Below are positions 1-64,000 of a stretch of 64,000 bases of DNA, in pieces. Below the pieces are notes generated by a model that was not told the origin of the DNA, ran no database searches, and saw only the letters and a list, made by a program, of their open reading frames with translations. The position numbers were made by a program, and so were the translations under genes. Position 1 is the first letter of the stretch, and every line of letters begins with the position of its first letter. This DNA comes from Aromatoleum toluvorans (GTDB lineage Bacteria; Pseudomonadota; Gammaproteobacteria; Burkholderiales; Rhodocyclaceae): positions 1 to 64,000 of the forward strand of contig NZ_WTVN01000008.1 in assembly GCF_012910905.1 (NCBI RefSeq), given 5' to 3'.

Positions 1-92
1 CCCGCAGACCCCATCATCGCCGCCCCCGAAAGCGCCATCGTCCGCCGCATGAATTCCCGCCGCGTGACACCGTTGTCATCGAACGCACTCAT
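1..92 (-). CDS. Tat-exported protein, N-terminal fragment (possibly a nitrate ABC transporter binding protein)
   Basis: Only the first 30 codons are inside the window; the gene runs off the left edge. The start at 92 is preferred over an in-frame ATG at 98 because the GGGAG ribosome-binding site (99-103) is correctly spaced only for 92. The peptide has a twin-arginine signal: a short polar N-terminus, TRREFMRR, then an Ala/Gly/Met-rich hydrophobic stretch. A Tat signal under an NtrC/sigma-54 style control region with a leader terminator resembles nitrate-assimilation operons, where a Tat-exported substrate-binding protein (NrtA family) is common. That identity is inference; the visible residues prove only Tat export. 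Confidence 0.6.
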   Translation of the reverse strand, partial: MSAFDDNGVTRREFMRRTMALSGAAMMGSA

Positions 93-113
93 CTTCATCT
101 CCCTGCAGGCCAG

Positions 114-170
114 AAAAACAAAAACGGCGCACACCGCCGCAGAAGGATTCCTGCGGGGATGGACGCCGTT
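114..170 (-). terminator. Intrinsic terminator inside the leader of the Tat protein gene (candidate attenuator)
   Basis: On the minus strand, outer arms AACGGCG (170-164) and CGCCGTT (129-123) enclose an inner pair CCGCAG/CTGCGG (156-151 and 142-137). They are followed directly by TTTTTGTTTTT (124-114). The hairpin lies between the predicted sigma-54 start site (about 240) and the ribosome-binding site (99-103), so it would stop transcription unless overridden. It may also simply end the upstream pqq cluster. NasT-type ANTAR proteins act on leaders built this way, and one is encoded at 4732-5307. Confidence 0.65.
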
Positions 171-249
171 GTCCGTAGTTTGCACAGCCCCGCACCGGGA
201 CCGGTCAATCTGCTGTCGAACCGCCGTTGATCCGACTCAAGCCATCTTT

Positions 250-266
250 AGCAGGTCGTGTGCCAA
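250..266 (-). promoter_or_regulatory. Sigma-54 (-24/-12) promoter
   Basis: The minus strand reads TTGGCAC, ACGAC, CTGCT. The GG of the -24 element and the GC of the -12 element are exactly 10 nt apart, as RpoN requires. The predicted start site is near 240, giving a leader of about 150 nt before the Tat protein gene. The 311-nt stretch 93-403 holds this promoter, the leader terminator and the NtrC-like site; I see no gene in it. Confidence 0.65.
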
Positions 267-353
267 GGCTTCACAAACGGGCGAGAAGCGTTTATTGACA
301 GTCACTTAGGGAGATTCCGGGCTATCCGGACAAGATGGTCTCAGCGTAGCGAC

Positions 354-370
354 CGCACTATTGCAGTGCA
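354..370. promoter_or_regulatory. NtrC-type enhancer site
   Basis: CGCACTATTGCAGTGCA contains GCAC-N7-GTGC, the spacing of the NtrC consensus (TGCAC-N7-GTGCA), with only the outermost base off. Its centre is about 120 nt upstream of the predicted sigma-54 start site, a normal distance for an NtrC enhancer. Only one such site was found. Confidence 0.5.
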
Positions 371-403
371 CAAGATCGCCCCGCCGCACCACTTGCGCGC
401 CGC

Positions 404-1246
404 TCAGCGGCCGGGTGCGTGGCGCCGCAAGGCCCGCAGCAGCCAGGAATCGTGAGCCAGTAGCGCGCGATGAACCTGCACGAGCGTCGCGCCCGCGGCG
501 AGCCGCGCCTCGGCTTCGTCGAGCGAATCGATGCCGCCGACGCTGATCAGGCAGACCCGCGGGTCGATGGCCGCCGACAGCACGCGCAGCGTCGCGCAGG
601 CATTGCGCCGCGCGTCGTGGCCTTCGGTCGACACGAGCAGGCCATCGACGCCCGCCGCGACAAACACGTCGGCGACGGCGATCAGGGACGCTGCGTCACC
701 GTCGAACCAGCGCGACGGCAGCTTGGCCACCAGCGGAAGCGGCCGCCGACGATGCCGCGCGAGCCGGTCGCGCAGCTGCACCGCCGCGCCGGCCAGGTCC
801 GCGAAACGCGCCGGCGACGGACAGTCGCGGCCGGGGTTAAGCGTCACGTAATCCGCGCCGGCGTGGGCGGCGCGCAGCACCCGCAGACAGGCGTGTTCCG
901 CGTCGTCCCAGCCGACGTGGCGCGGCCTGCCGATGCTGACGCCGCACCGCACGCCGCCCGCAGCCCGCCGCGGGAGCACAGGACATCCGTCCGCCCGCGC
1001 GAGCGTGCCGATCTCCACCGCACCGAGCCCGAGACGCTGCGCATCGCCGAGCAGCCGCCCGCGCCGGTCGAACCCCGCGGCCAGGCCGACCGGAGAGGCA
1101 AAGCGCAGCCCCATCGCGCTGACCGGACCGAATGGCCCCACCGCGTCGCCCCCATCGTCCGTACGCCGCGCGATGCGCTCAAGCCGCGCCACCGCCCAGC
1201 GGGTGCGCAGCGCGCGCGGCGTCAGCGGCGGTACGCCCATCGGCAT
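404..1246 (-). CDS. Dihydroorotate-dehydrogenase-like flavoprotein, diverged
   Basis: This 280-residue protein has the class 2 PyrD fold signature: PVGLAAGFD near 52-60, a conserved Lys in AKLPS (175), VGGIDS (237-241) and AGATLVQVHRALL (251-263), which together form the FMN site. The orotate pocket is not conserved. The expected NRxGFNN and NxSSPNT segments read differently (LNPGRDCPSP at 136-145), the ATN motif is VST, and the Lys after GFD is Arg61. It is therefore probably an FMN oxidoreductase with another substrate. The start overlaps the stop of the SerC-like gene (TGATG), so the two are translationally coupled. It is the last gene of the pqq cluster. Confidence 0.75.
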   Translation of the reverse strand: MPMGVPPLTPRALRTRWAVARLERIARRTDDGGDAVGPFGPVSAMGLRFASPVGLAAGFDRRGRLLGDAQRLGLGAVEIGTLARADGCPVLPRRAAGGVRCGVSIGRPRHVGWDDAEHACLRVLRAAHAGADYVTLNPGRDCPSPARFADLAGAAVQLRDRLARHRRRPLPLVAKLPSRWFDGDAASLIAVADVFVAAGVDGLLVSTEGHDARRNACATLRVLSAAIDPRVCLISVGGIDSLDEAEARLAAGATLVQVHRALLAHDSWLLRALRRHAPGR

Positions 1247-2358
1247 CACGCCGCCCGGAGGCCGTGCCGGCGCGCGAAGGCCCTCAGGAAGGCGACGAGC
1301 GCGTCGACGGCGGCGTCGGCGACGCCGTTGTAAAGGCTCACGCGCACGCCGCCGACGTCCGGGTGTCCGCGCAGGTCGTGGAGCCCGGCCGCTTCGGCCG
1401 CCTGCAGGCACAGCGCGGTCTGCGCCTCGTCGGCGAGCCGGAAGCAGGGATTGACGTGCGAGCGAGAGGCGCGATCGACAGGCATCACATACGTGCCCGC
1501 GCCTTCCGCGAGCGCCGCATACACCGCGTCGCTGCGCCGGCGGGCCGCCTCGGCCATCACCGCGACGCCCCCGCGCGCCTCGATCCAGTGCAGCATGCGA
1601 TGCGCGACGAAGATCGGGAACACCGGCGGCGTGCACAGCCGCGAGTCGGCGGCGGCCTGCGCCGCGTAGTCCATCACGCGCGGCGTCTCGGGCCGTGCCC
1701 GGCCCAGCAGCCGCTCATCGACGATCACGAGCGTCAGCCCCGGCGTGCCGATCGTCTTCTGCGCCCCCGCATACACCAGCGACAAGCGCGCGAAGTCGAG
1801 CGGCCGCATCAGCAGGTCCGAGGTCATGTCCGCGACGAGCGGCACCGGCAGCACGGGAAGCTCGCGGAACTGCAGGCCGTCCGCGGTTTCGTTGCTCGTG
1901 ACGTGGCAGTACGCGGCGCGCGGATCGACCCGCCACTCGCCGACATCCGGAATGCGGCCGGAGGCCTGCACCGCGATCGACACTTCGGCGTAGCGCCTCG
2001 CCTCCGCGATCGCGCGGCGCGACCAATGGCCGCCGTCGACGTAGCTCGCCTGCCGCGCCGTGCCGAGCAGGTTCAGCGGCAGCAGCGCAAACTGCGCGCT
2101 CGCGCCGCCGGCGAGGAACAGCACGCGAAACCGGTCCGGGATAGCGAGCAGGCGGCGCAGGCAGGCCTCGGTCTCTTCCTGCAGAGCGCGGAAGGCCGGC
2201 GACGTGAACGGCAGGCTCAGGACGGAGCCCCGACCCGCACGGCACGCCGCCGCAACGTCCGCCGCGACCTCGTCCGGCAAGGGCCCCGCCGCGGCGGAAA
2301 AGCTGAAACCCGACACGTTCCGCAGCACCGCCGCCTCAGCCAAAGAGGGCGACGCCAT
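1246..2358 (-). CDS. Phosphoserine-aminotransferase-like PLP protein, diverged
   Basis: The 370 residues align along the length of SerC. It keeps GGASAQF (84-90), TSNETADG (154-161), ADMTSDLL (176-183), the PLP lysine K201 in YAGAQKTIG, and VGGVRVSLYNG (335-345) with the conserved Arg339. Three of the four residues that bind the substrate phosphate in SerC are gone: the usual SHRGKEF reads PFTSPAF (50-56), and the usual GHRSVGG reads GHPDVGG (331-337). Only His332 remains. PLP chemistry looks possible but phosphoserine is unlikely to be the substrate. The gene overlaps the upstream membrane protein gene by 23 nt and is coupled to the PyrD-like gene. Confidence 0.75.
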   Translation of the reverse strand: MASPSLAEAAVLRNVSGFSFSAAAGPLPDEVAADVAAACRAGRGSVLSLPFTSPAFRALQEETEACLRRLLAIPDRFRVLFLAGGASAQFALLPLNLLGTARQASYVDGGHWSRRAIAEARRYAEVSIAVQASGRIPDVGEWRVDPRAAYCHVTSNETADGLQFRELPVLPVPLVADMTSDLLMRPLDFARLSLVYAGAQKTIGTPGLTLVIVDERLLGRARPETPRVMDYAAQAAADSRLCTPPVFPIFVAHRMLHWIEARGGVAVMAEAARRRSDAVYAALAEGAGTYVMPVDRASRSHVNPCFRLADEAQTALCLQAAEAAGLHDLRGHPDVGGVRVSLYNGVADAAVDALVAFLRAFARRHGLRAA

Positions 2359-2842
2359 GGGCCCCGGCCCCCATGAAGAACAGCACCGGGATCGACAGCA
2401 TCGTATTCACGCGCGCCGACAGGAAGGTCACGCGCGACGCCCGCAGGCGCTCGTCGATCGGCGCCGGCACGAAGCCCAGCACGCGCTGCTGGTGCGGCCA
2501 CAGCACGAACCACAGGTTCGCCACCATCAGCGTCGCGATCCACATCCCCAGCCCGAGCGGCGCGAGCGCGCCGTGCAGGCTCAGCGCGTCGCCCAGCCAG
2601 CCGCGCTGCCACAGGATCAGCGCACCGCTCGCCCAGGTCAGCAACGAGGCGTAGCGGAAGGCGCCGTGCTCGCGCTGCAGTAGCACGCGCTGGCGCGGGC
2701 TCTCCGGGTCCGACAGGTCGGCCGCAACGAGCGGCACGTAACGCGGCCGCGTCACCGCGGTCGCGTAGTTGTGCCCGATCCACACCAGCGCCCCGAGAAA
2801 ATGCAGCCAGCGCGCGACGACCTCGAACAGCACGCTCTCCAT
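2336..2842 (-). CDS. PuuD-like integral membrane protein
   Basis: This 168-residue protein has about four membrane segments. It contains motifs seen in the membrane domain of PuuD (urate hydroxylase) and relatives: an N-terminal RWLHFLGALVWIGH, the segment MVANLWFVLWPHQQRVLG, and RVNTMLSIPVLFFM near the C-terminus. The cytochrome c part of full PuuD is absent. A strong AAGGAG sits 6 nt before ATG 2842. Its histidines (in RWLH, IGH and WPHQQ) might bind haem, so it may pass electrons for the redox enzymes of the cluster; that role is inference. Confidence 0.65.
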   Translation of the reverse strand: MESVLFEVVARWLHFLGALVWIGHNYATAVTRPRYVPLVAADLSDPESPRQRVLLQREHGAFRYASLLTWASGALILWQRGWLGDALSLHGALAPLGLGMWIATLMVANLWFVLWPHQQRVLGFVPAPIDERLRASRVTFLSARVNTMLSIPVLFFMGAGAHGVALFG

Positions 2843-2853
2843 CGCCCGCTCCT

Positions 2854-2946
2854 TCAGCCCGCGATGCGCACGAGGACGGCAAGCACCGCCGTCAGGGCGG
2901 CGCCCAGCAGCACCGTCACCAGCGACGAATCGAACACCCTAAGCAT
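2854..2946 (-). CDS. 30-residue single-span membrane peptide in the pqq cluster
   Basis: A 30-codon frame begins with ATG at 2946 inside the last codons of pqqE (8-nt overlap) and ends with TGA 11 nt before the PuuD-like gene. It has a GGGAG/AGAGG ribosome-binding site. The peptide starts MLRVFDSSL, continues with one hydrophobic span rich in Val, Leu and Ala, and ends RIAG. Its position between two well-made genes, its site and its start overlap support translation. I recognise no family; it could be a subunit or anchor for the neighbouring membrane protein. Confidence 0.55.
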   Translation of the reverse strand: MLRVFDSSLVTVLLGAALTAVLAVLVRIAG

Positions 2947-4096
2947 GATCGCCCTCTCCCGACCGCTGCAGCCGCGCATTGCCTGCGGTGCGCATCACCA
3001 GCGGCACGACGGTGCGCCCCGGCGCATGCGCACGCTCGACCGCGTCGCCGATCAGGTGATGGTGCGGCGACCGCGAACAGGCCGGATCGGTGTTCGCCGC
3101 GTCGCCGGTGAGCAGGAAGGCCTGGCACCGGCAGCCGCCGAAATCCGTCTCCTTGTCGTCGCACGAGCGGCACGGTTCGCGCATCCACTCGTCGCCGCGG
3201 AACTTGCGGAAAGTCGGCGACTCGTTCCACAGCCAGTCGAGACTCTTCTCGCGCACCGTCGGGAAATCCAGCCCCTCGATCGCGCGCGCCTCCTGGCAAG
3301 GCATCGCCGCGCCGTCCGGGCCGATCGTCAGGTGGATCGCGCCCCAGCCGTTCATGCACGCCTTCGGCCGCCCCTCGTAATAGTCGGGGATCACGAAGTA
3401 GATCGTCATGCGGTCGCCCACGCGCTCGCGCATCTGCTGCACCGCGTGCTCGGCCGCCTCGATCTGCGAGCGCGTCGGCATCAGCTCGTCGCGGTTCAGC
3501 AGCGCCCAGTTGTAGTACTGCAGGTTCGCGAACTCGAGGTAATCGACGCCGAGGTCGGCCGCCAGTTCGAGGATGTCCGCGACCTGGTCGATGTTGTGGC
3601 GGAACACCGGCACGTTCAGCACCATCGGGAAGCCGTGCGCCTTGATCCGGCGCGCCACGTCCAGCTTCAGGTCGTGCACGCGCGCCCCGACCAGCCGGTC
3701 CGTGAGCTCGCGCTCGCTCGACTGCAGCGACAGCTGGATCTGCTTCAGGCCCGCTTCCTTCAGCTTCACGAGCCGCGCCTCGGAGAGGCCGACGCCGGAC
3801 GTGATCAGGTTCGTGTAGTAGCCGAGCGCGGTCGCATCCGCGACCAGTTCCTCGATATCGTCACGCAGCAGCGGCTCGCCGCCGGTGAAGCCGAGCTGCA
3901 GCGCCCCCAGCTCGCGCCCCTCGCGCAACACCCGCTTCCATTCGTCGGTCGTCAGCTCCTCGCCCTTGCGGCGCGCATAGTCGACCGGATTGCTGCACCA
4001 CGGGCACTTCAGCGGGCACTCGTACGTGAGCTCGAGCACCAGCCACAGCGGCTTGCCCTGCCCGTCAAGCCTGACGACGGATCCATCCTTTGGCAC
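2939..4096 (-). CDS. pqqE: PqqA peptide cyclase, radical SAM enzyme
   Basis: PqqE makes the first step of PQQ biosynthesis, a carbon-carbon bond between the Glu and Tyr side chains of PqqA. The 385 residues show the radical SAM cluster motif CPLKCPWC (residues 28-35), GFTGGEPLL, and the C-terminal SPASM-type cysteines in CMNGWG, CQEA, CRSCDDKETDFGGCRC and DPAC. The start is GTG at 4096, chosen for the strong GGAGGTG just upstream. It overlaps pqqD by 32 nt. About 30 residues after the last cysteine extend beyond the conserved core. Confidence 0.95.
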   Translation of the reverse strand: MPKDGSVVRLDGQGKPLWLVLELTYECPLKCPWCSNPVDYARRKGEELTTDEWKRVLREGRELGALQLGFTGGEPLLRDDIEELVADATALGYYTNLITSGVGLSEARLVKLKEAGLKQIQLSLQSSERELTDRLVGARVHDLKLDVARRIKAHGFPMVLNVPVFRHNIDQVADILELAADLGVDYLEFANLQYYNWALLNRDELMPTRSQIEAAEHAVQQMRERVGDRMTIYFVIPDYYEGRPKACMNGWGAIHLTIGPDGAAMPCQEARAIEGLDFPTVREKSLDWLWNESPTFRKFRGDEWMREPCRSCDDKETDFGGCRCQAFLLTGDAANTDPACSRSPHHHLIGDAVERAHAPGRTVVPLVMRTAGNARLQRSGEGDHA

Positions 4097-4355
4097 GGAA
4101 CACCTCCAGAAACTTGTAGACGCCCGTCGCGACCGTATCGTCGTCGCCGGGATAACGGGCCTGCAGCGCCGCCACGATCGCAGCGCCGCTGCGGCCGTCG
4201 CAGTGCTCGATGATGTCGGCCGCCGTGCGGTTCAGCTTCACGATGCCTTCCGGGTAGAGCAGGACATGGGCGTCCTGCGTCGGCTCCCAGCGGAAGAGGT
4301 ACATCGGATTGAGGCTGAAACGGTCCTCGGCAGGCAGCCGGTTCGACTCGTTCAT
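4065..4355 (-). CDS. pqqD: PqqA-binding chaperone PqqD
   Basis: PqqD binds the PqqA precursor and presents it to PqqE. The 96 residues show the RiPP-recognition fold: FRWEPTQDAHVLLYPEGIVKLN, TAADIIEHCDG and a C-terminal helix ending in KGWIRR. ATG 4355 is chosen over a more upstream frame start because AAGGAG is well placed before it. It lies between pqqA and pqqE; pqqB and pqqC, which normally precede pqqD, are not here. Confidence 0.93.
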   Translation of the reverse strand: MNESNRLPAEDRFSLNPMYLFRWEPTQDAHVLLYPEGIVKLNRTAADIIEHCDGRSGAAIVAALQARYPGDDDTVATGVYKFLEVFRAKGWIRRQA

Positions 4356-4403
4356 GCGCAACACTCCTTCGCGCGACAAGGGCGGCGCCGGGCCGCCCCG
4401 CCG

Positions 4404-4478
4404 TCAGCGCACGTAGACGTAGGCCGTCACTTCAAAACCAAGACGGATGTCGCAATACGCGGGATCGATCCACTGCAT
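4404..4478 (-). CDS. pqqA: PQQ precursor peptide PqqA
   Basis: A 24-residue peptide starts MQWIDPAYC and ends GFEVTAYVYVR. It has the invariant Glu and Tyr (E-V-T-A-Y) that PqqE crosslinks and that become the PQQ skeleton. A GAGGAGG ribosome-binding site precedes the ATG. The gene lies 48 nt upstream of pqqD. A cysteine at position 9 replaces the Thr or Ile common at that place and is a small oddity. Confidence 0.93.
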   Translation of the reverse strand: MQWIDPAYCDIRLGFEVTAYVYVR

Positions 4479-4644
4479 GGGCTGCCTCCTCGTTCATCGA
4501 TGGAAGGACCGGCCGGACGACCGGTCCGCAGCCATCTTCCCGGATCGGTCAGGCCGCCGAATCGGGCGAATCAGGAAGCGGACATCGCCCCCGGCATGAA
4601 GCGAGGGTCGCGAAAATCATGAATTTGGCCGCCGCGACGCGCCT

Positions 4645-4662
4645 CGTTGACGCGCGTCAACG
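4645..4662. promoter_or_regulatory. Perfect 18-bp palindrome upstream of pqqA
   Basis: CGTTGACGCGCGTCAACG is a perfect inverted repeat in the 253-nt gap between pqqA and the ANTAR gene, about 170 nt upstream of the pqqA start. No T-run follows on either strand, so it looks like an operator for a dimeric regulator, not a terminator. Nearer pqqA, GGACCGG and CCGGTCC around 4506-4527 can form a leader hairpin. I could not place a convincing sigma-70 or sigma-54 promoter in this gap. Confidence 0.4.
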
Positions 4663-4731
4663 CGGGCCGCTTCGCACCGTTGCAGTGCGTTCTGGGGGCG
4701 GGGTGCACCATCGCGGCGCCCCCGGAAGACA

Positions 4732-5307
4732 TCAGAGCAGGTACTTCGCCATGTCGAGCAGGTCCTGCGCGACCGCCGCCATCGGCTTCGCGCGCTCCAT
4801 CGCGAGCTTGCGCAGCGCCGCGTACGCTTCGGCCTCGTCCATGCCGCGCGACTTCATCAGCACTCCCTTCGCGCGCTCGATCAGCTTGCGTTCGGACAGC
4901 TTCTTCGTCGCCGCGGCAAGCTCCGCACGCACGGCCTGGTGCTCCTCGAAGCTCGCCACCGCGACGTCGATGACCGGCTTCAGGCGTTGCGGATCGAGCC
5001 CATCGACGACGTAGGTCGACACGCCCGCCTTCACCGCCGCGCGGATCGTGTCCTGGTCACCTTCGTGCGCGAAGATGATCACCGGGCGCGGCATCGCGGC
5101 GTTCATCACCGCCAGGTTCTCCAGCGTGTCGCGCGACGGCGCATCGGTCTCGATCAGGATCACGTCGGGCCGGATCGCCTCGATCTGCGCCGTCAGATCG
5201 GCGGACGACGCCAGCACCGCGGCCACCTGATGGCCGGCGAGCGCCAGCCCGGCGCAGATTTCCGCCGCCCGGGCCCTGGATTCATCGATGACGAGTACGC
5301 GAAGCAT
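4732..5307 (-). CDS. ANTAR-domain response regulator (NasT-type antiterminator)
   Basis: The 191-residue protein has a receiver-like N-terminus (VLVIDES, then IRPDVILIETDAPS, which keeps an Asp near the phospho-acceptor place). A coiled linker leads to a C-terminal ANTAR RNA-binding domain (ERKLIERAKGVLMKSRGMDEAEAYAALRKLAM). ANTAR proteins bind paired hairpins in leaders and stop terminator formation; NasT controls nitrate assimilation and is usually held by NasS. No nasS lies beside it here. ATG 5307 is used; GTG 5313 is in frame. Its likely target is the terminator-bearing leader at 114-240, which is inference. Confidence 0.8.
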   Translation of the reverse strand: MLRVLVIDESRARAAEICAGLALAGHQVAAVLASSADLTAQIEAIRPDVILIETDAPSRDTLENLAVMNAAMPRPVIIFAHEGDQDTIRAAVKAGVSTYVVDGLDPQRLKPVIDVAVASFEEHQAVRAELAAATKKLSERKLIERAKGVLMKSRGMDEAEAYAALRKLAMERAKPMAAVAQDLLDMAKYLL

Positions 5308-5370
5308 GAGCACATTCTCGCAAGATTCGCGCCGACACGCAGCTGGCGACCACGCCGACCGCGTGCCGCC

Positions 5371-6174
5371 TCAACCGCCGCGCTGGCGCCGCGCCTCGAA
5401 CAGGCAGATACCGCTCGCGACCGACACGTTGAGGCTCTCGACCGTGCCCAGCATCGGAATCTTCGCCAGCTCGTCGCAGGTCTCGCGCGTGAGCCGGCGC
5501 AGGCCCTCGCCCTCGGCCCCCAGCACCCACGCGACCGGCCCCTTCTGGTCGATCTCGTACAGCGACTTCTCGGCCTCGCCCGCCGCGCCGACCACCCACA
5601 CGCCGGCCTCCTGCATCTCGCGCAGGGCACGCGCGAGGTTGGTCACGGTGATGTAGGGCACCGAATCGGCCGCCCCGCTCGCCACCTTCACCGCGGTCGC
5701 GTTCAGGCCCACCGCGCGGTCCTTGGGCGCGACCACCGCATGCGCGCCGGCTGCATCCGCGACGCGCAGGCACGCGCCGAGATTGTGCGGATCCTGCACG
5801 CCGTCGAGCACCAGGATCAGCGCATTCTCCTCCAGCACGTCGAGCACGTCGGCGAGCTTGATGTCGCGGCTGCGCGCATCGACGCGCGCGACCACGCCCT
5901 GATGGCGGCGCGTGCCGACCATACCGTCGAGGCGATCCGCCTCGGCCTGGATCATGCGCACCTTCTGCGACTCGGCGAGCCGCACGACATCCTTCGCCCG
6001 CGCATCGCTGCGGCTCGACGACAGGTACAGCTCGAACACCGCCTCGGGATCGCGGCGCAGCTTCCCCAGCACGGCATGGAAGCCGTAGATCAGGCGCGAC
6101 TCTGCGCGCCCACCCGGCGCGTCGGCGTTGCCCGCATGCTGCGGGCGGGAACGGTTTGAAGGTTTGTCAGCCAC
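5371..6174 (-). CDS. rlmB: 23S rRNA (guanosine-2'-O)-methyltransferase RlmB
   Basis: RlmB methylates Gm2251 in the peptidyl-transferase loop of 23S rRNA. The SpoU/TrmD-type knot is clear: LILVLDGVQDPHNLGACLRVADAAGAH (motif 1), then WVLGAEGEGLRRL (motif 2) and PMLGTVESLNVSVASGICLFE (motif 3). The N-terminus carries the substrate-binding domain starting LIYGFHAVLG. GTG 6174 (267 residues, AGGA upstream) is preferred; an in-frame start at 6210 would overlap rnr by 44 nt. It forms an operon with rnr. Confidence 0.93.
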   Translation of the reverse strand: MADKPSNRSRPQHAGNADAPGGRAESRLIYGFHAVLGKLRRDPEAVFELYLSSSRSDARAKDVVRLAESQKVRMIQAEADRLDGMVGTRRHQGVVARVDARSRDIKLADVLDVLEENALILVLDGVQDPHNLGACLRVADAAGAHAVVAPKDRAVGLNATAVKVASGAADSVPYITVTNLARALREMQEAGVWVVGAAGEAEKSLYEIDQKGPVAWVLGAEGEGLRRLTRETCDELAKIPMLGTVESLNVSVASGICLFEARRQRGG

Positions 6175-8743
6175 GGCGTTTCGTTTTCCTGGTGGATGTT
6201 GCGGTTTCACTGTTCGTTGCGGCCGCAGCGGCCACTGCGGCCTTCTTCGTCTTCGCGGTCGGGGCCTTCGCGGTCTTGTCGGTCTTCGCGGATTTCACCG
6301 GCTTCCCGACCTTCTTCGCCTTCGCCGGCTCGGCCGCAGGTGTCGCCTTGGCCCGCTTCTTCGCCCCGTCCGGCGCCTTTACAACGGCGGCCTTTCCGGC
6401 CGATTTCGCCGCTCCCGGATTCGCCGTCACTGCGACGGCCTCGGCGGCCCGCTCCGGCGCCTTGGGGGCCTTGTCCTTCGCGGTCTTGCCGACCCGCTCC
6501 GTCGGACGCGACGCGCCTTCGATCAGGCGGAAATCGATCTTGGTCGTCTCCAGATCGACCCGCACCACCTGCACGCGCACGCGGTCCGACAGGCGGTGGC
6601 GCACACCGGTGCGCTCGCCCGCGAGCTCGTGGCGCGTCTCGTCGAAGTGGAAATAGTCGCTGCCGAGGTCCGAGATATGGACCAGCCCTTCGATGAAGAT
6701 GTCGTCGAGGGCGACGAAGAGGCCGAAGGGTACCACCGCCGACACGCTGCCGGTGAATTCCGCGCCCACCTTGTCCTGCATGTAGTAGCACTTCAGCCAC
6801 GCCACCACGTCGCGCGTCGCATCGTCCGCGCGGCGCTCGGTCGAGGAGCAGTGCAGGCCGATGTCGTCCCAGTCGCCCGCCTCGTAGGTGCGGTTCTCCA
6901 GCGCCGCCTTGATCGAGCGATGCACCAGCAGGTCCGGGTAGCGCCGGATCGGCGACGTGAAGTGCGTATAGGCCTCGTACGCGAGCCCGAAGTGGCCGAC
7001 GTTGTCGGGGCTGTACACCGCCTGGCGCAGCGAACGCAGCATCACCGTCTGCAGCAGCTGCGCATCCGGCCGGTCCTTCACCTTCTCCAGCAACTTCGCG
7101 TAATCGCCCGCCTTCGGCTCGTCGCCGCCGCCGACGCCAAGGCCGAACTCCGCGAGAAACCCGCGCAGTTTCTCGAGCTTCTCGGGCGTCGGCCCCTCAT
7201 GCACGCGATAGAGCGCCGGATGCTCGCGCTCCTGCAGGAACTCCGACGCGCACACGTTGGCCGCGAGCATGCACTCCTCGATCAGGCGGTGCGCGTCGTT
7301 GCGCACCTCGGGGACGATGCGCTCGATCTTGCCGTCGGCGTCGAAGATCATGCGCGTCTCGGTGGTCTCGAAGTCGATCGCGCCGCGCTTGGCGCGCGCC
7401 TTCAGCAGCACGCGGAAGAGCTTGTCGAGGTTCTCCAGATGGGGCAGCAGTTCCCCGACCACCTCGAGCGCCGCCGCATCCTTGTCGTACAGGGCCGCCG
7501 CGACCTGCGTGTAGGTCAGGCGCGCGTGCGAGAACATCACCGCCGGGTAGAAGCGGTAGGCCTTGATCGCCCCGGTCGGGCCGATGCTCATGTCGCACAC
7601 CATGCACAGGCGCTCGACCTGCGGGTTCAGCGAGCACAGCCCGTTGCTCAGCTTCTCCGGCAACATCGGGATCACGCGGCGCGGGAAATACACCGAGTTG
7701 CCGCGCTCCTGCGCCTCGTCGTCGAGCGCCGACCCCGGCTGCACGTAGTGCGACACATCGGCGATCGCCACGACGAGCCGGTAGCCGCGCCCCTGGCGCT
7801 CGCAGAACACCGCATCGTCGAAGTCCTTCGCCGTCTCGCCGTCGATCGTCACCAGCGGCAGCTGCGTGATGTCCTCACGCCCAATCCAGTCCTTCTTGCG
7901 CACCTTCGCGGGCAGCTTGCGCGTCTCGGCCTTCGCCTCGGACGAGAACTCGAAAGGCAGCTCGTGCTTGCGCAGCGCGATCTCGATTTCCATTCCCGGA
8001 TCCGCGTAGTTGCCCAGCACCTCGATCACGCGCCCGATGGGCTGCGCAAACTTGGTCGGCTGCTCGATCAGCTCGATGGTGACGACCTGCCCCGGCCGGG
8101 CCTTCTTGCCCCCCGGCGCCACGAGGATGTCCTGCGCGATGCGCCGATTCTCCGGTACGACCACCTGCACGCCGTGCTCGTTCAGCACGCGGCCGACGAT
8201 GCGCGTATTCGCGCGCTCCAGCACCTCGACGACCTTCCCTTCCGGGCGGCCGCGGCGATCGACTCCGGTGATGCGCACGATCACGCGGTCGCCGTGCAAC
8301 ACCTCGCGCATTTCCTTCGGCCCGAGGAAGATGTCCGGATGCCCGTCGTCGCGGATCACGAAGCCGTAGCCGTCGGCATGCCCCGACACGCGCCCGCGGA
8401 TCAGGTCCGCCTTGTCCGGCAGCAGATAGGCATCGCGGCGGTTGCGCATCAGCTGCCCGTCGCGCTGCATCGCGCGCAGGCGCCGCTCGAACAGCCCCGA
8501 CTCCTCGTCCTGCACGTCGAGCGCGGCACACAGCTGCGCGAAGCTCATCGGCACGCCGTGCTCGGCAAGCGCCTGCTCGACGTACTCGCGGCTCGGCAGG
8601 GGGTTATCGTACTGCGCGGATTCGCGCTCGAAGAAGGGGTCGGCACGCCGGATCGCGCTCGGCTCGCGTTCGCTCGGGGCGCGCTGCGCGGTCTGCGCGC
8701 TTGTTTTCACTTTTTCTTTTTTCATTGTTGTACTCGTTGACAT
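6167..8743 (-). CDS. rnr: Ribonuclease R
   Basis: RNase R is a 3'-5' exoribonuclease that degrades structured RNA. The 858 residues contain an N-terminal winged helix, cold-shock domains (GRVSGHADGYGFVIRDDG), the RNB catalytic domain with the metal-binding TAKDFDDAVFCE and DVSHYVQPGS segments, and an S1 domain (VGAEFTGSVSAVVPFGLFVAL). About the last 115 residues are a Lys/Ala/Pro-rich low-complexity tail, longer than in typical RNase R. The start at 8743 has no strong ribosome-binding site; an in-frame ATG lies at 8725. The tRNA-Leu promoter overlaps its start codon on the other strand. Confidence 0.93.
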   Translation of the reverse strand: MSTSTTMKKEKVKTSAQTAQRAPSEREPSAIRRADPFFERESAQYDNPLPSREYVEQALAEHGVPMSFAQLCAALDVQDEESGLFERRLRAMQRDGQLMRNRRDAYLLPDKADLIRGRVSGHADGYGFVIRDDGHPDIFLGPKEMREVLHGDRVIVRITGVDRRGRPEGKVVEVLERANTRIVGRVLNEHGVQVVVPENRRIAQDILVAPGGKKARPGQVVTIELIEQPTKFAQPIGRVIEVLGNYADPGMEIEIALRKHELPFEFSSEAKAETRKLPAKVRKKDWIGREDITQLPLVTIDGETAKDFDDAVFCERQGRGYRLVVAIADVSHYVQPGSALDDEAQERGNSVYFPRRVIPMLPEKLSNGLCSLNPQVERLCMVCDMSIGPTGAIKAYRFYPAVMFSHARLTYTQVAAALYDKDAAALEVVGELLPHLENLDKLFRVLLKARAKRGAIDFETTETRMIFDADGKIERIVPEVRNDAHRLIEECMLAANVCASEFLQEREHPALYRVHEGPTPEKLEKLRGFLAEFGLGVGGGDEPKAGDYAKLLEKVKDRPDAQLLQTVMLRSLRQAVYSPDNVGHFGLAYEAYTHFTSPIRRYPDLLVHRSIKAALENRTYEAGDWDDIGLHCSSTERRADDATRDVVAWLKCYYMQDKVGAEFTGSVSAVVPFGLFVALDDIFIEGLVHISDLGSDYFHFDETRHELAGERTGVRHRLSDRVRVQVVRVDLETTKIDFRLIEGASRPTERVGKTAKDKAPKAPERAAEAVAVTANPGAAKSAGKAAVVKAPDGAKKRAKATPAAEPAKAKKVGKPVKSAKTDKTAKAPTAKTKKAAVAAAAATNSETATSTRKTKRRG

Positions 8744-8764
8744 TCAAATTCTGCCGCTTATAAT
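8737..8764 (+). promoter_or_regulatory. Consensus sigma-70 promoter of the first tRNA-Leu
   Basis: TTGACA (8737-8742) and TATAAT (8759-8764) are both perfect, 16 nt apart, and end 11 nt before the tRNA. The -35 box overlaps the start codon of the divergent rnr gene. Confidence 0.85.
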
Positions 8765-8775
8765 GCGCGGCTCTT

Positions 8776-8860
<85 letters not shown>

Positions 8861-8870
8861 GTTCTACGGA

Positions 8871-8896
8871 AAAGCCGACCTTGTGTCGGCTTTTTT
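8871..8896 (+). terminator. Intrinsic terminator after the first tRNA-Leu
   Basis: AAAGCCGAC and GTCGGCTTT pair around a 5-nt loop and are followed by a T-run. This makes the first tRNA a single-gene transcript. Confidence 0.9.
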
Positions 8897-8965
8897 GTTG
8901 CTCTTTCGCGGCATCGGCCCCGATGCGAAGCCGGCAGCGTACCAACCCGTGCATAGCCATTCCGC

Positions 8966-8994
8966 TTGGCCGACGACGAAGTTGCCGCTATAAT
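8966..8994 (+). promoter_or_regulatory. Sigma-70 promoter of the second tRNA-Leu
   Basis: TTGGCC (8966-8971) and TATAAT (8989-8994) are 17 nt apart and end 10 nt before the second tRNA. The -35 box is weaker than that of the first copy. Confidence 0.75.
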
Positions 8995-9004
8995 GCCTGC
9001 TCTT

Positions 9005-9089
<85 letters not shown>

Positions 9090-9098
9090 AATCCAAGC

Positions 9099-9128
9099 AA
9101 AAGCCGGTCGTTCGACCGGCTTTTGTCT
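9099..9128 (+). terminator. Intrinsic terminator after the second tRNA-Leu
   Basis: AAAAGCCGGTC and GACCGGCTTTT pair around GTTC and are followed by GTCTTTTC. The sequence differs from the first terminator, so the two units are not simple recent copies outside the tRNA. Confidence 0.85.
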
Positions 9129-9226
9129 TTTCGGCGCCCGACTTCGTGCTGCAGATCCTGCCCGGCTTGCGGGAGACGCCGCACGCCCCTCCCCCCGCAC
9201 CCACGCGCTGCCCGTGGGGCAGACCA

Positions 9227-9245
9227 CCGGGGCGGTCCGCCCCGG
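9227..9245 (-). terminator. GC-rich hairpin downstream of purA
   Basis: CCGGGGCG and CGCCCCGG pair around a 3-nt loop, about 40 nt past the purA stop on the minus strand. No clear T-run follows, so its terminator role is uncertain. Confidence 0.4.
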
Positions 9246-9282
9246 CGTCATCAGCAGGTGCTGCGGTGCCGATCAAGCGCGC

Positions 9283-11752
<2,470 letters not shown>

Positions 11753-11760
11753 GATTTTGC

Positions 11761-11946
11761 TCAGGAAAACACGACAAGCAGCACGACGCCGATCAGCATC
11801 GAGGTCAGTCCGATGAAACGGATCTGACCGTCCGCCATGTGCGCGAGCCGCAAAAAAGTTTCGCGCCAGGCAGCTGGCGCGACAAAGGGCAGGATGCCTT
11901 CGATCACCAACATGAGTGCGAAGGCCATCAGCAGCTTGTTGGTCAT
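11761..11946 (-). CDS. DUF2065 (YjeT-like) small membrane protein
   Basis: A 61-residue protein starting [21 protein letters not shown] with two hydrophobic spans and the conserved W-R-E segment between them. Members of this family sit beside hflC/purA in many proteobacteria, as here. Function is not known. ATG 11946 was chosen because the frame upstream only adds an Arg-rich stretch inside hflC. Confidence 0.85.
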
Positions 11947-11950
11947 GAGC

Positions 11951-12832
11951 TCAGTTCTTCTTGCCCCCACCCGAATCCTTCATGAACCTGAAGAACTCCG
12001 AACTCGGATCGACGACCATCACGTCGCTCTTGTTCGAGAAGCTCTCGCGGTAGGCTTCGAGGCTGCGATAGAACGAATAGAACTCGGCGTTCTGACTGTA
12101 GGCCTGGGCGTAGGTCGCGGTCGCCTTGGCGTCGCCCGCGCCCTTGGCCTGCTGCGCATCGCGGTAGGCCTCGGCGATGATGACCTCGCGCTGCCGGTCG
12201 GCGTCGGCGCGGATCTTCTCCGCGATCGCCCCGCCCTCGGAGCGCAGCTCGTTCGCGACGCGCTTGCGCTCCGCCTCCATGCGGCGATACACCGACTCGG
12301 ACACCTCGAGCGGCAGGTCGACGCGCTTCAGACGCACGTCGAGGATCTGCACGCCGATCTTGCGCGCATCCTGGTCGGCGCGGGTACGCATGTCCTCCAT
12401 GATCTGGTCGCGCGCACCGGACACCACGTCATGCACGGTGCGGCGGCCGAACTCCTCGCGCAGACCGGCGTTCACCGTCTGCAGCAGGCGCGTGCGCGCG
12501 CGCGCCTCGTCGCCGGCGACGGATACGTAGTAGAGCTGCGGATCGACGATGCGCCACTTCACGAAGTGGTCGACGAGAACGTTCTTCTTCTCGGCGGTGA
12601 TGAAGCGCTCCGGCTCCGGCGTATCCATCGTGAGGATGCGGCGGTCGAAATAGCGCACGTTCTGGATCATCGGCCACTTGAAATTCAGACCGGGCTTCTC
12701 GATGACGTCCTTGACCTCACCGAGCTGGAACACGACGGCAAACTGGCGCTGGTCGACGGTGAACAGCGTCATCGAGGCGAGCGCCGCCAGCAACAGCAGC
12801 GCACCGGCAATAATCGACATCCTGTCACGCAT
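11951..12832 (-). CDS. hflC: FtsH modulator HflC
   Basis: HflC and HflK form a membrane complex that surrounds and modulates the FtsH protease. The 293 residues have an N-terminal membrane segment followed by a periplasmic SPFH/band 7 domain (TVDQRQFAVVFQLGEVKDVIEKPGLNFKWP at the start) and a long coiled coil. ATG 12832 overlaps the hflK stop (TGATG), indicating coupled translation. A TTG three nt upstream is unlikely to be used. Confidence 0.95.
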   Translation of the reverse strand: MRDRMSIIAGALLLLAALASMTLFTVDQRQFAVVFQLGEVKDVIEKPGLNFKWPMIQNVRYFDRRILTMDTPEPERFITAEKKNVLVDHFVKWRIVDPQLYYVSVAGDEARARTRLLQTVNAGLREEFGRRTVHDVVSGARDQIMEDMRTRADQDARKIGVQILDVRLKRVDLPLEVSESVYRRMEAERKRVANELRSEGGAIAEKIRADADRQREVIIAEAYRDAQQAKGAGDAKATATYAQAYSQNAEFYSFYRSLEAYRESFSNKSDVMVVDPSSEFFRFMKDSGGGKKN

Positions 12833-14094
12833 CAACGCTCTCCCCGTTCGCGGTCGCGCGCCATCAGGTCGCGGCTGCGTGAATCCATCGAACTTTCGGC
12901 ACGCGGCGCTGGTGCCGGAGTGGCAGGGCCGGACGTCGTCGGCGCGGGGGCGGCATCATGCGAGCCTTGCGCGCCTGCGGCCTGCATCAGCTTGTCGAGG
13001 GGCATGAACAGCAGATTGCCATTACCCTTTGCATCGACCATGACCTTGCTGGTCTTCGACATCACCTGCTGCATCGTTTCGAGATACAAGCGCTCGCGCG
13101 TCACCTCGGGCGCGCGCCGGTATTCGGTCAGCACCTGGCTGAAACGTCCGGCCTCACCCTCGGCATTCGCAACCACCCGGGCGCGGTAGGCGTTGGCTTC
13201 CTCGATCAGGCGCGAAGCGGTGCCGCGGGCGCGCGGGATGACGTCGTTGGCATAGGCCTCGCCTTCGTTGCGCAGGCGCTCGCGATCCTGCCCCGCCTTC
13301 ACGGCGTCGTCGAACGCAGCCTGGACCTGCTCGGGCGGCTGCGCGTTCTGCATCGTCACGCGGCTGACCTGGATGCCCGTGTCGTAGCGATCGAGGATCT
13401 TCTGGATCGTCTCATGCGCGTTCGCGGCCATCTGCTCACGGCCCTCGTACAGCACGAAGTCCATCTTGCTCTTGCCGACGATCTCGCGCATGGCGGATTC
13501 GGCCGCCTGCATCACGGATTCATCCGGTTGGCGGTTGTTGAACAGGTACTTCTCGGGGCTGACGAGCACGTACTGGACGGCGAACTGGATGTTGATGATG
13601 TTTTCGTCGTCGGTGAGCATCAGCGCTTCGCGCAGCACCTTGTTGCGCTCGGAACCGCGATAGCCGACCTCGACCGTGCGGACACCGGTTAGGTCCACGA
13701 CCTCATTGCTCTCGATCGGAGCCGGCAGGCGCCAGCGCAGACCCGGCTCGGTCGTCTCGATGTACTTGCCGAAGCGCAGCACGACACCGCGCTGGTTGGC
13801 GTCGACGATGTAGAAGCCGCTCGCCAGCCACACGACGAGAATCAGCGCGATCAGCGCGCCGATGCCGCCGCCGAACTGCCGGAACGACAGTTGCGGGAAC
13901 TGCGGGCCGCCGCCTTCGCCGCCACCGCGCCCGCCCCGCTTGCCACCGAGCATGCCCGACAGCCGCTGATTGAAATCGCGCCACAGATCCTCGAGGTCGG
14001 GGGGCCCCTGGTTGCCGCCCCGCCTGTCGTCGCCGCGCTTGTCGTCGCCATTCCCCTGGCTGTTGTTACCCCAGCGTGGATCGTTGAGAGACAT
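12832..14094 (-). CDS. hflK: FtsH modulator HflK
   Basis: Partner of HflC. The 420 residues begin with an Asn/Gly/Asp/Arg-rich cytoplasmic tail (MSLNDPRWGNNS, then GGKRGGRGGG), one membrane segment (GALIALILVVWLASGFYIV), the SPFH domain (DANQRGVVLRFGKYIETTEPGLRWRLP) and a Pro/Ala-rich C-terminus. ATG 14094 gives the conserved MSLNDPxWGN start. It lies between hflX and hflC. Confidence 0.95.
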   Translation of the reverse strand: MSLNDPRWGNNSQGNGDDKRGDDRRGGNQGPPDLEDLWRDFNQRLSGMLGGKRGGRGGGEGGGPQFPQLSFRQFGGGIGALIALILVVWLASGFYIVDANQRGVVLRFGKYIETTEPGLRWRLPAPIESNEVVDLTGVRTVEVGYRGSERNKVLREALMLTDDENIINIQFAVQYVLVSPEKYLFNNRQPDESVMQAAESAMREIVGKSKMDFVLYEGREQMAANAHETIQKILDRYDTGIQVSRVTMQNAQPPEQVQAAFDDAVKAGQDRERLRNEGEAYANDVIPRARGTASRLIEEANAYRARVVANAEGEAGRFSQVLTEYRRAPEVTRERLYLETMQQVMSKTSKVMVDAKGNGNLLFMPLDKLMQAAGAQGSHDAAPAPTTSGPATPAPAPRAESSMDSRSRDLMARDRERGER

Positions 14095-14108
14095 TAGAAC
14101 GCCTGTAA

Positions 14109-15269
<1,161 letters not shown>

Positions 15270-15304
15270 GGAGGGATTTGGCGTCCATGAGGCGCCGCCG
15301 GGAA

Positions 15305-15550
15305 TCAGCTATTGCCGTCACCCGAGTCCTGTTGCTGGATGTTGACCGGACGTGCGGGCACAACCGTCGAAATCGCGTGCTTGTACACCATCTGGGTGAC
15401 GGTGTTCTTCAGCAGCACGACGTACTGGTCGAAGGATTCGATCTGGCCCTGCAGCTTGATGCCGTTGACCAGATAGATCGCCACGGGGACATGCTCCCTG
15501 CGCAGGGTGTTCAGGAACGGGTCTTGTAGAAGTTGCCCTTTATTGCTCAT
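15305..15550 (-). CDS. hfq: RNA chaperone Hfq
   Basis: Hfq pairs small RNAs with mRNA targets. The 81 residues contain Sm1 ([35 protein letters not shown]) and Sm2 ([12 protein letters not shown]) with the KHAIS motif that binds U-rich RNA. The C-tail is short. ATG 15550 is preceded by GAGG; an upstream in-frame ATG at 15556 is too close to it. Confidence 0.97.
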
Positions 15551-15649
15551 TTTCAAACCTCGAGGCTGCGTATTATTGTGTGAATGTAAAGGATTTCATG
15601 CTGCACTGCCACATTTGTACAGACAATCCATCCCGGCGTGGAGTTGGCG

Positions 15650-16978
15650 TTATTCTTTTCCGATGTACGGATTGTGCGAGGTTCGGAATTGTATCCGCAA
15701 CGGCGTGCCCTGCAATTTGAACGCGTCCATGAAGGTGCGTTCCAGAAAGCGCACGTAGGACGCCGGCACCTGGTCGAGCGCGGCACCGTGGATCACGACG
15801 ATCGGCGGGTTGTTGCCGCCCTGGTGGGCGTAGCGCATCTTCGGCCGGAACATGCCGCTGCGCGGGGGCGCCTGTTTCGTGAGCGCGGCCTGCAGGGTGC
15901 GGGTCAGGCGCGGCGTCGACAGGTTCACCATCGCCGCCGCGTAGGCGGCATCGACGGACTTCATGACTGCGGCAACGCCCGCGCCCTTCAGTGCCGAGAT
16001 GTGATGGAACCGCGCAAACGACAGGAAGCCGAGCTTGTGCTCGATCGCACGCTTGACCAGTTCGCGGCGGTAGTCGTCGATGCTGTCCCACTTGTTGACC
16101 GCGACGACCAGCGCGCGCCCCGAGTCGAGGATGAAGCCGGCGATGTGGGCGTCCTGGTCGGAGATGTCCTGCGACGCATCGAGCACGAGCACGACGACGT
16201 TGCACTGCTCGATCGCCTGCAGCGTCTTGATGACGGAGAACTTCTCGATCGCCTCGAAGACCTTGCCGCGGCGGCGCAGGCCGGCGGTATCGATCAGCGT
16301 GTAGTGGCGGCCCTCGCGCTCGAACGGGATCGCGATCGCGTCGCGGGTGGTGCCCGGCATGTCGAACGCGATGACGCGCTCTTCGCCGAGCAGGCTGTTC
16401 ACGAGGGTAGACTTGCCAACGTTGGGACGGCCGACGATCGCGATGCGCGGGCTGTGGGCGGCCGCTTCCTCCGGCTCCTCGTCGAGCGGGAAGTCGGCGA
16501 GCACGAGGTCGACGAGCTGCTTGACACCGTCGCCGTGTGCCGCCGACACCGGTAGCGGCGCACCGAGACCCAGTGCATGGAAGTCGGCGGCAACGATGCT
16601 GCGCTCCATGCCTTCGGCCTTGTTCACGACCAGGTGCACGGGGCGGCCGGCGCGGCGCAGCCGTGCGGCGATCTGCTCGTCGTGCGGCGTCAGGCCGGCG
16701 CGACCGTCCACGAGGAACAGCAGCACGTCCGCTTCGGCGATCGCCTGTTCGGCCTGCCGCGCCATCTCGTGCATGATGCCGGCCTTCGCGACCGGGTCGA
16801 AGCCGGCGGTGTCGACGACCAGGTAGTCGCGATCACCGACGCGGCCGATACCGTAGTGGCGGTCGCGCGTGAGGCCGGGCTGGTCTGCGACCAGGGCGTC
16901 GCGCGTGCGCGTGAGCCGGTTGAACAGCGTCGATTTGCCGACGTTGGGGCGACCGACGAGGACGATGGTGGGTTTCAA
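15650..16978 (-). CDS. der: Ribosome biogenesis GTPase Der (EngA)
   Basis: Der has two GTPase domains and acts in 50S subunit maturation. Both G1 motifs read GRPNVGKST, near residues 8-16 and again near 187. The first domain has DTAGFD and NKAEG, the second [10 protein letters not shown] and NKWD. The KH-like C-terminal domain ends the 442-residue protein. It lies 15 nt after bamB; a 99-nt gap separates it from hfq. Confidence 0.97.
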
Positions 16979-16992
16979 GCGCTCATTCCCGC

Positions 16993-18135
16993 TCAGCGGG
17001 CCTCATAGACATAAATGCCGCCGTCGCGCGTCTGAACGACAAGGCCGTCACGCCCGAAACGGCGCGGATCGGCCGCCACGCCGCTGCTGTCGGCACGGGT
17101 GCGCGCGGCAAAGGCGCCGGTCTCGCGGCTCAAGAGATGAACATAGCCCTCGACATCCCCGACCGCAACGAAATCACCAACGATCAGCGGGCGCGACAGC
17201 CCGCGACGCGGCAGCGCGTCCTGCTTCCACACGTTCGCACCGCTCGCACCGTCGAGCGCCTGAACGGCGTCGTTGTCGTCGGTGATCACGACAAAACGGC
17301 TGTCGCGATCCAGGCCGACGCTGCTGGAGAAGTCGCGCGACCACAGCGCGTTGCCGTTGGTCGAATCGAAGCACGCGGCGCGTCCCTGGTAGGACACGGC
17401 GCACAGGTCCTTGCGCCCGACAACCGGCGTGCCGGCAATGTCGGCGACGCGCTCGAGTTCGGTCGCGCCCTTCGGCGTGGCGACGGTCAGCTCCCAGAGC
17501 TGGCCGCCGTTCGCGAGGCTCACGGCGACGAGCTTGCCGCCCGGATAACCGGCGACGGCCGCGGGGCCTTCCAGCGTGACACCCGCGAAGCTGCGCAGCG
17601 ACAGCGGCGGCGTCGACCGCTGGAAGGTCCAGCGGCGCGTGCCATTGGTCGCATCGAGGCCGATCAGGCGGCTGTCGGAGGTACGCGCGACGACGATGGC
17701 ATCGCCCACCGCGGGCGCGGCGAGCACCTCGGCGCCGACCGCGGCACGCCAGCGCTCGGCGCCGTTCGCCGCGTCGAGCGCGACGACCTCGCCGCCCGTG
17801 GTGGCTACGACGACCAGCTTGCCATTGCTGCCGACACCGGCAGAGAGGCGCTTGCCGACGCTGATCTTCCACGCGGCCTTGCCATCCTTGAAGCGCGCGA
17901 CATCGCCATCAAGCGCAGCCGCATAGACGTCCTCGCCGACGACGGCGGGCTGAAAGACATAGGCGCCGGACTTGCCGATGCGCGCCTGCCACAGCGGGCG
18001 CAGTTCGGCGGAGGGCTTGAAGTCCGCGAGCTTGGCCGGCTTGGGACCCGATTCGGCAAACGGATTGAGCGAGGAGCAGCCCGCGAGCAGCGCCAGCGAA
18101 CCCGCGAGCGCAAGCACAGTGATCGATCGCTTCAT
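16993..18135 (-). CDS. bamB: Outer-membrane protein assembly lipoprotein BamB
   Basis: BamB is the beta-propeller lipoprotein of the BAM complex. The 380 residues start with a lipoprotein signal ([22 protein letters not shown], Cys near 20) and continue with repeated PQQ-type propeller blades ([58 protein letters not shown]). The blade repeat is structural and does not mean PQQ binding. The order hisS-yfgM-bamB-der is conserved. Confidence 0.95.
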
Positions 18136-18138
18136 TGC

Positions 18139-18786
18139 TCAGCCCTCCAGAGCCTGCTGCTTGACGTGAATGACTTCGCGCAGCGTGTCGCCGCCCTCGC
18201 CATCGTCGCCGGACAGCGCATCGAGCGCGGCCTGGTACGCGCTGCGCGCCTCGGCAGGCTTGCCGCTCGCCGCCAGCACGTCGCCGCGCAGGTCTTCGAA
18301 ACGGGCCTTCAGCGCCGGCGCCGGGGCGTTGGTGAGTTGCGCGAGCGCCTGGTCGAACGCACCTTCGTCGAGCAGCAGCGCAGCGAGACGCAGGCGCGCG
18401 ATGTCCTTCAGCGCGGGGTCGCTGCCCTTGGCGAGCAGCCACTCGAGCTGCGCCCGGGCGCTCTTCGCATCCCCCTTCTCGACCAGCACACCGGACGAGG
18501 TCAGCGCGGCCATTTCGGCGTAGGCGGTCGACGGGAACTTCTCAATGATCTGGCCCGCGGCCTCGCGCGTCTTCTGTGCGTCACCCTGCATGGCGGCCTG
18601 CTGCAGCACGAAGTACAGCGCTCCGGCATCGCCGGCCTGCCGGTTCTTGTAGTACCGGAAGCCCTGCCAGCCCACCGAGGCCAGCGCGGCAGCCACGGCG
18701 ATCGCGGTCACGAGCTTGCCGTACTGGACCCACCAGGCCTTCAGTTCGGAAATCTGTTCCTGCTCTTCGAGGTCATACACTGCCAT
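18139..18786 (-). CDS. yfgM: YfgM-like tetratricopeptide membrane protein
   Basis: The 215 residues begin [24 protein letters not shown], followed by one membrane segment and a periplasmic domain of helical TPR-like repeats. YfgM (DUF2133) works with the Sec/PpiD periplasmic chaperone network. ATG 18786 follows GAGG and overlaps the end of hisS by 14 nt; longer in-frame starts lie inside hisS. Confidence 0.88.
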
Positions 18787-20089
18787 CGTTTTCCTCTTCC
18801 TCAGTAAATAGGCATTCGGCGACGGCGTCGCCGAGCGCTTCGAGTGCCACACGTTGCTGGCCGCCGGGGCCGCGCAAGGGCTTGAGGCCGACTTCGCCGG
18901 CCGCCGCCTCGTCTTCGCCGATGATCACGGCGAGCTGGGCGCCGCTGGCATCGGCTTTCTTCATCTGCGACTTGAAGCTGCCGCCACCGCAATGGGCGAG
19001 CACCGCGAAACCGTAGCCGCGCAAGGCTTCGGCGGCGCGGAAGGCGAGGAGTTGGGCCTGATCGCCCAGATGAACGACATACACGTCGGGAAGGGCACGT
19101 TCGATCTCGCCACCACCCTCGCGCCACAGGGCAAGCAGGCGTTCGACGCCCATCGCGAAACCGGCCGCGGGCGCGGGCTTGCCGCCGAGCTGCTCGATCA
19201 GGCCGTCATAGCGGCCGCCCGCGCAGACGGTGCCCTGCGCGCCGAGGCGCGTCGTGACCCATTCGAAAACGGTACGGTTGTAGTAGTCGAGGCCGCGCAC
19301 GAGCCGGTGGTTGATCCGGTAAGGTATGCCGGCATCCTTGAGCAGGGCCTGCACGCCTTCGAAATGCTTGAGCGATTCCTCACCGAGGAAATCCGTCAGG
19401 CGCGGTGCCGCCTCGACGATCTCGTGCAGGTCGAGGTTCTTGGTGTCGAGGATGCGCAGCGGGTTGGTGTGCAGCCGGCGCTTGCTGTCCTCGTCGAGGC
19501 GATCCTCGTGCGCGGAGAGGTAGGCGACCAGCTCGGCGCGATGACGGGCCCGCTCCTCAGTGGAGCCGAGCGAATTAAGTTCGAGCTTGACGTCCTCGAG
19601 GCCGAGGTCTTCCCACAGACGGGCGCACATCAGGATGTGCTCGGCGTCGACGTCGGGACCGTCGAAACCCAGCGCTTCGACGCCGATCTGGTGGAACTGG
19701 CGGTAGCGCCCCTTCTGCGGGCGCTCGTGACGGAACATCGGCCCGTGGTAGTACAGGCGCTGGGCGCCGGTCGCGAGCATCTTGTGCTGGATCGCGGCAC
19801 GCACACAGGAGGCGGTACCCTCGGGGCGCAGCGTCAGGAGCTCGCCGTTGAGCGAGTCCTCGAAGGAGTACATCTCCTTCTCGACGATGTCCGTGACTTC
19901 GCCGATCGCGCGCTTGAACAGCGGCGTCGGCTCGACGATGGGCATGCGGATCGGGCGGTAACCGTAGCTACGCAGCCAGTCGCGCACGATGTCTTCGAAG
20001 TGTTCCCAGGCCTCGGCGTCGTCGGGCAGGATGTCGTTCATCCCGCGCACGGCCTGCAGGGTCTGCATTACAGGTTTCTTTTCAGTCAT
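18773..20089 (-). CDS. hisS: Histidyl-tRNA synthetase
   Basis: HisS charges tRNA-His. The 438 residues contain class II motif 1, motif 2 ([26 protein letters not shown]), the histidine-binding [15 protein letters not shown] and AGGRYDGL, motif 3 ([10 protein letters not shown]) and a C-terminal anticodon domain. ATG 20089 (MTEKKPV) is used; MQTLQAVRG at 20068 is a possible alternative. The open frame continues upstream but those codons overlap ispG. Confidence 0.96.
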
Positions 20090-20100
20090 GGCTGGACGGT

Positions 20101-21357
<1,257 letters not shown>

Positions 21358-21363
21358 TTCAGC

Positions 21364-22356
21364 TCACTCCAGGGTGAATCTCGCGACACTGACGCGTACG
21401 AAGGGCTTCAGGTCGTACGGTTTGCCGCGATAGTCGATCGACACCTGCTTTGCATTGCCGACGACGAGCGCAAAAGGCGGCTTGCCCTGCACCGTGCGCG
21501 TGGTGCCGGCGCCGTTGATGCCGGAATAGACGATGCCGCCGCGCGCGTCGCGCACCTCGATCCAGGACTCGCCCTCGAAGCGGAACACGATGTGCTCGAC
21601 ACCCTCGGCAGGCGGCGCTCCCGCGGGAACGGCCGCGGCGGCCTGGGGCATCGCCGTAGCCGTGGGCGGCGCGGCTTGCGCAACCGCGGGAGCCTCGGGG
21701 ACGGCGACCGTCGTGGGGGTTGCTGCGCTCGCGGCGCCAGCGGTGCCGGCGGGCACGGACTCGGGTGCCGTAGTCGCAGGGACCGGCTGCGACGGCACGA
21801 CGCCACTCGCGGCGAGCGCCGATTCCGACACCTGCCCCTGCGGAGCCGCGGCGGCACTGGTCACGGACGGCAGCTCCTGCGTCGCGGGTCCGACGACGTG
21901 TTCGGCGACCTCCGCTTGCTCGGCGGGCATGCGGAACCAATCGAAATACCAGCCAACCAGCACGGCGAGCAGCAATACGCCAGCGATCAGCCCGACGGGC
22001 ACCTGCATCGCGCGCTTTCCGCTGCCGCTGGGCATGACCCCCACGGCGTTCGACACCGGCGCGAGCTCGACCACACGTACCTTGACGTCGGCCTCGAAGG
22101 CTGCGAGCACCGTTGCCGGCTCGACGCCGAGATAGCGGGCGTAGTTGCGCAGGAAGCCGCGGGCGAAGGCCGCGCCGGGCAGGAGGTCGAGACGCCCCGC
22201 CTCCATCGCCTCGACCTGTCGGCTGGTCAGCTTGAGGGAGTGCGCCACGTCGCTCGCGGTTTCACCGCGGGCCTCGCGCAACTGGCGAAGTTGCGCGCCC
22301 ATCGCGGCAGCGTCGGAAATCGCCGCACCCTGCTGGTCCAGATGCACTTCTGTCAC
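21364..22356 (-). CDS. rodZ: Cell-shape protein RodZ-like
   Basis: The 330 residues have an N-terminal cytoplasmic helix-turn-helix (GAQLRQLREARGETASDVAHSLKLT, then FARGFLRNYARYLG), one membrane segment near 120-140, an Ala/Pro/Thr-rich linker and a C-terminal DUF4115 domain (GVEHIVFRFEGESWIEVRDARG). RodZ links MreB filaments to the membrane. The ATG overlaps the pilF stop by 4 nt. Confidence 0.88.
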   Translation of the reverse strand: MTEVHLDQQGAAISDAAAMGAQLRQLREARGETASDVAHSLKLTSRQVEAMEAGRLDLLPGAAFARGFLRNYARYLGVEPATVLAAFEADVKVRVVELAPVSNAVGVMPSGSGKRAMQVPVGLIAGVLLLAVLVGWYFDWFRMPAEQAEVAEHVVGPATQELPSVTSAAAAPQGQVSESALAASGVVPSQPVPATTAPESVPAGTAGAASAATPTTVAVPEAPAVAQAAPPTATAMPQAAAAVPAGAPPAEGVEHIVFRFEGESWIEVRDARGGIVYSGINGAGTTRTVQGKPPFALVVGNAKQVSIDYRGKPYDLKPFVRVSVARFTLE

Positions 22357-23153
22357 TCGTAATTTCCCTGGATCATCGACTGGTATTCGGGGCTGTCGGC
22401 AAAGCGGCCGCGCAGCTGAGCCGCATAGCTCGCTTCGGCGTCACGGTTGCCCAGACGGCGTGCGGTGCGCAGCCCCAGCCACACCGATTGTGGCGTCGGT
22501 TCGCCCTGCTGGTGCAGATCGACGAGCAGGGTGTTCGCGGTGCCGTAGGCGCCACGCCGGTACGCAATGCCGGCAAGCTGGTAGATCGCCGCGTGGTTCG
22601 CGGGGTCGAGCTGCACGGCGCGGCGGAATTCCTCTTCCGCCGCGGCGTCGTTGCCCTGGCGCAGATGGCACAGGCCGGCGTTCGTGTAGGGCCGCGTCGG
22701 CGTGCGGTAGTACGGATTGCGTGCCGAGGCGGAGAGCCGGGCCAGTCCGTCCTGCACGTTACCGGTGGTGCATTGGAACCAGCCGTAACTGTTGTTGAAT
22801 TCCGGGTCGTTCGGCGCGATTTCGAGCGCGCGCCCGAAATTCTCGCGCGCAAGGTTGGTGTCGTCGATCGCCATGTACACGAGGCCCATGAGGTGATAGG
22901 CCGGCGCGTAGTTGTACTGGCTCTGCAGCGCCACGCGCGCTTCGTCGAGCGCAACGGTGTAGTTGCCGAGTTGCAGGTAGGCCGCGCCCAGCTCGACGTG
23001 CACCTTGGCGGTCGCCTCGCCCTTGCCCGATACCGGCGTGTCCGCCACCGGACGATCCGCGAGCGGCGTACCCGCGGTGTTCATGGTGGCGTTGCAGCCG
23101 GCGAGTGCCAGCACGAACAACGGAAGCGACAGCGTCGCGAAGAGCCGGGTCAT
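22353..23153 (-). CDS. pilF: Type IV pilus biogenesis lipoprotein PilF (PilW)
   Basis: PilF is the outer-membrane TPR pilotin for the PilQ secretin. The 266 residues begin with a lipoprotein signal ([22 protein letters not shown]) and carry about six TPR repeats ([72 protein letters not shown]). The ATG overlaps the rlmN stop by 4 nt. It pairs with the pilU gene at 61 kb as evidence of type IV pili. Confidence 0.9.
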
Positions 23154-24283
23154 GCACGATCCTCCATCGATTTGGTCAGGCGAACGGTGCGGCGCGTACG
23201 GTCCTGGACCTGCCCCGCCAACTGGCCGCAGGCGGCATTGACGTCGTCGCCGCGCGTCTTGCGGGTCGTCGTCACGATGCCCGCGTCGAGCAGGATACCG
23301 GCAAATCGGCGTATGCGTTCGGGCTGCGAGCGGCCGAAACCGGAGTTCGGGAACGGGTTGAACGGGATCAGGTTGAACTTGCACGGGACGTCGCGTACCA
23401 GCGCGACGAGCGCGCGCGCATGCGCGTCGGAGTCATTGACGCCGTCGAGCATGACGTATTCGAAGGTCACGAAATCGCGCGGGGCACGTTCCAGGTAGCG
23501 CCGGCAGGCTGCCATCAGTTCGCGCAGCGGGTACTTCTGGTTGATCGGCACAAGGCGGTCGCGCAGCGCGTCGTCGGGCGCATGCAGTGACACGGCGAGC
23601 GCGACCGGACATTCGTCGCGCAGGCGGTCCATGGCCGGCACGATGCCCGAGGTCGACACGGTGACGCGGCGGCGCGACAGGCCGTAGGCGTGGTCGTCGA
23701 GCATCAGGCGCAGCGCGGTGACGACGTTGTCGAAGTTCGCGAGCGGCTCGCCCATGCCCATCATCACGACGTTGCTGATGACGCGGCCGTTGTCGGGCTC
23801 GCCTTCGGCATCCTTGGCGCCGGCCGGCGTAGCGGTGCCGCCGAGCAGCTTATTCGCGAGCCACAGCTGGCCGATGATCTCGGCCGCCGTGAGGTTGCGG
23901 TTGAAGCCCTGCTTGCCGGTCGAGCAGAACGCACAGTCGAGCGCGCATCCGGCCTGCGACGAGATGCACAGGGTGCCGCGATTGGTCTCGGGGATGAACA
24001 CGGCCTCGACCGCGTTCGCGTTGCCCACGTCGAGCAGCCACTTGCGCGTGCCGTCTTCCGAGACGGTGTCACGAATGGCCTGCGGCGGACGGATGCACAC
24101 CTCCTGGGCAAGCTTCGCGCGCAGGCTCTTCGCGACGTCGGTCATGTTGTCGAAGTCGGTTTCGCCGAAACGGTGCATCCAGCGCATCACCTGGCGCGCG
24201 CGGAAGGGCTTCTCGCCGCGCGCTGCAAACCAGGCGACGAGACCATCGACGTCGAAATCGAGCAGATTGACCGGTGTTTCCAT
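23150..24283 (-). CDS. rlmN: Dual-specificity RNA methyltransferase RlmN
   Basis: RlmN is a radical SAM enzyme that makes m2A2503 in 23S rRNA and m2A37 in some tRNAs. The 377 residues show [41 protein letters not shown] with the CxxxCxxC cluster motif, [11 protein letters not shown] and the catalytic C-terminal Cys in AACGQL. Order ndk-rlmN-pilF-rodZ-ispG-hisS is conserved. Confidence 0.96.
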
Positions 24284-24311
24284 GTGTTTCCTGTGCCGCC
24301 CTCAAAATGCA

Positions 24312-24346
24312 ATCGGCCCGCGACGCACGGAAGTGCGCGGGCCGAT
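24312..24346 (-). terminator. Hairpin after ndk
   Basis: ATCGGCCCGCG and CGCGGGCCGAT pair around a 13-nt loop, 24 nt past the ndk stop. A weak TTTT follows on the minus strand. It may only partly stop read-through into rlmN. Confidence 0.55.
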
Positions 24347-24369
24347 GCGCGGGCGCAGCCCTGAGAGGC

Positions 24370-24795
24370 TTAGCGGGCGTAAACGTTCATTCCCGGGAAG
24401 AAGAACGCGACTTCGACCGCGGCGGTTTCCGGAGCATCCGAACCGTGGACAGCGTTTGCGTCGATGGAATCCGCAAAATCGGCGCGGATGGTGCCCGGCG
24501 CAGCCTTCTTCGGATCGGTGGCGCCCATCAGGTCACGGTTCTTGGCGATGGCGTTCTCGCCTTCCAGGACCTGGATCATCACCGGACCGGAGACCATGAA
24601 GGACACCAGATCCTTGAAGAAGGGGCGCTCCTTGTGCACGGCGTAGAACTGGCCGGCCTCGCGCTCGGACAGATGCACCATCTTCGAGGCGACGATCTTC
24701 AGCCCCGCATCCTCGAAGCGCTGGTAGATCTTGCCGATCACGTTCTTGGCGACGGCGTCGGGCTTGATGATGGACAGGGTGCGTTCGATAGCCAT
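24370..24795 (-). CDS. ndk: Nucleoside diphosphate kinase
   Basis: Ndk moves phosphate between nucleoside di- and triphosphates. The 141 residues show the N-terminal [14 protein letters not shown] and the active-site loop [12 protein letters not shown] with the catalytic His. The length is standard. The 198-nt stretch upstream to the pit gene holds no gene I can support. Confidence 0.97.
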
Positions 24796-24993
24796 TTGAA
24801 AAAACTCCGGTTTGAATCGGTCAGCGAAAAAAGGGGCGGAATACGCGTAGCTCGCGATTCTAGCAGTTTTTCGTGACGGACTCCCAGCGAAGCACGGCGG
24901 GAAGGCCTCCGCCCCCGGCCGGGGACTCCACGGACGAGGGGCGGATTTCGGAGCTGGCGGGGTCGCGCGTACGCGCCCGGCCGACGCACCTCG

Positions 24994-26001
24994 TCAGAGG
25001 ATCATGCGGCCGACGTACCAGGCGCCACCGGCGATGAGCGCGCTGCACGGAATGGTGAGGATCCACGCCCAGACGATGCTGCCGGCCACCCCCCAGCGCA
25101 CGGCCGAGACCTTGCGCGAGGAGCCGACGCCGACGATGGCGCCGGTGATGGTGTGGGTGGTCGATACGGGGATGCCCAGCGCGGTGGCGAGGAACAGCGT
25201 CATCGCGCCTCCCGTCTCGGCACAGAAGCCACCCACCGGCTTGAGCTTGGTGATGCGCTGCCCCATGGTCTTGACGATGCGCCAGCCCCCGAACATCGTG
25301 CCGAGGCCGATGGCGAGGTAGCACGTGACGATCACCCAGGTCGGCACCGGGTCCGTGCTCTGGCTGATGCCCGCGGCGATCAGGAGCATCCAGATGATGC
25401 CGATGGTCTTCTGCGCGTCGTTGCCGCCGTGGCCCAGGCTGTAGAGCGAGGCCGACAGGAGCTGCAGGCGGCGGAACCACTTGTCGACCTTGCGCTGCGA
25501 GGTGCGGAAGCAGACCCAGGACACCGTCACCATCAGGATCGATCCGAGCAGGAAGCCCAGCAGCGGCGACACGAGGATGAAGGCGACGGTCTTGATCAGG
25601 CCGGCCGCGAGCAGCGAACCGAAGCCGCCCTTGGCGACCGCGGCGCCGACGAGGCCGCCGATCAGCGCGTGCGAGGAGCTCGACGGGATGCCGTAATACC
25701 AGGTGATCACGTTCCACGCGATCGCGCCGACGAGGGCGCCGAACACGACGACGTGGTCGACGACCGCCGGGTCGATGGTGCCCTTGCCGATGGTGGTCGC
25801 GACCTTCAGCTGGAAGATAAAGATCGCGACGATGTTGAAGAAAGCCGCGAACGCGACCGCATGCTGCGGCTTGAGCACGCCGGTCGAGACGACCGTCGCG
25901 ATCGAGTTCGCCGCATCGTGGAAGCCGTTCATGAAGTCGAACAGCAGGGCCAGCACCACGAGGAACATCACCGTGGCGAGCCCGATCTCCATAGTTGCCA
26001 T
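24994..26001 (-). CDS. pit: Low-affinity inorganic phosphate transporter (Pit family)
   Basis: The 335-residue protein has about ten membrane segments and the duplicated PiT signature: DFMNGFHDAANSIATVV near the N-terminus and SLGHGGNDAQKTIGIIW in the second half, plus GIPSSSSHALIGG and GIPVSTTHTITGAI. It couples phosphate (or metal-phosphate) uptake to ions. The DUF47 gene lies 24 nt upstream in the same operon. Confidence 0.92.
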   Translation of the reverse strand: MATMEIGLATVMFLVVLALLFDFMNGFHDAANSIATVVSTGVLKPQHAVAFAAFFNIVAIFIFQLKVATTIGKGTIDPAVVDHVVVFGALVGAIAWNVITWYYGIPSSSSHALIGGLVGAAVAKGGFGSLLAAGLIKTVAFILVSPLLGFLLGSILMVTVSWVCFRTSQRKVDKWFRRLQLLSASLYSLGHGGNDAQKTIGIIWMLLIAAGISQSTDPVPTWVIVTCYLAIGLGTMFGGWRIVKTMGQRITKLKPVGGFCAETGGAMTLFLATALGIPVSTTHTITGAIVGVGSSRKVSAVRWGVAGSIVWAWILTIPCSALIAGGAWYVGRMIL

Positions 26002-26025
26002 GTTGTTTTTCCGGGAGATCGCGGG

Positions 26026-26664
26026 TCAGGAGTTTTCGAGCACGACGGACTCGAGAATCTTGGCGACGTCCTTGCAGCGGTCGGTGACCGATTCGAGCAG
26101 CTCGTACACGCCCTTCATCTTCAGCACCACGCGCACGTCGGGCTCCTCGCGGAAGAGCTGCGACAGCGCCTTGCGCAGCACGCGGTCGGCATCGGATTCG
26201 AAACCGTCGATCTCGTGGCAGATGCGCAGGATCTCGCGGCCGTTGTCCATGTTCGACAGCAGCACGACCGCGGCGCGCACGCTCTCGGCGCAGGAGAGCG
26301 AGAGCTCGGCGATGCGCTGGGCTTCCTCGGTGACTTCCACGATGTCGTACAGCGAGACCGTTTCGGCGACGTCCTGGATCGTGTCGAGCACGTCGTCCAT
26401 GTGCGAGATCAGCTGGTGGATCTCGTCGCGGTCGAGCGGCGTGATGAACGTGGAGTGCATCAGCGCCATGACGTCGTGGTTCAGCTTGTCCGCGCGGGTC
26501 TCGATCTCGTCGATGTCGGCGGTGGCCTTGGCCGCTGCCGTCACGTCCTTTCCGACCGCCTTCATCAGCACGACCAAGGCGTTCGCGCCGGCCACGATCT
26601 CGTCTGCGTGGGAGTTGAAAAGGGTGAAGAACTGTCCCTCACGGGGCATGAAGCGGGAGAACAT
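26026..26664 (-). CDS. DUF47 (PhoU-like) partner of the phosphate transporter
   Basis: The 212 residues form a predicted all-helical PhoU-like protein (MFSRFMPREGQFFTLFNSHADEIVAGA, then MHSTFITPLDRDEIHQLISHMDDVLDTI). DUF47 proteins are encoded with Pit-type transporters and are thought to tune them. It is the first gene of the pair. No clear Pho box was found in the 137 nt upstream. Confidence 0.88.
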   Translation of the reverse strand: MFSRFMPREGQFFTLFNSHADEIVAGANALVVLMKAVGKDVTAAAKATADIDEIETRADKLNHDVMALMHSTFITPLDRDEIHQLISHMDDVLDTIQDVAETVSLYDIVEVTEEAQRIAELSLSCAESVRAAVVLLSNMDNGREILRICHEIDGFESDADRVLRKALSQLFREEPDVRVVLKMKGVYELLESVTDRCKDVAKILESVVLENS

Positions 26665-26801
26665 GGGATTGTTTTGCCGGGTGGCCTTATGAAGTCAGGC
26701 GCGATTTTACCAGCGGAAACAATCCTGTAATGTTCTGCGCTCAAATTCGGCAGGAAAACGTTCCTCCCGCGCAACATCCCCGGCCGGACACACGGCGAAA
26801 A

Positions 26802-27308
26802 CTACATGCGCAAACCAAAGGCCTTGCGGATCGCCTCGACGGTTTCAGGGCTGTCCCATTCCTTGGCGCCGAACACCTTGTGCAGCACCTTTCCGTCGGC
26901 ATCGACCAGCACGGTGAGCGGGATGCGGTTGGCGCCGAGCATGTTCTCGAGCGCGAGCTGGCGGTCGATGAAGTGCGGGAAGCTCGTCTTCGCCTGGGTC
27001 AGGAAGGCCTGTGCGCGCTCGGGGTAGTCGTCGATCGAGATCCCGATCACGTTGAACTGCTTGCCGTAGCGCTTCGACAGGCGCTCCAGCGAACCCATCT
27101 CGGCGAGGCAGGGCGGGCAGTAGCTCGCCCACACGTTGATGATCAGCGGCTTGCCGCGAAAGTCGCCAAGCAGGCGCGAACCGGCGCCAAGCCCCTGCAT
27201 CGGCATCTCGCGCAGGGTGCCGCCTTCGGGCACTTCTCCGGGCGTGGCGAACGCGGGGGCAGCAAAGGCGGCAAGGCAGAGGGCGAGGAAAACAAGGGAT
27301 TTCTTCAT
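26802..27308 (-). CDS. Periplasmic TlpA-like thioredoxin
   Basis: A 168-residue protein with a Sec signal (MKKSLVFLALCLAAFAAPAFA) and a thioredoxin fold: INVWASYCPPCLAEM carries the redox CPPC, and RIPLTVLVDADGKV carries the cis-Pro. Proteins of this type reduce disulfides or help cytochrome c maturation in the periplasm. ATG 27308 is the only start that gives a signal peptide. Confidence 0.88.
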   Translation of the reverse strand: MKKSLVFLALCLAAFAAPAFATPGEVPEGGTLREMPMQGLGAGSRLLGDFRGKPLIINVWASYCPPCLAEMGSLERLSKRYGKQFNVIGISIDDYPERAQAFLTQAKTSFPHFIDRQLALENMLGANRIPLTVLVDADGKVLHKVFGAKEWDSPETVEAIRKAFGLRM

Positions 27309-27418
27309 CGTGGCAAACCGGACGGAAACGCAGCGCCGAAGGCTGCGAAAAGTGCGAGCATAGCAGGCGCAGCCGGGACGCAGGGTTCCGCTGGCAAGCA
27401 TGCGGCGTCCACAGGGCG

Positions 27419-30298
27419 CTACTGCGTCGCCGCGTCCGGCGCCGGCAGCTCCGTCGACAGCGCCCCCAGCAGATCCGCAAGCGCGCGCGCGGCACGGGCA
27501 CGAGCCTCGTCGAGCACGGCCGGCGACACCCCCTCGCGAAGGCACCGCTCGAGTTCCGCCGCGGCTTCCTGAATGGCCACGGCCCCGATCTGCCCGGCGA
27601 GCCCTTTCAGCGAGTGCGCGAGCCGCTCGGCCGCAGCATGGTCGCCGGCGACGATGGCCGCATCCAGACGCAACGTGAAATCGCCGTAACCGGCGACGAA
27701 CTTGCGCAGCAGCGAGAGGTAGAAATCCTCCTTCCCCATCAGGCGCCGCACGCCGAGATCGGGATCGAGGCCGGGAACCTGCCCGAGCCGCGCCAGGACT
27801 GCGCCCGGAGCGGCGGCCGATCCGCGGGGCGTGCCTGCCGTCACGGCATTCCCCTGCGGCGTAATCCAGCGCACCAGCGCCGCCCACAGCCGCTCGGGGT
27901 CGATGGGTTTGGCGATGTGATCGTTCATCCCCGCCGCAATGCACCGGTCACGGTCGCCCGCCATCGCATTGGCGGTCATCGCGACGATGGGCAGGGCGGC
28001 GCCGGCAGGCATCCTGCGGATCTCGCGCGTCGCGGCCACGCCGTCCATCACCGGCATCTGCATGTCCATCAGGACGAGATCGTAGCCGCCCTGCTGCACG
28101 CATCGCACCGCTTCCGCGCCGTTCGAGGCGATGTCGACGCGAAAGCCCGCAGCGCGGAGGAGCTCGCTCGCGACTTCCTGGTTGAGATCATTGTCCTCGA
28201 CGAGCAGCAGGCGGGCTCCGCGGATGGCGGCGAGATCGGCCGGGGTTTCGCCAGCGGCAGCCGGCGGCCGGGCGGGGCGTCGGGCACCGTCGAGCAGACG
28301 GATCGCGGTGTCGAACAGCGCCGATGCGGTGACCGGCTTCAGCAGCACGTCATCGACGCAGCCCCCCACGGCGGTGCGCGCGACGTCCTCGCGCCCGTAC
28401 GCCGTGACGACGATGCGCACGGGCAGCCGCGACAGGCCCAGTTCACCGATCGCACGCGCGGCGGCCACGCCGTCGAGCCCGGGCATCTGCCAGTCGAGGA
28501 GGACGATGTCGTAGGGCTCGCCGCCGCGCGCCGCACGCTCGACTGCGGCAACGGCCGTCTGCCCGCAATCGACCGCGTGCACGTGAAAAGTCATGCCGCG
28601 CATCATCTCGGCGAGCACCTCGCGCGAGCTGCGGTTGTCGTCGGCAACCAGGGCGCGCAGCCCGCGCAGGTCCGGGGCCGGCATGAGCAGATGGCCCTCG
28701 CTGCGGCCGATGCCGAGGCGGCAGGTGAACCAGAAGGTGGAGCCGGCACCGGGCCGGCTGTCGACGCCGACGCTGCCGCCCATCATGCGGGCGAGCCGTT
28801 TGTTGATCGCGAGCCCCAGTCCGGTGCCGCCGTACTTGCGCGTCGTCGACGTATCCGCCTGCTCGAAGCTGCGGAACAGACGGTCGCGCAGCTCGTCGTC
28901 GATGCCGATGCCGGTGTCGCGCACCTCGAAGCGCAGGATGACGTCGCCCTCCTCGACCTGCTCGCGCCGGATGCGCATGACGATCTCGCCCCGGTCGGTG
29001 AACTTGACCGCGTTGTTGGCGTAGTTGAGCAGGATCTGGCTGATGCGCAGGGGATCGCCGACCAGCCGCCCGGGCACGTCCGCCGCCACGTCGATGACCA
29101 GTTCGAGCCCCTTCGCATTGGTCTTCTCGACGATCTGGGCGCCGACGTCCGCGACCGTCTTCTCGAGGTCGAAATCGATGCGCTCGATGACCAGCTTGCC
29201 GGCCTCGATCTTGGAGAAATCGAGCACGTCGTTGATGATGCCGAGCAGGTGCTGGCTCGATGCCCGGATCTTCTCCAGGTAGTCGCGCTGGCGCGCATCG
29301 AGCTGCGTGCGCAGGGCAAGATAGGTCATGCCGATGATGGCATTCATCGGCGTGCGGATCTCGTGGCTCATGTTGGCGAGGAAATCCGACTTGATGCGCG
29401 CGGCGTCCTCGGCGAGCGCGCGGGCGCTCTCCATCCGCTCGATCGCATCACGCTCGGCGGAGATGTCGTCGATCACCCACACGGAGCCCTTGGCGCGGTC
29501 CGCCGGATCCACTGCGGTGCCGGTCAGCCGTGCCCAGAACAGCGTGCCGTCGCGCCGCATGAGCTGCTGCTCGCGCCGGTGTGATTCGCCGCGCCAGATC
29601 GCGGCATACACCGGGTCGCCGCCCGCCGCGTGCGCTGCCTCGTCGGGATACCAGACAACAGTGCGCTGGCCGACGAGCCCACCCGACGGCCAACCGAACA
29701 TCTCGTGCAGACGCCGGTTGCAGCGGACCAGCACGCGCTCCTTGATCAGCGCGATACCCGAGGTGGCCGTATCGAGGATCGCCTGCTGCTCGGCGTTGGC
29801 TTCGCGCAGCGAGGCGCTGACCGCGGCCAGTTCGGCCGTACGCTCGGCAACGAGGGCTTCCAGCCGCTCGCGGTACTGCGCCAGTTCCCGCTGCGCCTGT
29901 TTCTGCGCGGTGACGTCGGTAAGCACCGAATGCAGCAGCGCGCGCTCGCCATCGCGGATCACGGTGACGAGGACATCCACCGCGACGAGCGTGCCGTCGC
30001 CGCGCAGGTGCTCCCACTCGAAGCGCCCCCCGCCGTCGGCCAGCGCCCGGCGTGACATCTCCTCGGTCCGCGCAGCCGAAGACGCACCGTCGGCCTGGAA
30101 GGGCGGCGAGATATCGGCGGGGCTGCGACCGAGGAGCCGGTCGAGGCTGTCGACGCGCAGGAGTTCCAGTGCCGCGCGGTTGGCAGCGACGAAGCGGCCG
30201 TTCTCGATGAGCACGATCGCATGACGTGCGTCCTCGAACAGCATGCGAAAACGCGCCTCGTCGGCGGGGGAGCGCACTTCAATGCGGCCGTTTTTCAT
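27419..30298 (-). CDS. Hybrid sensor histidine kinase, PAS-PAS-HisKA-HATPase-REC-REC-HPt
   Basis: A 959-residue hybrid kinase with no obvious membrane segment, so probably cytosolic. Order: PAS (about 15-130), coiled coil (130-170), PAS (170-285), HisKA with SHEIRTPMN (phospho-His312), HATPase with the N-box NYANNAVKF, DTGIGI and GGTGLGL, receiver 1 (Asp602 in LLDWQMPG), receiver 2 (Asp745 in LMDMQMPV) and HPt (His895 in AHSLKGLAG). This is a full phosphorelay in one chain. No dedicated output regulator lies next to it. AGGAG precedes ATG 30298. Confidence 0.93.
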   Translation of the reverse strand: MKNGRIEVRSPADEARFRMLFEDARHAIVLIENGRFVAANRAALELLRVDSLDRLLGRSPADISPPFQADGASSAARTEEMSRRALADGGGRFEWEHLRGDGTLVAVDVLVTVIRDGERALLHSVLTDVTAQKQAQRELAQYRERLEALVAERTAELAAVSASLREANAEQQAILDTATSGIALIKERVLVRCNRRLHEMFGWPSGGLVGQRTVVWYPDEAAHAAGGDPVYAAIWRGESHRREQQLMRRDGTLFWARLTGTAVDPADRAKGSVWVIDDISAERDAIERMESARALAEDAARIKSDFLANMSHEIRTPMNAIIGMTYLALRTQLDARQRDYLEKIRASSQHLLGIINDVLDFSKIEAGKLVIERIDFDLEKTVADVGAQIVEKTNAKGLELVIDVAADVPGRLVGDPLRISQILLNYANNAVKFTDRGEIVMRIRREQVEEGDVILRFEVRDTGIGIDDELRDRLFRSFEQADTSTTRKYGGTGLGLAINKRLARMMGGSVGVDSRPGAGSTFWFTCRLGIGRSEGHLLMPAPDLRGLRALVADDNRSSREVLAEMMRGMTFHVHAVDCGQTAVAAVERAARGGEPYDIVLLDWQMPGLDGVAAARAIGELGLSRLPVRIVVTAYGREDVARTAVGGCVDDVLLKPVTASALFDTAIRLLDGARRPARPPAAAGETPADLAAIRGARLLLVEDNDLNQEVASELLRAAGFRVDIASNGAEAVRCVQQGGYDLVLMDMQMPVMDGVAATREIRRMPAGAALPIVAMTANAMAGDRDRCIAAGMNDHIAKPIDPERLWAALVRWITPQGNAVTAGTPRGSAAAPGAVLARLGQVPGLDPDLGVRRLMGKEDFYLSLLRKFVAGYGDFTLRLDAAIVAGDHAAAERLAHSLKGLAGQIGAVAIQEAAAELERCLREGVSPAVLDEARARAARALADLLGALSTELPAPDAATQ

Positions 30299-30592
30299 CT
30301 GCCGGCTCCTGTCGGGGACTGCCGAATGGCACCCGCAAGACGAACATTTGCACTCCTCGTCTCCTGAATTCGACGTTCATCGACGCATGCGCCGAAGGGC
30401 CGGGCAATTCCGAAGTGCATACTGGCGGGCAGCCTGGGAATCGGCGCACGGCTCCAGTCGGAGGTCATCATACCGCGCTCGGCCCTGTTCGCTGTACGGG
30501 ACTGTCACCCGGAGCGGCTTGCGCCGCGGCCGCAGCGGAACTCGCTCGCACACGCGCCCTCGAAATCTGCAAAATCCCGATCGGAGACAACC

Positions 30593-31255
30593 ATGGATCC
30601 AATTGCGGCGAAGCGCAACCCGATGCGTCGCCAGGTCACCCGCTGGCTCGCCAGCCTGCCGCTGCTGTCGCTTTCGGCGGGTCTTCTCGTGCCGCTCGTC
30701 GGCCACGCGGCAACGCTGCGGCCGACGCCAACCGACGACTTGGGCCCCTTCTACCCGCTCGACTGGGACGGTGACATCGACGGCGACCTGACACGGCTCA
30801 CCGGTTCGGGCAAGCTCGCCACCACCGGCCAACGCCTGCGCCTCGGCGGCGTCCTGCGCGACACCAACGGCCGCCCCATCGTCGACGCGGCGGTCGAAAT
30901 CTGGCAGGCCGACGCGAAGGGGCGCTACCGCCATCCCGGCGTCAATCCGTCCACCCGCGACCCGGCGTTCCAAGGCTATGGCCGCGTGATGACCGACGCG
31001 GAAGGCCGCTACGACTTCCTGACCATCATGCCCGGAAACTATGGCTCGCGACCGCCACACGTGCATTTCCGCATCGCTCAGCCGGGACGCCCGGAATTCG
31101 TCACGCAGATGTATTTCCGCGGCAACAACCGCGAAGGCAACGGCTACGCGCCGCCCGAACGCGAGGCGCTGACGGTCGATGCCGTCGCCGATCGCGCGAC
31201 CGCCTCAGGCGGCGCACTGGCCGCCCGCTTCGATCTGGTGCTTGCAGCGCGCTGA
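30593..31255 (+). CDS. Exported intradiol-ring-cleavage dioxygenase-like protein
   Basis: The 220 residues start with a signal-like region (RRQVTRWLASLPLLSLSAGLLVPLVGHAA) and continue with the PcaH/CatA-type beta-sandwich: LRLGGVLRDTNGRPIVDAAVEIWQADAKGRYRHP, then PGNYGSRPPHVHFRI and TQMYF. The two Tyr and two His that bind ferric iron in this family are all present (Tyr in GRYRHP and GNYGSR; His in PHVHF). Export distinguishes it from catabolic protocatechuate dioxygenases. GGAG precedes ATG 30593. The 294 nt upstream, between divergent genes, shows no clear promoter. Confidence 0.85.
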   Translation: MDPIAAKRNPMRRQVTRWLASLPLLSLSAGLLVPLVGHAATLRPTPTDDLGPFYPLDWDGDIDGDLTRLTGSGKLATTGQRLRLGGVLRDTNGRPIVDAAVEIWQADAKGRYRHPGVNPSTRDPAFQGYGRVMTDAEGRYDFLTIMPGNYGSRPPHVHFRIAQPGRPEFVTQMYFRGNNREGNGYAPPEREALTVDAVADRATASGGALAARFDLVLAAR

Positions 31256-31272
31256 AGGCGCCGCACGCAAAA

Positions 31273-31299
31273 AAAAGCGCCGGACTCGCCGGCGCTTTT
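31273..31299. terminator. Bidirectional terminator between the dioxygenase-like gene and sucD
   Basis: AAAAGCGCCGG and CCGGCGCTTTT pair around ACTCG. A-runs and T-runs on both sides let it work for both converging genes. Confidence 0.9.
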
Positions 31300-31322
31300 C
31301 GGTGCAGCGAAAGGAACGACGC

Positions 31323-32216
31323 TTACAGCATCGCCTTCAGCAGCTTGCCCATCTCGGAGGGGTTGCGCGTCACCTTGAAGCCGCACTCTTCCATGATGGC
31401 GAGCTTGGCGTCGGCGGTGTCGGCACCACCCGAGATCAGCGCACCGGCGTGGCCCATGCGCTTGCCGGCCGGCGCGGTCACGCCGGCGATGAAGCCGACG
31501 ATCGGCTTCTTCATGTTGGCCTTGCACCACTGCGCGGCTTCCGCCTCGTCCGGACCGCCGATCTCGCCGATCATGATCACCGCGTCGGTGTCCGGATCGT
31601 CGTTAAACATGCGCATCACGTCGATGTGCTTCAGGCCGTTGATCGGGTCGCCGCCGATACCGACCGCGGAAGACTGGCCCAGACCGATTTCGGTCAGCTG
31701 CGCGACGGCTTCATAGGTCAGCGTGCCCGAACGCGACACGACGCCGATGCGGCCCTTGCGGTGGATGTGACCCGGCATGATGCCGATCTTGATCTCGTCC
31801 GGCGTGATGAGTCCCGGGCAGTTCGGTCCCAGCAGCAGGGTTTCCTTGCCGCCCTTGGCAACCTTTTCCTTCATCTTGTTGCGCACCACCAGCATGTCGC
31901 GGACCGGGATGCCTTCGGTGATGCAGATCGCCAGATCCAGGTTGGCCTCGCAGGCTTCCCAGATCGCGTCGGCGGCACCTGCCGGCGGCACGTAGATCAC
32001 GGACACGGTCGCGCCGGTCTCGGCGGCGGCTTCCTTCACCGAAGCGTAGATGGGGATGTCGAAGATCTTCTCGCCCGCCTTCTTCGGATTCACGCCGGCA
32101 ACGAAGCAGTTCTTGCCGTTCGCGTATTCCTGGCACTTCTCGGTGTGGAACTGACCGGTCTTGCCCGTGATGCCCTGGGTGATGACCTTGGTGTCTTTGT
32201 TGATCAGGATGGACAT
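31323..32216 (-). CDS. sucD: Succinate-CoA ligase, alpha subunit
   Basis: SucD carries the phosphorylated histidine of succinyl-CoA synthetase in the TCA cycle. The 297 residues show the CoA-binding GITGKTGQFHTEK, VNPKKAG, GPNCPGLI and the active-site region containing IAGVTAPAGKRMGHAGA (catalytic His). It lies 11 nt after sucC. Confidence 0.97.
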   Translation of the reverse strand: MSILINKDTKVITQGITGKTGQFHTEKCQEYANGKNCFVAGVNPKKAGEKIFDIPIYASVKEAAAETGATVSVIYVPPAGAADAIWEACEANLDLAICITEGIPVRDMLVVRNKMKEKVAKGGKETLLLGPNCPGLITPDEIKIGIMPGHIHRKGRIGVVSRSGTLTYEAVAQLTEIGLGQSSAVGIGGDPINGLKHIDVMRMFNDDPDTDAVIMIGEIGGPDEAEAAQWCKANMKKPIVGFIAGVTAPAGKRMGHAGALISGGADTADAKLAIMEECGFKVTRNPSEMGKLLKAML

Positions 32217-32227
32217 TCAAACTCTCC

Positions 32228-33388
<1,161 letters not shown>

Positions 33389-33578
33389 GATTGCCCTTCG
33401 ATCGAAGCCGCGACGCCAGGGGCGCCGCAAACAGGTTGATGGGACGCTTCGGAGCATCGCTCCACGACATACGCCGTCTCCCTCGACCGACGCATACCGC
33501 TCCCGACCGGCCGTGTGTCGCCCGGCCCGACCTCTCGACCCCGACCCCGAACGGGCCCGAAGGTCGCAAGATCTTTGG

Positions 33579-33584
33579 ATTATA
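33579..33584 (-). promoter_or_regulatory. Candidate -10 box for sucCD
   Basis: A perfect TATAAT on the minus strand lies about 190 nt upstream of sucC. The matching -35 is poor (TTCTGC at 16-17 nt), so it may need an activator. It is the best promoter candidate in the 262-nt gap to the DUF2889 gene. Confidence 0.4.
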
Positions 33585-33650
33585 ACCGCAATTGCGCAGT
33601 GCAGAATCGCGAGTCCCGCGCAAGTCTGTCAACCGCCGGGCACGCCGTGG

Positions 33651-34205
33651 TTACGCGTCGGCCGCGGGCTTGCGGTACCACTTGGGGTAGTAACGGCGCA
33701 CCGTTTCGCGCGAACTCTCGAGCGCGTGGCACTTGTCGAGCTGGAACGGCTTCTCCGCACTGTCCTCGTTGTCGCGCCGGAAAGTCGCGAAGGTCTGCAC
33801 GGCTGCCGTCGGGAGGCTCATCAGCAGTTCGGTCACGTGCGAGCAACCCCGCACGTCGGCGAACATCTCCCCGACATTGCGACGAAAGCCGCGGATCAGG
33901 TTCAGTCCGACGAGCCGCCCGTACGCCGGCCCGATCGTGTCGCATTCGCCGGCGTACGGAACGCGGTCCGAACACGCCTCGGCATCGACGATGTTGAACG
34001 CCGCATCGATCGTGATGCGCACGCGCATCTCGTGCACGGGATCGCCCGCGCGGCGGACGCCCGACGCAAGCGGGTAATCGACGGCCTTTGTGTCGCGCAG
34101 GCAGGCCTCGAGCTCCAGCAGACCGTCGTCGCGGCGAAAACCTTCGACCGTGATCTGTCGCAGATGCGCGGGACTACGTGCGCACTTCGGAGGAGAGAGC
34201 GGCAT
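33651..34205 (-). CDS. DUF2889 domain protein
   Basis: The 184 residues match the DUF2889 pattern: a start MPLSPP, RRDDGLLELEACLRDTKAVDYP, a central HEMRVRITID, and RGCSHVTELL. No function is established for the family. It stands alone upstream of sucC, divergent from the FimV-like gene. No signal peptide or membrane segment is seen. The 265 nt to the next gene holds no feature I can support. Confidence 0.8.
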   Translation of the reverse strand: MPLSPPKCARSPAHLRQITVEGFRRDDGLLELEACLRDTKAVDYPLASGVRRAGDPVHEMRVRITIDAAFNIVDAEACSDRVPYAGECDTIGPAYGRLVGLNLIRGFRRNVGEMFADVRGCSHVTELLMSLPTAAVQTFATFRRDNEDSAEKPFQLDKCHALESSRETVRRYYPKWYRKPAADA

Positions 34206-34470
34206 GAGACGTACGGCAACGTATGGAAAGCTGAATGTTACCGCGAATCGACGTCCTTTCCGCAGGAGAGGGAAACCCGCGCCTGCCCGCCATCGGGACC
34301 ATCGCCCTGGCGCGCCGCCGACAATTACCGAACGTCATTTCGCACCGCAACAAATCCTTTGATTTCACGGAACAACACGCAACGACAATGCAAATTCGTT
34401 ACAATGCGCCGCAACGATTTGATACAAGATACGGATTTGCGCCCTGCCTTTGCCAGCGCATGAGCAGACG

Positions 34471-36330
34471 ATGACGACACAGCAGCGCCTGACCCCCGGG
34501 GATTCCGCATCCCTACTCCTCACGGCCCTGCTGGCGCTCGCACCGACGACGTCCGGCGCGGTCGTTCTGGGCGAACCGGTGTCGGTGTCGAAGATCGGCG
34601 AACCGCTCAGGATCGAGATTTCCATTCTCCAGGGTAGCGCGTCACGGCTCGGTGAATGCCTGCGCCTCACAGCCGCCTCGACCCCGAACGGGGTACCGCG
34701 GCTGCGGAATGCGCGCCTCGACGTGGCCGGACGCGACCCGGAATCGCGGCTCGTGCTCTCTCACCGGCTCCCGAGCTTCGAGCCGGCCGTCAGTTTCGCC
34801 ATCGAGGACAACTGCGACAGCCGCCTGCGCCGCGAATACACCGTCCTGCTCGCATTCCCCGACACCACTGCCGTAGCAGGCGAAACTGCCAACGATGGAG
34901 CCACTTCCCGCCCCGACACGGTGAGCGAGAGCGCCGTTGCGCAGGAACCGCCGCGGCGTCCGCGTGACTACCGCCGGACCACGCCCCCGGCCGACACCAC
35001 CGCCGCGCCGTCGACGGCACGTGAGGCGGCCACCCCCAGCAGTCGCTCCGCCCCAAAGGGATCGCCCCGCCAGGATCGCCTGGAACTCGGCGGCGGCGAA
35101 TCCGGGACACCGGGCGCCGGCCTGCGCCTGAGCATCCAACTCGGCAGCCTCGCACGCATCGACTCGACCACCGACGCCCAGCGCGAGCAACTGCGCCGCG
35201 AGCAATCCGTGATCATGGCAATCGACCGCACGATTGTCGCGCAGCTCGAACTCAACGAGCGCATCCGCCAGCTCGAAGCCGTGCAATCGCGCATGTTCGC
35301 GGAGTACAAGCAGTCACAGCCCTCCGCGGCGACGTCGTCCGCCGATCCAGTGATCGTCGACGCACCGCCGCCGCCGAAGCCGCTCGAGCCCGACCACAGC
35401 GTCGCGGAAGGCTGGAAACGCGGCACCCTGACGATCGGGTTCGTGTCTCTGGCACTTGCCGGTGCGCTCGCCTGGATCCGCAAGCGCCGCCAAGGGTCGC
35501 TCCCGCGGAGCGAACCGGAATCGAAGCGCACGTCCCTTCCCGTTGCAAAAAAAGCGGCCGCCCCCCCGCCGACCCGGCGCATCGAACCGGCGCCCGATAC
35601 CACGACCGAAGCCGACTTCGCCCGACAGCCGCAGATCCTGCCGACGCCGGCGAATGTCATTGCCACGCATGCATCACCGGAATGGGAGATGGCGGACGAC
35701 ATATTCGCGCAACCCATTTCGATCGCCCCTATCGCGCCGATCGCCGCCGTCATACCAGCTGCGTCCGTAGCCGCGCATACGCCCGCCGCCCCTGCCGCGA
35801 TCGAGGAAACCGCAGAGGAACACGAATCCGCCATCGAACTCGCCGAGATCATGATGGGCTTCGGGCGCATCCGCGGTGCGGCGGACACGCTCGCCGAGTT
35901 CATCGCATCGAATCCGAAGCGGGCCGTCACGCCGTGGCTCAAGCTCATGGAGGTCTATCGGACCGCCGACCTGCGCGAGGAGTTCGACGCGCTGGCAATG
36001 CAACTCAACAAGACCTTCAACGTCAAGGCGGTCACCTGGGACAGCTTCGACGAGGCACGCCAGGCCCGGAATTCGATCGAGCAGATGGAGCACCTGGCCC
36101 GGAACGTGCAAGAGACGTGGGGCACGCGCGACTGCCAGGCCTATCTCGAGCATCTCCTGCGCGACAACCGCGACGGCACGCGCGAAGGCTTCCCGCTCAG
36201 CGTGATCGACGAGATCCTGCTGCTCGCGGCGATTCTCGAAGACCAGCTGGGCACGTATCGGCCACAAGCAGAGACGCCCTCGCCCGCAAGCGGCGATTCG
36301 GCCGTTGCCGTCCCTCCCCAGCCCGCCTGA
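34471..36330 (+). CDS. FimV-like membrane protein
   Basis: The 619 residues resemble FimV/HubP proteins in layout. A signal segment leads to a FimV-type N-domain (VVLGEPVSVSKIGEPLRIEISIL), a Pro/Thr-rich linker, a short coiled region (LNERIRQLEAVQSRM), one membrane segment near 320-340 (GTLTIGFVSLALAGALAWI), an acidic/Ala-Pro cytoplasmic linker and a helical C-domain (AIELAEIMMGFGRIRGAADTLAEF). No LysM domain is seen, unlike canonical FimV. Such proteins organise pili or polar structures. ATG 34471 is preferred to an upstream TTG. Confidence 0.65.
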   Translation: MTTQQRLTPGDSASLLLTALLALAPTTSGAVVLGEPVSVSKIGEPLRIEISILQGSASRLGECLRLTAASTPNGVPRLRNARLDVAGRDPESRLVLSHRLPSFEPAVSFAIEDNCDSRLRREYTVLLAFPDTTAVAGETANDGATSRPDTVSESAVAQEPPRRPRDYRRTTPPADTTAAPSTAREAATPSSRSAPKGSPRQDRLELGGGESGTPGAGLRLSIQLGSLARIDSTTDAQREQLRREQSVIMAIDRTIVAQLELNERIRQLEAVQSRMFAEYKQSQPSAATSSADPVIVDAPPPPKPLEPDHSVAEGWKRGTLTIGFVSLALAGALAWIRKRRQGSLPRSEPESKRTSLPVAKKAAAPPPTRRIEPAPDTTTEADFARQPQILPTPANVIATHASPEWEMADDIFAQPISIAPIAPIAAVIPAASVAAHTPAAPAAIEETAEEHESAIELAEIMMGFGRIRGAADTLAEFIASNPKRAVTPWLKLMEVYRTADLREEFDALAMQLNKTFNVKAVTWDSFDEARQARNSIEQMEHLARNVQETWGTRDCQAYLEHLLRDNRDGTREGFPLSVIDEILLLAAILEDQLGTYRPQAETPSPASGDSAVAVPPQPA

Positions 36331-36360
36331 GAAGGCACGTGCGACCCCGGCCTCCCCCGC

Positions 36361-37107
36361 CTAAACCGGGTTGTCGAGGTCGACAAACTGCGCGTCGATA
36401 CCGAGGGTCTGCCCGAGGTATTGCGCCAGCGCGTGGATGCCGTAGCGCTCCGTCGCGTGGTGCCCCGCCGCGATGTATGGAACGCCCGATTCGCGCGCGA
36501 GGTGCACCGTCTGTTCGGAAATCTCGCCCGACACGTAGAGATCGGCCCCGGCCGCGATAGCCTGCTCGAAGTAGCCTTGCGCGCCTCCCGTACACCACGC
36601 GACGCGGCTCACGGCCCGCCCCCCTTCACCCACCAGCAGCGGTTCGCGCCCGAGCCGGGCGGCGAGCGAACGCGCAACCTGTTCGGCAGTGCCCGGCCGC
36701 TCGGGCCGGCCGATCCACCCGAGATCCTGTTCACCGAATCGCCCCTCGCCCACCCAGCCCACAACGGCCGCAAGCTGCGCGTTGTTACCGAGCTGCGGGT
36801 GGGCATCGAGCGGCAGATGATAAGCGAGCAGGCTGATGTCATTCCTCAGCAGCGTCGCGATGCGCCGCTTGCGAATCCCCGTGATGCGGCCATCCTCGCC
36901 GCGCCAGAACCAGCCGTGATGCACGATGATGGCATCGACGCCTTCGGCGACGGCGCGATCGAGCAGCGCCTGGCTCGCCGTCACACCGCACAGCACGCGG
37001 AGCACCTCGGCCCGTCCTTCCACTTGCAAGCCGTTTGGGGAATAATCCCGGAACCGTGGGACTTCCAGCAGTTCATCCAGATGAGCTTGCAGTTCGGCGA
37101 GTTGCAT
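36361..37107 (-). CDS. Nif3-like dinuclear metal-centre protein (DUF34)
   Basis: The 248 residues match the NIF3/YbgI family, hexameric toroids with a two-metal site. Metal-binding residues appear in IIVHHGWFW, YHLPLDAHP and AAGHHATERYG. The exact reaction is not settled; some members act as GTP cyclohydrolase-like hydrolases. The gene converges on the FimV-like gene and diverges from the protease gene. Confidence 0.88.
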   Translation of the reverse strand: MQLAELQAHLDELLEVPRFRDYSPNGLQVEGRAEVLRVLCGVTASQALLDRAVAEGVDAIIVHHGWFWRGEDGRITGIRKRRIATLLRNDISLLAYHLPLDAHPQLGNNAQLAAVVGWVGEGRFGEQDLGWIGRPERPGTAEQVARSLAARLGREPLLVGEGGRAVSRVAWCTGGAQGYFEQAIAAGADLYVSGEISEQTVHLARESGVPYIAAGHHATERYGIHALAQYLGQTLGIDAQFVDLDNPV

Positions 37108-37180
37108 ACGGTCCCCACTCCTGATTTCCTGGCCTCACGGCGAGCACGACACACACAGCCCGCCCAATTCGAGCAACATT

Positions 37181-38344
37181 ATGCGCCGCCTCTGGCTGAT
37201 CTTCGCGCAGGCCGTGACCGTGAGCGTCGCGGTGCTGTTTGTACTGAACACGCTGAAGCCGGAATGGTTCAAGGGCGCGGCACCCGCCGCCGTGGTTTCC
37301 ATCTTCGAGGCGCCCGGTGGCGACCCCGCGACGGCGGCTCCGGGACCGAACTCCTACGCCGACGCAGCCAAGCGCTCGATGCCGGCCGTGGTCCATATCT
37401 ATACTGCCAAGGATGTCGCCCGCCAGCGCCACCCGCTGCTCGACGATCCCATCTTCCGCCATTTCTTCGGTGACCGGCAGGAAAAGGCGCCCTCGCAACG
37501 CGCATCCGGCCTGGGATCGGGCGTCATCGCCAGCCCGGACGGATTCATCCTGACCAACAACCACGTCATCGAAGGCGCAGACGAGATCGAGGTCGCACTC
37601 AACGACGGCCGCAAGTTTCCGGCGCGCCTCGTCGGCCGCGACCCGGAAACCGACCTCGCGGTGCTCCGGCTGCAGGGCAACGGCAAGCTGCCGGCAATCA
37701 CTTTCGCCCAGCAGGAAGTGCTGCAGGTCGGCGACGTGGTCCTCGCGATCGGCAACCCCTTCGGCGTCGGGCAGACGGTCACGATGGGCATCGTCTCGGC
37801 CCTCGGGCGCAGCCAGCTCGGCATCAACACCTTCGAGAACTACATCCAGACCGACGCGGCGATCAATCCCGGCAACTCCGGCGGCGCGCTGGTCGACAGC
37901 CAGGGCAACCTGGTGGGCATCAACACGGCGATCTATTCACGCTCGGGAGGCTCCCTGGGGATCGGCTTCGCGATCCCGGTGTCCATCGCGCGCAACGTGC
38001 TGGAGCAGATCGTCTCGACCGGGCAGGTCACGCGCGGCTGGATCGGCGTCGAGATCCAGGAGATCACGCCGGAACTCGCGGAATCCTTCGGCTTCACGGG
38101 CACCGAGGGCGCGCTCATCGCCGGCGTGCTGCGCGACAGCCCCGCCGAACGCGCCGGCATCCGCCCGGGCGACATCCTCGTCGGCGTTGCGGGCAAGCCG
38201 GTGCACGACCCCAAGGGGATGCTGGAAATGGTGGCGGGCCTGATGCCCGGGCACAGCGCGAACTTCCGGGTGCGTCGGGCCAACGCCGAAGTCGATCTGC
38301 AGGTCGAGATCGGGCGCCGCCCCGCGCCCGTCGCGGAGCGCTGA
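37181..38344 (+). CDS. degS: Membrane-anchored HtrA-type serine protease (DegS-like)
   Basis: The 387 residues have an N-terminal membrane anchor (LWLIFAQAVTVSVAVLFVL), a trypsin-like domain with the catalytic His in TNNHVIEGAD, Asp in PETDLAVLR and Ser in NPGNSGGAL, and a single C-terminal PDZ domain (GVLRDSPAERAGIRPGDILVGVAG). One PDZ plus an anchor is the DegS/AlgW layout, used to cut anti-sigma factors. No rseA-type gene is adjacent, so the target is unknown. Confidence 0.88.
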   Translation: MRRLWLIFAQAVTVSVAVLFVLNTLKPEWFKGAAPAAVVSIFEAPGGDPATAAPGPNSYADAAKRSMPAVVHIYTAKDVARQRHPLLDDPIFRHFFGDRQEKAPSQRASGLGSGVIASPDGFILTNNHVIEGADEIEVALNDGRKFPARLVGRDPETDLAVLRLQGNGKLPAITFAQQEVLQVGDVVLAIGNPFGVGQTVTMGIVSALGRSQLGINTFENYIQTDAAINPGNSGGALVDSQGNLVGINTAIYSRSGGSLGIGFAIPVSIARNVLEQIVSTGQVTRGWIGVEIQEITPELAESFGFTGTEGALIAGVLRDSPAERAGIRPGDILVGVAGKPVHDPKGMLEMVAGLMPGHSANFRVRRANAEVDLQVEIGRRPAPVAER

Positions 38345-38369
38345 ACACGGCGCCCCGGGGCGGGCTTCC

Positions 38370-39131
38370 TTACTTGCTCTCGATGCGCTCGAGAGCCTCG
38401 TCCGTGCTGCTTTCCCGGTCCTTGCTGATCAAGCGGGCAATGATGATGCCCGCCTCGTACAGCAGGCACATCGGCACGGCGAGCAGGAGCTGGGACACCA
38501 CGTCAGGCGGCGTGATCACGGCCGCGACGATGAAGGCGCCGACGATTACATAGGGGCGCGCCTCGACCAGCTTCGCGATGCTGACGACGCCGGTCTTCAC
38601 GAGCAGGATCACCGCCACGGGCACCTCGAAGGTCAGGCCGAACGCGAGGAACATCGTCATCACGAAGGACAGGTACTGCTCGATGTCCGGCGCCGGCGTG
38701 ATGCTCTTGGGCGCGAACTGCGCGATGAACTTGAAGACCGTCCCGAACACGAAGAAGTAGCAGAAGGCCACTCCGAGCAGGAACAGGATCGTGCTGCCGA
38801 GCACGAGCGGCAGTCCGAGACGCCGTTCGTGGGCGTACAGGCCGGGCGCGACGAAGGCCCAGGCCTGATACAGCACGACCGGCAGCGCGATCACGAAAGC
38901 CGCCAGCATCGTCACCTTGACCGGAACGAAGAACGGCGTCACGACGCCGGTAGCGATCATGTGTGTGCCCTGCGGGAGCGTCCTCATCATCGGTTGCGCG
39001 AGGAGGTCGTACACATCGCTCGCCCACGGCATCAGGCACAGGAACACGACGAGGACCGCCAGCATCGCACGCAGGAGGCGGTCACGCAGCTCGACGAGGT
39101 GCGAGATGAAGGTTTCCTGCGCGGTGCTCAT
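38370..39131 (-). CDS. tatC: Twin-arginine translocase subunit TatC
   Basis: TatC recognises the RR motif of folded cargo. The 253 residues have six membrane segments and conserved SHLVELRDRLLRAM at the start, with the FxxxFG-type TFEVPVAVILL region later. ATG overlaps the tatB stop by 4 nt. The Tat protein at the left window edge would be one cargo. Confidence 0.96.
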   Translation of the reverse strand: MSTAQETFISHLVELRDRLLRAMLAVLVVFLCLMPWASDVYDLLAQPMMRTLPQGTHMIATGVVTPFFVPVKVTMLAAFVIALPVVLYQAWAFVAPGLYAHERRLGLPLVLGSTILFLLGVAFCYFFVFGTVFKFIAQFAPKSITPAPDIEQYLSFVMTMFLAFGLTFEVPVAVILLVKTGVVSIAKLVEARPYVIVGAFIVAAVITPPDVVSQLLLAVPMCLLYEAGIIIARLISKDRESSTDEALERIESK

Positions 39132-39640
39132 GCTTTGTCCGTGGCCTTGTCCGTGGTCGGGGCGGCGGCCGGCGCGGAAGCCGGCCCGAGTCCGAGTTCG
39201 AGTTGGCGGCTATCCACCTGCGGCTCCGCCGCGCCATCCGCCGAAGCGGCCTCGGCGCCAAGGATGGTGACGACCACCGGCGGCGGGGCCTCCACGACCG
39301 GCGCGGGTGTCGTCCCGGACGCCGCCGCAGCCGTGTCGCCGGAAAGGCCGCTTTTCGCTTCCGCCACGGTTTTCTCCAGATCCGCCTCGACGCTCTGGGC
39401 CTGGCTGCGCATCGACGACTCGAGCTCGCGCGCCTGCTGCTCGACCTGCTGCTGCAATTTTTTCAGGTCTTCGAGCTGCATTTCGCGCTGGATATCCGAC
39501 TTGACGTCGCTGACGTAGCGCTGGAGTCGCCCGAGGAGGTGGCCTGCGGTGCGAGCGACCTTGGGCAGGCGCTCGGGACCGACGACGACGAGCGCCACCA
39601 CCGCGATGACGATGAGTTCAGAAAAACCGAAATCGAACAT
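39128..39640 (-). CDS. tatB: Twin-arginine translocase subunit TatB
   Basis: The 170 residues begin MFDFGFSELIVIAVVALVVVGPERLP, one membrane span and the conserved G-P-E-R-L-P hinge, then an amphipathic helix, coiled coil and an Ala/Pro/Glu-rich tail. ATG 39640 gives the conserved MFD start; the longer frame is rejected. Confidence 0.95.
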   Translation of the reverse strand: MFDFGFSELIVIAVVALVVVGPERLPKVARTAGHLLGRLQRYVSDVKSDIQREMQLEDLKKLQQQVEQQARELESSMRSQAQSVEADLEKTVAEAKSGLSGDTAAAASGTTPAPVVEAPPPVVVTILGAEAASADGAAEPQVDSRQLELGLGPASAPAAAPTTDKATDKA

Positions 39641-39744
39641 GATGTTGGAGCCTGTACGAGCCTGGTCGCACACACGGCGGCGGCATCAAAACGAAGGGGC
39701 GCAAAGCCGCCGCGCCCCTCGTTGCCGACATCGCCCGGGCGGGC

Positions 39745-39969
39745 TCAGGAATGCAGCTTGTCGGTCTTTTCCCGCGCCTGGACGTCGATGGTGTCGCCGC
39801 CGATCTTCTGCTGCGCATCGTCGGATTTTTCCGACTCCTTCATGCCGTCCTTGAAGCCCTTCACCGCGCCGCCCAGATCCTGGCCGATGTTGCGCAGCTT
39901 CTTGGTACCGAACACCAGCACGACGATCACCAGAACGATCAGCCAGTGCCAGATACTGAATGAACCCAT
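39745..39969 (-). CDS. tatA: Twin-arginine translocase subunit TatA
   Basis: The 74 residues begin [21 protein letters not shown] with the KKLRNIG hinge and an amphipathic helix ([15 protein letters not shown]). It forms the pore with TatBC. It lies 10 nt after hinT. Confidence 0.96.
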
Positions 39970-39979
39970 ACTGCTCTCC

Positions 39980-40327
39980 TTAACGCTTCAACATGGCCGG
40001 AAGCACTTCCGGGCCACCCAGGATATGAACGTGCAGATGATACACCTCCTGCCGCCCCACCCTGCCGGTGTTGATGATCGTGCGGTAACCTTCGCCGCAG
40101 CCGTTTTCGCGCGCAAGACGGGCTGCGGTGGTCATCACCCGCCCCATGAGCTCGACGTGCTCGGCCCCCAGCTCGCCCATCGACGGAACATGCAGCTTCG
40201 GGATCACGAGGAAATGCACCGGCGCAACCGGATTGATGTCGTGAAACGCGAGCACGTGCTCGTCCTCGTACAGCTTCTTCGCCGGGATCTCGCCGGCGGC
40301 GATCCGGCAGAAAATGCAGTCGCTCAT
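39980..40327 (-). CDS. hinT: HIT-family purine nucleoside phosphoramidase HinT
   Basis: The 115 residues start [22 protein letters not shown] and end with the histidine triad LHVHILGG. HinT hydrolyses AMP-linked phosphoramidates. ATG 40327 matches the family start; 17 further upstream codons lie inside hisE and are rejected. Confidence 0.95.
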
Positions 40328-40334
40328 CTTCACC

Positions 40335-40661
40335 TCAGGCCGTCGTGCGGGACTTCTTCTCGTCAATCCCTGAGACACCTTCGCGGCGCCGGAATTCAGC
40401 CAGCACGTCGTCGACCGACAGGCCGAAGTGCGCCAGCAGCACCATCGAATGGAACCACAGGTCGGTCACTTCCCAGACGATGTGCAGCATATCCTTGTCC
40501 TTGGCCGCCATGATGGTCTCGGCGGCCTCCTCGGCGACCTTCTTGCAGATCGCGTCGGTGCCCTTGGAGTACAGGCTGGAGACGTAGGAAGAATCGGGAT
40601 CGGCCTTCTTGCGCTCGGCCAGGGTCGCGGCGACGCGATGCAGGACTTCGATGTCGATCAT
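40335..40661 (-). CDS. hisE: Phosphoribosyl-ATP pyrophosphatase
   Basis: HisE performs the second step of histidine synthesis. The 108 residues show the MazG-like [29 protein letters not shown] and [15 protein letters not shown] with the metal-binding Glu/Asp pattern. It is the last his gene, overlapping hisI by 4 nt. Confidence 0.96.
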
Positions 40662-41059
40662 TTATAGATATCCTTGGGATCCTTGAGTACCGGCTCGACG
40701 GCTTCCCACGAGCCCTCGGCCAGGTGGCGCTGGAAAAAGCAGGTGTGGCGCCCGGTATGGCAGGCGATTCCGCCGATCTGCTCGACCTTGAGCAATACCA
40801 CATCGTTGTCACAATCGATGCGGATTTCGTGCACCTTCTGCACGTGCCCGGATTCCTCGCCCTTGTGCCACAGCTTGCGGCGCGACCGCGACCAGTAGAT
40901 CGCCTCGCCCGTCTCGGCGGTGCGCTGCAGCGCTTCACGGTTCATCCATGCGAACATCAGCACGTCGCCGGTCGCGGCTTCCTGCGCGATCACGGGCACG
41001 AGGCCCTGATCGTCCCAGCGGATGTCGTTGAGCCAGCGGGCGGAATTGGTGGTGCTCAC
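40658..41059 (-). CDS. hisI: Phosphoribosyl-AMP cyclohydrolase
   Basis: HisI opens the adenine ring in the third histidine step. The 133 residues show [42 protein letters not shown] and the zinc/metal residues in DCDNDVVLL and [10 protein letters not shown]. It overlaps hisF and hisE by 4 nt each. Confidence 0.96.
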
Positions 41060-41814
41060 AGTCGTACCTCGATGCCGCGGGCGCGCATCAGCTCCTTCGC
41101 TTCACGCACCGTGTGCTGGCCGAAATGGAAGATGCTCGCGGCGAGTACCGCATCCGCGCGTCCTTCGGAGACGCCCTCGGCGAGATGCTCCAGCGTGCCG
41201 ACACCGCCGCTGGCGATCACGGGGATCGGCACCGCATCCGACACCGCGCGCGTGAGCGCGAGATCGAAACCGATCTTCGTCCCGTCACGGTCCATGCTCG
41301 TGAGCAGGATCTCGCCTGCGCCGAGGGCGGCGACCTTCTTCGCCCACTCGATCGCGTCGAGCCCGGTGTTGTTGCGACCGCCGTGGGTGAACACTTCCCA
41401 CTTGCCGGGCGCGGTCTGCTTCGCGTCGATCGCGACGACGATGCACTGGCTGCCGACCTTGCCGGCCGCATCGGCGACGACCTGCGGGTTGTTCACCGCA
41501 GCGGTGTTGATGCTGACCTTGTCGGCGCCTGCATTGAGCAGGCGACGGACATCCTCGACCGTGCGCACGCCGCCGCCCACCGTCAGCGGAATGAAGACCT
41601 GCTCGGCGACCTGCTCGACCACATGGATGATCGTGTCGCGCGCGTCGGAGCTCGCGGTAATGTCGAGGAAGGTGATCTCGTCGGCGCCCTGCTCGTCGTA
41701 GCGGCGGGCGATCTCGACCGGATCGCCGGCGTCGCGCAGTTCGACGAAATTGACGCCCTTCACGACACGCCCGGCATTCACATCCAGGCAGGGGATGATG
41801 CGCTTGGCCAGCAT
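41056..41814 (-). CDS. hisF: Imidazole glycerol phosphate synthase, cyclase subunit
   Basis: HisF uses ammonia from HisH to make imidazole glycerol phosphate and AICAR. The 252 residues form a TIM barrel: [23 protein letters not shown] with catalytic Asp11, [23 protein letters not shown], the second Asp in [10 protein letters not shown], and IASGGVG. ATG 41814 overlaps the hisA stop (TGATG); ATG 41817 is also possible. Confidence 0.96.
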
Positions 41815-42563
41815 CATGCAGTTTCGCCGTTGAGCTCGTCCGCGCGTGCCTGCGCGGCGGCGAAGTCGAGCGTGCCTTCGTAGATCGCGCGGCCGGTGAT
41901 CGCGCCGGTGACGCCTTCCGATTCGACCGCGCACAGCGCGTCGATGTCGGCGAGCGAAGCGATGCCGCCACTGGCGATGACCGGGATACGCAGCGCCTGC
42001 GCCAGACGCACGGTAGCCTCGATGTTCACACCGGAAAGCATGCCGTCGCGGCCGATATCGGTATAGATCACGCCTTCGACGCCGTAGTCCTCGTACTTCT
42101 TCGCGAGGTCGACGACGTCGTGGCCGGTCATCTTCGACCAGCCGTCGACGGCGACCTTGCCGTCCTTGGCATCGAGGCCGACGATGATGTGCCCCGGAAA
42201 GGCGCCGCACGCATCGTGCAGGAAGCCGGGGTTCTTCACCGCGGCCGTGCCGATGATGATGTACGAGATGCCGTTGTCGAGGTAGTGCTCGATCGTGTCG
42301 AGGTCGCGGATGCCGCCGCCCAGCTGGACGGGGATATCGTCGCCGACCTCATCGACGATCGCACGGATCGCAGCGCCGTTCTTGGGCTTGCCGGCAAAGG
42401 CGCCATTGAGGTCTACGAGGTGCAGACGGCGCGCACCGAGGTCGATCCAGTGCCGCGCCATCGCGGCCGGTTGCTCGGAGAACACCGTGGCGTCGTCCAT
42501 TTCGCCCTGCTTGAGGCGCACGCACTAGCCGTCCTTCAGATCGATAGCGGGAATCAGCAGCAT
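41814..42563 (-). pseudogene. hisA: hisA (ProFAR isomerase) interrupted by an in-frame TAG at codon 13
   Basis: From ATG 42563 the frame reads M-L-L-I-P-A-I-D-L-K-D-G, then TAG (42527-42525), then C-V-R-L-K-Q-G and the rest of a complete HisA barrel ([42 protein letters not shown]). The family has Gln at the stop, so one C-to-T change (CAG to TAG) explains it. Restart at GTG 42521 would drop the first strand and the catalytic Asp8. Either the gene is dead in this strain, the stop is read through, or the base is a sequencing error. The other genes of the operon are intact. Confidence 0.85.
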
Positions 42564-42626
42564 ACGGGGAAGAGTTGCATTTCAGGTGTGGAAAGGAGCC
42601 GACGGACGGAGTCTCGACGGCGCTCG

Positions 42627-43265
42627 TCAGGGAGCCCAGGAGATGAAATTTGCAAGCATCCGCAGGCCCGCCTGCGCACTCTTTTCGGGATGGAACTGAA
42701 CCGCGAAGATGTTATCCCGCGCGACTGCACTGGTAAACATCAAACCGTAAGCGGTTTCGGCCGCAACCAGCGACTGCTCGTCGGGCTGCACGAAATAGCT
42801 ATGCACGAAATAGAAGCGCTCGCCGTCGGGGATGCCCTCCCACAGCGGATGCGGGACGTGCTGCTGCACGCCGTTCCAGCCCATGTGCGGCACCTTCAGG
42901 CGCGAACCGTCGGCGGCGACCATCTTCGCGTCGGGAAAGCGGATGACCTTCCCGGGCAGGATGCCCAGTCCGGGCACGTCGCCTTCCTCGCTGTGGCCGA
43001 AGAGCATCTGCTGGCCGATGCAGATGCCGAGGAAAGGCTTGGACGCGGCGGCCGCGAGCACGGCGCGGCGCAGGCCGCGCAGCTCCAGTTCGCGCATGCA
43101 GTCGGGCATTGCGCCCTGCCCCGGGAACACCACACGCCCGGCGGCGGCAACGACCGACGGGTCGGAGGTCACGACGACTGTTTTGCCGGGGGCAACATGT
43201 TCGACCGCCTTGGCAACCGAACGCAGGTTGCCCATGCCGTAGTCGATGATGGCTACGTCGCTCAT
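42627..43265 (-). CDS. hisH: Imidazole glycerol phosphate synthase, glutaminase subunit
   Basis: HisH releases ammonia from glutamine for HisF. The 212 residues show IIDYGMGNLRSV, the oxyanion strand FPGQGAMPDC, the nucleophile Cys in LGICIGQQMLF, and the His-x-Glu pair in QFHPEKSA. It lies between hisB and hisA. Confidence 0.96.
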   Translation of the reverse strand: MSDVAIIDYGMGNLRSVAKAVEHVAPGKTVVVTSDPSVVAAAGRVVFPGQGAMPDCMRELELRGLRRAVLAAAASKPFLGICIGQQMLFGHSEEGDVPGLGILPGKVIRFPDAKMVAADGSRLKVPHMGWNGVQQHVPHPLWEGIPDGERFYFVHSYFVQPDEQSLVAAETAYGLMFTSAVARDNIFAVQFHPEKSAQAGLRMLANFISWAP

Positions 43266-43308
43266 CGCGGAATCGCTCGCAGGAAAAATCGGAAGGCTTG
43301 GCGGAAAC

Positions 43309-43896
43309 TCAGAGGGCGCCCTTGGTCGACGGGATCACGCCGGCGGCGCGCTCGTCGCGCTGGGCCGCCATGCGCAACGCACGACCGAAGGCCTTGAAAA
43401 TGGTTTCGCACTGGTGATGGGCGTTGTCGCCGCGCAGGTTGTCGACATGCACGGTCACGCCGGCATGATTGACGAAGCCCTGGAAGAATTCGCGCGCGAG
43501 ATCGACGTCGAAGTTGCCGATGCGCGCACGCGTGTAATTCACGAAATAGTGCAGGCCGGGGCGGCCGGAGAAGTCGACGACGACGCGCGACAGCGCCTCG
43601 TCGAGCGGCACGTAGGCGTGGCCGTAGCGGAAGATGCCTTTCTTGTCGCCGAGCGCCTTCGCAAAGGCCTGCCCCAGCGTGATGCCGACATCCTCGACGG
43701 TGTGGTGGTCGTCGATATGGGTGTCGCCTTCGGCCTTGATGTCGAGATCGATCGCGCCGTGGCGGGCGATCTGGTCGAGCATGTGGTCAAAGAAGGGCAC
43801 GCCCGTGGCGAGACTGGCCTTGCCGCTGCCGTCCAGGTCGATGCGGACGGTGATCCGGGTTTCCAGGGTGTCGCGAGTTACTTCGGCTTGCCGCAT
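43309..43896 (-). CDS. hisB: Imidazoleglycerol-phosphate dehydratase
   Basis: HisB makes imidazole acetol phosphate. The 195-residue monofunctional form starts [23 protein letters not shown] and has the two metal-binding segments [28 protein letters not shown] and [26 protein letters not shown]. It diverges from hisC. A TATCAT box on the minus strand (43956-43951) could be its own -10, needed because hisC upstream points the other way. Confidence 0.95.
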
Positions 43897-44065
43897 GGGA
43901 TTCAGCTTGAGAATAAGGGATCCGGGCGCGTTCGGGCGCCACTCTCGGGCATGATACCATCGCCTGACTGTCCCGCCGCAATGCCGGCCGCGAGGGTGCC
44001 GCATGCGGTCCGCCGCGAAACGGACTCCCCCCGGGACTCCTACAACCCTGCAACCCGATCCGCCG

Positions 44066-45136
44066 ATGAGCCAATACTGGAGCGCCGTTGTCCACGGCCT
44101 GACCCCCTATGTCCCGGGCGAACAGCCCAAGATCGCCAACCTGGTCAAGCTCAACACCAACGAGCATCCGTACGGCCCCTCGCCGAAGGCGATCGAGGCG
44201 ATCCGGGCCGAGGCGTCGGACGCGCTGCGCCTCTACCCCGACCCGACCTCGGAGCGCCTGCGTGCCGCCATCGCCACGCGCCACGGCGTCACGACGAAGG
44301 AGGTCTTCGTCGGCAACGGTTCCGACGAGGTGCTGGCGCACGCCTTTCTGGCACTGCTGAAGCATGATCGGCCGCTGCGCTTCCCCGACATCTCGTACAG
44401 CTTCTATCCGGTGTATTGCGGCCTGTACGGGATCGGGTTCGAGACGGTGGCGCTCGACGAGAACCTCGCGATCCGCCCCGAAGACTACCTGCCCATGGAC
44501 GGCAACACGGCGGGCGGCATCATCTTCCCGAACCCCAATGCCCCGACCGGGCGCCTGCTGCCGCTCGCCGAGATCGAGCGCATCGTCGCGGGCAACCCGC
44601 AGTGCGTGGTCGTCATCGACGAGGCTTATGTCGATTTCGGCGGCGAGTCGGCGATTCCGCTCACGGCGCGCTATCCAAACCTGCTGGTCGTGCAGACCTT
44701 CTCCAAGTCGCGCTCGCTCGCCGGGCTGCGCGTGGGCTTTGCCGTCGGCCACGCGGACCTCGTCGAGGCACTGGTGCGGGTGAAGGACAGTTTCAACTCC
44801 TATCCGCTGGATCGGCTGGCGATCGTCGGTGCGGTCGCGGCGATCGAGGACGAGGAGTACTTCGAGCGCACGCGCCAGGCGGTGATGCGCACGCGCAGCC
44901 AACTCGTCGCGGACCTCGCATCGCTCGGCTTCGAGGTGCTGCCCTCGGCGGCGAACTTCGTGTTCGCGACGCACCCCACGCGCGACGCCGGCGAGCTCGC
45001 GGCCGAACTGCGCCAGCGCGCGATCATCGTGCGCCACTTCCGCCAGCCGCGCATCGAGCAGTTCCTGCGCATCACCGTCGGCACGGACGAGCAGTGCGGC
45101 GCGCTGATCGGGGCGCTGCGCGAGATCCTCGCGTAA
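44066..45136 (+). CDS. hisC: Histidinol-phosphate aminotransferase, inverted within the his cluster
   Basis: HisC is a PLP enzyme. The 356 residues show [52 protein letters not shown] and the PLP Lys in [15 protein letters not shown]. It lies in the usual slot between hisD and hisB but on the plus strand while its neighbours are all minus, so it must have its own promoter. ATG 44066 (MSQYWS) is the family start; no good ribosome-binding site is visible. Confidence 0.95.
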
Positions 45137-45143
45137 ACGCGGC

Positions 45144-45168
45144 AAGGGCGCCCCGTCGGGACGCCCTT
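45144..45168. terminator. Hairpin between convergent hisC and hisD
   Basis: AAGGGCG and CGCCCTT pair, with an extra CCC/GGG pairing inside, 7 nt past the hisC stop. The T-run is short (CCTTG). It can serve both convergent genes. Confidence 0.55.
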
Positions 45169-45204
45169 CCTTGATTCCCGGCGCGCGCCCGCGGCGCGGG
45201 CGGC

Positions 45205-46518
45205 TCACTTGTGCAGCCGCATCTCCGCGGAGCGTGCGTGCGCCTGCAGGCCTTCGCCGTGCGCGAGCGTCGAGGCGATGCGCCCCAGCGTCTGCGCTCC
45301 CGCTTCCGAGATCTGGATGATGCTGGTGCGCTTCTGGAAATCGTACACGCCCAGCGGCGACGAGAAGCGCGCGCTGCGCATCGTCGGCAGCACGTGGTTG
45401 GGGCCGGCACAATAGTCGCCCAGCGCCTCGACCGCCCAGTGGCCGACGAAGATCGCGCCGGCATGGCGGATGCGGTCGATCCACGGTTCGGGTTCGTCGA
45501 GCGACAGCTCCAGGTGTTCGGGGGCGATGCGGTTCGCGATCGCGCAGGCCTGCTCCAGGCTCGCGACGTGGATCAGCGCACCGCGGTTCGCGAGCGACGC
45601 GGCGATGGTCTCGCGGCGCGGCATCGTCGGCAGCAGGCGCTCGATCGACGCCTCGACCGCGTCGAGGAAGGCGGCATCGGTGCACAGCAGGATGGACTGC
45701 GCGAGTTCGTCGTGCTCGGCCTGCGCGAAGAGGTCCATCGCGACCCAGTCCGCGTGGCCGCTACCGTCCGAGATCACGAGCACTTCGGAGGGGCCCGCGA
45801 CCATGTCGATGCCGACCGTGCCGAACACGCGGCGTTTGGCCTCGGCGACATAGGCGTTGCCGGGGCCGACGATCTTGTCGACCTGCGGCAGGGTCTGCGT
45901 GCCGTAGGCGAGCGCGGCGACAGCCTGCGCGCCGCCGATCGTGAACACGCGGTCGACGCCGGTGATCGCCGCAGCGGCGAGCACGAGCGGATTTTTCTCG
46001 CCGTTCGGGGTCGGCACGACCATGATCAGCTCGCCGACGCCCGCGACCTTGGCCGGCACGGCGTTCATCAGCACCGAGCTGGGGTAGGACGCCCGCCCGC
46101 CCGGCACGTACAGGCCGACGCGATCGAGCGGCGTGACTTTCTGGCCGAGGCGCGTGCCGTCGGCCTCGACGTAATCCCAGGATTCGGCGCGCTGGCGCTC
46201 GTGGTAGATGCGCACGCGGTCGGCGGCAATGCGCAGGGCCTCGCGCTGCTCGACCGTGAGGCTGTCGAGGGCGGCCCTCAGCTCCGACCTGGGCAATTCG
46301 AGCTCGGCCATCGACTTCACGTCGAGGCGGTCGAAGCGGCGCGTGTATTCGATGACCGCGGGATCGCCGGTGGTGCGCACCGCGCCGAGGATCTCGGTGA
46401 CGGCCGCATCGATGCGCGCATCGGCACTCCCCTCGAAGGCGAGGAGTGCATCCAGCGTCGACAGGAAGTCGGGATCGCGCGCGTCGAGGCGGCGGATCCT
46501 GCGGCCCGAATCGCTCAT
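45205..46518 (-). CDS. hisD: Histidinol dehydrogenase
   Basis: HisD oxidises histidinol to histidine in two NAD-dependent steps. The 437 residues show [28 protein letters not shown], the nucleotide site [29 protein letters not shown], the zinc-site SEVLVISD region and the catalytic HIS/Glu region in IAPEHLEL. It overlaps hisG by 4 nt. Confidence 0.97.
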
Positions 46519-47156
46519 TTCACGGCTCCGGCAAAGGCGTCCAGCACCGGCTGGAGGAGTTCGCGCTTCAGCTTCAGCGAGGCCTGGTTCACGACCAGCC
46601 GCGAGCTGATCTGCATGATCTCCTCGACCTCCTCGAGGTTGTTCGCGCGCAGCGTGTTGCCGCTCGAGACGAGGTCGACGATCGCGTCGGCCAGGCCGAC
46701 CAGCGGGGCGAGTTCCATCGAGCCGTACAGCTTGATCAGGTCGACATGCACGCCCTTCGCGGCGAAGTGCGCCTTCGCGCTATTGATGTACTTCGTCGCG
46801 ACGCGGATGCGCCCGCCGGGCCGCGTCGCCGCCGCGTAGTCGAAGCCCTTCTGCGTCGCGACGCACAGGCGGCACTTCGCGATGTTGAGGTCCAGCGGCT
46901 GGTACAGCCCTGCCCCGCCATGCTCGAGCAGCACGTCCTTGCCGGCAATGCCAAGGTCGGCCGCGCCGTACTGCACATAGGTCGGCGTGTCGGTCGCGCG
47001 CACGATCACGAGGCGCACGTCCGGGCGATTGGTGCCGATGATGAGCTTGCGCGAGGTCTCGGGGTTGTCGGTCGGCGTGATGCCGGCCGCCGCGAGCAGC
47101 GGCAGCGTTTCCTCGAAGATGCGGCCCTTGGAAAGGGCAAGGGTGATGCTGGACAC
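46515..47156 (-). CDS. hisG: ATP phosphoribosyltransferase, short form
   Basis: HisG starts histidine synthesis. The 213 residues show [43 protein letters not shown] and the PRPP loop region [17 protein letters not shown]. The short form lacks the C-terminal ACT-like domain and needs HisZ, which is at 10598. GTG 47156 follows GAGG. A TACAAT box (47190-47185) would place the start site after the alternative ATG at 47186, supporting the GTG. Confidence 0.93.
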
Positions 47157-47287
47157 AGGGTGCCTCGGGAAAAATCGGACTGACATTGTAACCTGCCCGC
47201 CCTTCTGTTAGCCTTCATGCGCTGGCTGGACCGCGCTGCGGTTCGGCCTTTTTTACTTTTTGCCCGAAGCAGGGAGTCGAAAACATC

Positions 47288-47695
47288 ATGAAACCGGACA
47301 TCGTGATCTCGTCGCAGGACCTCGAACGCCTGGAGGGGCTGCTGGCCGCGCCGGCCGCCCGCAATCGCAGCGACCTGAACGGCCTGCGCGACGAGCTCGC
47401 GCGCGCGGATGTGCGCGAGCCCCAGGACATGCCGAAGGACGTGATCACGATGAACAGCCGCGCCCGCTTCCGCGAGCTGTCGGGTGGCCAGGAGCACGAG
47501 CTGACGCTGGTCTATCCGGGTGACGCTGCGCCCGATGCGGGCAAGGTGTCGGTCTTCACGCCGGCCGGCAGCGCCCTGCTGGGCTTGTCCGTGGGCCAGA
47601 CGATCGAGTGGGTGAACGCCGAGCAGCGCCCGATCAGGCTCGAGGTGCTCGCGGTGACCTGGCAGCCCGAGGCTTCGGGGCGCTTCGACCTGTGA
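47288..47695 (+). CDS. rnk: Rnk-type regulator of nucleoside diphosphate kinase
   Basis: The 135 residues have an N-terminal helical arm (PDIVISSQDLERLEGLL) and a GreA-like C-terminal domain (VTMNSRARFREL-like segment, ELTLVYPGDA, VSVFTPAGSALLGLSVGQTIEW). Rnk binds RNA polymerase near the secondary channel and affects Ndk levels. It sits on the plus strand between hisG and murA and so breaks the minus-strand operon. Confidence 0.88.
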   Translation: MKPDIVISSQDLERLEGLLAAPAARNRSDLNGLRDELARADVREPQDMPKDVITMNSRARFRELSGGQEHELTLVYPGDAAPDAGKVSVFTPAGSALLGLSVGQTIEWVNAEQRPIRLEVLAVTWQPEASGRFDL

Positions 47696-47700
47696 TCGCT

Positions 47701-47730
47701 GCGGGCACCGGCGGAAAGGCCGGCGCCCGC
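47701..47730. terminator. Hairpin between convergent rnk and murA
   Basis: GCGGGCACCGGC and GCCGGCGCCCGC pair with one mismatch around GGAAAG. It lies 6 nt past rnk and 6 nt before the murA stop, so it can serve both. There is no T-run. Confidence 0.5.
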
Positions 47731-47735
47731 GTTGC

Positions 47736-49271
<1,536 letters not shown>

Positions 49272-49277
49272 CTACCC

Positions 49278-50048
49278 TCAAGCCCGCAGCTTGTAGCCCC
49301 GGGCGAGCATCGCCAGGGTCAGCACTGCGAGGAACACGAAACAGATGCCCACGACCGCAAGGCTCAGCCACGGCGAGACGTCGGACTGGCCGAAGAAGCC
49401 GTAGCGGAAACCGTCGATCATGAAGAAAAACGGATTGATGTGCGAGACCTTCTGCCAGAAATCCGGCAGCGAACGGATCGAGTAGAACACGCCGGAGAGC
49501 ATCGTCAGCGGCATGATCAGGAAGTTCTGGAAACCTGCGAGCTGGTCGAACTTGTCCGCCCAGATGCCTGCGATCACGCCCAGCGAGCCGAGGATCGCGC
49601 CGCCCATCAGCCCGAAGGCGAAGATCCAGCCGGGCGCGGCGATCGGCAGGTCGACGAAGGGCAGCGACACCAGCAGCACGCCCATGCCGACGAACAATCC
49701 GCGCAGCACCGAGGCGATCACGTAGGCCGCGTAGAACTCGCGGTAAGACAGCGGCGGCAGCAGCACGAAGATGATGTTGCCGGTGATCTTGCTCTGGATC
49801 AGCGACGAGGAGCTGTTCGCGAACGCGTTCTGCAGCAGCGACATCATCACGAGGCCCGGCACGAGGAAGGCCGTGTAGGCAACCTCGCCATAGACGGTGA
49901 CGTGCCGGTCGAGCACGTGCGAGAAGATCAGCAGGTACAGCAGCGCGTTGAGGACCGGCGCGCCGACCGTCTGGAAACCCACCTTCCAGAAGCGCAGCAC
50001 TTCCTTGTACAGCAGGGTGCGGAAGCCGGTCAGCGCATCATGCACCAT
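49278..50048 (-). CDS. ABC-2 type transporter permease (YadH-like)
   Basis: The 256 residues have six membrane segments with the ABC-2 signature near the C-terminus (FLIMPLTMLSGVFYSIRSLPDFWQKVSHINP). It pairs with the ATPase gene upstream, overlapping it by 11 nt. Substrate unknown; its place next to mla genes suggests an envelope compound. Confidence 0.88.
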   Translation of the reverse strand: MVHDALTGFRTLLYKEVLRFWKVGFQTVGAPVLNALLYLLIFSHVLDRHVTVYGEVAYTAFLVPGLVMMSLLQNAFANSSSSLIQSKITGNIIFVLLPPLSYREFYAAYVIASVLRGLFVGMGVLLVSLPFVDLPIAAPGWIFAFGLMGGAILGSLGVIAGIWADKFDQLAGFQNFLIMPLTMLSGVFYSIRSLPDFWQKVSHINPFFFMIDGFRYGFFGQSDVSPWLSLAVVGICFVFLAVLTLAMLARGYKLRA

Positions 50049-50934
50049 TCATGACCTCCACGAACACGCGCTCGAGGTCCGCCTCGCCCATGCGCAATTC
50101 GAGAATCCGCACACCAGCCTCGCGCAGGCGCGCGAGCAGCGGCTCGAGGTCCTCATAGCGGTCGAGCGGGAAATCGGCCCAGCCGCCGGCCGTGACCGTC
50201 CCGCCGAGCGCCGCCGCCGCCTCGGGCCGCTCCAGGCGAACGCTGAGCGCGTGGCTGGCGAAGCGGCGCAGCAGGTTCTCGGTCGTATCCAGCGCGACGA
50301 CCCTGCCGGATTTGAGCATTGCAATGCGGCCGCACAGCGTCTCGGCCTCTTCGAGGTAGTGCGTCGTCAGCACGATCGTATGGCCGTCGCGGTTGAGCTT
50401 GCGGATGAACTGCCACAGTCCCTGGCGCAATTCGACGTCGACACCCGCGGTCGGCTCGTCGAGCACGATCACCGGCGGACGATGCACGAGGGCCTGGGCG
50501 ACGAGCACGCGACGCTTCATGCCGCCCGAGAGCATGCGCATGTTCGCCCCTGCCTTCGCGGTCAGGTCGAGGCTCGCGAGGATCTCGTCGATCCAGTCGT
50601 CGTTGTTGCGGATGCCGAAGTAGCCGGACTGGATGCGCAGTAGCTCGCGCACCGAGAAGAACGGGTCGAAGACCAGTTCCTGCGGCACGACGCCGAGGTT
50701 GCGCCGGGCATTGCGGTAGTCCGAGACGACGTTGAAACCCATGATCTCGAAGGTGCCGCCATCCGGCCGCACGAGGCCCGAAAGGGCAGAGATGAGCGTC
50801 GTCTTGCCGGCCCCGTTCGGTCCGAGCAGGCCGAAGAACTCGCCCTGCGCGACTTCGAGGTCGACGCCGGCGAGCGCCTGCAGGGACCCGTAACGCTTGG
50901 TCGCGGATGTGATCCGTATTGCCGGAACAGTCAT
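50038..50934 (-). CDS. ABC transporter ATPase (YadG-like)
   Basis: The 298 residues show Walker A GPNGAGKTT, signature LSGGMKRR, Walker B VIVLDEPTAGVD and the H-loop TTHYLEEAE, followed by a C-terminal domain typical of exporter ATPases. It drives the permease encoded downstream. ATG 50934 matches the family start; the longer frame overlaps mlaB and is rejected. Confidence 0.92.
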   Translation of the reverse strand: MTVPAIRITSATKRYGSLQALAGVDLEVAQGEFFGLLGPNGAGKTTLISALSGLVRPDGGTFEIMGFNVVSDYRNARRNLGVVPQELVFDPFFSVRELLRIQSGYFGIRNNDDWIDEILASLDLTAKAGANMRMLSGGMKRRVLVAQALVHRPPVIVLDEPTAGVDVELRQGLWQFIRKLNRDGHTIVLTTHYLEEAETLCGRIAMLKSGRVVALDTTENLLRRFASHALSVRLERPEAAAALGGTVTAGGWADFPLDRYEDLEPLLARLREAGVRILELRMGEADLERVFVEVMNGA

Positions 50935-50947
50935 CGACGGCAACGGA

Positions 50948-51232
50948 TCAGGCTTCGGCGGGCAACAGTTCGTCGACACCGTAGAGTGTCGCGAGACTGC
51001 GCATTCCCGTCGGCATCCCGGCCTGGCGGACGACGTGTCCGTTCTCGCGCGCGACGCGTATCCAGTCGAACAGCAGCGCGAGCGCGGACGAATCCGCCGC
51101 CGTGACACCGGACAGGTCGACCACCAGGTCCTCGGCGCGCGCCTGTACGCGGCCGCGTTCGATCCACTGCGCAGCAGTCGCCATCGTCAGCTCGCCCGCG
51201 ATGGCGAGGATCTTGCCCGAAACCGCGCTCAT
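50948..51232 (-). CDS. mlaB: STAS-domain protein MlaB
   Basis: MlaB is the cytoplasmic regulator of the MlaFEDB complex. The 94 residues show the STAS pattern: ILAIAGELTMATA, VVDLSGVTAADSSALALLFDWIR, with the conserved Ser/Thr on the DSS turn. It overlaps mlaC by 4 nt. Confidence 0.9.
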   Translation of the reverse strand: MSAVSGKILAIAGELTMATAAQWIERGRVQARAEDLVVDLSGVTAADSSALALLFDWIRVARENGHVVRQAGMPTGMRSLATLYGVDELLPAEA

Positions 51233-51849
51233 GAATGGGCCGGCGCAGCGAGATCGCGGTTCTTCTGCTCCAGCGACTTGATCAGGCCATCGACGCCGCC
51301 GGTGCGGATCTCCTGCGCGAAGGTGCCGCGGTAGTTGGTGACGAGGCTCACGCCGGCCACGACCACGTCGTACACTTTCCACCCGTCCGTCGTCTTCTCC
51401 AGCGCGTAGTCGATGTTGATCGGCTGCGCGCCGGCCTGGCGGACCTCGGTCTGCACACGCACCGAGGCGTCGGCGTCGCCGAATTTCGCCGGCTTGTAGC
51501 CGATGCTCTGGTCGCGGTATTGCGTCAGCGCGTTGGAATAGGTCCGGACGAGCAGCGTGCGGAAGGCGTCGACGAGCTTGCCCTGCTGCTCCGGGCTCGC
51601 CTGGCGCCAGTCCTTGCCCACCGCCAGCATCGTCATGCGGCGGAAGTTGAAGTGCGGGAGGACCTTCTCCTCGACCAGAGTGATCACGCGGCGGGTGTCG
51701 CCGGACTGGATCGCCTTGTCCTGACGCACGATGGCCAGGACGTCGTCGCTGACTTCGCGCACGAGCGCATCGGGCGCCTTGGCCGTTTCGGCCGCCAGCG
51801 CCGGCAACACCGAGAACATCAGACACAGGGAAAGCAGGAACTTCTTCAT
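51229..51849 (-). CDS. mlaC: Periplasmic phospholipid carrier MlaC
   Basis: MlaC shuttles phospholipid between the MlaA complex and MlaFEDB. The 206 residues begin with a Sec signal (MKKFLLSLCLMFSVLPALAA) and continue with the Tol_Tol_Ttg2 domain (VLPHFNFRRMTMLAVGKDWR, LLVRTYSNALTQYRDQ). ATG 51849 is 5 nt after AGGAG; the ATG at 51852 is too close to it. Confidence 0.92.
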   Translation of the reverse strand: MKKFLLSLCLMFSVLPALAAETAKAPDALVREVSDDVLAIVRQDKAIQSGDTRRVITLVEEKVLPHFNFRRMTMLAVGKDWRQASPEQQGKLVDAFRTLLVRTYSNALTQYRDQSIGYKPAKFGDADASVRVQTEVRQAGAQPINIDYALEKTTDGWKVYDVVVAGVSLVTNYRGTFAQEIRTGGVDGLIKSLEQKNRDLAAPAHS

Positions 51850-51901
51850 CATCACTCCTCGGGGACGCCGGGGCTCACCGCCCCTGTCGTCCGTCATAAA
51901 C

Positions 51902-52678
51902 TTACTGCCTGCCGGCCTTCACGAGCCGGCCGGCATCATCATCGTGCTGCCCGGCGCCGTTGAAATCGAGCTCATCGAGTGGCGGATTGCCGTCGAAGAC
52001 GCGGTAGCGGCGCTGCTGCAGGTAGAAGTCGCGCGCATACGAATACTTGTCCAGCGTCCCTTCTTCGAGCGTCTTGTCGATGCCGAGCAGGTTGGCGCGC
52101 ACATGCACGAGGCGCAGCGCCGTCAGGCTGTTGCGCGTCGCGATGTCGTCGATGCCCCACACGTTGTCGCCATACAGGTCGATCGGCAGGACCACCGCGT
52201 CGCGGATGGTGCGCGGGCCGAAGAACGGCACGACGAAGTAAGCGCCTTCGCCCACGCCCCACCAGCCCAGCGTCTGGCCGAAATCCTCGTCATGCTTGGA
52301 CAGATTGAGCTCGCTCGCCACGTCGAAGAGCCCGAGGATGCCGACCGTCGAGTTGAGGGCGAAGCGTAGCAGGTCGCTCAGGCCATCCGTGAATTTGCCC
52401 TGCAACAGGTTGTTGCCGCCGATCCACACGTCGCCGACGTTGCCGAAGAAATTGCCGACGCCGGTGCGTACCGGCAGCGGCGTGACCTTGTCGTAGGCCT
52501 TGGCCACCGGCTGGATGGCAACCTCGTCCACCTTCTCGTTGAAGGTGAACATCGCACGGTTGTAGCTTTCGAGCGGATCGTCCGGATTGGCGAAGCGCAC
52601 CGTACAGCCGGCAAGCGCGACGACGGCCCCCCCGAGGGCGAGCGCCTGCGCAAACCTGGAAGTGATATTTTTTTTCAT
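51902..52678 (-). CDS. mlaA: Outer-membrane lipoprotein MlaA (VacJ)
   Basis: MlaA removes mislocalised phospholipid from the outer leaflet. The 258 residues start with a lipoprotein signal (ALALGGAVVALAGCTV) and show DPLESYNRAMFTFNEKVDEV and GWWGVGEGAYFVVPFFGPRTIRD. In E. coli mlaA is unlinked; here it is inside the operon between mlaD and mlaC, as in many betaproteobacteria. Confidence 0.93.
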   Translation of the reverse strand: MKKNITSRFAQALALGGAVVALAGCTVRFANPDDPLESYNRAMFTFNEKVDEVAIQPVAKAYDKVTPLPVRTGVGNFFGNVGDVWIGGNNLLQGKFTDGLSDLLRFALNSTVGILGLFDVASELNLSKHDEDFGQTLGWWGVGEGAYFVVPFFGPRTIRDAVVLPIDLYGDNVWGIDDIATRNSLTALRLVHVRANLLGIDKTLEEGTLDKYSYARDFYLQQRRYRVFDGNPPLDELDFNGAGQHDDDAGRLVKAGRQ

Positions 52679-52706
52679 GGCGAGATTCAGATCGCGTACG
52701 GCGGGA

Positions 52707-53180
52707 TCAGTTCGCGGGCGCCGAGCCTTCGGCGGCCTTGTCGAACATGAACTGGCCGATAAGCTTCTCCAGGACGACCGCCGACTGGGTGATCTGCAGC
52801 TTGTCGCCGGTCTTCAGCATCGCCTCGTCGCCCCCCGGCTCGAGCCCGACGTACTGCTCGCCCAGGAGGCCGGAGGTCAGGATGGTCGCGATCGTGTCGC
52901 GCGGGAACTGGTAGCGCGCATCGAGCGTGAGCGTCACGACGGCGCGGTAGCTCTTGGTATCGAAGCGGATGTCGCTGACCCGCCCCACGACGACGCCGGC
53001 GCTCTTGACCGGCGCCCTCGCCTTCAGCCCGCCGATGTTGTCGAACTGCCCGCTCACGACATAGGTTTCGCCGGCGTTGGCGGCGCCCAGGTTGCCGACC
53101 TTGAACGCGAGGAACATCAGCGCGGCCATGCCGATGACGACGAAGAAACCGACCCACAGGTCGAGCGTTGTACGCCTCAT
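52707..53180 (-). CDS. mlaD: MCE-domain protein MlaD
   Basis: MlaD forms the periplasmic hexameric ring of MlaFEDB. The 157 residues have one N-terminal membrane span (LWVGFFVVIGMAALMFLAFKV) and the MCE domain (YVVSGQFDNIGGLKARAPVKSAGVVVGRV, TSGLLGEQYVGLEPGG). Confidence 0.94.
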   Translation of the reverse strand: MRRTTLDLWVGFFVVIGMAALMFLAFKVGNLGAANAGETYVVSGQFDNIGGLKARAPVKSAGVVVGRVSDIRFDTKSYRAVVTLTLDARYQFPRDTIATILTSGLLGEQYVGLEPGGDEAMLKTGDKLQITQSAVVLEKLIGQFMFDKAAEGSAPAN

Positions 53181-53971
53181 GACTGCCCTCGGAACATAAG
53201 AGATGTAAGCACGAAATCGAGCGCCAGGATGGCCAGCGCGGACGTGACGACGGTGCGGGTGATCGCGCGCGACAGCCCTTCGGCGGTCGGCGTGCAGTCG
53301 TAACCTTCGAACACGGCGATCAGCGCCACCGTGGCGCCGAACACGAAGCTCTTGAGCACGCCGTTCATGATGTCGAAGCGGAAATCCACGGCCGCCTGCA
53401 TCTGCGACCAGAACGCACCGTCATCGACACCGATGAAGACGACGCCGATCAGCCAGCCGCCGAACACGCCCATCGCGGAAAACAGCGCGGCCAGCAGCGG
53501 CATCGAGATCACGCCGCCCCAGAAACGCGGCGCGACGACGCGGGCGATGGGGTTAACCGCCATCATGTCCATCGCGTCGAGCTGCTCGGTGGTCTTCATC
53601 AGGCCGATCTCCGCAGTCACCGCGAGGCCGGCGCGGCTGGCGAAAAGGAGCCCGGCGACGACGGGCCCGAGCTCGCGCGTCAGCGACAGCGAGACGAGCA
53701 CGCCGAGCGCATCGCCCGAACCGTAGCGCTGCAGCGTCTCGTAGCCCTGCAGGCCGAGCACCATGCCGACGAAGAGGCCGGAGACGACGATGATCAGCAG
53801 CGACAGCACGCCGCTGAAGTAGATCTCGCGCACCGTCAGGTGGATGCGCATCAGCGACTGCCCCGAATGGCGCAGCAGCAGCATGAAGAAACGCGCGGCG
53901 AAACCGATCCGCCACACGCCTTCGACCACCATTGCACCGAGACGGCGGATGACGTTCAGGAGGCCGTTCAT
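53177..53971 (-). CDS. mlaE: Phospholipid transporter permease MlaE
   Basis: The 264 residues have five to six membrane segments and the MlaE signature (REIYFSGVLSLLIIVVSGLFVGMVLGLQGY, LTRELGPVVAGLLFASRAGLAVTAEIGLMKTTEQLDAM). It overlaps mlaD and mlaF by 4 nt each. Confidence 0.94.
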   Translation of the reverse strand: MNGLLNVIRRLGAMVVEGVWRIGFAARFFMLLLRHSGQSLMRIHLTVREIYFSGVLSLLIIVVSGLFVGMVLGLQGYETLQRYGSGDALGVLVSLSLTRELGPVVAGLLFASRAGLAVTAEIGLMKTTEQLDAMDMMAVNPIARVVAPRFWGGVISMPLLAALFSAMGVFGGWLIGVVFIGVDDGAFWSQMQAAVDFRFDIMNGVLKSFVFGATVALIAVFEGYDCTPTAEGLSRAITRTVVTSALAILALDFVLTSLMFRGQS

Positions 53972-54786
53972 GCGCCCCTCCCGCCGATGAGGCTCTCGTC
54001 CAGCGCCGCCGCCGGGTAGTGGAAGGGCACGGGGCCGTCGGCCTCGGCGTGGATGAACTGGTACACCCAGGGATCCTGCGAGGCGCGCAGTTCGTCGGGC
54101 GTCCCTTCCGCGACGACACGGCCTTCGGAGATGAAATAGATGTAATCGACGATCTGCAGCGACTCCATGATGTCGTGCGTCACCATGATCGTCGTCGCGC
54201 CGAGCGCGTCGTTGAGCTTGCGGATGAGCTGGCCGATGACGCCGAGCGAGATGGGGTCGAGACCGGCGAAGGGCTCGTCGTACATGATCAGCATCGGATC
54301 GAGCGCGATCGCGCGGGCCAGCGCGACGCGGCGCGCCATGCCGCCCGACAGCTCCGCCGGCATGAGGTCGGCCGCGCCGCGCAGCCCGACCGCATTGAGC
54401 TTCATCAGCACCATGTCGCGGATCAGGCCGAACGGCAGCTCCGTATGCTCGCGCAACGGGAAGGCCACGTTGTCGAACACGGACATGTCGGTGAACAACG
54501 CCCCGAACTGGAACAGCATGCCCATGCGCCGGCGCATCTCGTACAGCTCGGACGTCGTCAGGGATGCGACGTTGCGGCCGGCGACCTCGACGGTGCCGCC
54601 CGTCGCGCGCAGCTGTCCGCCGATCAGCCGCAGCAGCGTGGTCTTGCCGCAGCCGCTACCGCCCATGATCGCAACGACCTTGCCCCGTGGCACCTTAAGG
54701 TCGATGCCGCGCAGGATCTCGCGCTCGCCATAGGCAAAGCGGACATCCTTCACGCTCACCAGCAGATTGTCGGTTTCGGAAACCAA
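53968..54786 (-). CDS. mlaF: Phospholipid transporter ATPase MlaF
   Basis: The 272 residues show Walker A GGSGCGKTT, signature LSGGMARR, Walker B LIMYDEPFAGLDP and H-loop THDIMES. It is the first gene of the mla operon. The 157 nt upstream to the Kef-type gene shows no feature I can support beyond likely promoter space. Confidence 0.94.
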   Translation of the reverse strand: MVSETDNLLVSVKDVRFAYGEREILRGIDLKVPRGKVVAIMGGSGCGKTTLLRLIGGQLRATGGTVEVAGRNVASLTTSELYEMRRRMGMLFQFGALFTDMSVFDNVAFPLREHTELPFGLIRDMVLMKLNAVGLRGAADLMPAELSGGMARRVALARAIALDPMLIMYDEPFAGLDPISLGVIGQLIRKLNDALGATTIMVTHDIMESLQIVDYIYFISEGRVVAEGTPDELRASQDPWVYQFIHAEADGPVPFHYPAAALDESLIGGRGA

Positions 54787-54943
54787 GTCGCCGCCCCTCG
54801 GGGATCGTCAAAGCTGGCCATTTTAGCAGACAGGCCGCGCCAGACGGCCACCACGCCCGCCCGGATCTGGAACGAATATACGAACACACTGTTGCAAACA
54901 CCACAGCACGTCGGCACATTTCCGGGCTCGGCGTCGCCGCGCC

Positions 54944-56914
54944 TCATTTTCCCCGCAGCAGCCGCCCTTCGGCCTGATCGAGGCCCGCGGGCACGCCCAT
55001 CAGCACGACCACGTCGCCGGCCTCCATCAGCGTATCCGCACCGGGCGCGAGGCCGCGGATGTTGCGCCGGCGCACCGCCGAAACGCTCACCCCGAACTCA
55101 TCGAGCGCCATCGCCCCCAAGGTACGGCCGACCGCATGCGCGCCGGCCGGGAGCGTCACGGGATGCAGCCGCACCTGGCGCGCCTCGGGACCATCGGCCG
55201 CGTCCGTGGTGCCATGGAAGAATCCGCGCATGAGCGCGTAGCGCTGGTTGCGCACGTCGCGGATGCGCCGCACGACGCGATTGAGCGGCACCCCGATCAG
55301 CGCGAGCGCATGCGACGCGAGCATGATGCTGCCCTCGAAGGCTTCCGGCACGACTTCGGCGGCGCCCGCCTGCGCCAGGCGGTCCATGTCCTTCTCGTCG
55401 GCGGCACGCGTGACGACGGGCAGATCCGGCCGCAGCGCGAGTGCGCGATGCAGCACGCGCACGGCCGCCTCGACCTCGCCGAAAGCGATCACCAGCGCGC
55501 TCGCGCGCATGATTCCCGCCGCCATCAGCGTCTCGTGGCGCGATGCGTCGCCATAGACCACCGTGTCACCGGCCGCGGTGGCCTCGCGTACGCGCTCGGG
55601 ATCGAGATCCAGCGCGACATAGCTGACGCTTTCCTGCTCCAGGAAACGCGCCATGTACTGTCCGCTGCGGCCGTAGCCGCAGATGATGATGTGCTTGCTG
55701 GTGTTCATCGACTGCGCCGCGACGCGGGTCAGCTCCATCGAGCGCAGCAGCCATTCGGAGGCGACGAAGCGCATCACGATGCGGTCGCTCACCTGCACCA
55801 CCAGCGGCGCGAGCAGCATCGACACGACCAGCGCCGCGACCGTGGTCTGCAGCAGCGCCGGCGGCATCAGGCCGAGGCCGTCGATCTGCGACACCAGCAC
55901 GAAGCCGAACTCCCCGCCGGCACACAGCCACAGGCCGGTGCGCAGCGCCGTCCCCGCCGACGCGCCGAACGCGCGCGAAGCCGCGAACACGATCGCGCAT
56001 TTCACGACCAGCAGCGCAACCACCATGCCCAGCACCGCAAACAGATGCTCCGCGATCACATGCGCATCGAGGAACATGCCGACCGTGACGAAGAACAGGC
56101 CCAGCAGCACGTCGCGGAAAGGCTTGATGTCCTCCTCGACCTGGTAGCGGAACTCCGTCTCCGAGATCAGCATGCCGGCGAGAAAGGCACCGAGCGCGAG
56201 CGACAGGCCGACCAGCTGCGACAGCCACGCCAGCCCGAGCGTGATCAGCAGCACGTTGAGCATGAAGAGTTCGCCCGAGCGGCGCCGCGCCACCACCGTG
56301 AACCACGCGCGCATCAGCCGCTGGCCGAAACCGAGCACCAGAACCAGCAGCGCGACGGCCTTCAGCGCCGCGATCGCGAGCGTCTCCGCCAGCGCATCGG
56401 CCGGCTGCGACAAGGCCGGGATCAGGATCAGCAGGGGCACGACGGCGATGTCCTGGAACAGCAGCACGCCCATGGTCTCGCGCCCGTGCTTGCTGTCGAG
56501 CTCCATGCGATCGGAAAGCAGCTTCGACAGGATCGCGGTCGAAGACATCGCCAGCGTGCTGCCCAGCGCGAGCCCCGCTCCCCAGTCGAGGCCGAAGAGA
56601 CGCCCCACCGGCATCACCAGCGCAATGCATCCGAGCACCTGGGCGGCGCCGAGCCCGAACACCGTCCGCTTCATGGCCACCAGGCGCGGCAACGAGAACT
56701 CGAGCCCGATCGAGAACATCAGGAACACGACGCCGAATTCGGCAAGATGGCTCGCGCCATCCGAGGCCGGCACGAGTTTCAGCGCATGCGGCCCGACCCC
56801 CGCACCGACCAGCAAGTAGCCGAGCACGGGCGGCAGGTTGAGGCTGCGGAAGATCGCCACCGTGACGACCGCCGCGGCAAGCAGCAGGAGAACCAACTCC
56901 AGGGTATTGGGCAT
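54944..56914 (-). CDS. Kef-type potassium/proton antiporter with RCK domains
   Basis: The 656 residues have a CPA2 exchanger domain of about twelve membrane segments (PPVLGYLLVGAGVGPH, FSIGLEFSLPRL, LFQDIAVVPLLIL). An RCK/TrkA-N nucleotide-binding domain follows (IIICGYGRSGQYMARFLEQE) and then a TrkA-C domain at the end (VRLHPVTLPAGAHAVGRTLG, DTLMEAGDVVVLMGV). This is the KefB/YbaL layout. ATG 56914 is used. It diverges from kdsD. Confidence 0.9.
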   Translation of the reverse strand: MPNTLELVLLLLAAAVVTVAIFRSLNLPPVLGYLLVGAGVGPHALKLVPASDGASHLAEFGVVFLMFSIGLEFSLPRLVAMKRTVFGLGAAQVLGCIALVMPVGRLFGLDWGAGLALGSTLAMSSTAILSKLLSDRMELDSKHGRETMGVLLFQDIAVVPLLILIPALSQPADALAETLAIAALKAVALLVLVLGFGQRLMRAWFTVVARRRSGELFMLNVLLITLGLAWLSQLVGLSLALGAFLAGMLISETEFRYQVEEDIKPFRDVLLGLFFVTVGMFLDAHVIAEHLFAVLGMVVALLVVKCAIVFAASRAFGASAGTALRTGLWLCAGGEFGFVLVSQIDGLGLMPPALLQTTVAALVVSMLLAPLVVQVSDRIVMRFVASEWLLRSMELTRVAAQSMNTSKHIIICGYGRSGQYMARFLEQESVSYVALDLDPERVREATAAGDTVVYGDASRHETLMAAGIMRASALVIAFGEVEAAVRVLHRALALRPDLPVVTRAADEKDMDRLAQAGAAEVVPEAFEGSIMLASHALALIGVPLNRVVRRIRDVRNQRYALMRGFFHGTTDAADGPEARQVRLHPVTLPAGAHAVGRTLGAMALDEFGVSVSAVRRRNIRGLAPGADTLMEAGDVVVLMGVPAGLDQAEGRLLRGK

Positions 56915-57032
56915 GGGCTCTGCATTGTGCATCGGGTTCGGCGGACCCGGTTCGGGTATACTCGTCCGCCTTGGTGCGCTGCAGCGTCGCGCAACGCGAT
57001 CTACAAAAGAAAGTGTAACCGTTCCGAACACC

Positions 57033-58028
57033 ATGAACCCACCCCAGCCCAAATCCGCTCGCGAAGCCGGCGCCATCGCGCTCGCGCGGCGCGTGCTGCG
57101 CATCGAGGCCGACGCGGTCACGGCGCTGGCAGACCGTCTCGGCAGCGAGTTCGAGCAGGCGGTGGACCTGATCCTGCAGCGCCGCGGCCGCGTCATCGTC
57201 ACCGGCATCGGCAAGTCGGGGCACATCGGCCGCAAGCTCGCGGCGACGCTCGCGAGCACCGGCACGCCCGCCTACTTCGTGCACGCGGCCGAGGCCGCGC
57301 ACGGCGACCTCGGCATGATCACGCCGGAAGACATCGTGATCGCGCTGTCGAACTCGGGCGCGAGCGAGGAAGTGCTGACCATCGTGCCGCTGGTCAAGCG
57401 CCAGGGCGCCAAGCTCGTTTCGATCACCGGCCGGCCCGACTCGCCGCTCGCACGGGAGGCCGACGTGCATCTGGACGCTGCCGTCGCCGAGGAAGCCTGT
57501 CCGCTGAACCTCGCCCCGACCGCCAGCACGACCGCCGCCCTGGCGCTCGGCGACGCACTCGCGGTGGCGTTGCTCGATGCCCGCGGCTTCGGCGCCGACG
57601 ACTTCGCCCGTTCGCACCCCGGCGGCAGCCTCGGCCGCCGCCTCCTCACCCACGTCAGCGACGTGATGCGCCCGAGCGGACGCGTACCGCAGATCGCCGA
57701 AACCGCTTCGATGATGACGGCACTGCTCGAGATGTCGCGCGGCGGCATGGGCATGACGGCCATCGTCGCCGCCGACGGCCGCCCGATCGGCATCTTCACC
57801 GATGGCGACCTGCGCCGGGCGCTGGAGCGCGGCTGCGACGCGCGCAGCGCGACGATCGCCGAAGTGATGACGCGCAATCCCCGCAGCATCGGCCCCGACG
57901 CCCTCGCGGTCGCCGCCGCGGAGATGATGGAACGCCAGCGCATCAGCCAGCTGCTGGTGGTCGATGCGCAAGGGGCACTGGCGGGCGCGCTGACGACCCA
58001 CGACCTCATGCTGGCGAAGGTGATCTGA
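57033..58028 (+). CDS. kdsD: Arabinose-5-phosphate isomerase
   Basis: KdsD makes arabinose 5-phosphate for Kdo synthesis. The 331 residues have an N-terminal SIS domain (RVIVTGIGKSGHIGRKLAATLASTGTPAYFVHAAEA, ALSNSGASEEVL, HPGGSLGRRLL) and two C-terminal CBS domains (VMRPSGRVPQIAE, VMTRNPRSIGPDALAV). It starts the Kdo/Lpt cluster, but kdsC is missing after it. Confidence 0.95.
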   Translation: MNPPQPKSAREAGAIALARRVLRIEADAVTALADRLGSEFEQAVDLILQRRGRVIVTGIGKSGHIGRKLAATLASTGTPAYFVHAAEAAHGDLGMITPEDIVIALSNSGASEEVLTIVPLVKRQGAKLVSITGRPDSPLAREADVHLDAAVAEEACPLNLAPTASTTAALALGDALAVALLDARGFGADDFARSHPGGSLGRRLLTHVSDVMRPSGRVPQIAETASMMTALLEMSRGGMGMTAIVAADGRPIGIFTDGDLRRALERGCDARSATIAEVMTRNPRSIGPDALAVAAAEMMERQRISQLLVVDAQGALAGALTTHDLMLAKVI

Positions 58029-58093
58029 TGCGCAATCGCCGCTCCGTCCGCCTTCCCGCCCGCGTTTTGCGCGTCTCGACACCCCGGCCGTGA
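58028..58093 (+). CDS. 21-codon frame in the kdsC position
   Basis: An ATG overlaps the kdsD stop (TGATG) and the frame ends in a TGA that overlaps the GTG start of lptC (GTGA). It encodes an Arg-rich peptide starting MRNRRSVRLPARVL. kdsC normally fills this slot with the same kind of overlaps. The frame may be what is left after deletion of kdsC, or a chance coupling peptide. No KdsC motif (such as FDVDGVLTDG) is present. Confidence 0.35.
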   Translation: MRNRRSVRLPARVLRVSTPRP

Positions 58094-58671
58094 AACCGTC
58101 CGTCCAGCAACTCTACCCCCTGGTCGGGCTGATCATCGTGGCCGGCGCCTCGCTCTGGCTGGAGCGCGTCACGACCGATTCGGACGCCCGCCTGTCGGCG
58201 GAGGCACGCACGGCCCCGGATTTCGTCGCCGAGCAGACCCGGCTCATCGCTTTCGACCACACCGGCCGCCAGCACTACGAGCTGCTGGCGGACAAGATCA
58301 CGCACTACCCGCAGACGGACGTCACGGCACTCGACCTTCCGCGCCTGCGCTACGAAGTCAACGGGCGCGAGCTGTACCTCAACGCCGCACAGGGCGAAGT
58401 GCTCCGGCGGGGTGACGAAGTGCATCTCAAGGGCGACGTGCGCGCCCGGCGCAGCGCGGCCCCGGACCGCCCGGAAATGACCATGTCATCCGCATCGCTC
58501 ACCGTCTGGCCCGACGACGAACGCGCCGAAACCAACGACCCCGTCGTAATCACGCAGGGCGCCAGCACGGCCCACGGCAACGGCATGAAGTCCGACAACA
58601 TCTTCGGCACCCTGGAACTCATCGGCAACGCGCGCGTGAACATCCCGCGCTCCAACCGGAACTCACCCTGA
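58090..58671 (+). CDS. lptC: Lipopolysaccharide export protein LptC
   Basis: LptC is the inner-membrane bitopic protein that passes LPS from LptBFG to LptA. The 193 residues have an N-terminal span (LYPLVGLIIVAGASLWLERV) and the jelly-roll domain (AFDHTGRQHYELLADKITHYPQTD, VWPDDERAETNDPVVITQG). The start is GTG 58090. It overlaps lptA (TGATG). Confidence 0.9.
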   Translation: MKPSVQQLYPLVGLIIVAGASLWLERVTTDSDARLSAEARTAPDFVAEQTRLIAFDHTGRQHYELLADKITHYPQTDVTALDLPRLRYEVNGRELYLNAAQGEVLRRGDEVHLKGDVRARRSAAPDRPEMTMSSASLTVWPDDERAETNDPVVITQGASTAHGNGMKSDNIFGTLELIGNARVNIPRSNRNSP

Positions 58672-59216
58672 TGCGCACCTCCCACTCCGCCGCGCTGGCA
58701 CTCGCCCTCACCCTGGTCTCGCTGCCGGCACTCGCCGAACGGGCCGACCGCAACCAGCCCGTCAACATCGAAGCGAACCGCGTCACCGTCGACGATCGCA
58801 ACAAGGTGCACGTGTTCGAAGGCGACGCCGTGCTGACCCAGGGTACGCTCGTCATCACGGGAACCAAGATCGTCGTGACCCAGGGCGCCGACGGTTTTCA
58901 GTCGGGCGTGGCGACCGGCAGCGACAAGCGCCTCGCAACCTTCCGCCAGAAACGCGAAGGCAGCAACGAGTACGTCGAGGGCGAGGCCGAGCGCATCGAG
59001 TACGACAGCCGTGCCGAGCGCGCCCGCCTGTTCAACCAGGCGCACGTCAAGTCCGGCGCCGACGAGGTGCGTGGCCCCTATATCGAATACGACTCGCTGA
59101 GCGAGAACTATCTCGTCACGACCCCGCCCGGCAAGACCGAAACCCGCACGACCGGTGACGGGCGCGTGCGTGCGGTGATCCAGCCCAAGAATGCCGGCAC
59201 CGAGAAGACCAACTAA
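58671..59216 (+). CDS. lptA: Lipopolysaccharide transport periplasmic protein LptA
   Basis: LptA bridges the periplasm as an oligomer carrying LPS. The 181 residues have a Sec signal (SAALALALTLVSLPALA) and the OstA domain (DRNQPVNIEANRVTVDDRNKVHVFEGDAVLTQG). lptB and rpoN, which usually follow, are not here. Confidence 0.93.
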   Translation: MRTSHSAALALALTLVSLPALAERADRNQPVNIEANRVTVDDRNKVHVFEGDAVLTQGTLVITGTKIVVTQGADGFQSGVATGSDKRLATFRQKREGSNEYVEGEAERIEYDSRAERARLFNQAHVKSGADEVRGPYIEYDSLSENYLVTTPPGKTETRTTGDGRVRAVIQPKNAGTEKTN

Positions 59217-59243
59217 CCGTTTACCTGACACGGAGGAGAGTGC

Positions 59244-60020
59244 ATGGAGTACAACAACATCATCGTCGAGACGCGCGGACGGGTCGGGCTCATCACCCTC
59301 AACCGCCCCAAGGCGCTGAACGCCCTCAACGACCAACTGATCGATGAAGTCGGCCACGCGCTGGGCGGGTTCGAGAACGACGAGAACATCGGCGCGATCG
59401 TCATCACGGGATCGGAAAAGGCCTTCGCGGCCGGCGCCGACATCGGCGCGATGGCGAGCTACTCGCACATGGACGCCTACAAGGGCGACTACATCACGCG
59501 CAACTGGGAGCGCCTGAAGACCTGCCGCAAGCCCATCATCGCGGCCGTTGCCGGCTTCGCGCTGGGCGGCGGATGCGAGCTCGCGATGATGTGCGACATG
59601 ATCTTCGCGGCCGACACCGCGAAATTCGGTCAGCCCGAGATCAAGCTCGGCGTTCTGCCCGGCGCCGGCGGCACCCAGCGGCTGCCGCGCGCGATCGGCA
59701 AGGCGAAGGCCATGGACATGTGCCTCACCGCACGCATGATCGACGCCACCGAAGCCGAGCGCGCCGGCCTGGTCGCGCGCGTCGTGCCGGCCGAGCGCCT
59801 GGTGGACGAAGCCATCGAAGCGGCCACGGTTATCGCCGGCTTCTCGCTGCCGGTGGTCATGATGATCAAGGAATCGGTCAATCGCGCCTTCGAAAGCAGC
59901 CTCAACGAAGGCCTGCTGTTCGAACGCCGCACCTTCCACTCGGCCTTCGGCCTCGACGACCAGAAGGAAGGCATGGCCGCCTTCGTCGAGAAGCGCAAGC
60001 CCGTCTTCAAGCATCGCTGA
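59244..60020 (+). CDS. Enoyl-CoA hydratase
   Basis: The 258 residues are a crotonase-fold hydratase for beta-oxidation. [15 protein letters not shown] carries the oxyanion-hole Gly and first catalytic Glu, and [19 protein letters not shown] carries the second. The C-terminus [30 protein letters not shown] is typical of the short-chain type. A GGAGGAG site precedes the ATG. A terminator follows, so it is probably read with lptA or on its own. Confidence 0.93.
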
Positions 60021-60029
60021 TGCGTTTTG

Positions 60030-60056
60030 CGCCGCCACAATTCTGTGGCGGCGTTT
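60030..60056 (+). terminator. Intrinsic terminator after the enoyl-CoA hydratase gene
   Basis: CGCCGCCACA and TGTGGCGGCG pair around ATTC and are followed by TTT. From here to the phasin start (60358) the only signals I see are the phasin promoter and its leader; the first 190 nt holds no gene I can support. Confidence 0.8.
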
Positions 60057-60247
60057 CCTCCCCGTGTAATTTTCGCGTAATCTTCGCAGCGCATGCTGCA
60101 AGGCGCCATTGATGCCATTGGCACAGGCTGCGAACCTCCCCGTTGTCATTTGTTTCAAAGTGAAACCAAATAAAAACAGGGGAATAGCGTAACTACAGGT
60201 TTACGAGTACGTCGTGAAAAATTTCTTGTGCGGCGCACAAGTTGCGG

Positions 60248-60275
60248 TTGACACGAGGTAGATCGGACCTATAAT
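60248..60275 (+). promoter_or_regulatory. Consensus sigma-70 promoter of the phasin gene
   Basis: Perfect TTGACA (60248-60253) and TATAAT (60270-60275), 16 nt apart. The predicted start near 60282 leaves a 75-nt leader before ATG 60358. A perfect promoter fits the high level of phasin expected on storage granules. Confidence 0.85.
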
Positions 60276-60357
60276 CAAGTATATGTTGCGACGCACCATG
60301 CACATCGCGGTTGCGAAGCAAACTATCCACCGTAACCGTCATCATCTGGAGATGAAT

Positions 60358-60918
60358 ATGTTTGCTACCCCCGAGCAGTTCGCAGCCGCCAACAAGGCCA
60401 ACGTCGAAACCCTGCTGACCCTGGCCAACAACGCGTTCGCCAGCGCCGAGCGTTTCGCCGCCCTGAACCTGAACACCGCCCGTTCGATCCTCGAAGACGG
60501 TCTGGCCAACTCCAAGGCCCTGCTCGGCGCCAAGGACGCCCAGGAGTTCCTGGGCCTGCAGGCTTCGCTGGTTCAGCCGCTGGTCGAGAAGGCCGTGGCC
60601 TACAACCGCAGCGTCTATGAGATCGCTTCGCAGGGCCAGGAAGAAGTGTCGAAGCTGGTCGAAGTCCAGATCGCCGAACTGAACAAGACCCTGGCTGCCG
60701 CCCTCGACAAGGCTGCCAAGTCGGCCCCGGCCGGCTCGGACGTCGCCGTTGCCGCCGTCAAGTCGGCCATCGCCGCCGCCAACAGCGCCTACGACAGCGT
60801 CAGCAAGGCCGCCAAGCAGGTTGCCGAGATCGCCGAAGCGAACGTCGCTGCCGCGACCAACGCCACCGTCAAGGCCGTGAGCGCCAGCGCCAAGGCCGCG
60901 CCGAAGAAGGCTGCCTGA
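60358..60918 (+). CDS. phaP: Phasin, polyhydroxyalkanoate granule protein
   Basis: The 186 residues match the Phasin_2 family: MFATPEQFAAANKANVETLLTLANNAFASAERFAALNLN, then ANSKALLGAKDAQEFL and an Ala/Lys-rich helical tail ending KAAPKKAA. Phasins coat PHB granules and limit their size. ATG 60358 is 6 nt after GGAG; the ATG at 60352 overlaps that site. Codon use is strongly biased to C-ending codons, consistent with high expression. Confidence 0.93.
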   Translation: MFATPEQFAAANKANVETLLTLANNAFASAERFAALNLNTARSILEDGLANSKALLGAKDAQEFLGLQASLVQPLVEKAVAYNRSVYEIASQGQEEVSKLVEVQIAELNKTLAAALDKAAKSAPAGSDVAVAAVKSAIAAANSAYDSVSKAAKQVAEIAEANVAAATNATVKAVSASAKAAPKKAA

Positions 60919-60972
60919 TCGCTGCCTGATCGAATCGCCGCCGCCGACCCCGCGAGGGCGGCGCGGCAACGG

Positions 60973-61010
60973 GAAGCCCCGCGGAGAAATCCGCGGGGCT
61001 TCTTTGCTTT
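60973..61010 (+). terminator. Intrinsic terminator after the phasin gene
   Basis: GAAGCCCCGCGGA and TCCGCGGGGCTTC pair perfectly around GAAA and are followed by TTTGCTTT. Confidence 0.92.
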
Positions 61011-61098
61011 CCGGGCAGCGGACGCCGGTGACTGCCCCCCCAAAACGGTTCGGGCTGAGCCCCGTCGAAGCCCTGCCCGTCCCTTCAGCGAGGGGGCA

Positions 61099-62319
61099 CT
61101 ATTTGGTCGCCACGTTGCTGGTTGCCGGCGACCCGGCGGCGCCCTCGGACTCCTCGTCCTCTTCCTGCTCCTCCTCGATCGACAGGCTCAGCTCGGTCGC
61201 CGCGGTGGTCTTCGGCTGCCCGCGCTCGGCCTTCAGCTTGATCTGGAGGCGCAACTCGTTCGTCGAGTCGGCATTGCGGATCGCTTCCTCGTAGCTGATG
61301 AAACCGGCGTCGTAGAGGTCGAACAGCGCCTGGTCGAACGTGCACATGCCCAGTTCGCGCGACTTGGCCATGATCTCCTTGATCGACTGGAACTGCCCCT
61401 TGAAGATCATCTCCGAGATCGTCGGCGTGTTGAGCAGGATCTCGATCGCCGCCTTTCGCCCCTTGCCGTCCTCGGTGCGGATCAGGCGCTGCGACACGAT
61501 CGCGCGCAGGTTGGACGACAGGTCCATCAGCAGCTGGTTGCGACGCTCCTCGGGGAAGAAATTCACGATCCGGTCGATGGTCTGGTTGGCGTTGTTCGCG
61601 TGCAGGGTGCCGAGGCACAGGTGGCCGGTTTCGGCGAAGGCGATCGCGTGCTCCATCGTCTCGCGGTCGCGGATCTCGCCGATCAGGATCACGTCGGGCG
61701 CCTGGCGCAGCGTGTTCTTCAGCGCGTGTTCCCAGGAGTGCGTATCGACGCCGACCTCGCGGTGCGTGACGAGGCACTGCTTGTTGCGGTGCACGTATTC
61801 GACCGGATCCTCGACCGTGATGATGTGGCCCGGCGCGGTACTGTTGCGGTGATCGATCATCGCCGCCAACGTCGTCGATTTGCCGGATCCCGTGCCGCCC
61901 ACGACCAGCACGAGGCCGCGCTTGGTCATGATGATGTCCTTGAGCACCTCGGGCAGGCCGAGCTTGGCCAGATTGGGGATTTCGGAGGCGATGGTGCGGA
62001 TGACCATGCCGACATGCTGCTGCTGGACGAAGACATTCACGCGGAAGCGGCACACGCCGGGAATCGAGATCGCGAAGTTGCACTCCATCTCGGCCTCGAA
62101 CTCGGCGCGCTGGCGGTCGTTCATCAGGCTCAGCGCGAGCGAACGGGTGATGTCGGGGGTCAGGCGCTGTTGGCTGAGCGCCTTCATCGTGCCGTGCGCC
62201 TTCACGCTCGGCGGGAAATCCACCGAGATGAACAGGTCGGAGCCATCCATCTGGTGCATGGCATTGAGCAGCCGGTGCATGTAGCTGCGGGCTTCTTCGA
62301 TGCCCAGGGCAGACGACAT
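61099..62319 (-). CDS. pilU: Type IV pilus retraction ATPase PilU
   Basis: PilU helps PilT retract type IV pili. The 406 residues show Walker A GGTGSGKST, the Asp box VEDPVEYVH, Walker B DVILIGEIRD and the His box FAETGHLCLGTLHANNA, with an acidic C-terminal tail (SIEEEQEEDEESEG) typical of PilU. pilT is not in the window. It lies 124 nt after the kinase gene and reads the same way. Confidence 0.93.
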   Translation of the reverse strand: MSSALGIEEARSYMHRLLNAMHQMDGSDLFISVDFPPSVKAHGTMKALSQQRLTPDITRSLALSLMNDRQRAEFEAEMECNFAISIPGVCRFRVNVFVQQQHVGMVIRTIASEIPNLAKLGLPEVLKDIIMTKRGLVLVVGGTGSGKSTTLAAMIDHRNSTAPGHIITVEDPVEYVHRNKQCLVTHREVGVDTHSWEHALKNTLRQAPDVILIGEIRDRETMEHAIAFAETGHLCLGTLHANNANQTIDRIVNFFPEERRNQLLMDLSSNLRAIVSQRLIRTEDGKGRKAAIEILLNTPTISEMIFKGQFQSIKEIMAKSRELGMCTFDQALFDLYDAGFISYEEAIRNADSTNELRLQIKLKAERGQPKTTAATELSLSIEEEQEEDEESEGAAGSPATSNVATK

Positions 62320-62443
62320 AGATATTTTTCCTCAGGGTCAGCCGGCGCGAGTGCGCCTGACGGCCCGATTCAAAGACGAAAAACGAAATTTTAGGGTATC
62401 GCCGCCGAAACCGGATACGGCCCGCGTGTCGGCCAGCGGCGGA

Positions 62444-64000
62444 TCACGAAGCGGACACGGGCGGCACTTCGGCCGGCAGGGCGATCTCGTAATACGCACG
62501 CTCGCGCGTGACACGGCCACCCATGCTCCGGACACGCCTTCTCACGACGTCGAAACGACTGTCCTCGAAGCGCGCGTGCTCCCTGCATACGCCAGGATAG
62601 GCCTTGCACTCGCTGGTGATACGGATCAGGATTTCCCCGCCGCCGGCCATCGTTTCGACCACGATGACGCCGCCCTTCCCGCCCGGCCCGGAAGGGCATT
62701 CGGTGCAGGCCTGCAGCAGGTTCATCAGCACTTCGTTGAGATAGTCCGGAATCACCGAGAGTGCGGGCAGTTCCTCGCCGGCCTTGAGCTCGAGCCGGAT
62801 TGCCCGGAACCTTCGGTCGAAGCCGAGGAAGTCGAGCACGGCCTTGACCATCTGGTTGATGTCAACGAGCTCGCGCGATTCGCGTCGTGCCGCAGCGAAC
62901 TCCGAGATCTGCCGCGTCATCCCGGCGATGCGCCGAGTCTGCTCGAGGATCTGCGCCGGCTGGCAGACGTCGCACCCCCTCCTGCTCTTGTGCAGCTGCA
63001 TTTCCTGCGCGAGCATCGATATCGTCGCCAGCGGGTTGCCGACCTCGTGGGATACGTTCGCGGCCATCGTCGCAAGCGCGGCCATCTTCTCGTGATGCCA
63101 GCGCTCCTCGCGCTCCATCGCGCGCTCCTGGGCATCTGCCTGCGAATCGATGATGCGCTGCCCGATGCGCACGATCCCCAGCAACACGGCGTAAAGCCCC
63201 GCGAGCGTGCCGCTGACGATGAACAGGAAGAAATCCGAACTGTCGCTGACCTTGCGCTGGTTCTCGGTCATGGCATTTTCCAGCGCATCCTGATTTGCCG
63301 ACGCGAGCTCGCCGACTTCTAGCGACACGTTCCTGATGCGCTCGAGGAAGGAGGTGACGTCGGAGTAGATCTCGAACACGCCGATGACACGGTCGCTGCC
63401 CCGCTCGCGCACGGGGATGTAACTCGAGATCAGGTCACGGTTCTCGACCACGCCCTCGAAAGCGCTGAAGCGCTCGCGGTGCGTCATCTCGCTCGCCGGC
63501 GTGCCCGCCACGGCGCTCTTCCAGCCCCTGTTGTCGGCCTTGTCCTCGCCGATCTGGGCGTGCTCCGACGAATAGATCGTGACGCCGCGCAGATCGAAGA
63601 CCTTGATCTTGAAGACGCTGCTCGACCGCATGGTCGCGTAGGCCTCGGCGTCGAGCTCGGCGAAGCCGGGCAATCCCATGATCGTGCGGCCGAGTTCCGC
63701 AAAACAGGCGCGGCGCGGATCGGGGCCCGTCGCACCCGGGTCGGCCGCTGGCAGGCTGCGGCAGGGTGCGGCGGAAATGGCTTGCGCCCGTGCGACGAAA
63801 GGCGCGATGTGGGACTCCCACAGTACGTTGCTGACCACGCGCGTCAGCGTGACGTGGCCGGCCTCGTGCAGGGAAATCAGGCTCGCACGGGCCGCCTGAT
63901 CCTGCCTTGCGGCGAGGTCGGTCTGCGCCCGGGCGAAGAAGTCGCCCTGCTCGTGCTGGACCTGCGAAAAGAAGACGACCTCGGCGCGTTGTAGGAAATA
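62444..64000 (-). CDS. Membrane sensor histidine kinase, degenerate ATPase domain, 5' end outside the window
   Basis: The frame is open to the window edge, so the N-terminus is missing; 518 residues are visible. They show a periplasmic sensor region, one membrane segment (FFLFIVSGTLAGLYAVLLGIV, near 63236-63170), a linker helix and a normal DHp H-box (AANVSHEVGNPLATISML; His at 63049-63047). The ATPase domain is degenerate: the N-box reads NLLQACTECP without the metal-binding Asn, and no DxGxG or GxGLGL follows. Six cysteines lie in the cytoplasmic part (CDVC, CTEC, CKAYPGVC). It may be a phosphatase, a partner of another kinase, or a metal/redox sensor. Confidence 0.8.
   Translation of the reverse strand, partial: YFLQRAEVVFFSQVQHEQGDFFARAQTDLAARQDQAARASLISLHEAGHVTLTRVVSNVLWESHIAPFVARAQAISAAPCRSLPAADPGATGPDPRRACFAELGRTIMGLPGFAELDAEAYATMRSSSVFKIKVFDLRGVTIYSSEHAQIGEDKADNRGWKSAVAGTPASEMTHRERFSAFEGVVENRDLISSYIPVRERGSDRVIGVFEIYSDVTSFLERIRNVSLEVGELASANQDALENAMTENQRKVSDSSDFFLFIVSGTLAGLYAVLLGIVRIGQRIIDSQADAQERAMEREERWHHEKMAALATMAANVSHEVGNPLATISMLAQEMQLHKSRRGCDVCQPAQILEQTRRIAGMTRQISEFAAARRESRELVDINQMVKAVLDFLGFDRRFRAIRLELKAGEELPALSVIPDYLNEVLMNLLQACTECPSGPGGKGGVIVVETMAGGGEILIRITSECKAYPGVCREHARFEDSRFDVVRRRVRSMGGRVTRERAYYEIALPAEVPPVSAS

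Follow-up and report, generated by a model that had tools for sequence, protein, structure and literature searches.

What completes a PQQ precursor in a gene cluster that holds pqqA, pqqD and pqqE and lacks pqqB and pqqC? This question is raised by positions 404-4478 of the window, the 64,000-nucleotide stretch of Aromatoleum toluvorans DNA analyzed here. The open reading frames of the window confirmed seven genes on the minus strand in the order pqqA, pqqD, pqqE, a membrane microprotein gene, and genes for PuuD-like, SerC-like and PyrD-like proteins, and both the coordinates and the profile matches agreed with the preliminary description of the locus. The last four genes had been described there as fused to pqqADE; all seven genes do adjoin or overlap, but their products are separate proteins with no fusions. 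The reported lack of pqqB and pqqC held for this locus and not for the genome. Both genes were found as neighbors on a different contig (C62:86523-87431 and 87539-88231) within a classical pqqABCDE operon, which refuted their genome-wide absence and bore out the option, already raised, that they lie elsewhere. The cluster at 404-4478, here called the module, is the second PQQ cluster of the genome.

The module retained the proteins of the early steps of PQQ synthesis: PqqA carried the E-x3-Y motif, and PqqA, PqqD and PqqE all exceeded curated cut-offs. The pqqA gene (4404-4478) encodes a 24-residue precursor that ends in EVTAYVYVR and matched PF08042 (4.9e-10). Its GFEVTAY stretch was found in 75 of 85 loci, nine of the other ten being cut by a contig end, and the module signature EVTAY differed from the classical E(V/I)T(M/L)Y. 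The peptide chaperone PqqD (4065-4355) scored 83.8 bits with TIGR03859 (cut-off 46) and, at 85.5 of 101 bits, fell below the cut-off of NF002535. The pqqE gene (2939-4096) has a GTG start and overlaps pqqD; its radical SAM/SPASM product reached 508 bits with TIGR02109 (cut-off 381.35) and should join the Glu and Tyr residues of PqqA by a crosslink. In the PqqE tree, in which row C_L128 is the PqqE of the L087 module and C_L145 is a long branch, module PqqE was separate from classical PqqE.

The end of pqqE overlaps a gene (2854-2946, ATG at 2946) for a 30-residue, single-helix membrane microprotein. No family in Pfam or NCBIfam matched it, and its pattern was conserved in 76 of 82 loci, with differences by codon position of 29/13/57 %. 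The PuuD-like membrane protein (2336-2842; 168 residues) matched PF06181 (1.6e-7) over positions 172-236 of 295 and resembled half of the urate-oxidase membrane domain. The sections of PMC4562309 on PuuD describe a cytochrome c urate oxidase, composed of an eight-helix domain and a cytochrome c, that oxidizes the ring and does not show the rise with catalase by which H2O2 is recognized. The module protein is homologous to this membrane domain but gave no cytochrome c match in a profile search, and PuuD urate oxidase proper was ruled out because neither the eight-helix domain nor the cytochrome c was found. Its predicted structure (pLDDT 92.2) contained four long and three short helices. In an alignment of 47 sequences, from which L109 was excluded because of a stop within its frame, H14, H24 and H59 were invariant and H117 was conserved in at least 90 %. 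A fold search of the model against the PDB gave no match at E 0.001, so that binding of heme or metal by the conserved histidines is a guess.

The SerC-like protein (1246-2358), an aminotransferase of class V, scored 344.9 bits with NF003764 (cut-off 253) and 312.4 bits with TIGR01364, below its cut-off of 443.6. We take His41, Arg42 and Arg329 (E. coli numbering) to be the phosphate-binding residues of SerC. In the 84 SerC-like rows, the position of His41 was always Phe, the position of Arg42 was never Arg (0/84), and neither was position 329, where two rows had Lys, one had a gap and the remaining 81 had other residues. Housekeeping SerC had His41 and Arg42 in 30 of 30 rows, with Arg (22) or Lys (8) at position 329. 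Lys198, Trp102 and Asp174 were present in 84/84 SerC-like rows and Arg335 in 82 (two gaps), and the Schiff-base lysine and PLP contacts of a fold-type I aminotransferase were kept. The enzyme has lost its usual substrate residues and retained its PLP site, and an ordinary function as phosphoserine aminotransferase was rejected, since the substrate residues are gone from the module rows.

The PyrD-like protein (404-1246) scored 88.3 bits with TIGR01036, below the cut-off of 200. Its class 2 DHODH fold with an FMN barrel was indicated by Lys217, kept in 80 of 80 rows, and by the best PDB match of its model (pLDDT 89.8), which was E. coli DHODH (E 6.3e-16). We take Asn111, Ser175, Asn177 and Asn246 to be the substrate residues of class 2 DHODH. 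The orotate-binding segment with Asn111 and Phe115 was deleted in all 80 rows, only 11 of the 80 had Ser at position 175, and Asn was absent from the eight commonest residues of these rows at positions 177 and 246. An ordinary PyrD function was rejected because these residues and the segment of the orotate site are gone; the enzyme lost its usual substrate residues and kept its FMN site. L043 and L011 represent one genome, and both are inside the SerC-like and PyrD-like residue counts and the 75-row box count given below.

Whether the extra genes stay beside pqqADE in relatives, a check proposed in the preliminary description, could be answered in the affirmative. The six larger genes were all present in the same order in 66 of 80 fetched loci, and the hosts are by name alpha-, beta- and gammaproteobacteria. 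Ten of the 14 exceptions lay at contig ends, one had no recognized pqqA, and three were without pyrD or without serC and pyrD. No pqqA was recognizable in L067 despite 2.2 kb ahead of its puuD. The PyrD-like gene was missing from L112 and L099, and both the SerC-like and PyrD-like genes from L077, which suggests that not every part is always needed. A single-protein search with the PyrD-like sequence found 4 of 61 relatives, an undercount, since a divergent module also lies next to pqqBC in G008 and G009. The loci counts include related genomes, so the rows are non-independent and Fisher tests overstate significance; L043 and L058, which repeat a genome or title already represented, were excluded from the neighbor count, the PqqE tree and the microprotein count. 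Genomes reached through loci carried no completeness values.

In the carrier genomes, pqqC was found in 47 of 50 (46 over the cut-off), and 12 of the 30 loci (of 80) outside this count showed pqqBC or pqqE inside the locus. Among relatives not known as carriers, 18 of 55 had pqqC over the cut-off, with G008 and G009 moved to the carriers. Such co-occurrence is also compatible with a helper role. The three carriers with neither pqqC nor pqqB over the cut-off were two MAGs and one draft assembly, so they cannot serve as evidence that the module is sufficient by itself; two of them, G477 and G487, had PQQ dehydrogenases over the cut-off. In four cases from three lineages (Sedimenticola L087, Motiliproteus L084, G008 and G009), pqqB-pqqC and the module formed one gene run. 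A single PqqA and a single PqqE were in view there, and this one PqqA/D/E set points to PQQ as the product. G008 and G009 belong to Aromatoleum, the genus of the window.

PQQ alcohol dehydrogenase was over the cut-off in 52 of 55 carriers, and UbiV was present in the same number (52/55). Neighbors in the 83 fetched stretches included UbiT/U/V (19), PQQ-ADH or ExaC (23), NarX or NarK-like proteins (8) and a divergent classical pqqE (13), with any of the listed types in 46; the neighbor in L105 was an ordinary PQQ alcohol dehydrogenase (TIGR03075, 797 bits). NarG over the cut-off gave no separation between carriers (36/55) and mostly same-genus others (14/25), the counts being 38/57 and 12/23 with G008 and G009 as carriers. 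The host, whose genome has NarG over the cut-off and UbiV, is probably a denitrifier. Many of the carriers bear the names of denitrifying or methylotrophic genera.

A predicted FNR/DNR-type box, TTGACGCGCGTCAA (4647-4660), forms a perfect palindrome that starts 182 bases upstream of the pqqA start. The regulator names and the box consensus are those we assume for this family. The exact TTGAYNNNNRTCAA occurred once in positions 1-9000 of the window, at this box. Upstream of pqqA, the exact box was present in 39 of 75 module loci, with one mismatch in 11 more, and 36 of the 75 had no exact box; the Markov expectation was 0.15 %. It was found in 1 of 31 classical pqqA upstreams, a set from which L128, L154 and L157 had been removed from one batch of 20 as module-type peptides, and in none of 60 ordinary serC/pyrD upstreams (one mismatch in six), assuming that the match sits 1,500 bases into each locus. 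The four gene runs with pqqBC and module (L087, L084, G008 and G009) showed no exact box in the scanned stretches. The box may be bound by an FNR-type regulator.

The cluster type is already known. A literature search, largely not full-text, found only PMC12423496 (2025) for this gene set. One paragraph of it, section 2.9, describes pqqAED-puuD-serC-pyrD clusters in Hyphomicrobium denitrificans and other denitrifiers, names Azoarcus sp. DN11, and, on the basis of transcription data and a small number of organisms, speculates on oxygen-independent PQQ synthesis. Neither this paper nor the FNR-type box figured in the preliminary description. Those clusters have the same gene content, with pqqABCDE alongside, in denitrifying hosts, and our locus, with the same gene set and pqqABCDE in its own genome, belongs with them. 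A microprotein, an FNR box, a wide census, loci that join pqqBC to the module, residue analysis and biochemistry are all missing from that section; new here are the census, the microprotein, the FNR-type box, the neighbors, the pqqBC-plus-module loci and the residue losses. The module shares PqqA, PqqD, PqqE and the E-x3-Y crosslink site with classical pqqABCDE, whereas membrane, PLP and FMN proteins replace PqqB and PqqC, which the accounts covered describe as an Fe-dependent hydroxylase and an O2-requiring oxidase. The O2-independent ubiquinone pathway UbiTUV, at least one gene of which is near the module in 19 of 83 loci, follows the same logic of a second enzyme set for a quinone cofactor without O2, although its enzymes and product are unrelated. 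Mycofactocin is also a peptide-derived redox cofactor, and its synthesis, as in the module, combines a flavoenzyme with a PqqD-like protein and a radical SAM partner. However, judged by its cut-off the module enzyme is a genuine PqqE, and membership was rejected with 108.4 bits for the MftC model TIGR03962 (cut-off 265). A putative creatininase-like gene after the module in three loci recalls MftE of mycofactocin.

We interpret the module as a second PQQ-making system for scarce oxygen, in which its own enzymes would replace the late steps of PqqB and PqqC (probability about 0.7). The gene order, its conservation, the FNR-type box, the proximity of ubiTUV, nitrate and PQQ-dehydrogenase genes and the loss of the usual substrate sites were read from sequence; the product identity, step order and electron acceptors are what we infer. 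PqqD and PqqE would form the Glu-Tyr crosslink in PqqA as usual. The O2-needing steps, hydroxylation by PqqB and ring closure with oxidation by PqqC, would pass to the module enzymes, with electrons delivered to the respiratory chain. The PuuD-like protein and the microprotein may oxidize the tyrosine ring to allow the addition of water, in place of PqqB. The SerC-like enzyme may hold an alpha-amino acid by the kept Arg335 for an amine or cyclization step, and the PyrD-like enzyme, in place of PqqC, would dehydrogenate a carboxylated N-heterocycle and pass electrons to ubiquinone. A complete O2-independent route from the crosslinked PqqA peptide to PQQ, with oxygen from water, a new tyrosine-ring hydroxylase (half-PuuD with its 30-residue partner, acting by oxidation and hydration), ring closure by the former SerC, aromatization of the heterocycle by the former PyrD and ubiquinone as acceptor, is a tentative proposal to which we give less than even odds.

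The preliminary description had left the choice between PQQ and a PQQ-like quinone made by different enzymes. Late steps by other chemistry are indeed most likely, and we favor PQQ itself as the probable product. The module could instead produce a PQQ-like quinone or a membrane-bound derivative for one dedicated dehydrogenase, while the classical pqqABCDE set supplies PQQ at the same time; the EVTAY signature, the distinct PqqE group and finishing enzymes unlike PqqB and PqqC would agree with this, but the single PqqA and PqqE in the four joint gene runs, the near-constant presence of pqqC in carriers and the ordinary dehydrogenase beside the L105 module make it improbable. A role in boosting or rescuing the classical route at low oxygen, by extra PqqADE and scavenging of stalled intermediates and still with a need for PqqC or trace O2, is likewise improbable: the near-universal pqqC and the lack of an exact box in the joint loci fit it. 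Against it stand the set of redox and PLP enzymes that follows an FNR-type box in many modules standing alone, and also the three pqqB/pqqC-free carriers, although incompleteness may explain these. That an ordinary serine/pyrimidine gene pair drifted beside pqqADE and was misread is very improbable and largely contradicted already, for although both proteins fall in housekeeping superfamilies and only one SerC-type match (TIGR01364, E 1e-60, that SerC subtype alone) was found in 13 of 55 carriers and none in G474, the order is kept across three proteobacterial classes of hosts, the usual substrate residues are lost, two SerC-type matches occur in 41 of 55 carriers, and in 45 of 55 there is a class 2 PyrD over the cut-off in addition to the module copy.

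PQQ is commonly said to need O2. The relevant passages of PMC11102522 (2024) state that its biosynthesis requires molecular oxygen and hence expect PQQ methanol dehydrogenases to have limited value under strictly anoxic conditions. This expectation conflicts with the PQQ alcohol dehydrogenase found in nearly all carriers, and O2-free synthesis of PQQ by the module would settle the conflict. In that case, PQQ would join ubiquinone as a cofactor with separate oxic and anoxic routes, three enzyme families would have reassigned chemistry, and denitrifiers would produce PQQ in anoxia. Genetic work in laboratory denitrifiers can start directly from the microprotein, the FNR-type box and the pqqBC-plus-module loci, and the genomic evidence turns the idea of oxygen-free PQQ synthesis into a testable one.

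The preliminary description had placed a seven-gene pqqA-pqqD-pqqE cluster with extra genes at 404-4478 of the window, on the minus strand, and our analysis confirmed it. The genes ran from 4478 down to 404 and encoded PqqA, PqqD, PqqE, a 30-codon membrane peptide, a PuuD-like membrane protein, a SerC-like PLP protein and a PyrD-like flavoprotein, spaced by short gaps or overlapping. An ANTAR response regulator was located upstream on the same strand (4732-5313). Base 1 of the window was also base 1 of contig C106, and only 403 bases were seen past the pyrD-like gene. The absence of pqqB and pqqC claimed earlier held for this locus but not for the genome, in which both were found in a classical operon (pqqA, pqqB, pqqC, pqqD, pqqE) on contig C62. 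The window cluster, or module, therefore duplicates the early genes and pairs them with other late genes. Separately, tandem tRNA-Leu (CAG) genes were found at 8776-8860 and 9005-9089, with 144 bases between them and similar frames read across both copies.

Recurrence of the gene order in other genomes, which had been proposed as a check, was also observed. Genome contigs were scanned with an alignment of the PuuD-like protein, giving 99 relatives, 80 of which were kept. By their record titles, the relatives came from Thauera, Azoarcus, Methyloversatilis, Methylotenera, Hydrogenophaga, Stutzerimonas, Pseudomonas, Marinobacter, Halomonas/Billgrantia, Methylophaga, Sedimenticola, Hyphomicrobium, Paramagnetospirillum and others. 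The six larger module genes were all present in identical order in 66 of the 80 loci. Ten of the 14 deviating loci ended at a contig edge (L044, L052, L058, L062, L074, L079, L093, L109, L113 and L122). Locus L067 had no recognisable pqqA ahead of pqqD despite 700 bases of room; L099 and L112 lacked the PyrD-like gene and carried a metalloprotease after serC; and L077, a Paramagnetospirillum variant (7252-9495), read pqqD-pqqE-pqqA-peptide-puuD without serC or pyrD. One stop codon interrupted the PuuD-like frame of L109, from a Rhodoblastus MAG (1492-1992). In a phylum-wide sample, 81 of 397 genomes had a PF06181-type match, and only G000 (370 bits) and G083 (214 bits) reached an ortholog-level score, the others scoring at most 107 bits. 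The 79 further genomes contained members of the wide PF06181-type family scoring well below module orthologs. In G083, the module adjoined a classical pqq operon, an aldehyde dehydrogenase and a PQQ alcohol dehydrogenase. A first search of 61 relatives had given four carriers of the module, a floor because G008 and G009 were later recognised as two more.

PqqA and PqqE of the module were distinct from their classical counterparts. GFEVTAY was found in PqqA at 75 of 85 loci, which were all 75 loci where pqqA was found; nine of the remaining ten were ended by a contig edge and the tenth was L067. Classical PqqA carried E(V/I)T(M/L)Y (17 readable rows). In the tree, module PqqE (80 rows) was separate from classical PqqE (52 rows), except that one row was mislabelled and another formed a long branch. 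A short peptide with the pattern D/E/N-S/T ... G/A-x-L-T/I/V was present between pqqE and puuD in 76 of the 82 loci with both genes in view; in the other six, the gap was short or the pattern unmatched. Differences in its 15-codon core were 29, 13 and 57% at codon positions 1, 2 and 3 (72 loci, 380 pairwise comparisons), and the microprotein is thus under selection at the protein level.

Among the late enzymes, the SerC-like protein was compared at positions that we take to contact phosphate, carboxylate or PLP in SerC. In 84 module rows, the His41 position was always Phe, the Arg42 position was never Arg, position 329 was Lys in two and never Arg, and the PLP-binding Lys198, Trp102 and Asp174 were invariant; Arg335 was kept in all 82 rows having the position. 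Housekeeping SerC kept His41 and Arg42 in 30 of 30. With His41, Arg42 and Arg329 lost and Arg335 retained, a phosphorylated substrate is unlikely and an α-carboxylate likely. The Asn111/Phe115 segment was deleted in the 80 PyrD-like module rows, and Ser occupied the aligned Ser175 position in just 11. All 80 kept the FMN contact Lys217, and 78 and 79 of them kept the glycine positions that were checked. The predicted PyrD-like fold best matched class 2 DHODH (E. coli 7t5k, E 6.3e-16). For the PuuD-like protein, the model was helical and confident, no solved structure matched it at E 0.001, and H14, H24 and H59 were invariant in 47 sequences. SerC-type matches at E 1e-60 numbered two in 41 of 55 carriers, one in 13 and none in one; class 2 PyrD was over the cut-off in 45 of the 55.

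Some loci joined pqqB and pqqC to the module. L087, a Sedimenticola MAG, carried on one strand pqqB, pqqC, pqqA, pqqD, pqqE, the peptide, puuD, serC, pyrD, an M48-type metalloprotease and a creatininase-like protein. In L084 (Motiliproteus), pqqA, D and E, the peptide, puuD, serC and pyrD were followed by pqqB, pqqC and a short pqqD-like frame, and G008 and G009, from the genus of the window, had pqqB, pqqC, pqqA, pqqD, an α/β hydrolase, pqqE, the peptide, puuD, serC and pyrD. Within each of these four loci, the two sets of finishing enzymes had between them a single PqqA and a single PqqE in view, which is the best argument for the module acting on the normal PQQ precursor; that its product is instead a PQQ-like quinone seems improbable. 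Several other neighbours were also seen. Relatives of M48-type membrane metalloproteases stood after the module in L087 (11496-13460), L085 (4883-7067), L081 (11893-13501), L083, L099 and L112, and upstream on the opposite strand in L077; a protein that we read as creatininase-like accompanied them in three loci. Both are possible trimming enzymes for crosslinked PqqA. In the window's genus, pqqBCAD loci had an α/β hydrolase after pqqD (L244, 7327-8334; L246, minus strand; L245, 7581-8561); in our reading it resembles proline iminopeptidase and is a candidate PqqA protease. L245, from G012, contained pqqB-pqqC-pqqA-pqqD with a module-type PqqA (5355-8561) and no pqqE within the 12 kb fetched.

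At the whole-genome level, 47 of the 50 carriers tested (the genomes of 50 of the 80 loci) had pqqC, 46 over the cut-off. In the relatives' set, pqqC was over the cut-off in 25 of 62, seven of them carriers, which leaves 18 of 55. A PQQ alcohol dehydrogenase exceeded the cut-off in 52 of 55 carriers. Of the 55 carriers, 52 had UbiV, of the O2-independent ubiquinone pathway (51 over the cut-off), versus 13 of 20 pqqC-positive relatives, or 54 of 57 versus 11 of 18 with G008 and G009 moved to the carriers. NarG did not separate the groups (over the cut-off in 36 of 55 carriers versus 14 of 25 others). Three carriers (G471, G477 and G487) had no pqqC, and no pqqB over the cut-off, in assemblies that may be incomplete. 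PQQ dehydrogenases were over the cut-off in G477 (L081) and G487 (L093), the module of G487 being itself cut before puuD; these two are possibly module-only PQQ producers, or reflect assembly gaps. Neighbours were counted in 83 loci, none longer than 18.5 kb, with representatives identified first. UbiT, UbiU or UbiV was near the module in 19, a PQQ alcohol dehydrogenase or ExaC in 23, NarX or a NarK-like protein in eight and a divergent classical pqqE in 13, with at least one of these in 46; the counts are not independent because several hosts are closely related. NarX, NarK and the response regulator were named by best match because they fell below NCBIfam cut-offs. UbiD relatives occurred in seven loci and UbiX relatives in six.

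Upstream of pqqA, the sequence TTGAYNNNNRTCAA, which we take to be the consensus for FNR/ANR/DNR, had one exact copy in the first 9 kb of the window, at 4647-4660, 182 bases before the gene. Within 350 bases upstream at 75 module loci (one genome in twice), the exact box was present in 39, a one-mismatch box in 11 and neither in 25; Markov simulation predicted 0.15% for the exact box. Classical pqqA controls had it in 0 of 14 in one set and 1 of 20 in another, or 1 of 31 overall after removal of three module-type peptides from the set of 20. Upstreams of housekeeping serC and pyrD had none in 60, and six of 60 with one mismatch. The stretches scanned in the four loci joining pqqB and pqqC to the module contained no exact box. 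A conserved motif, CCAAAGTNNTA, lay 86-98 bases before pqqA in 17 Pseudomonas, Stutzerimonas or Billgrantia loci, of 20 matches over all loci, and may be bound by a regulator or serve as a second promoter.

According to PMC12423496 (2025), Hyphomicrobium, Halomonas sulfidovorans, Stutzerimonas stutzeri, Methylophaga nitratireducenticrescens and Azoarcus sp. DN11 carry pqqAED-puuD-serC-pyrD clusters in addition to pqqABCDE; the paper offers, as a tempting speculation, that these clusters encode O2-free final steps of PQQ synthesis. The window cluster is a member of this recently published type. In full-text searches, covering few subscription journals and not bioRxiv, we recognised no further paper on this gene set or on O2-independent PQQ synthesis; the idea is therefore a published speculation for which we found no test of function. 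In the classical route, PqqB is an Fe-dependent hydroxylase and PqqC a cofactor-independent oxidase (PMC10906245), and the PqqC steps need O2 (PMC12423496). PuuD oxidised urate without a rise with catalase, from which its authors infer electron transfer to cytochrome c (PMC4562309). By analogy, the PuuD-like protein would carry out tyrosine-ring oxidation and hydration, the SerC-like protein would handle the amine, and the PyrD-like protein would dehydrogenate the N-heterocycle with ubiquinone as acceptor. Since some loci lack pyrD or serC, the division of labour among these three proteins may differ between lineages. The two main rival readings, a PQQ-like quinone as product and, marginally less likely, a helper role at low oxygen, are both improbable. 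On the evidence assembled here, anoxic synthesis of PQQ, with the module's own enzymes in place of PqqB and PqqC, is the most probable explanation of the module, at a probability of roughly 70%.
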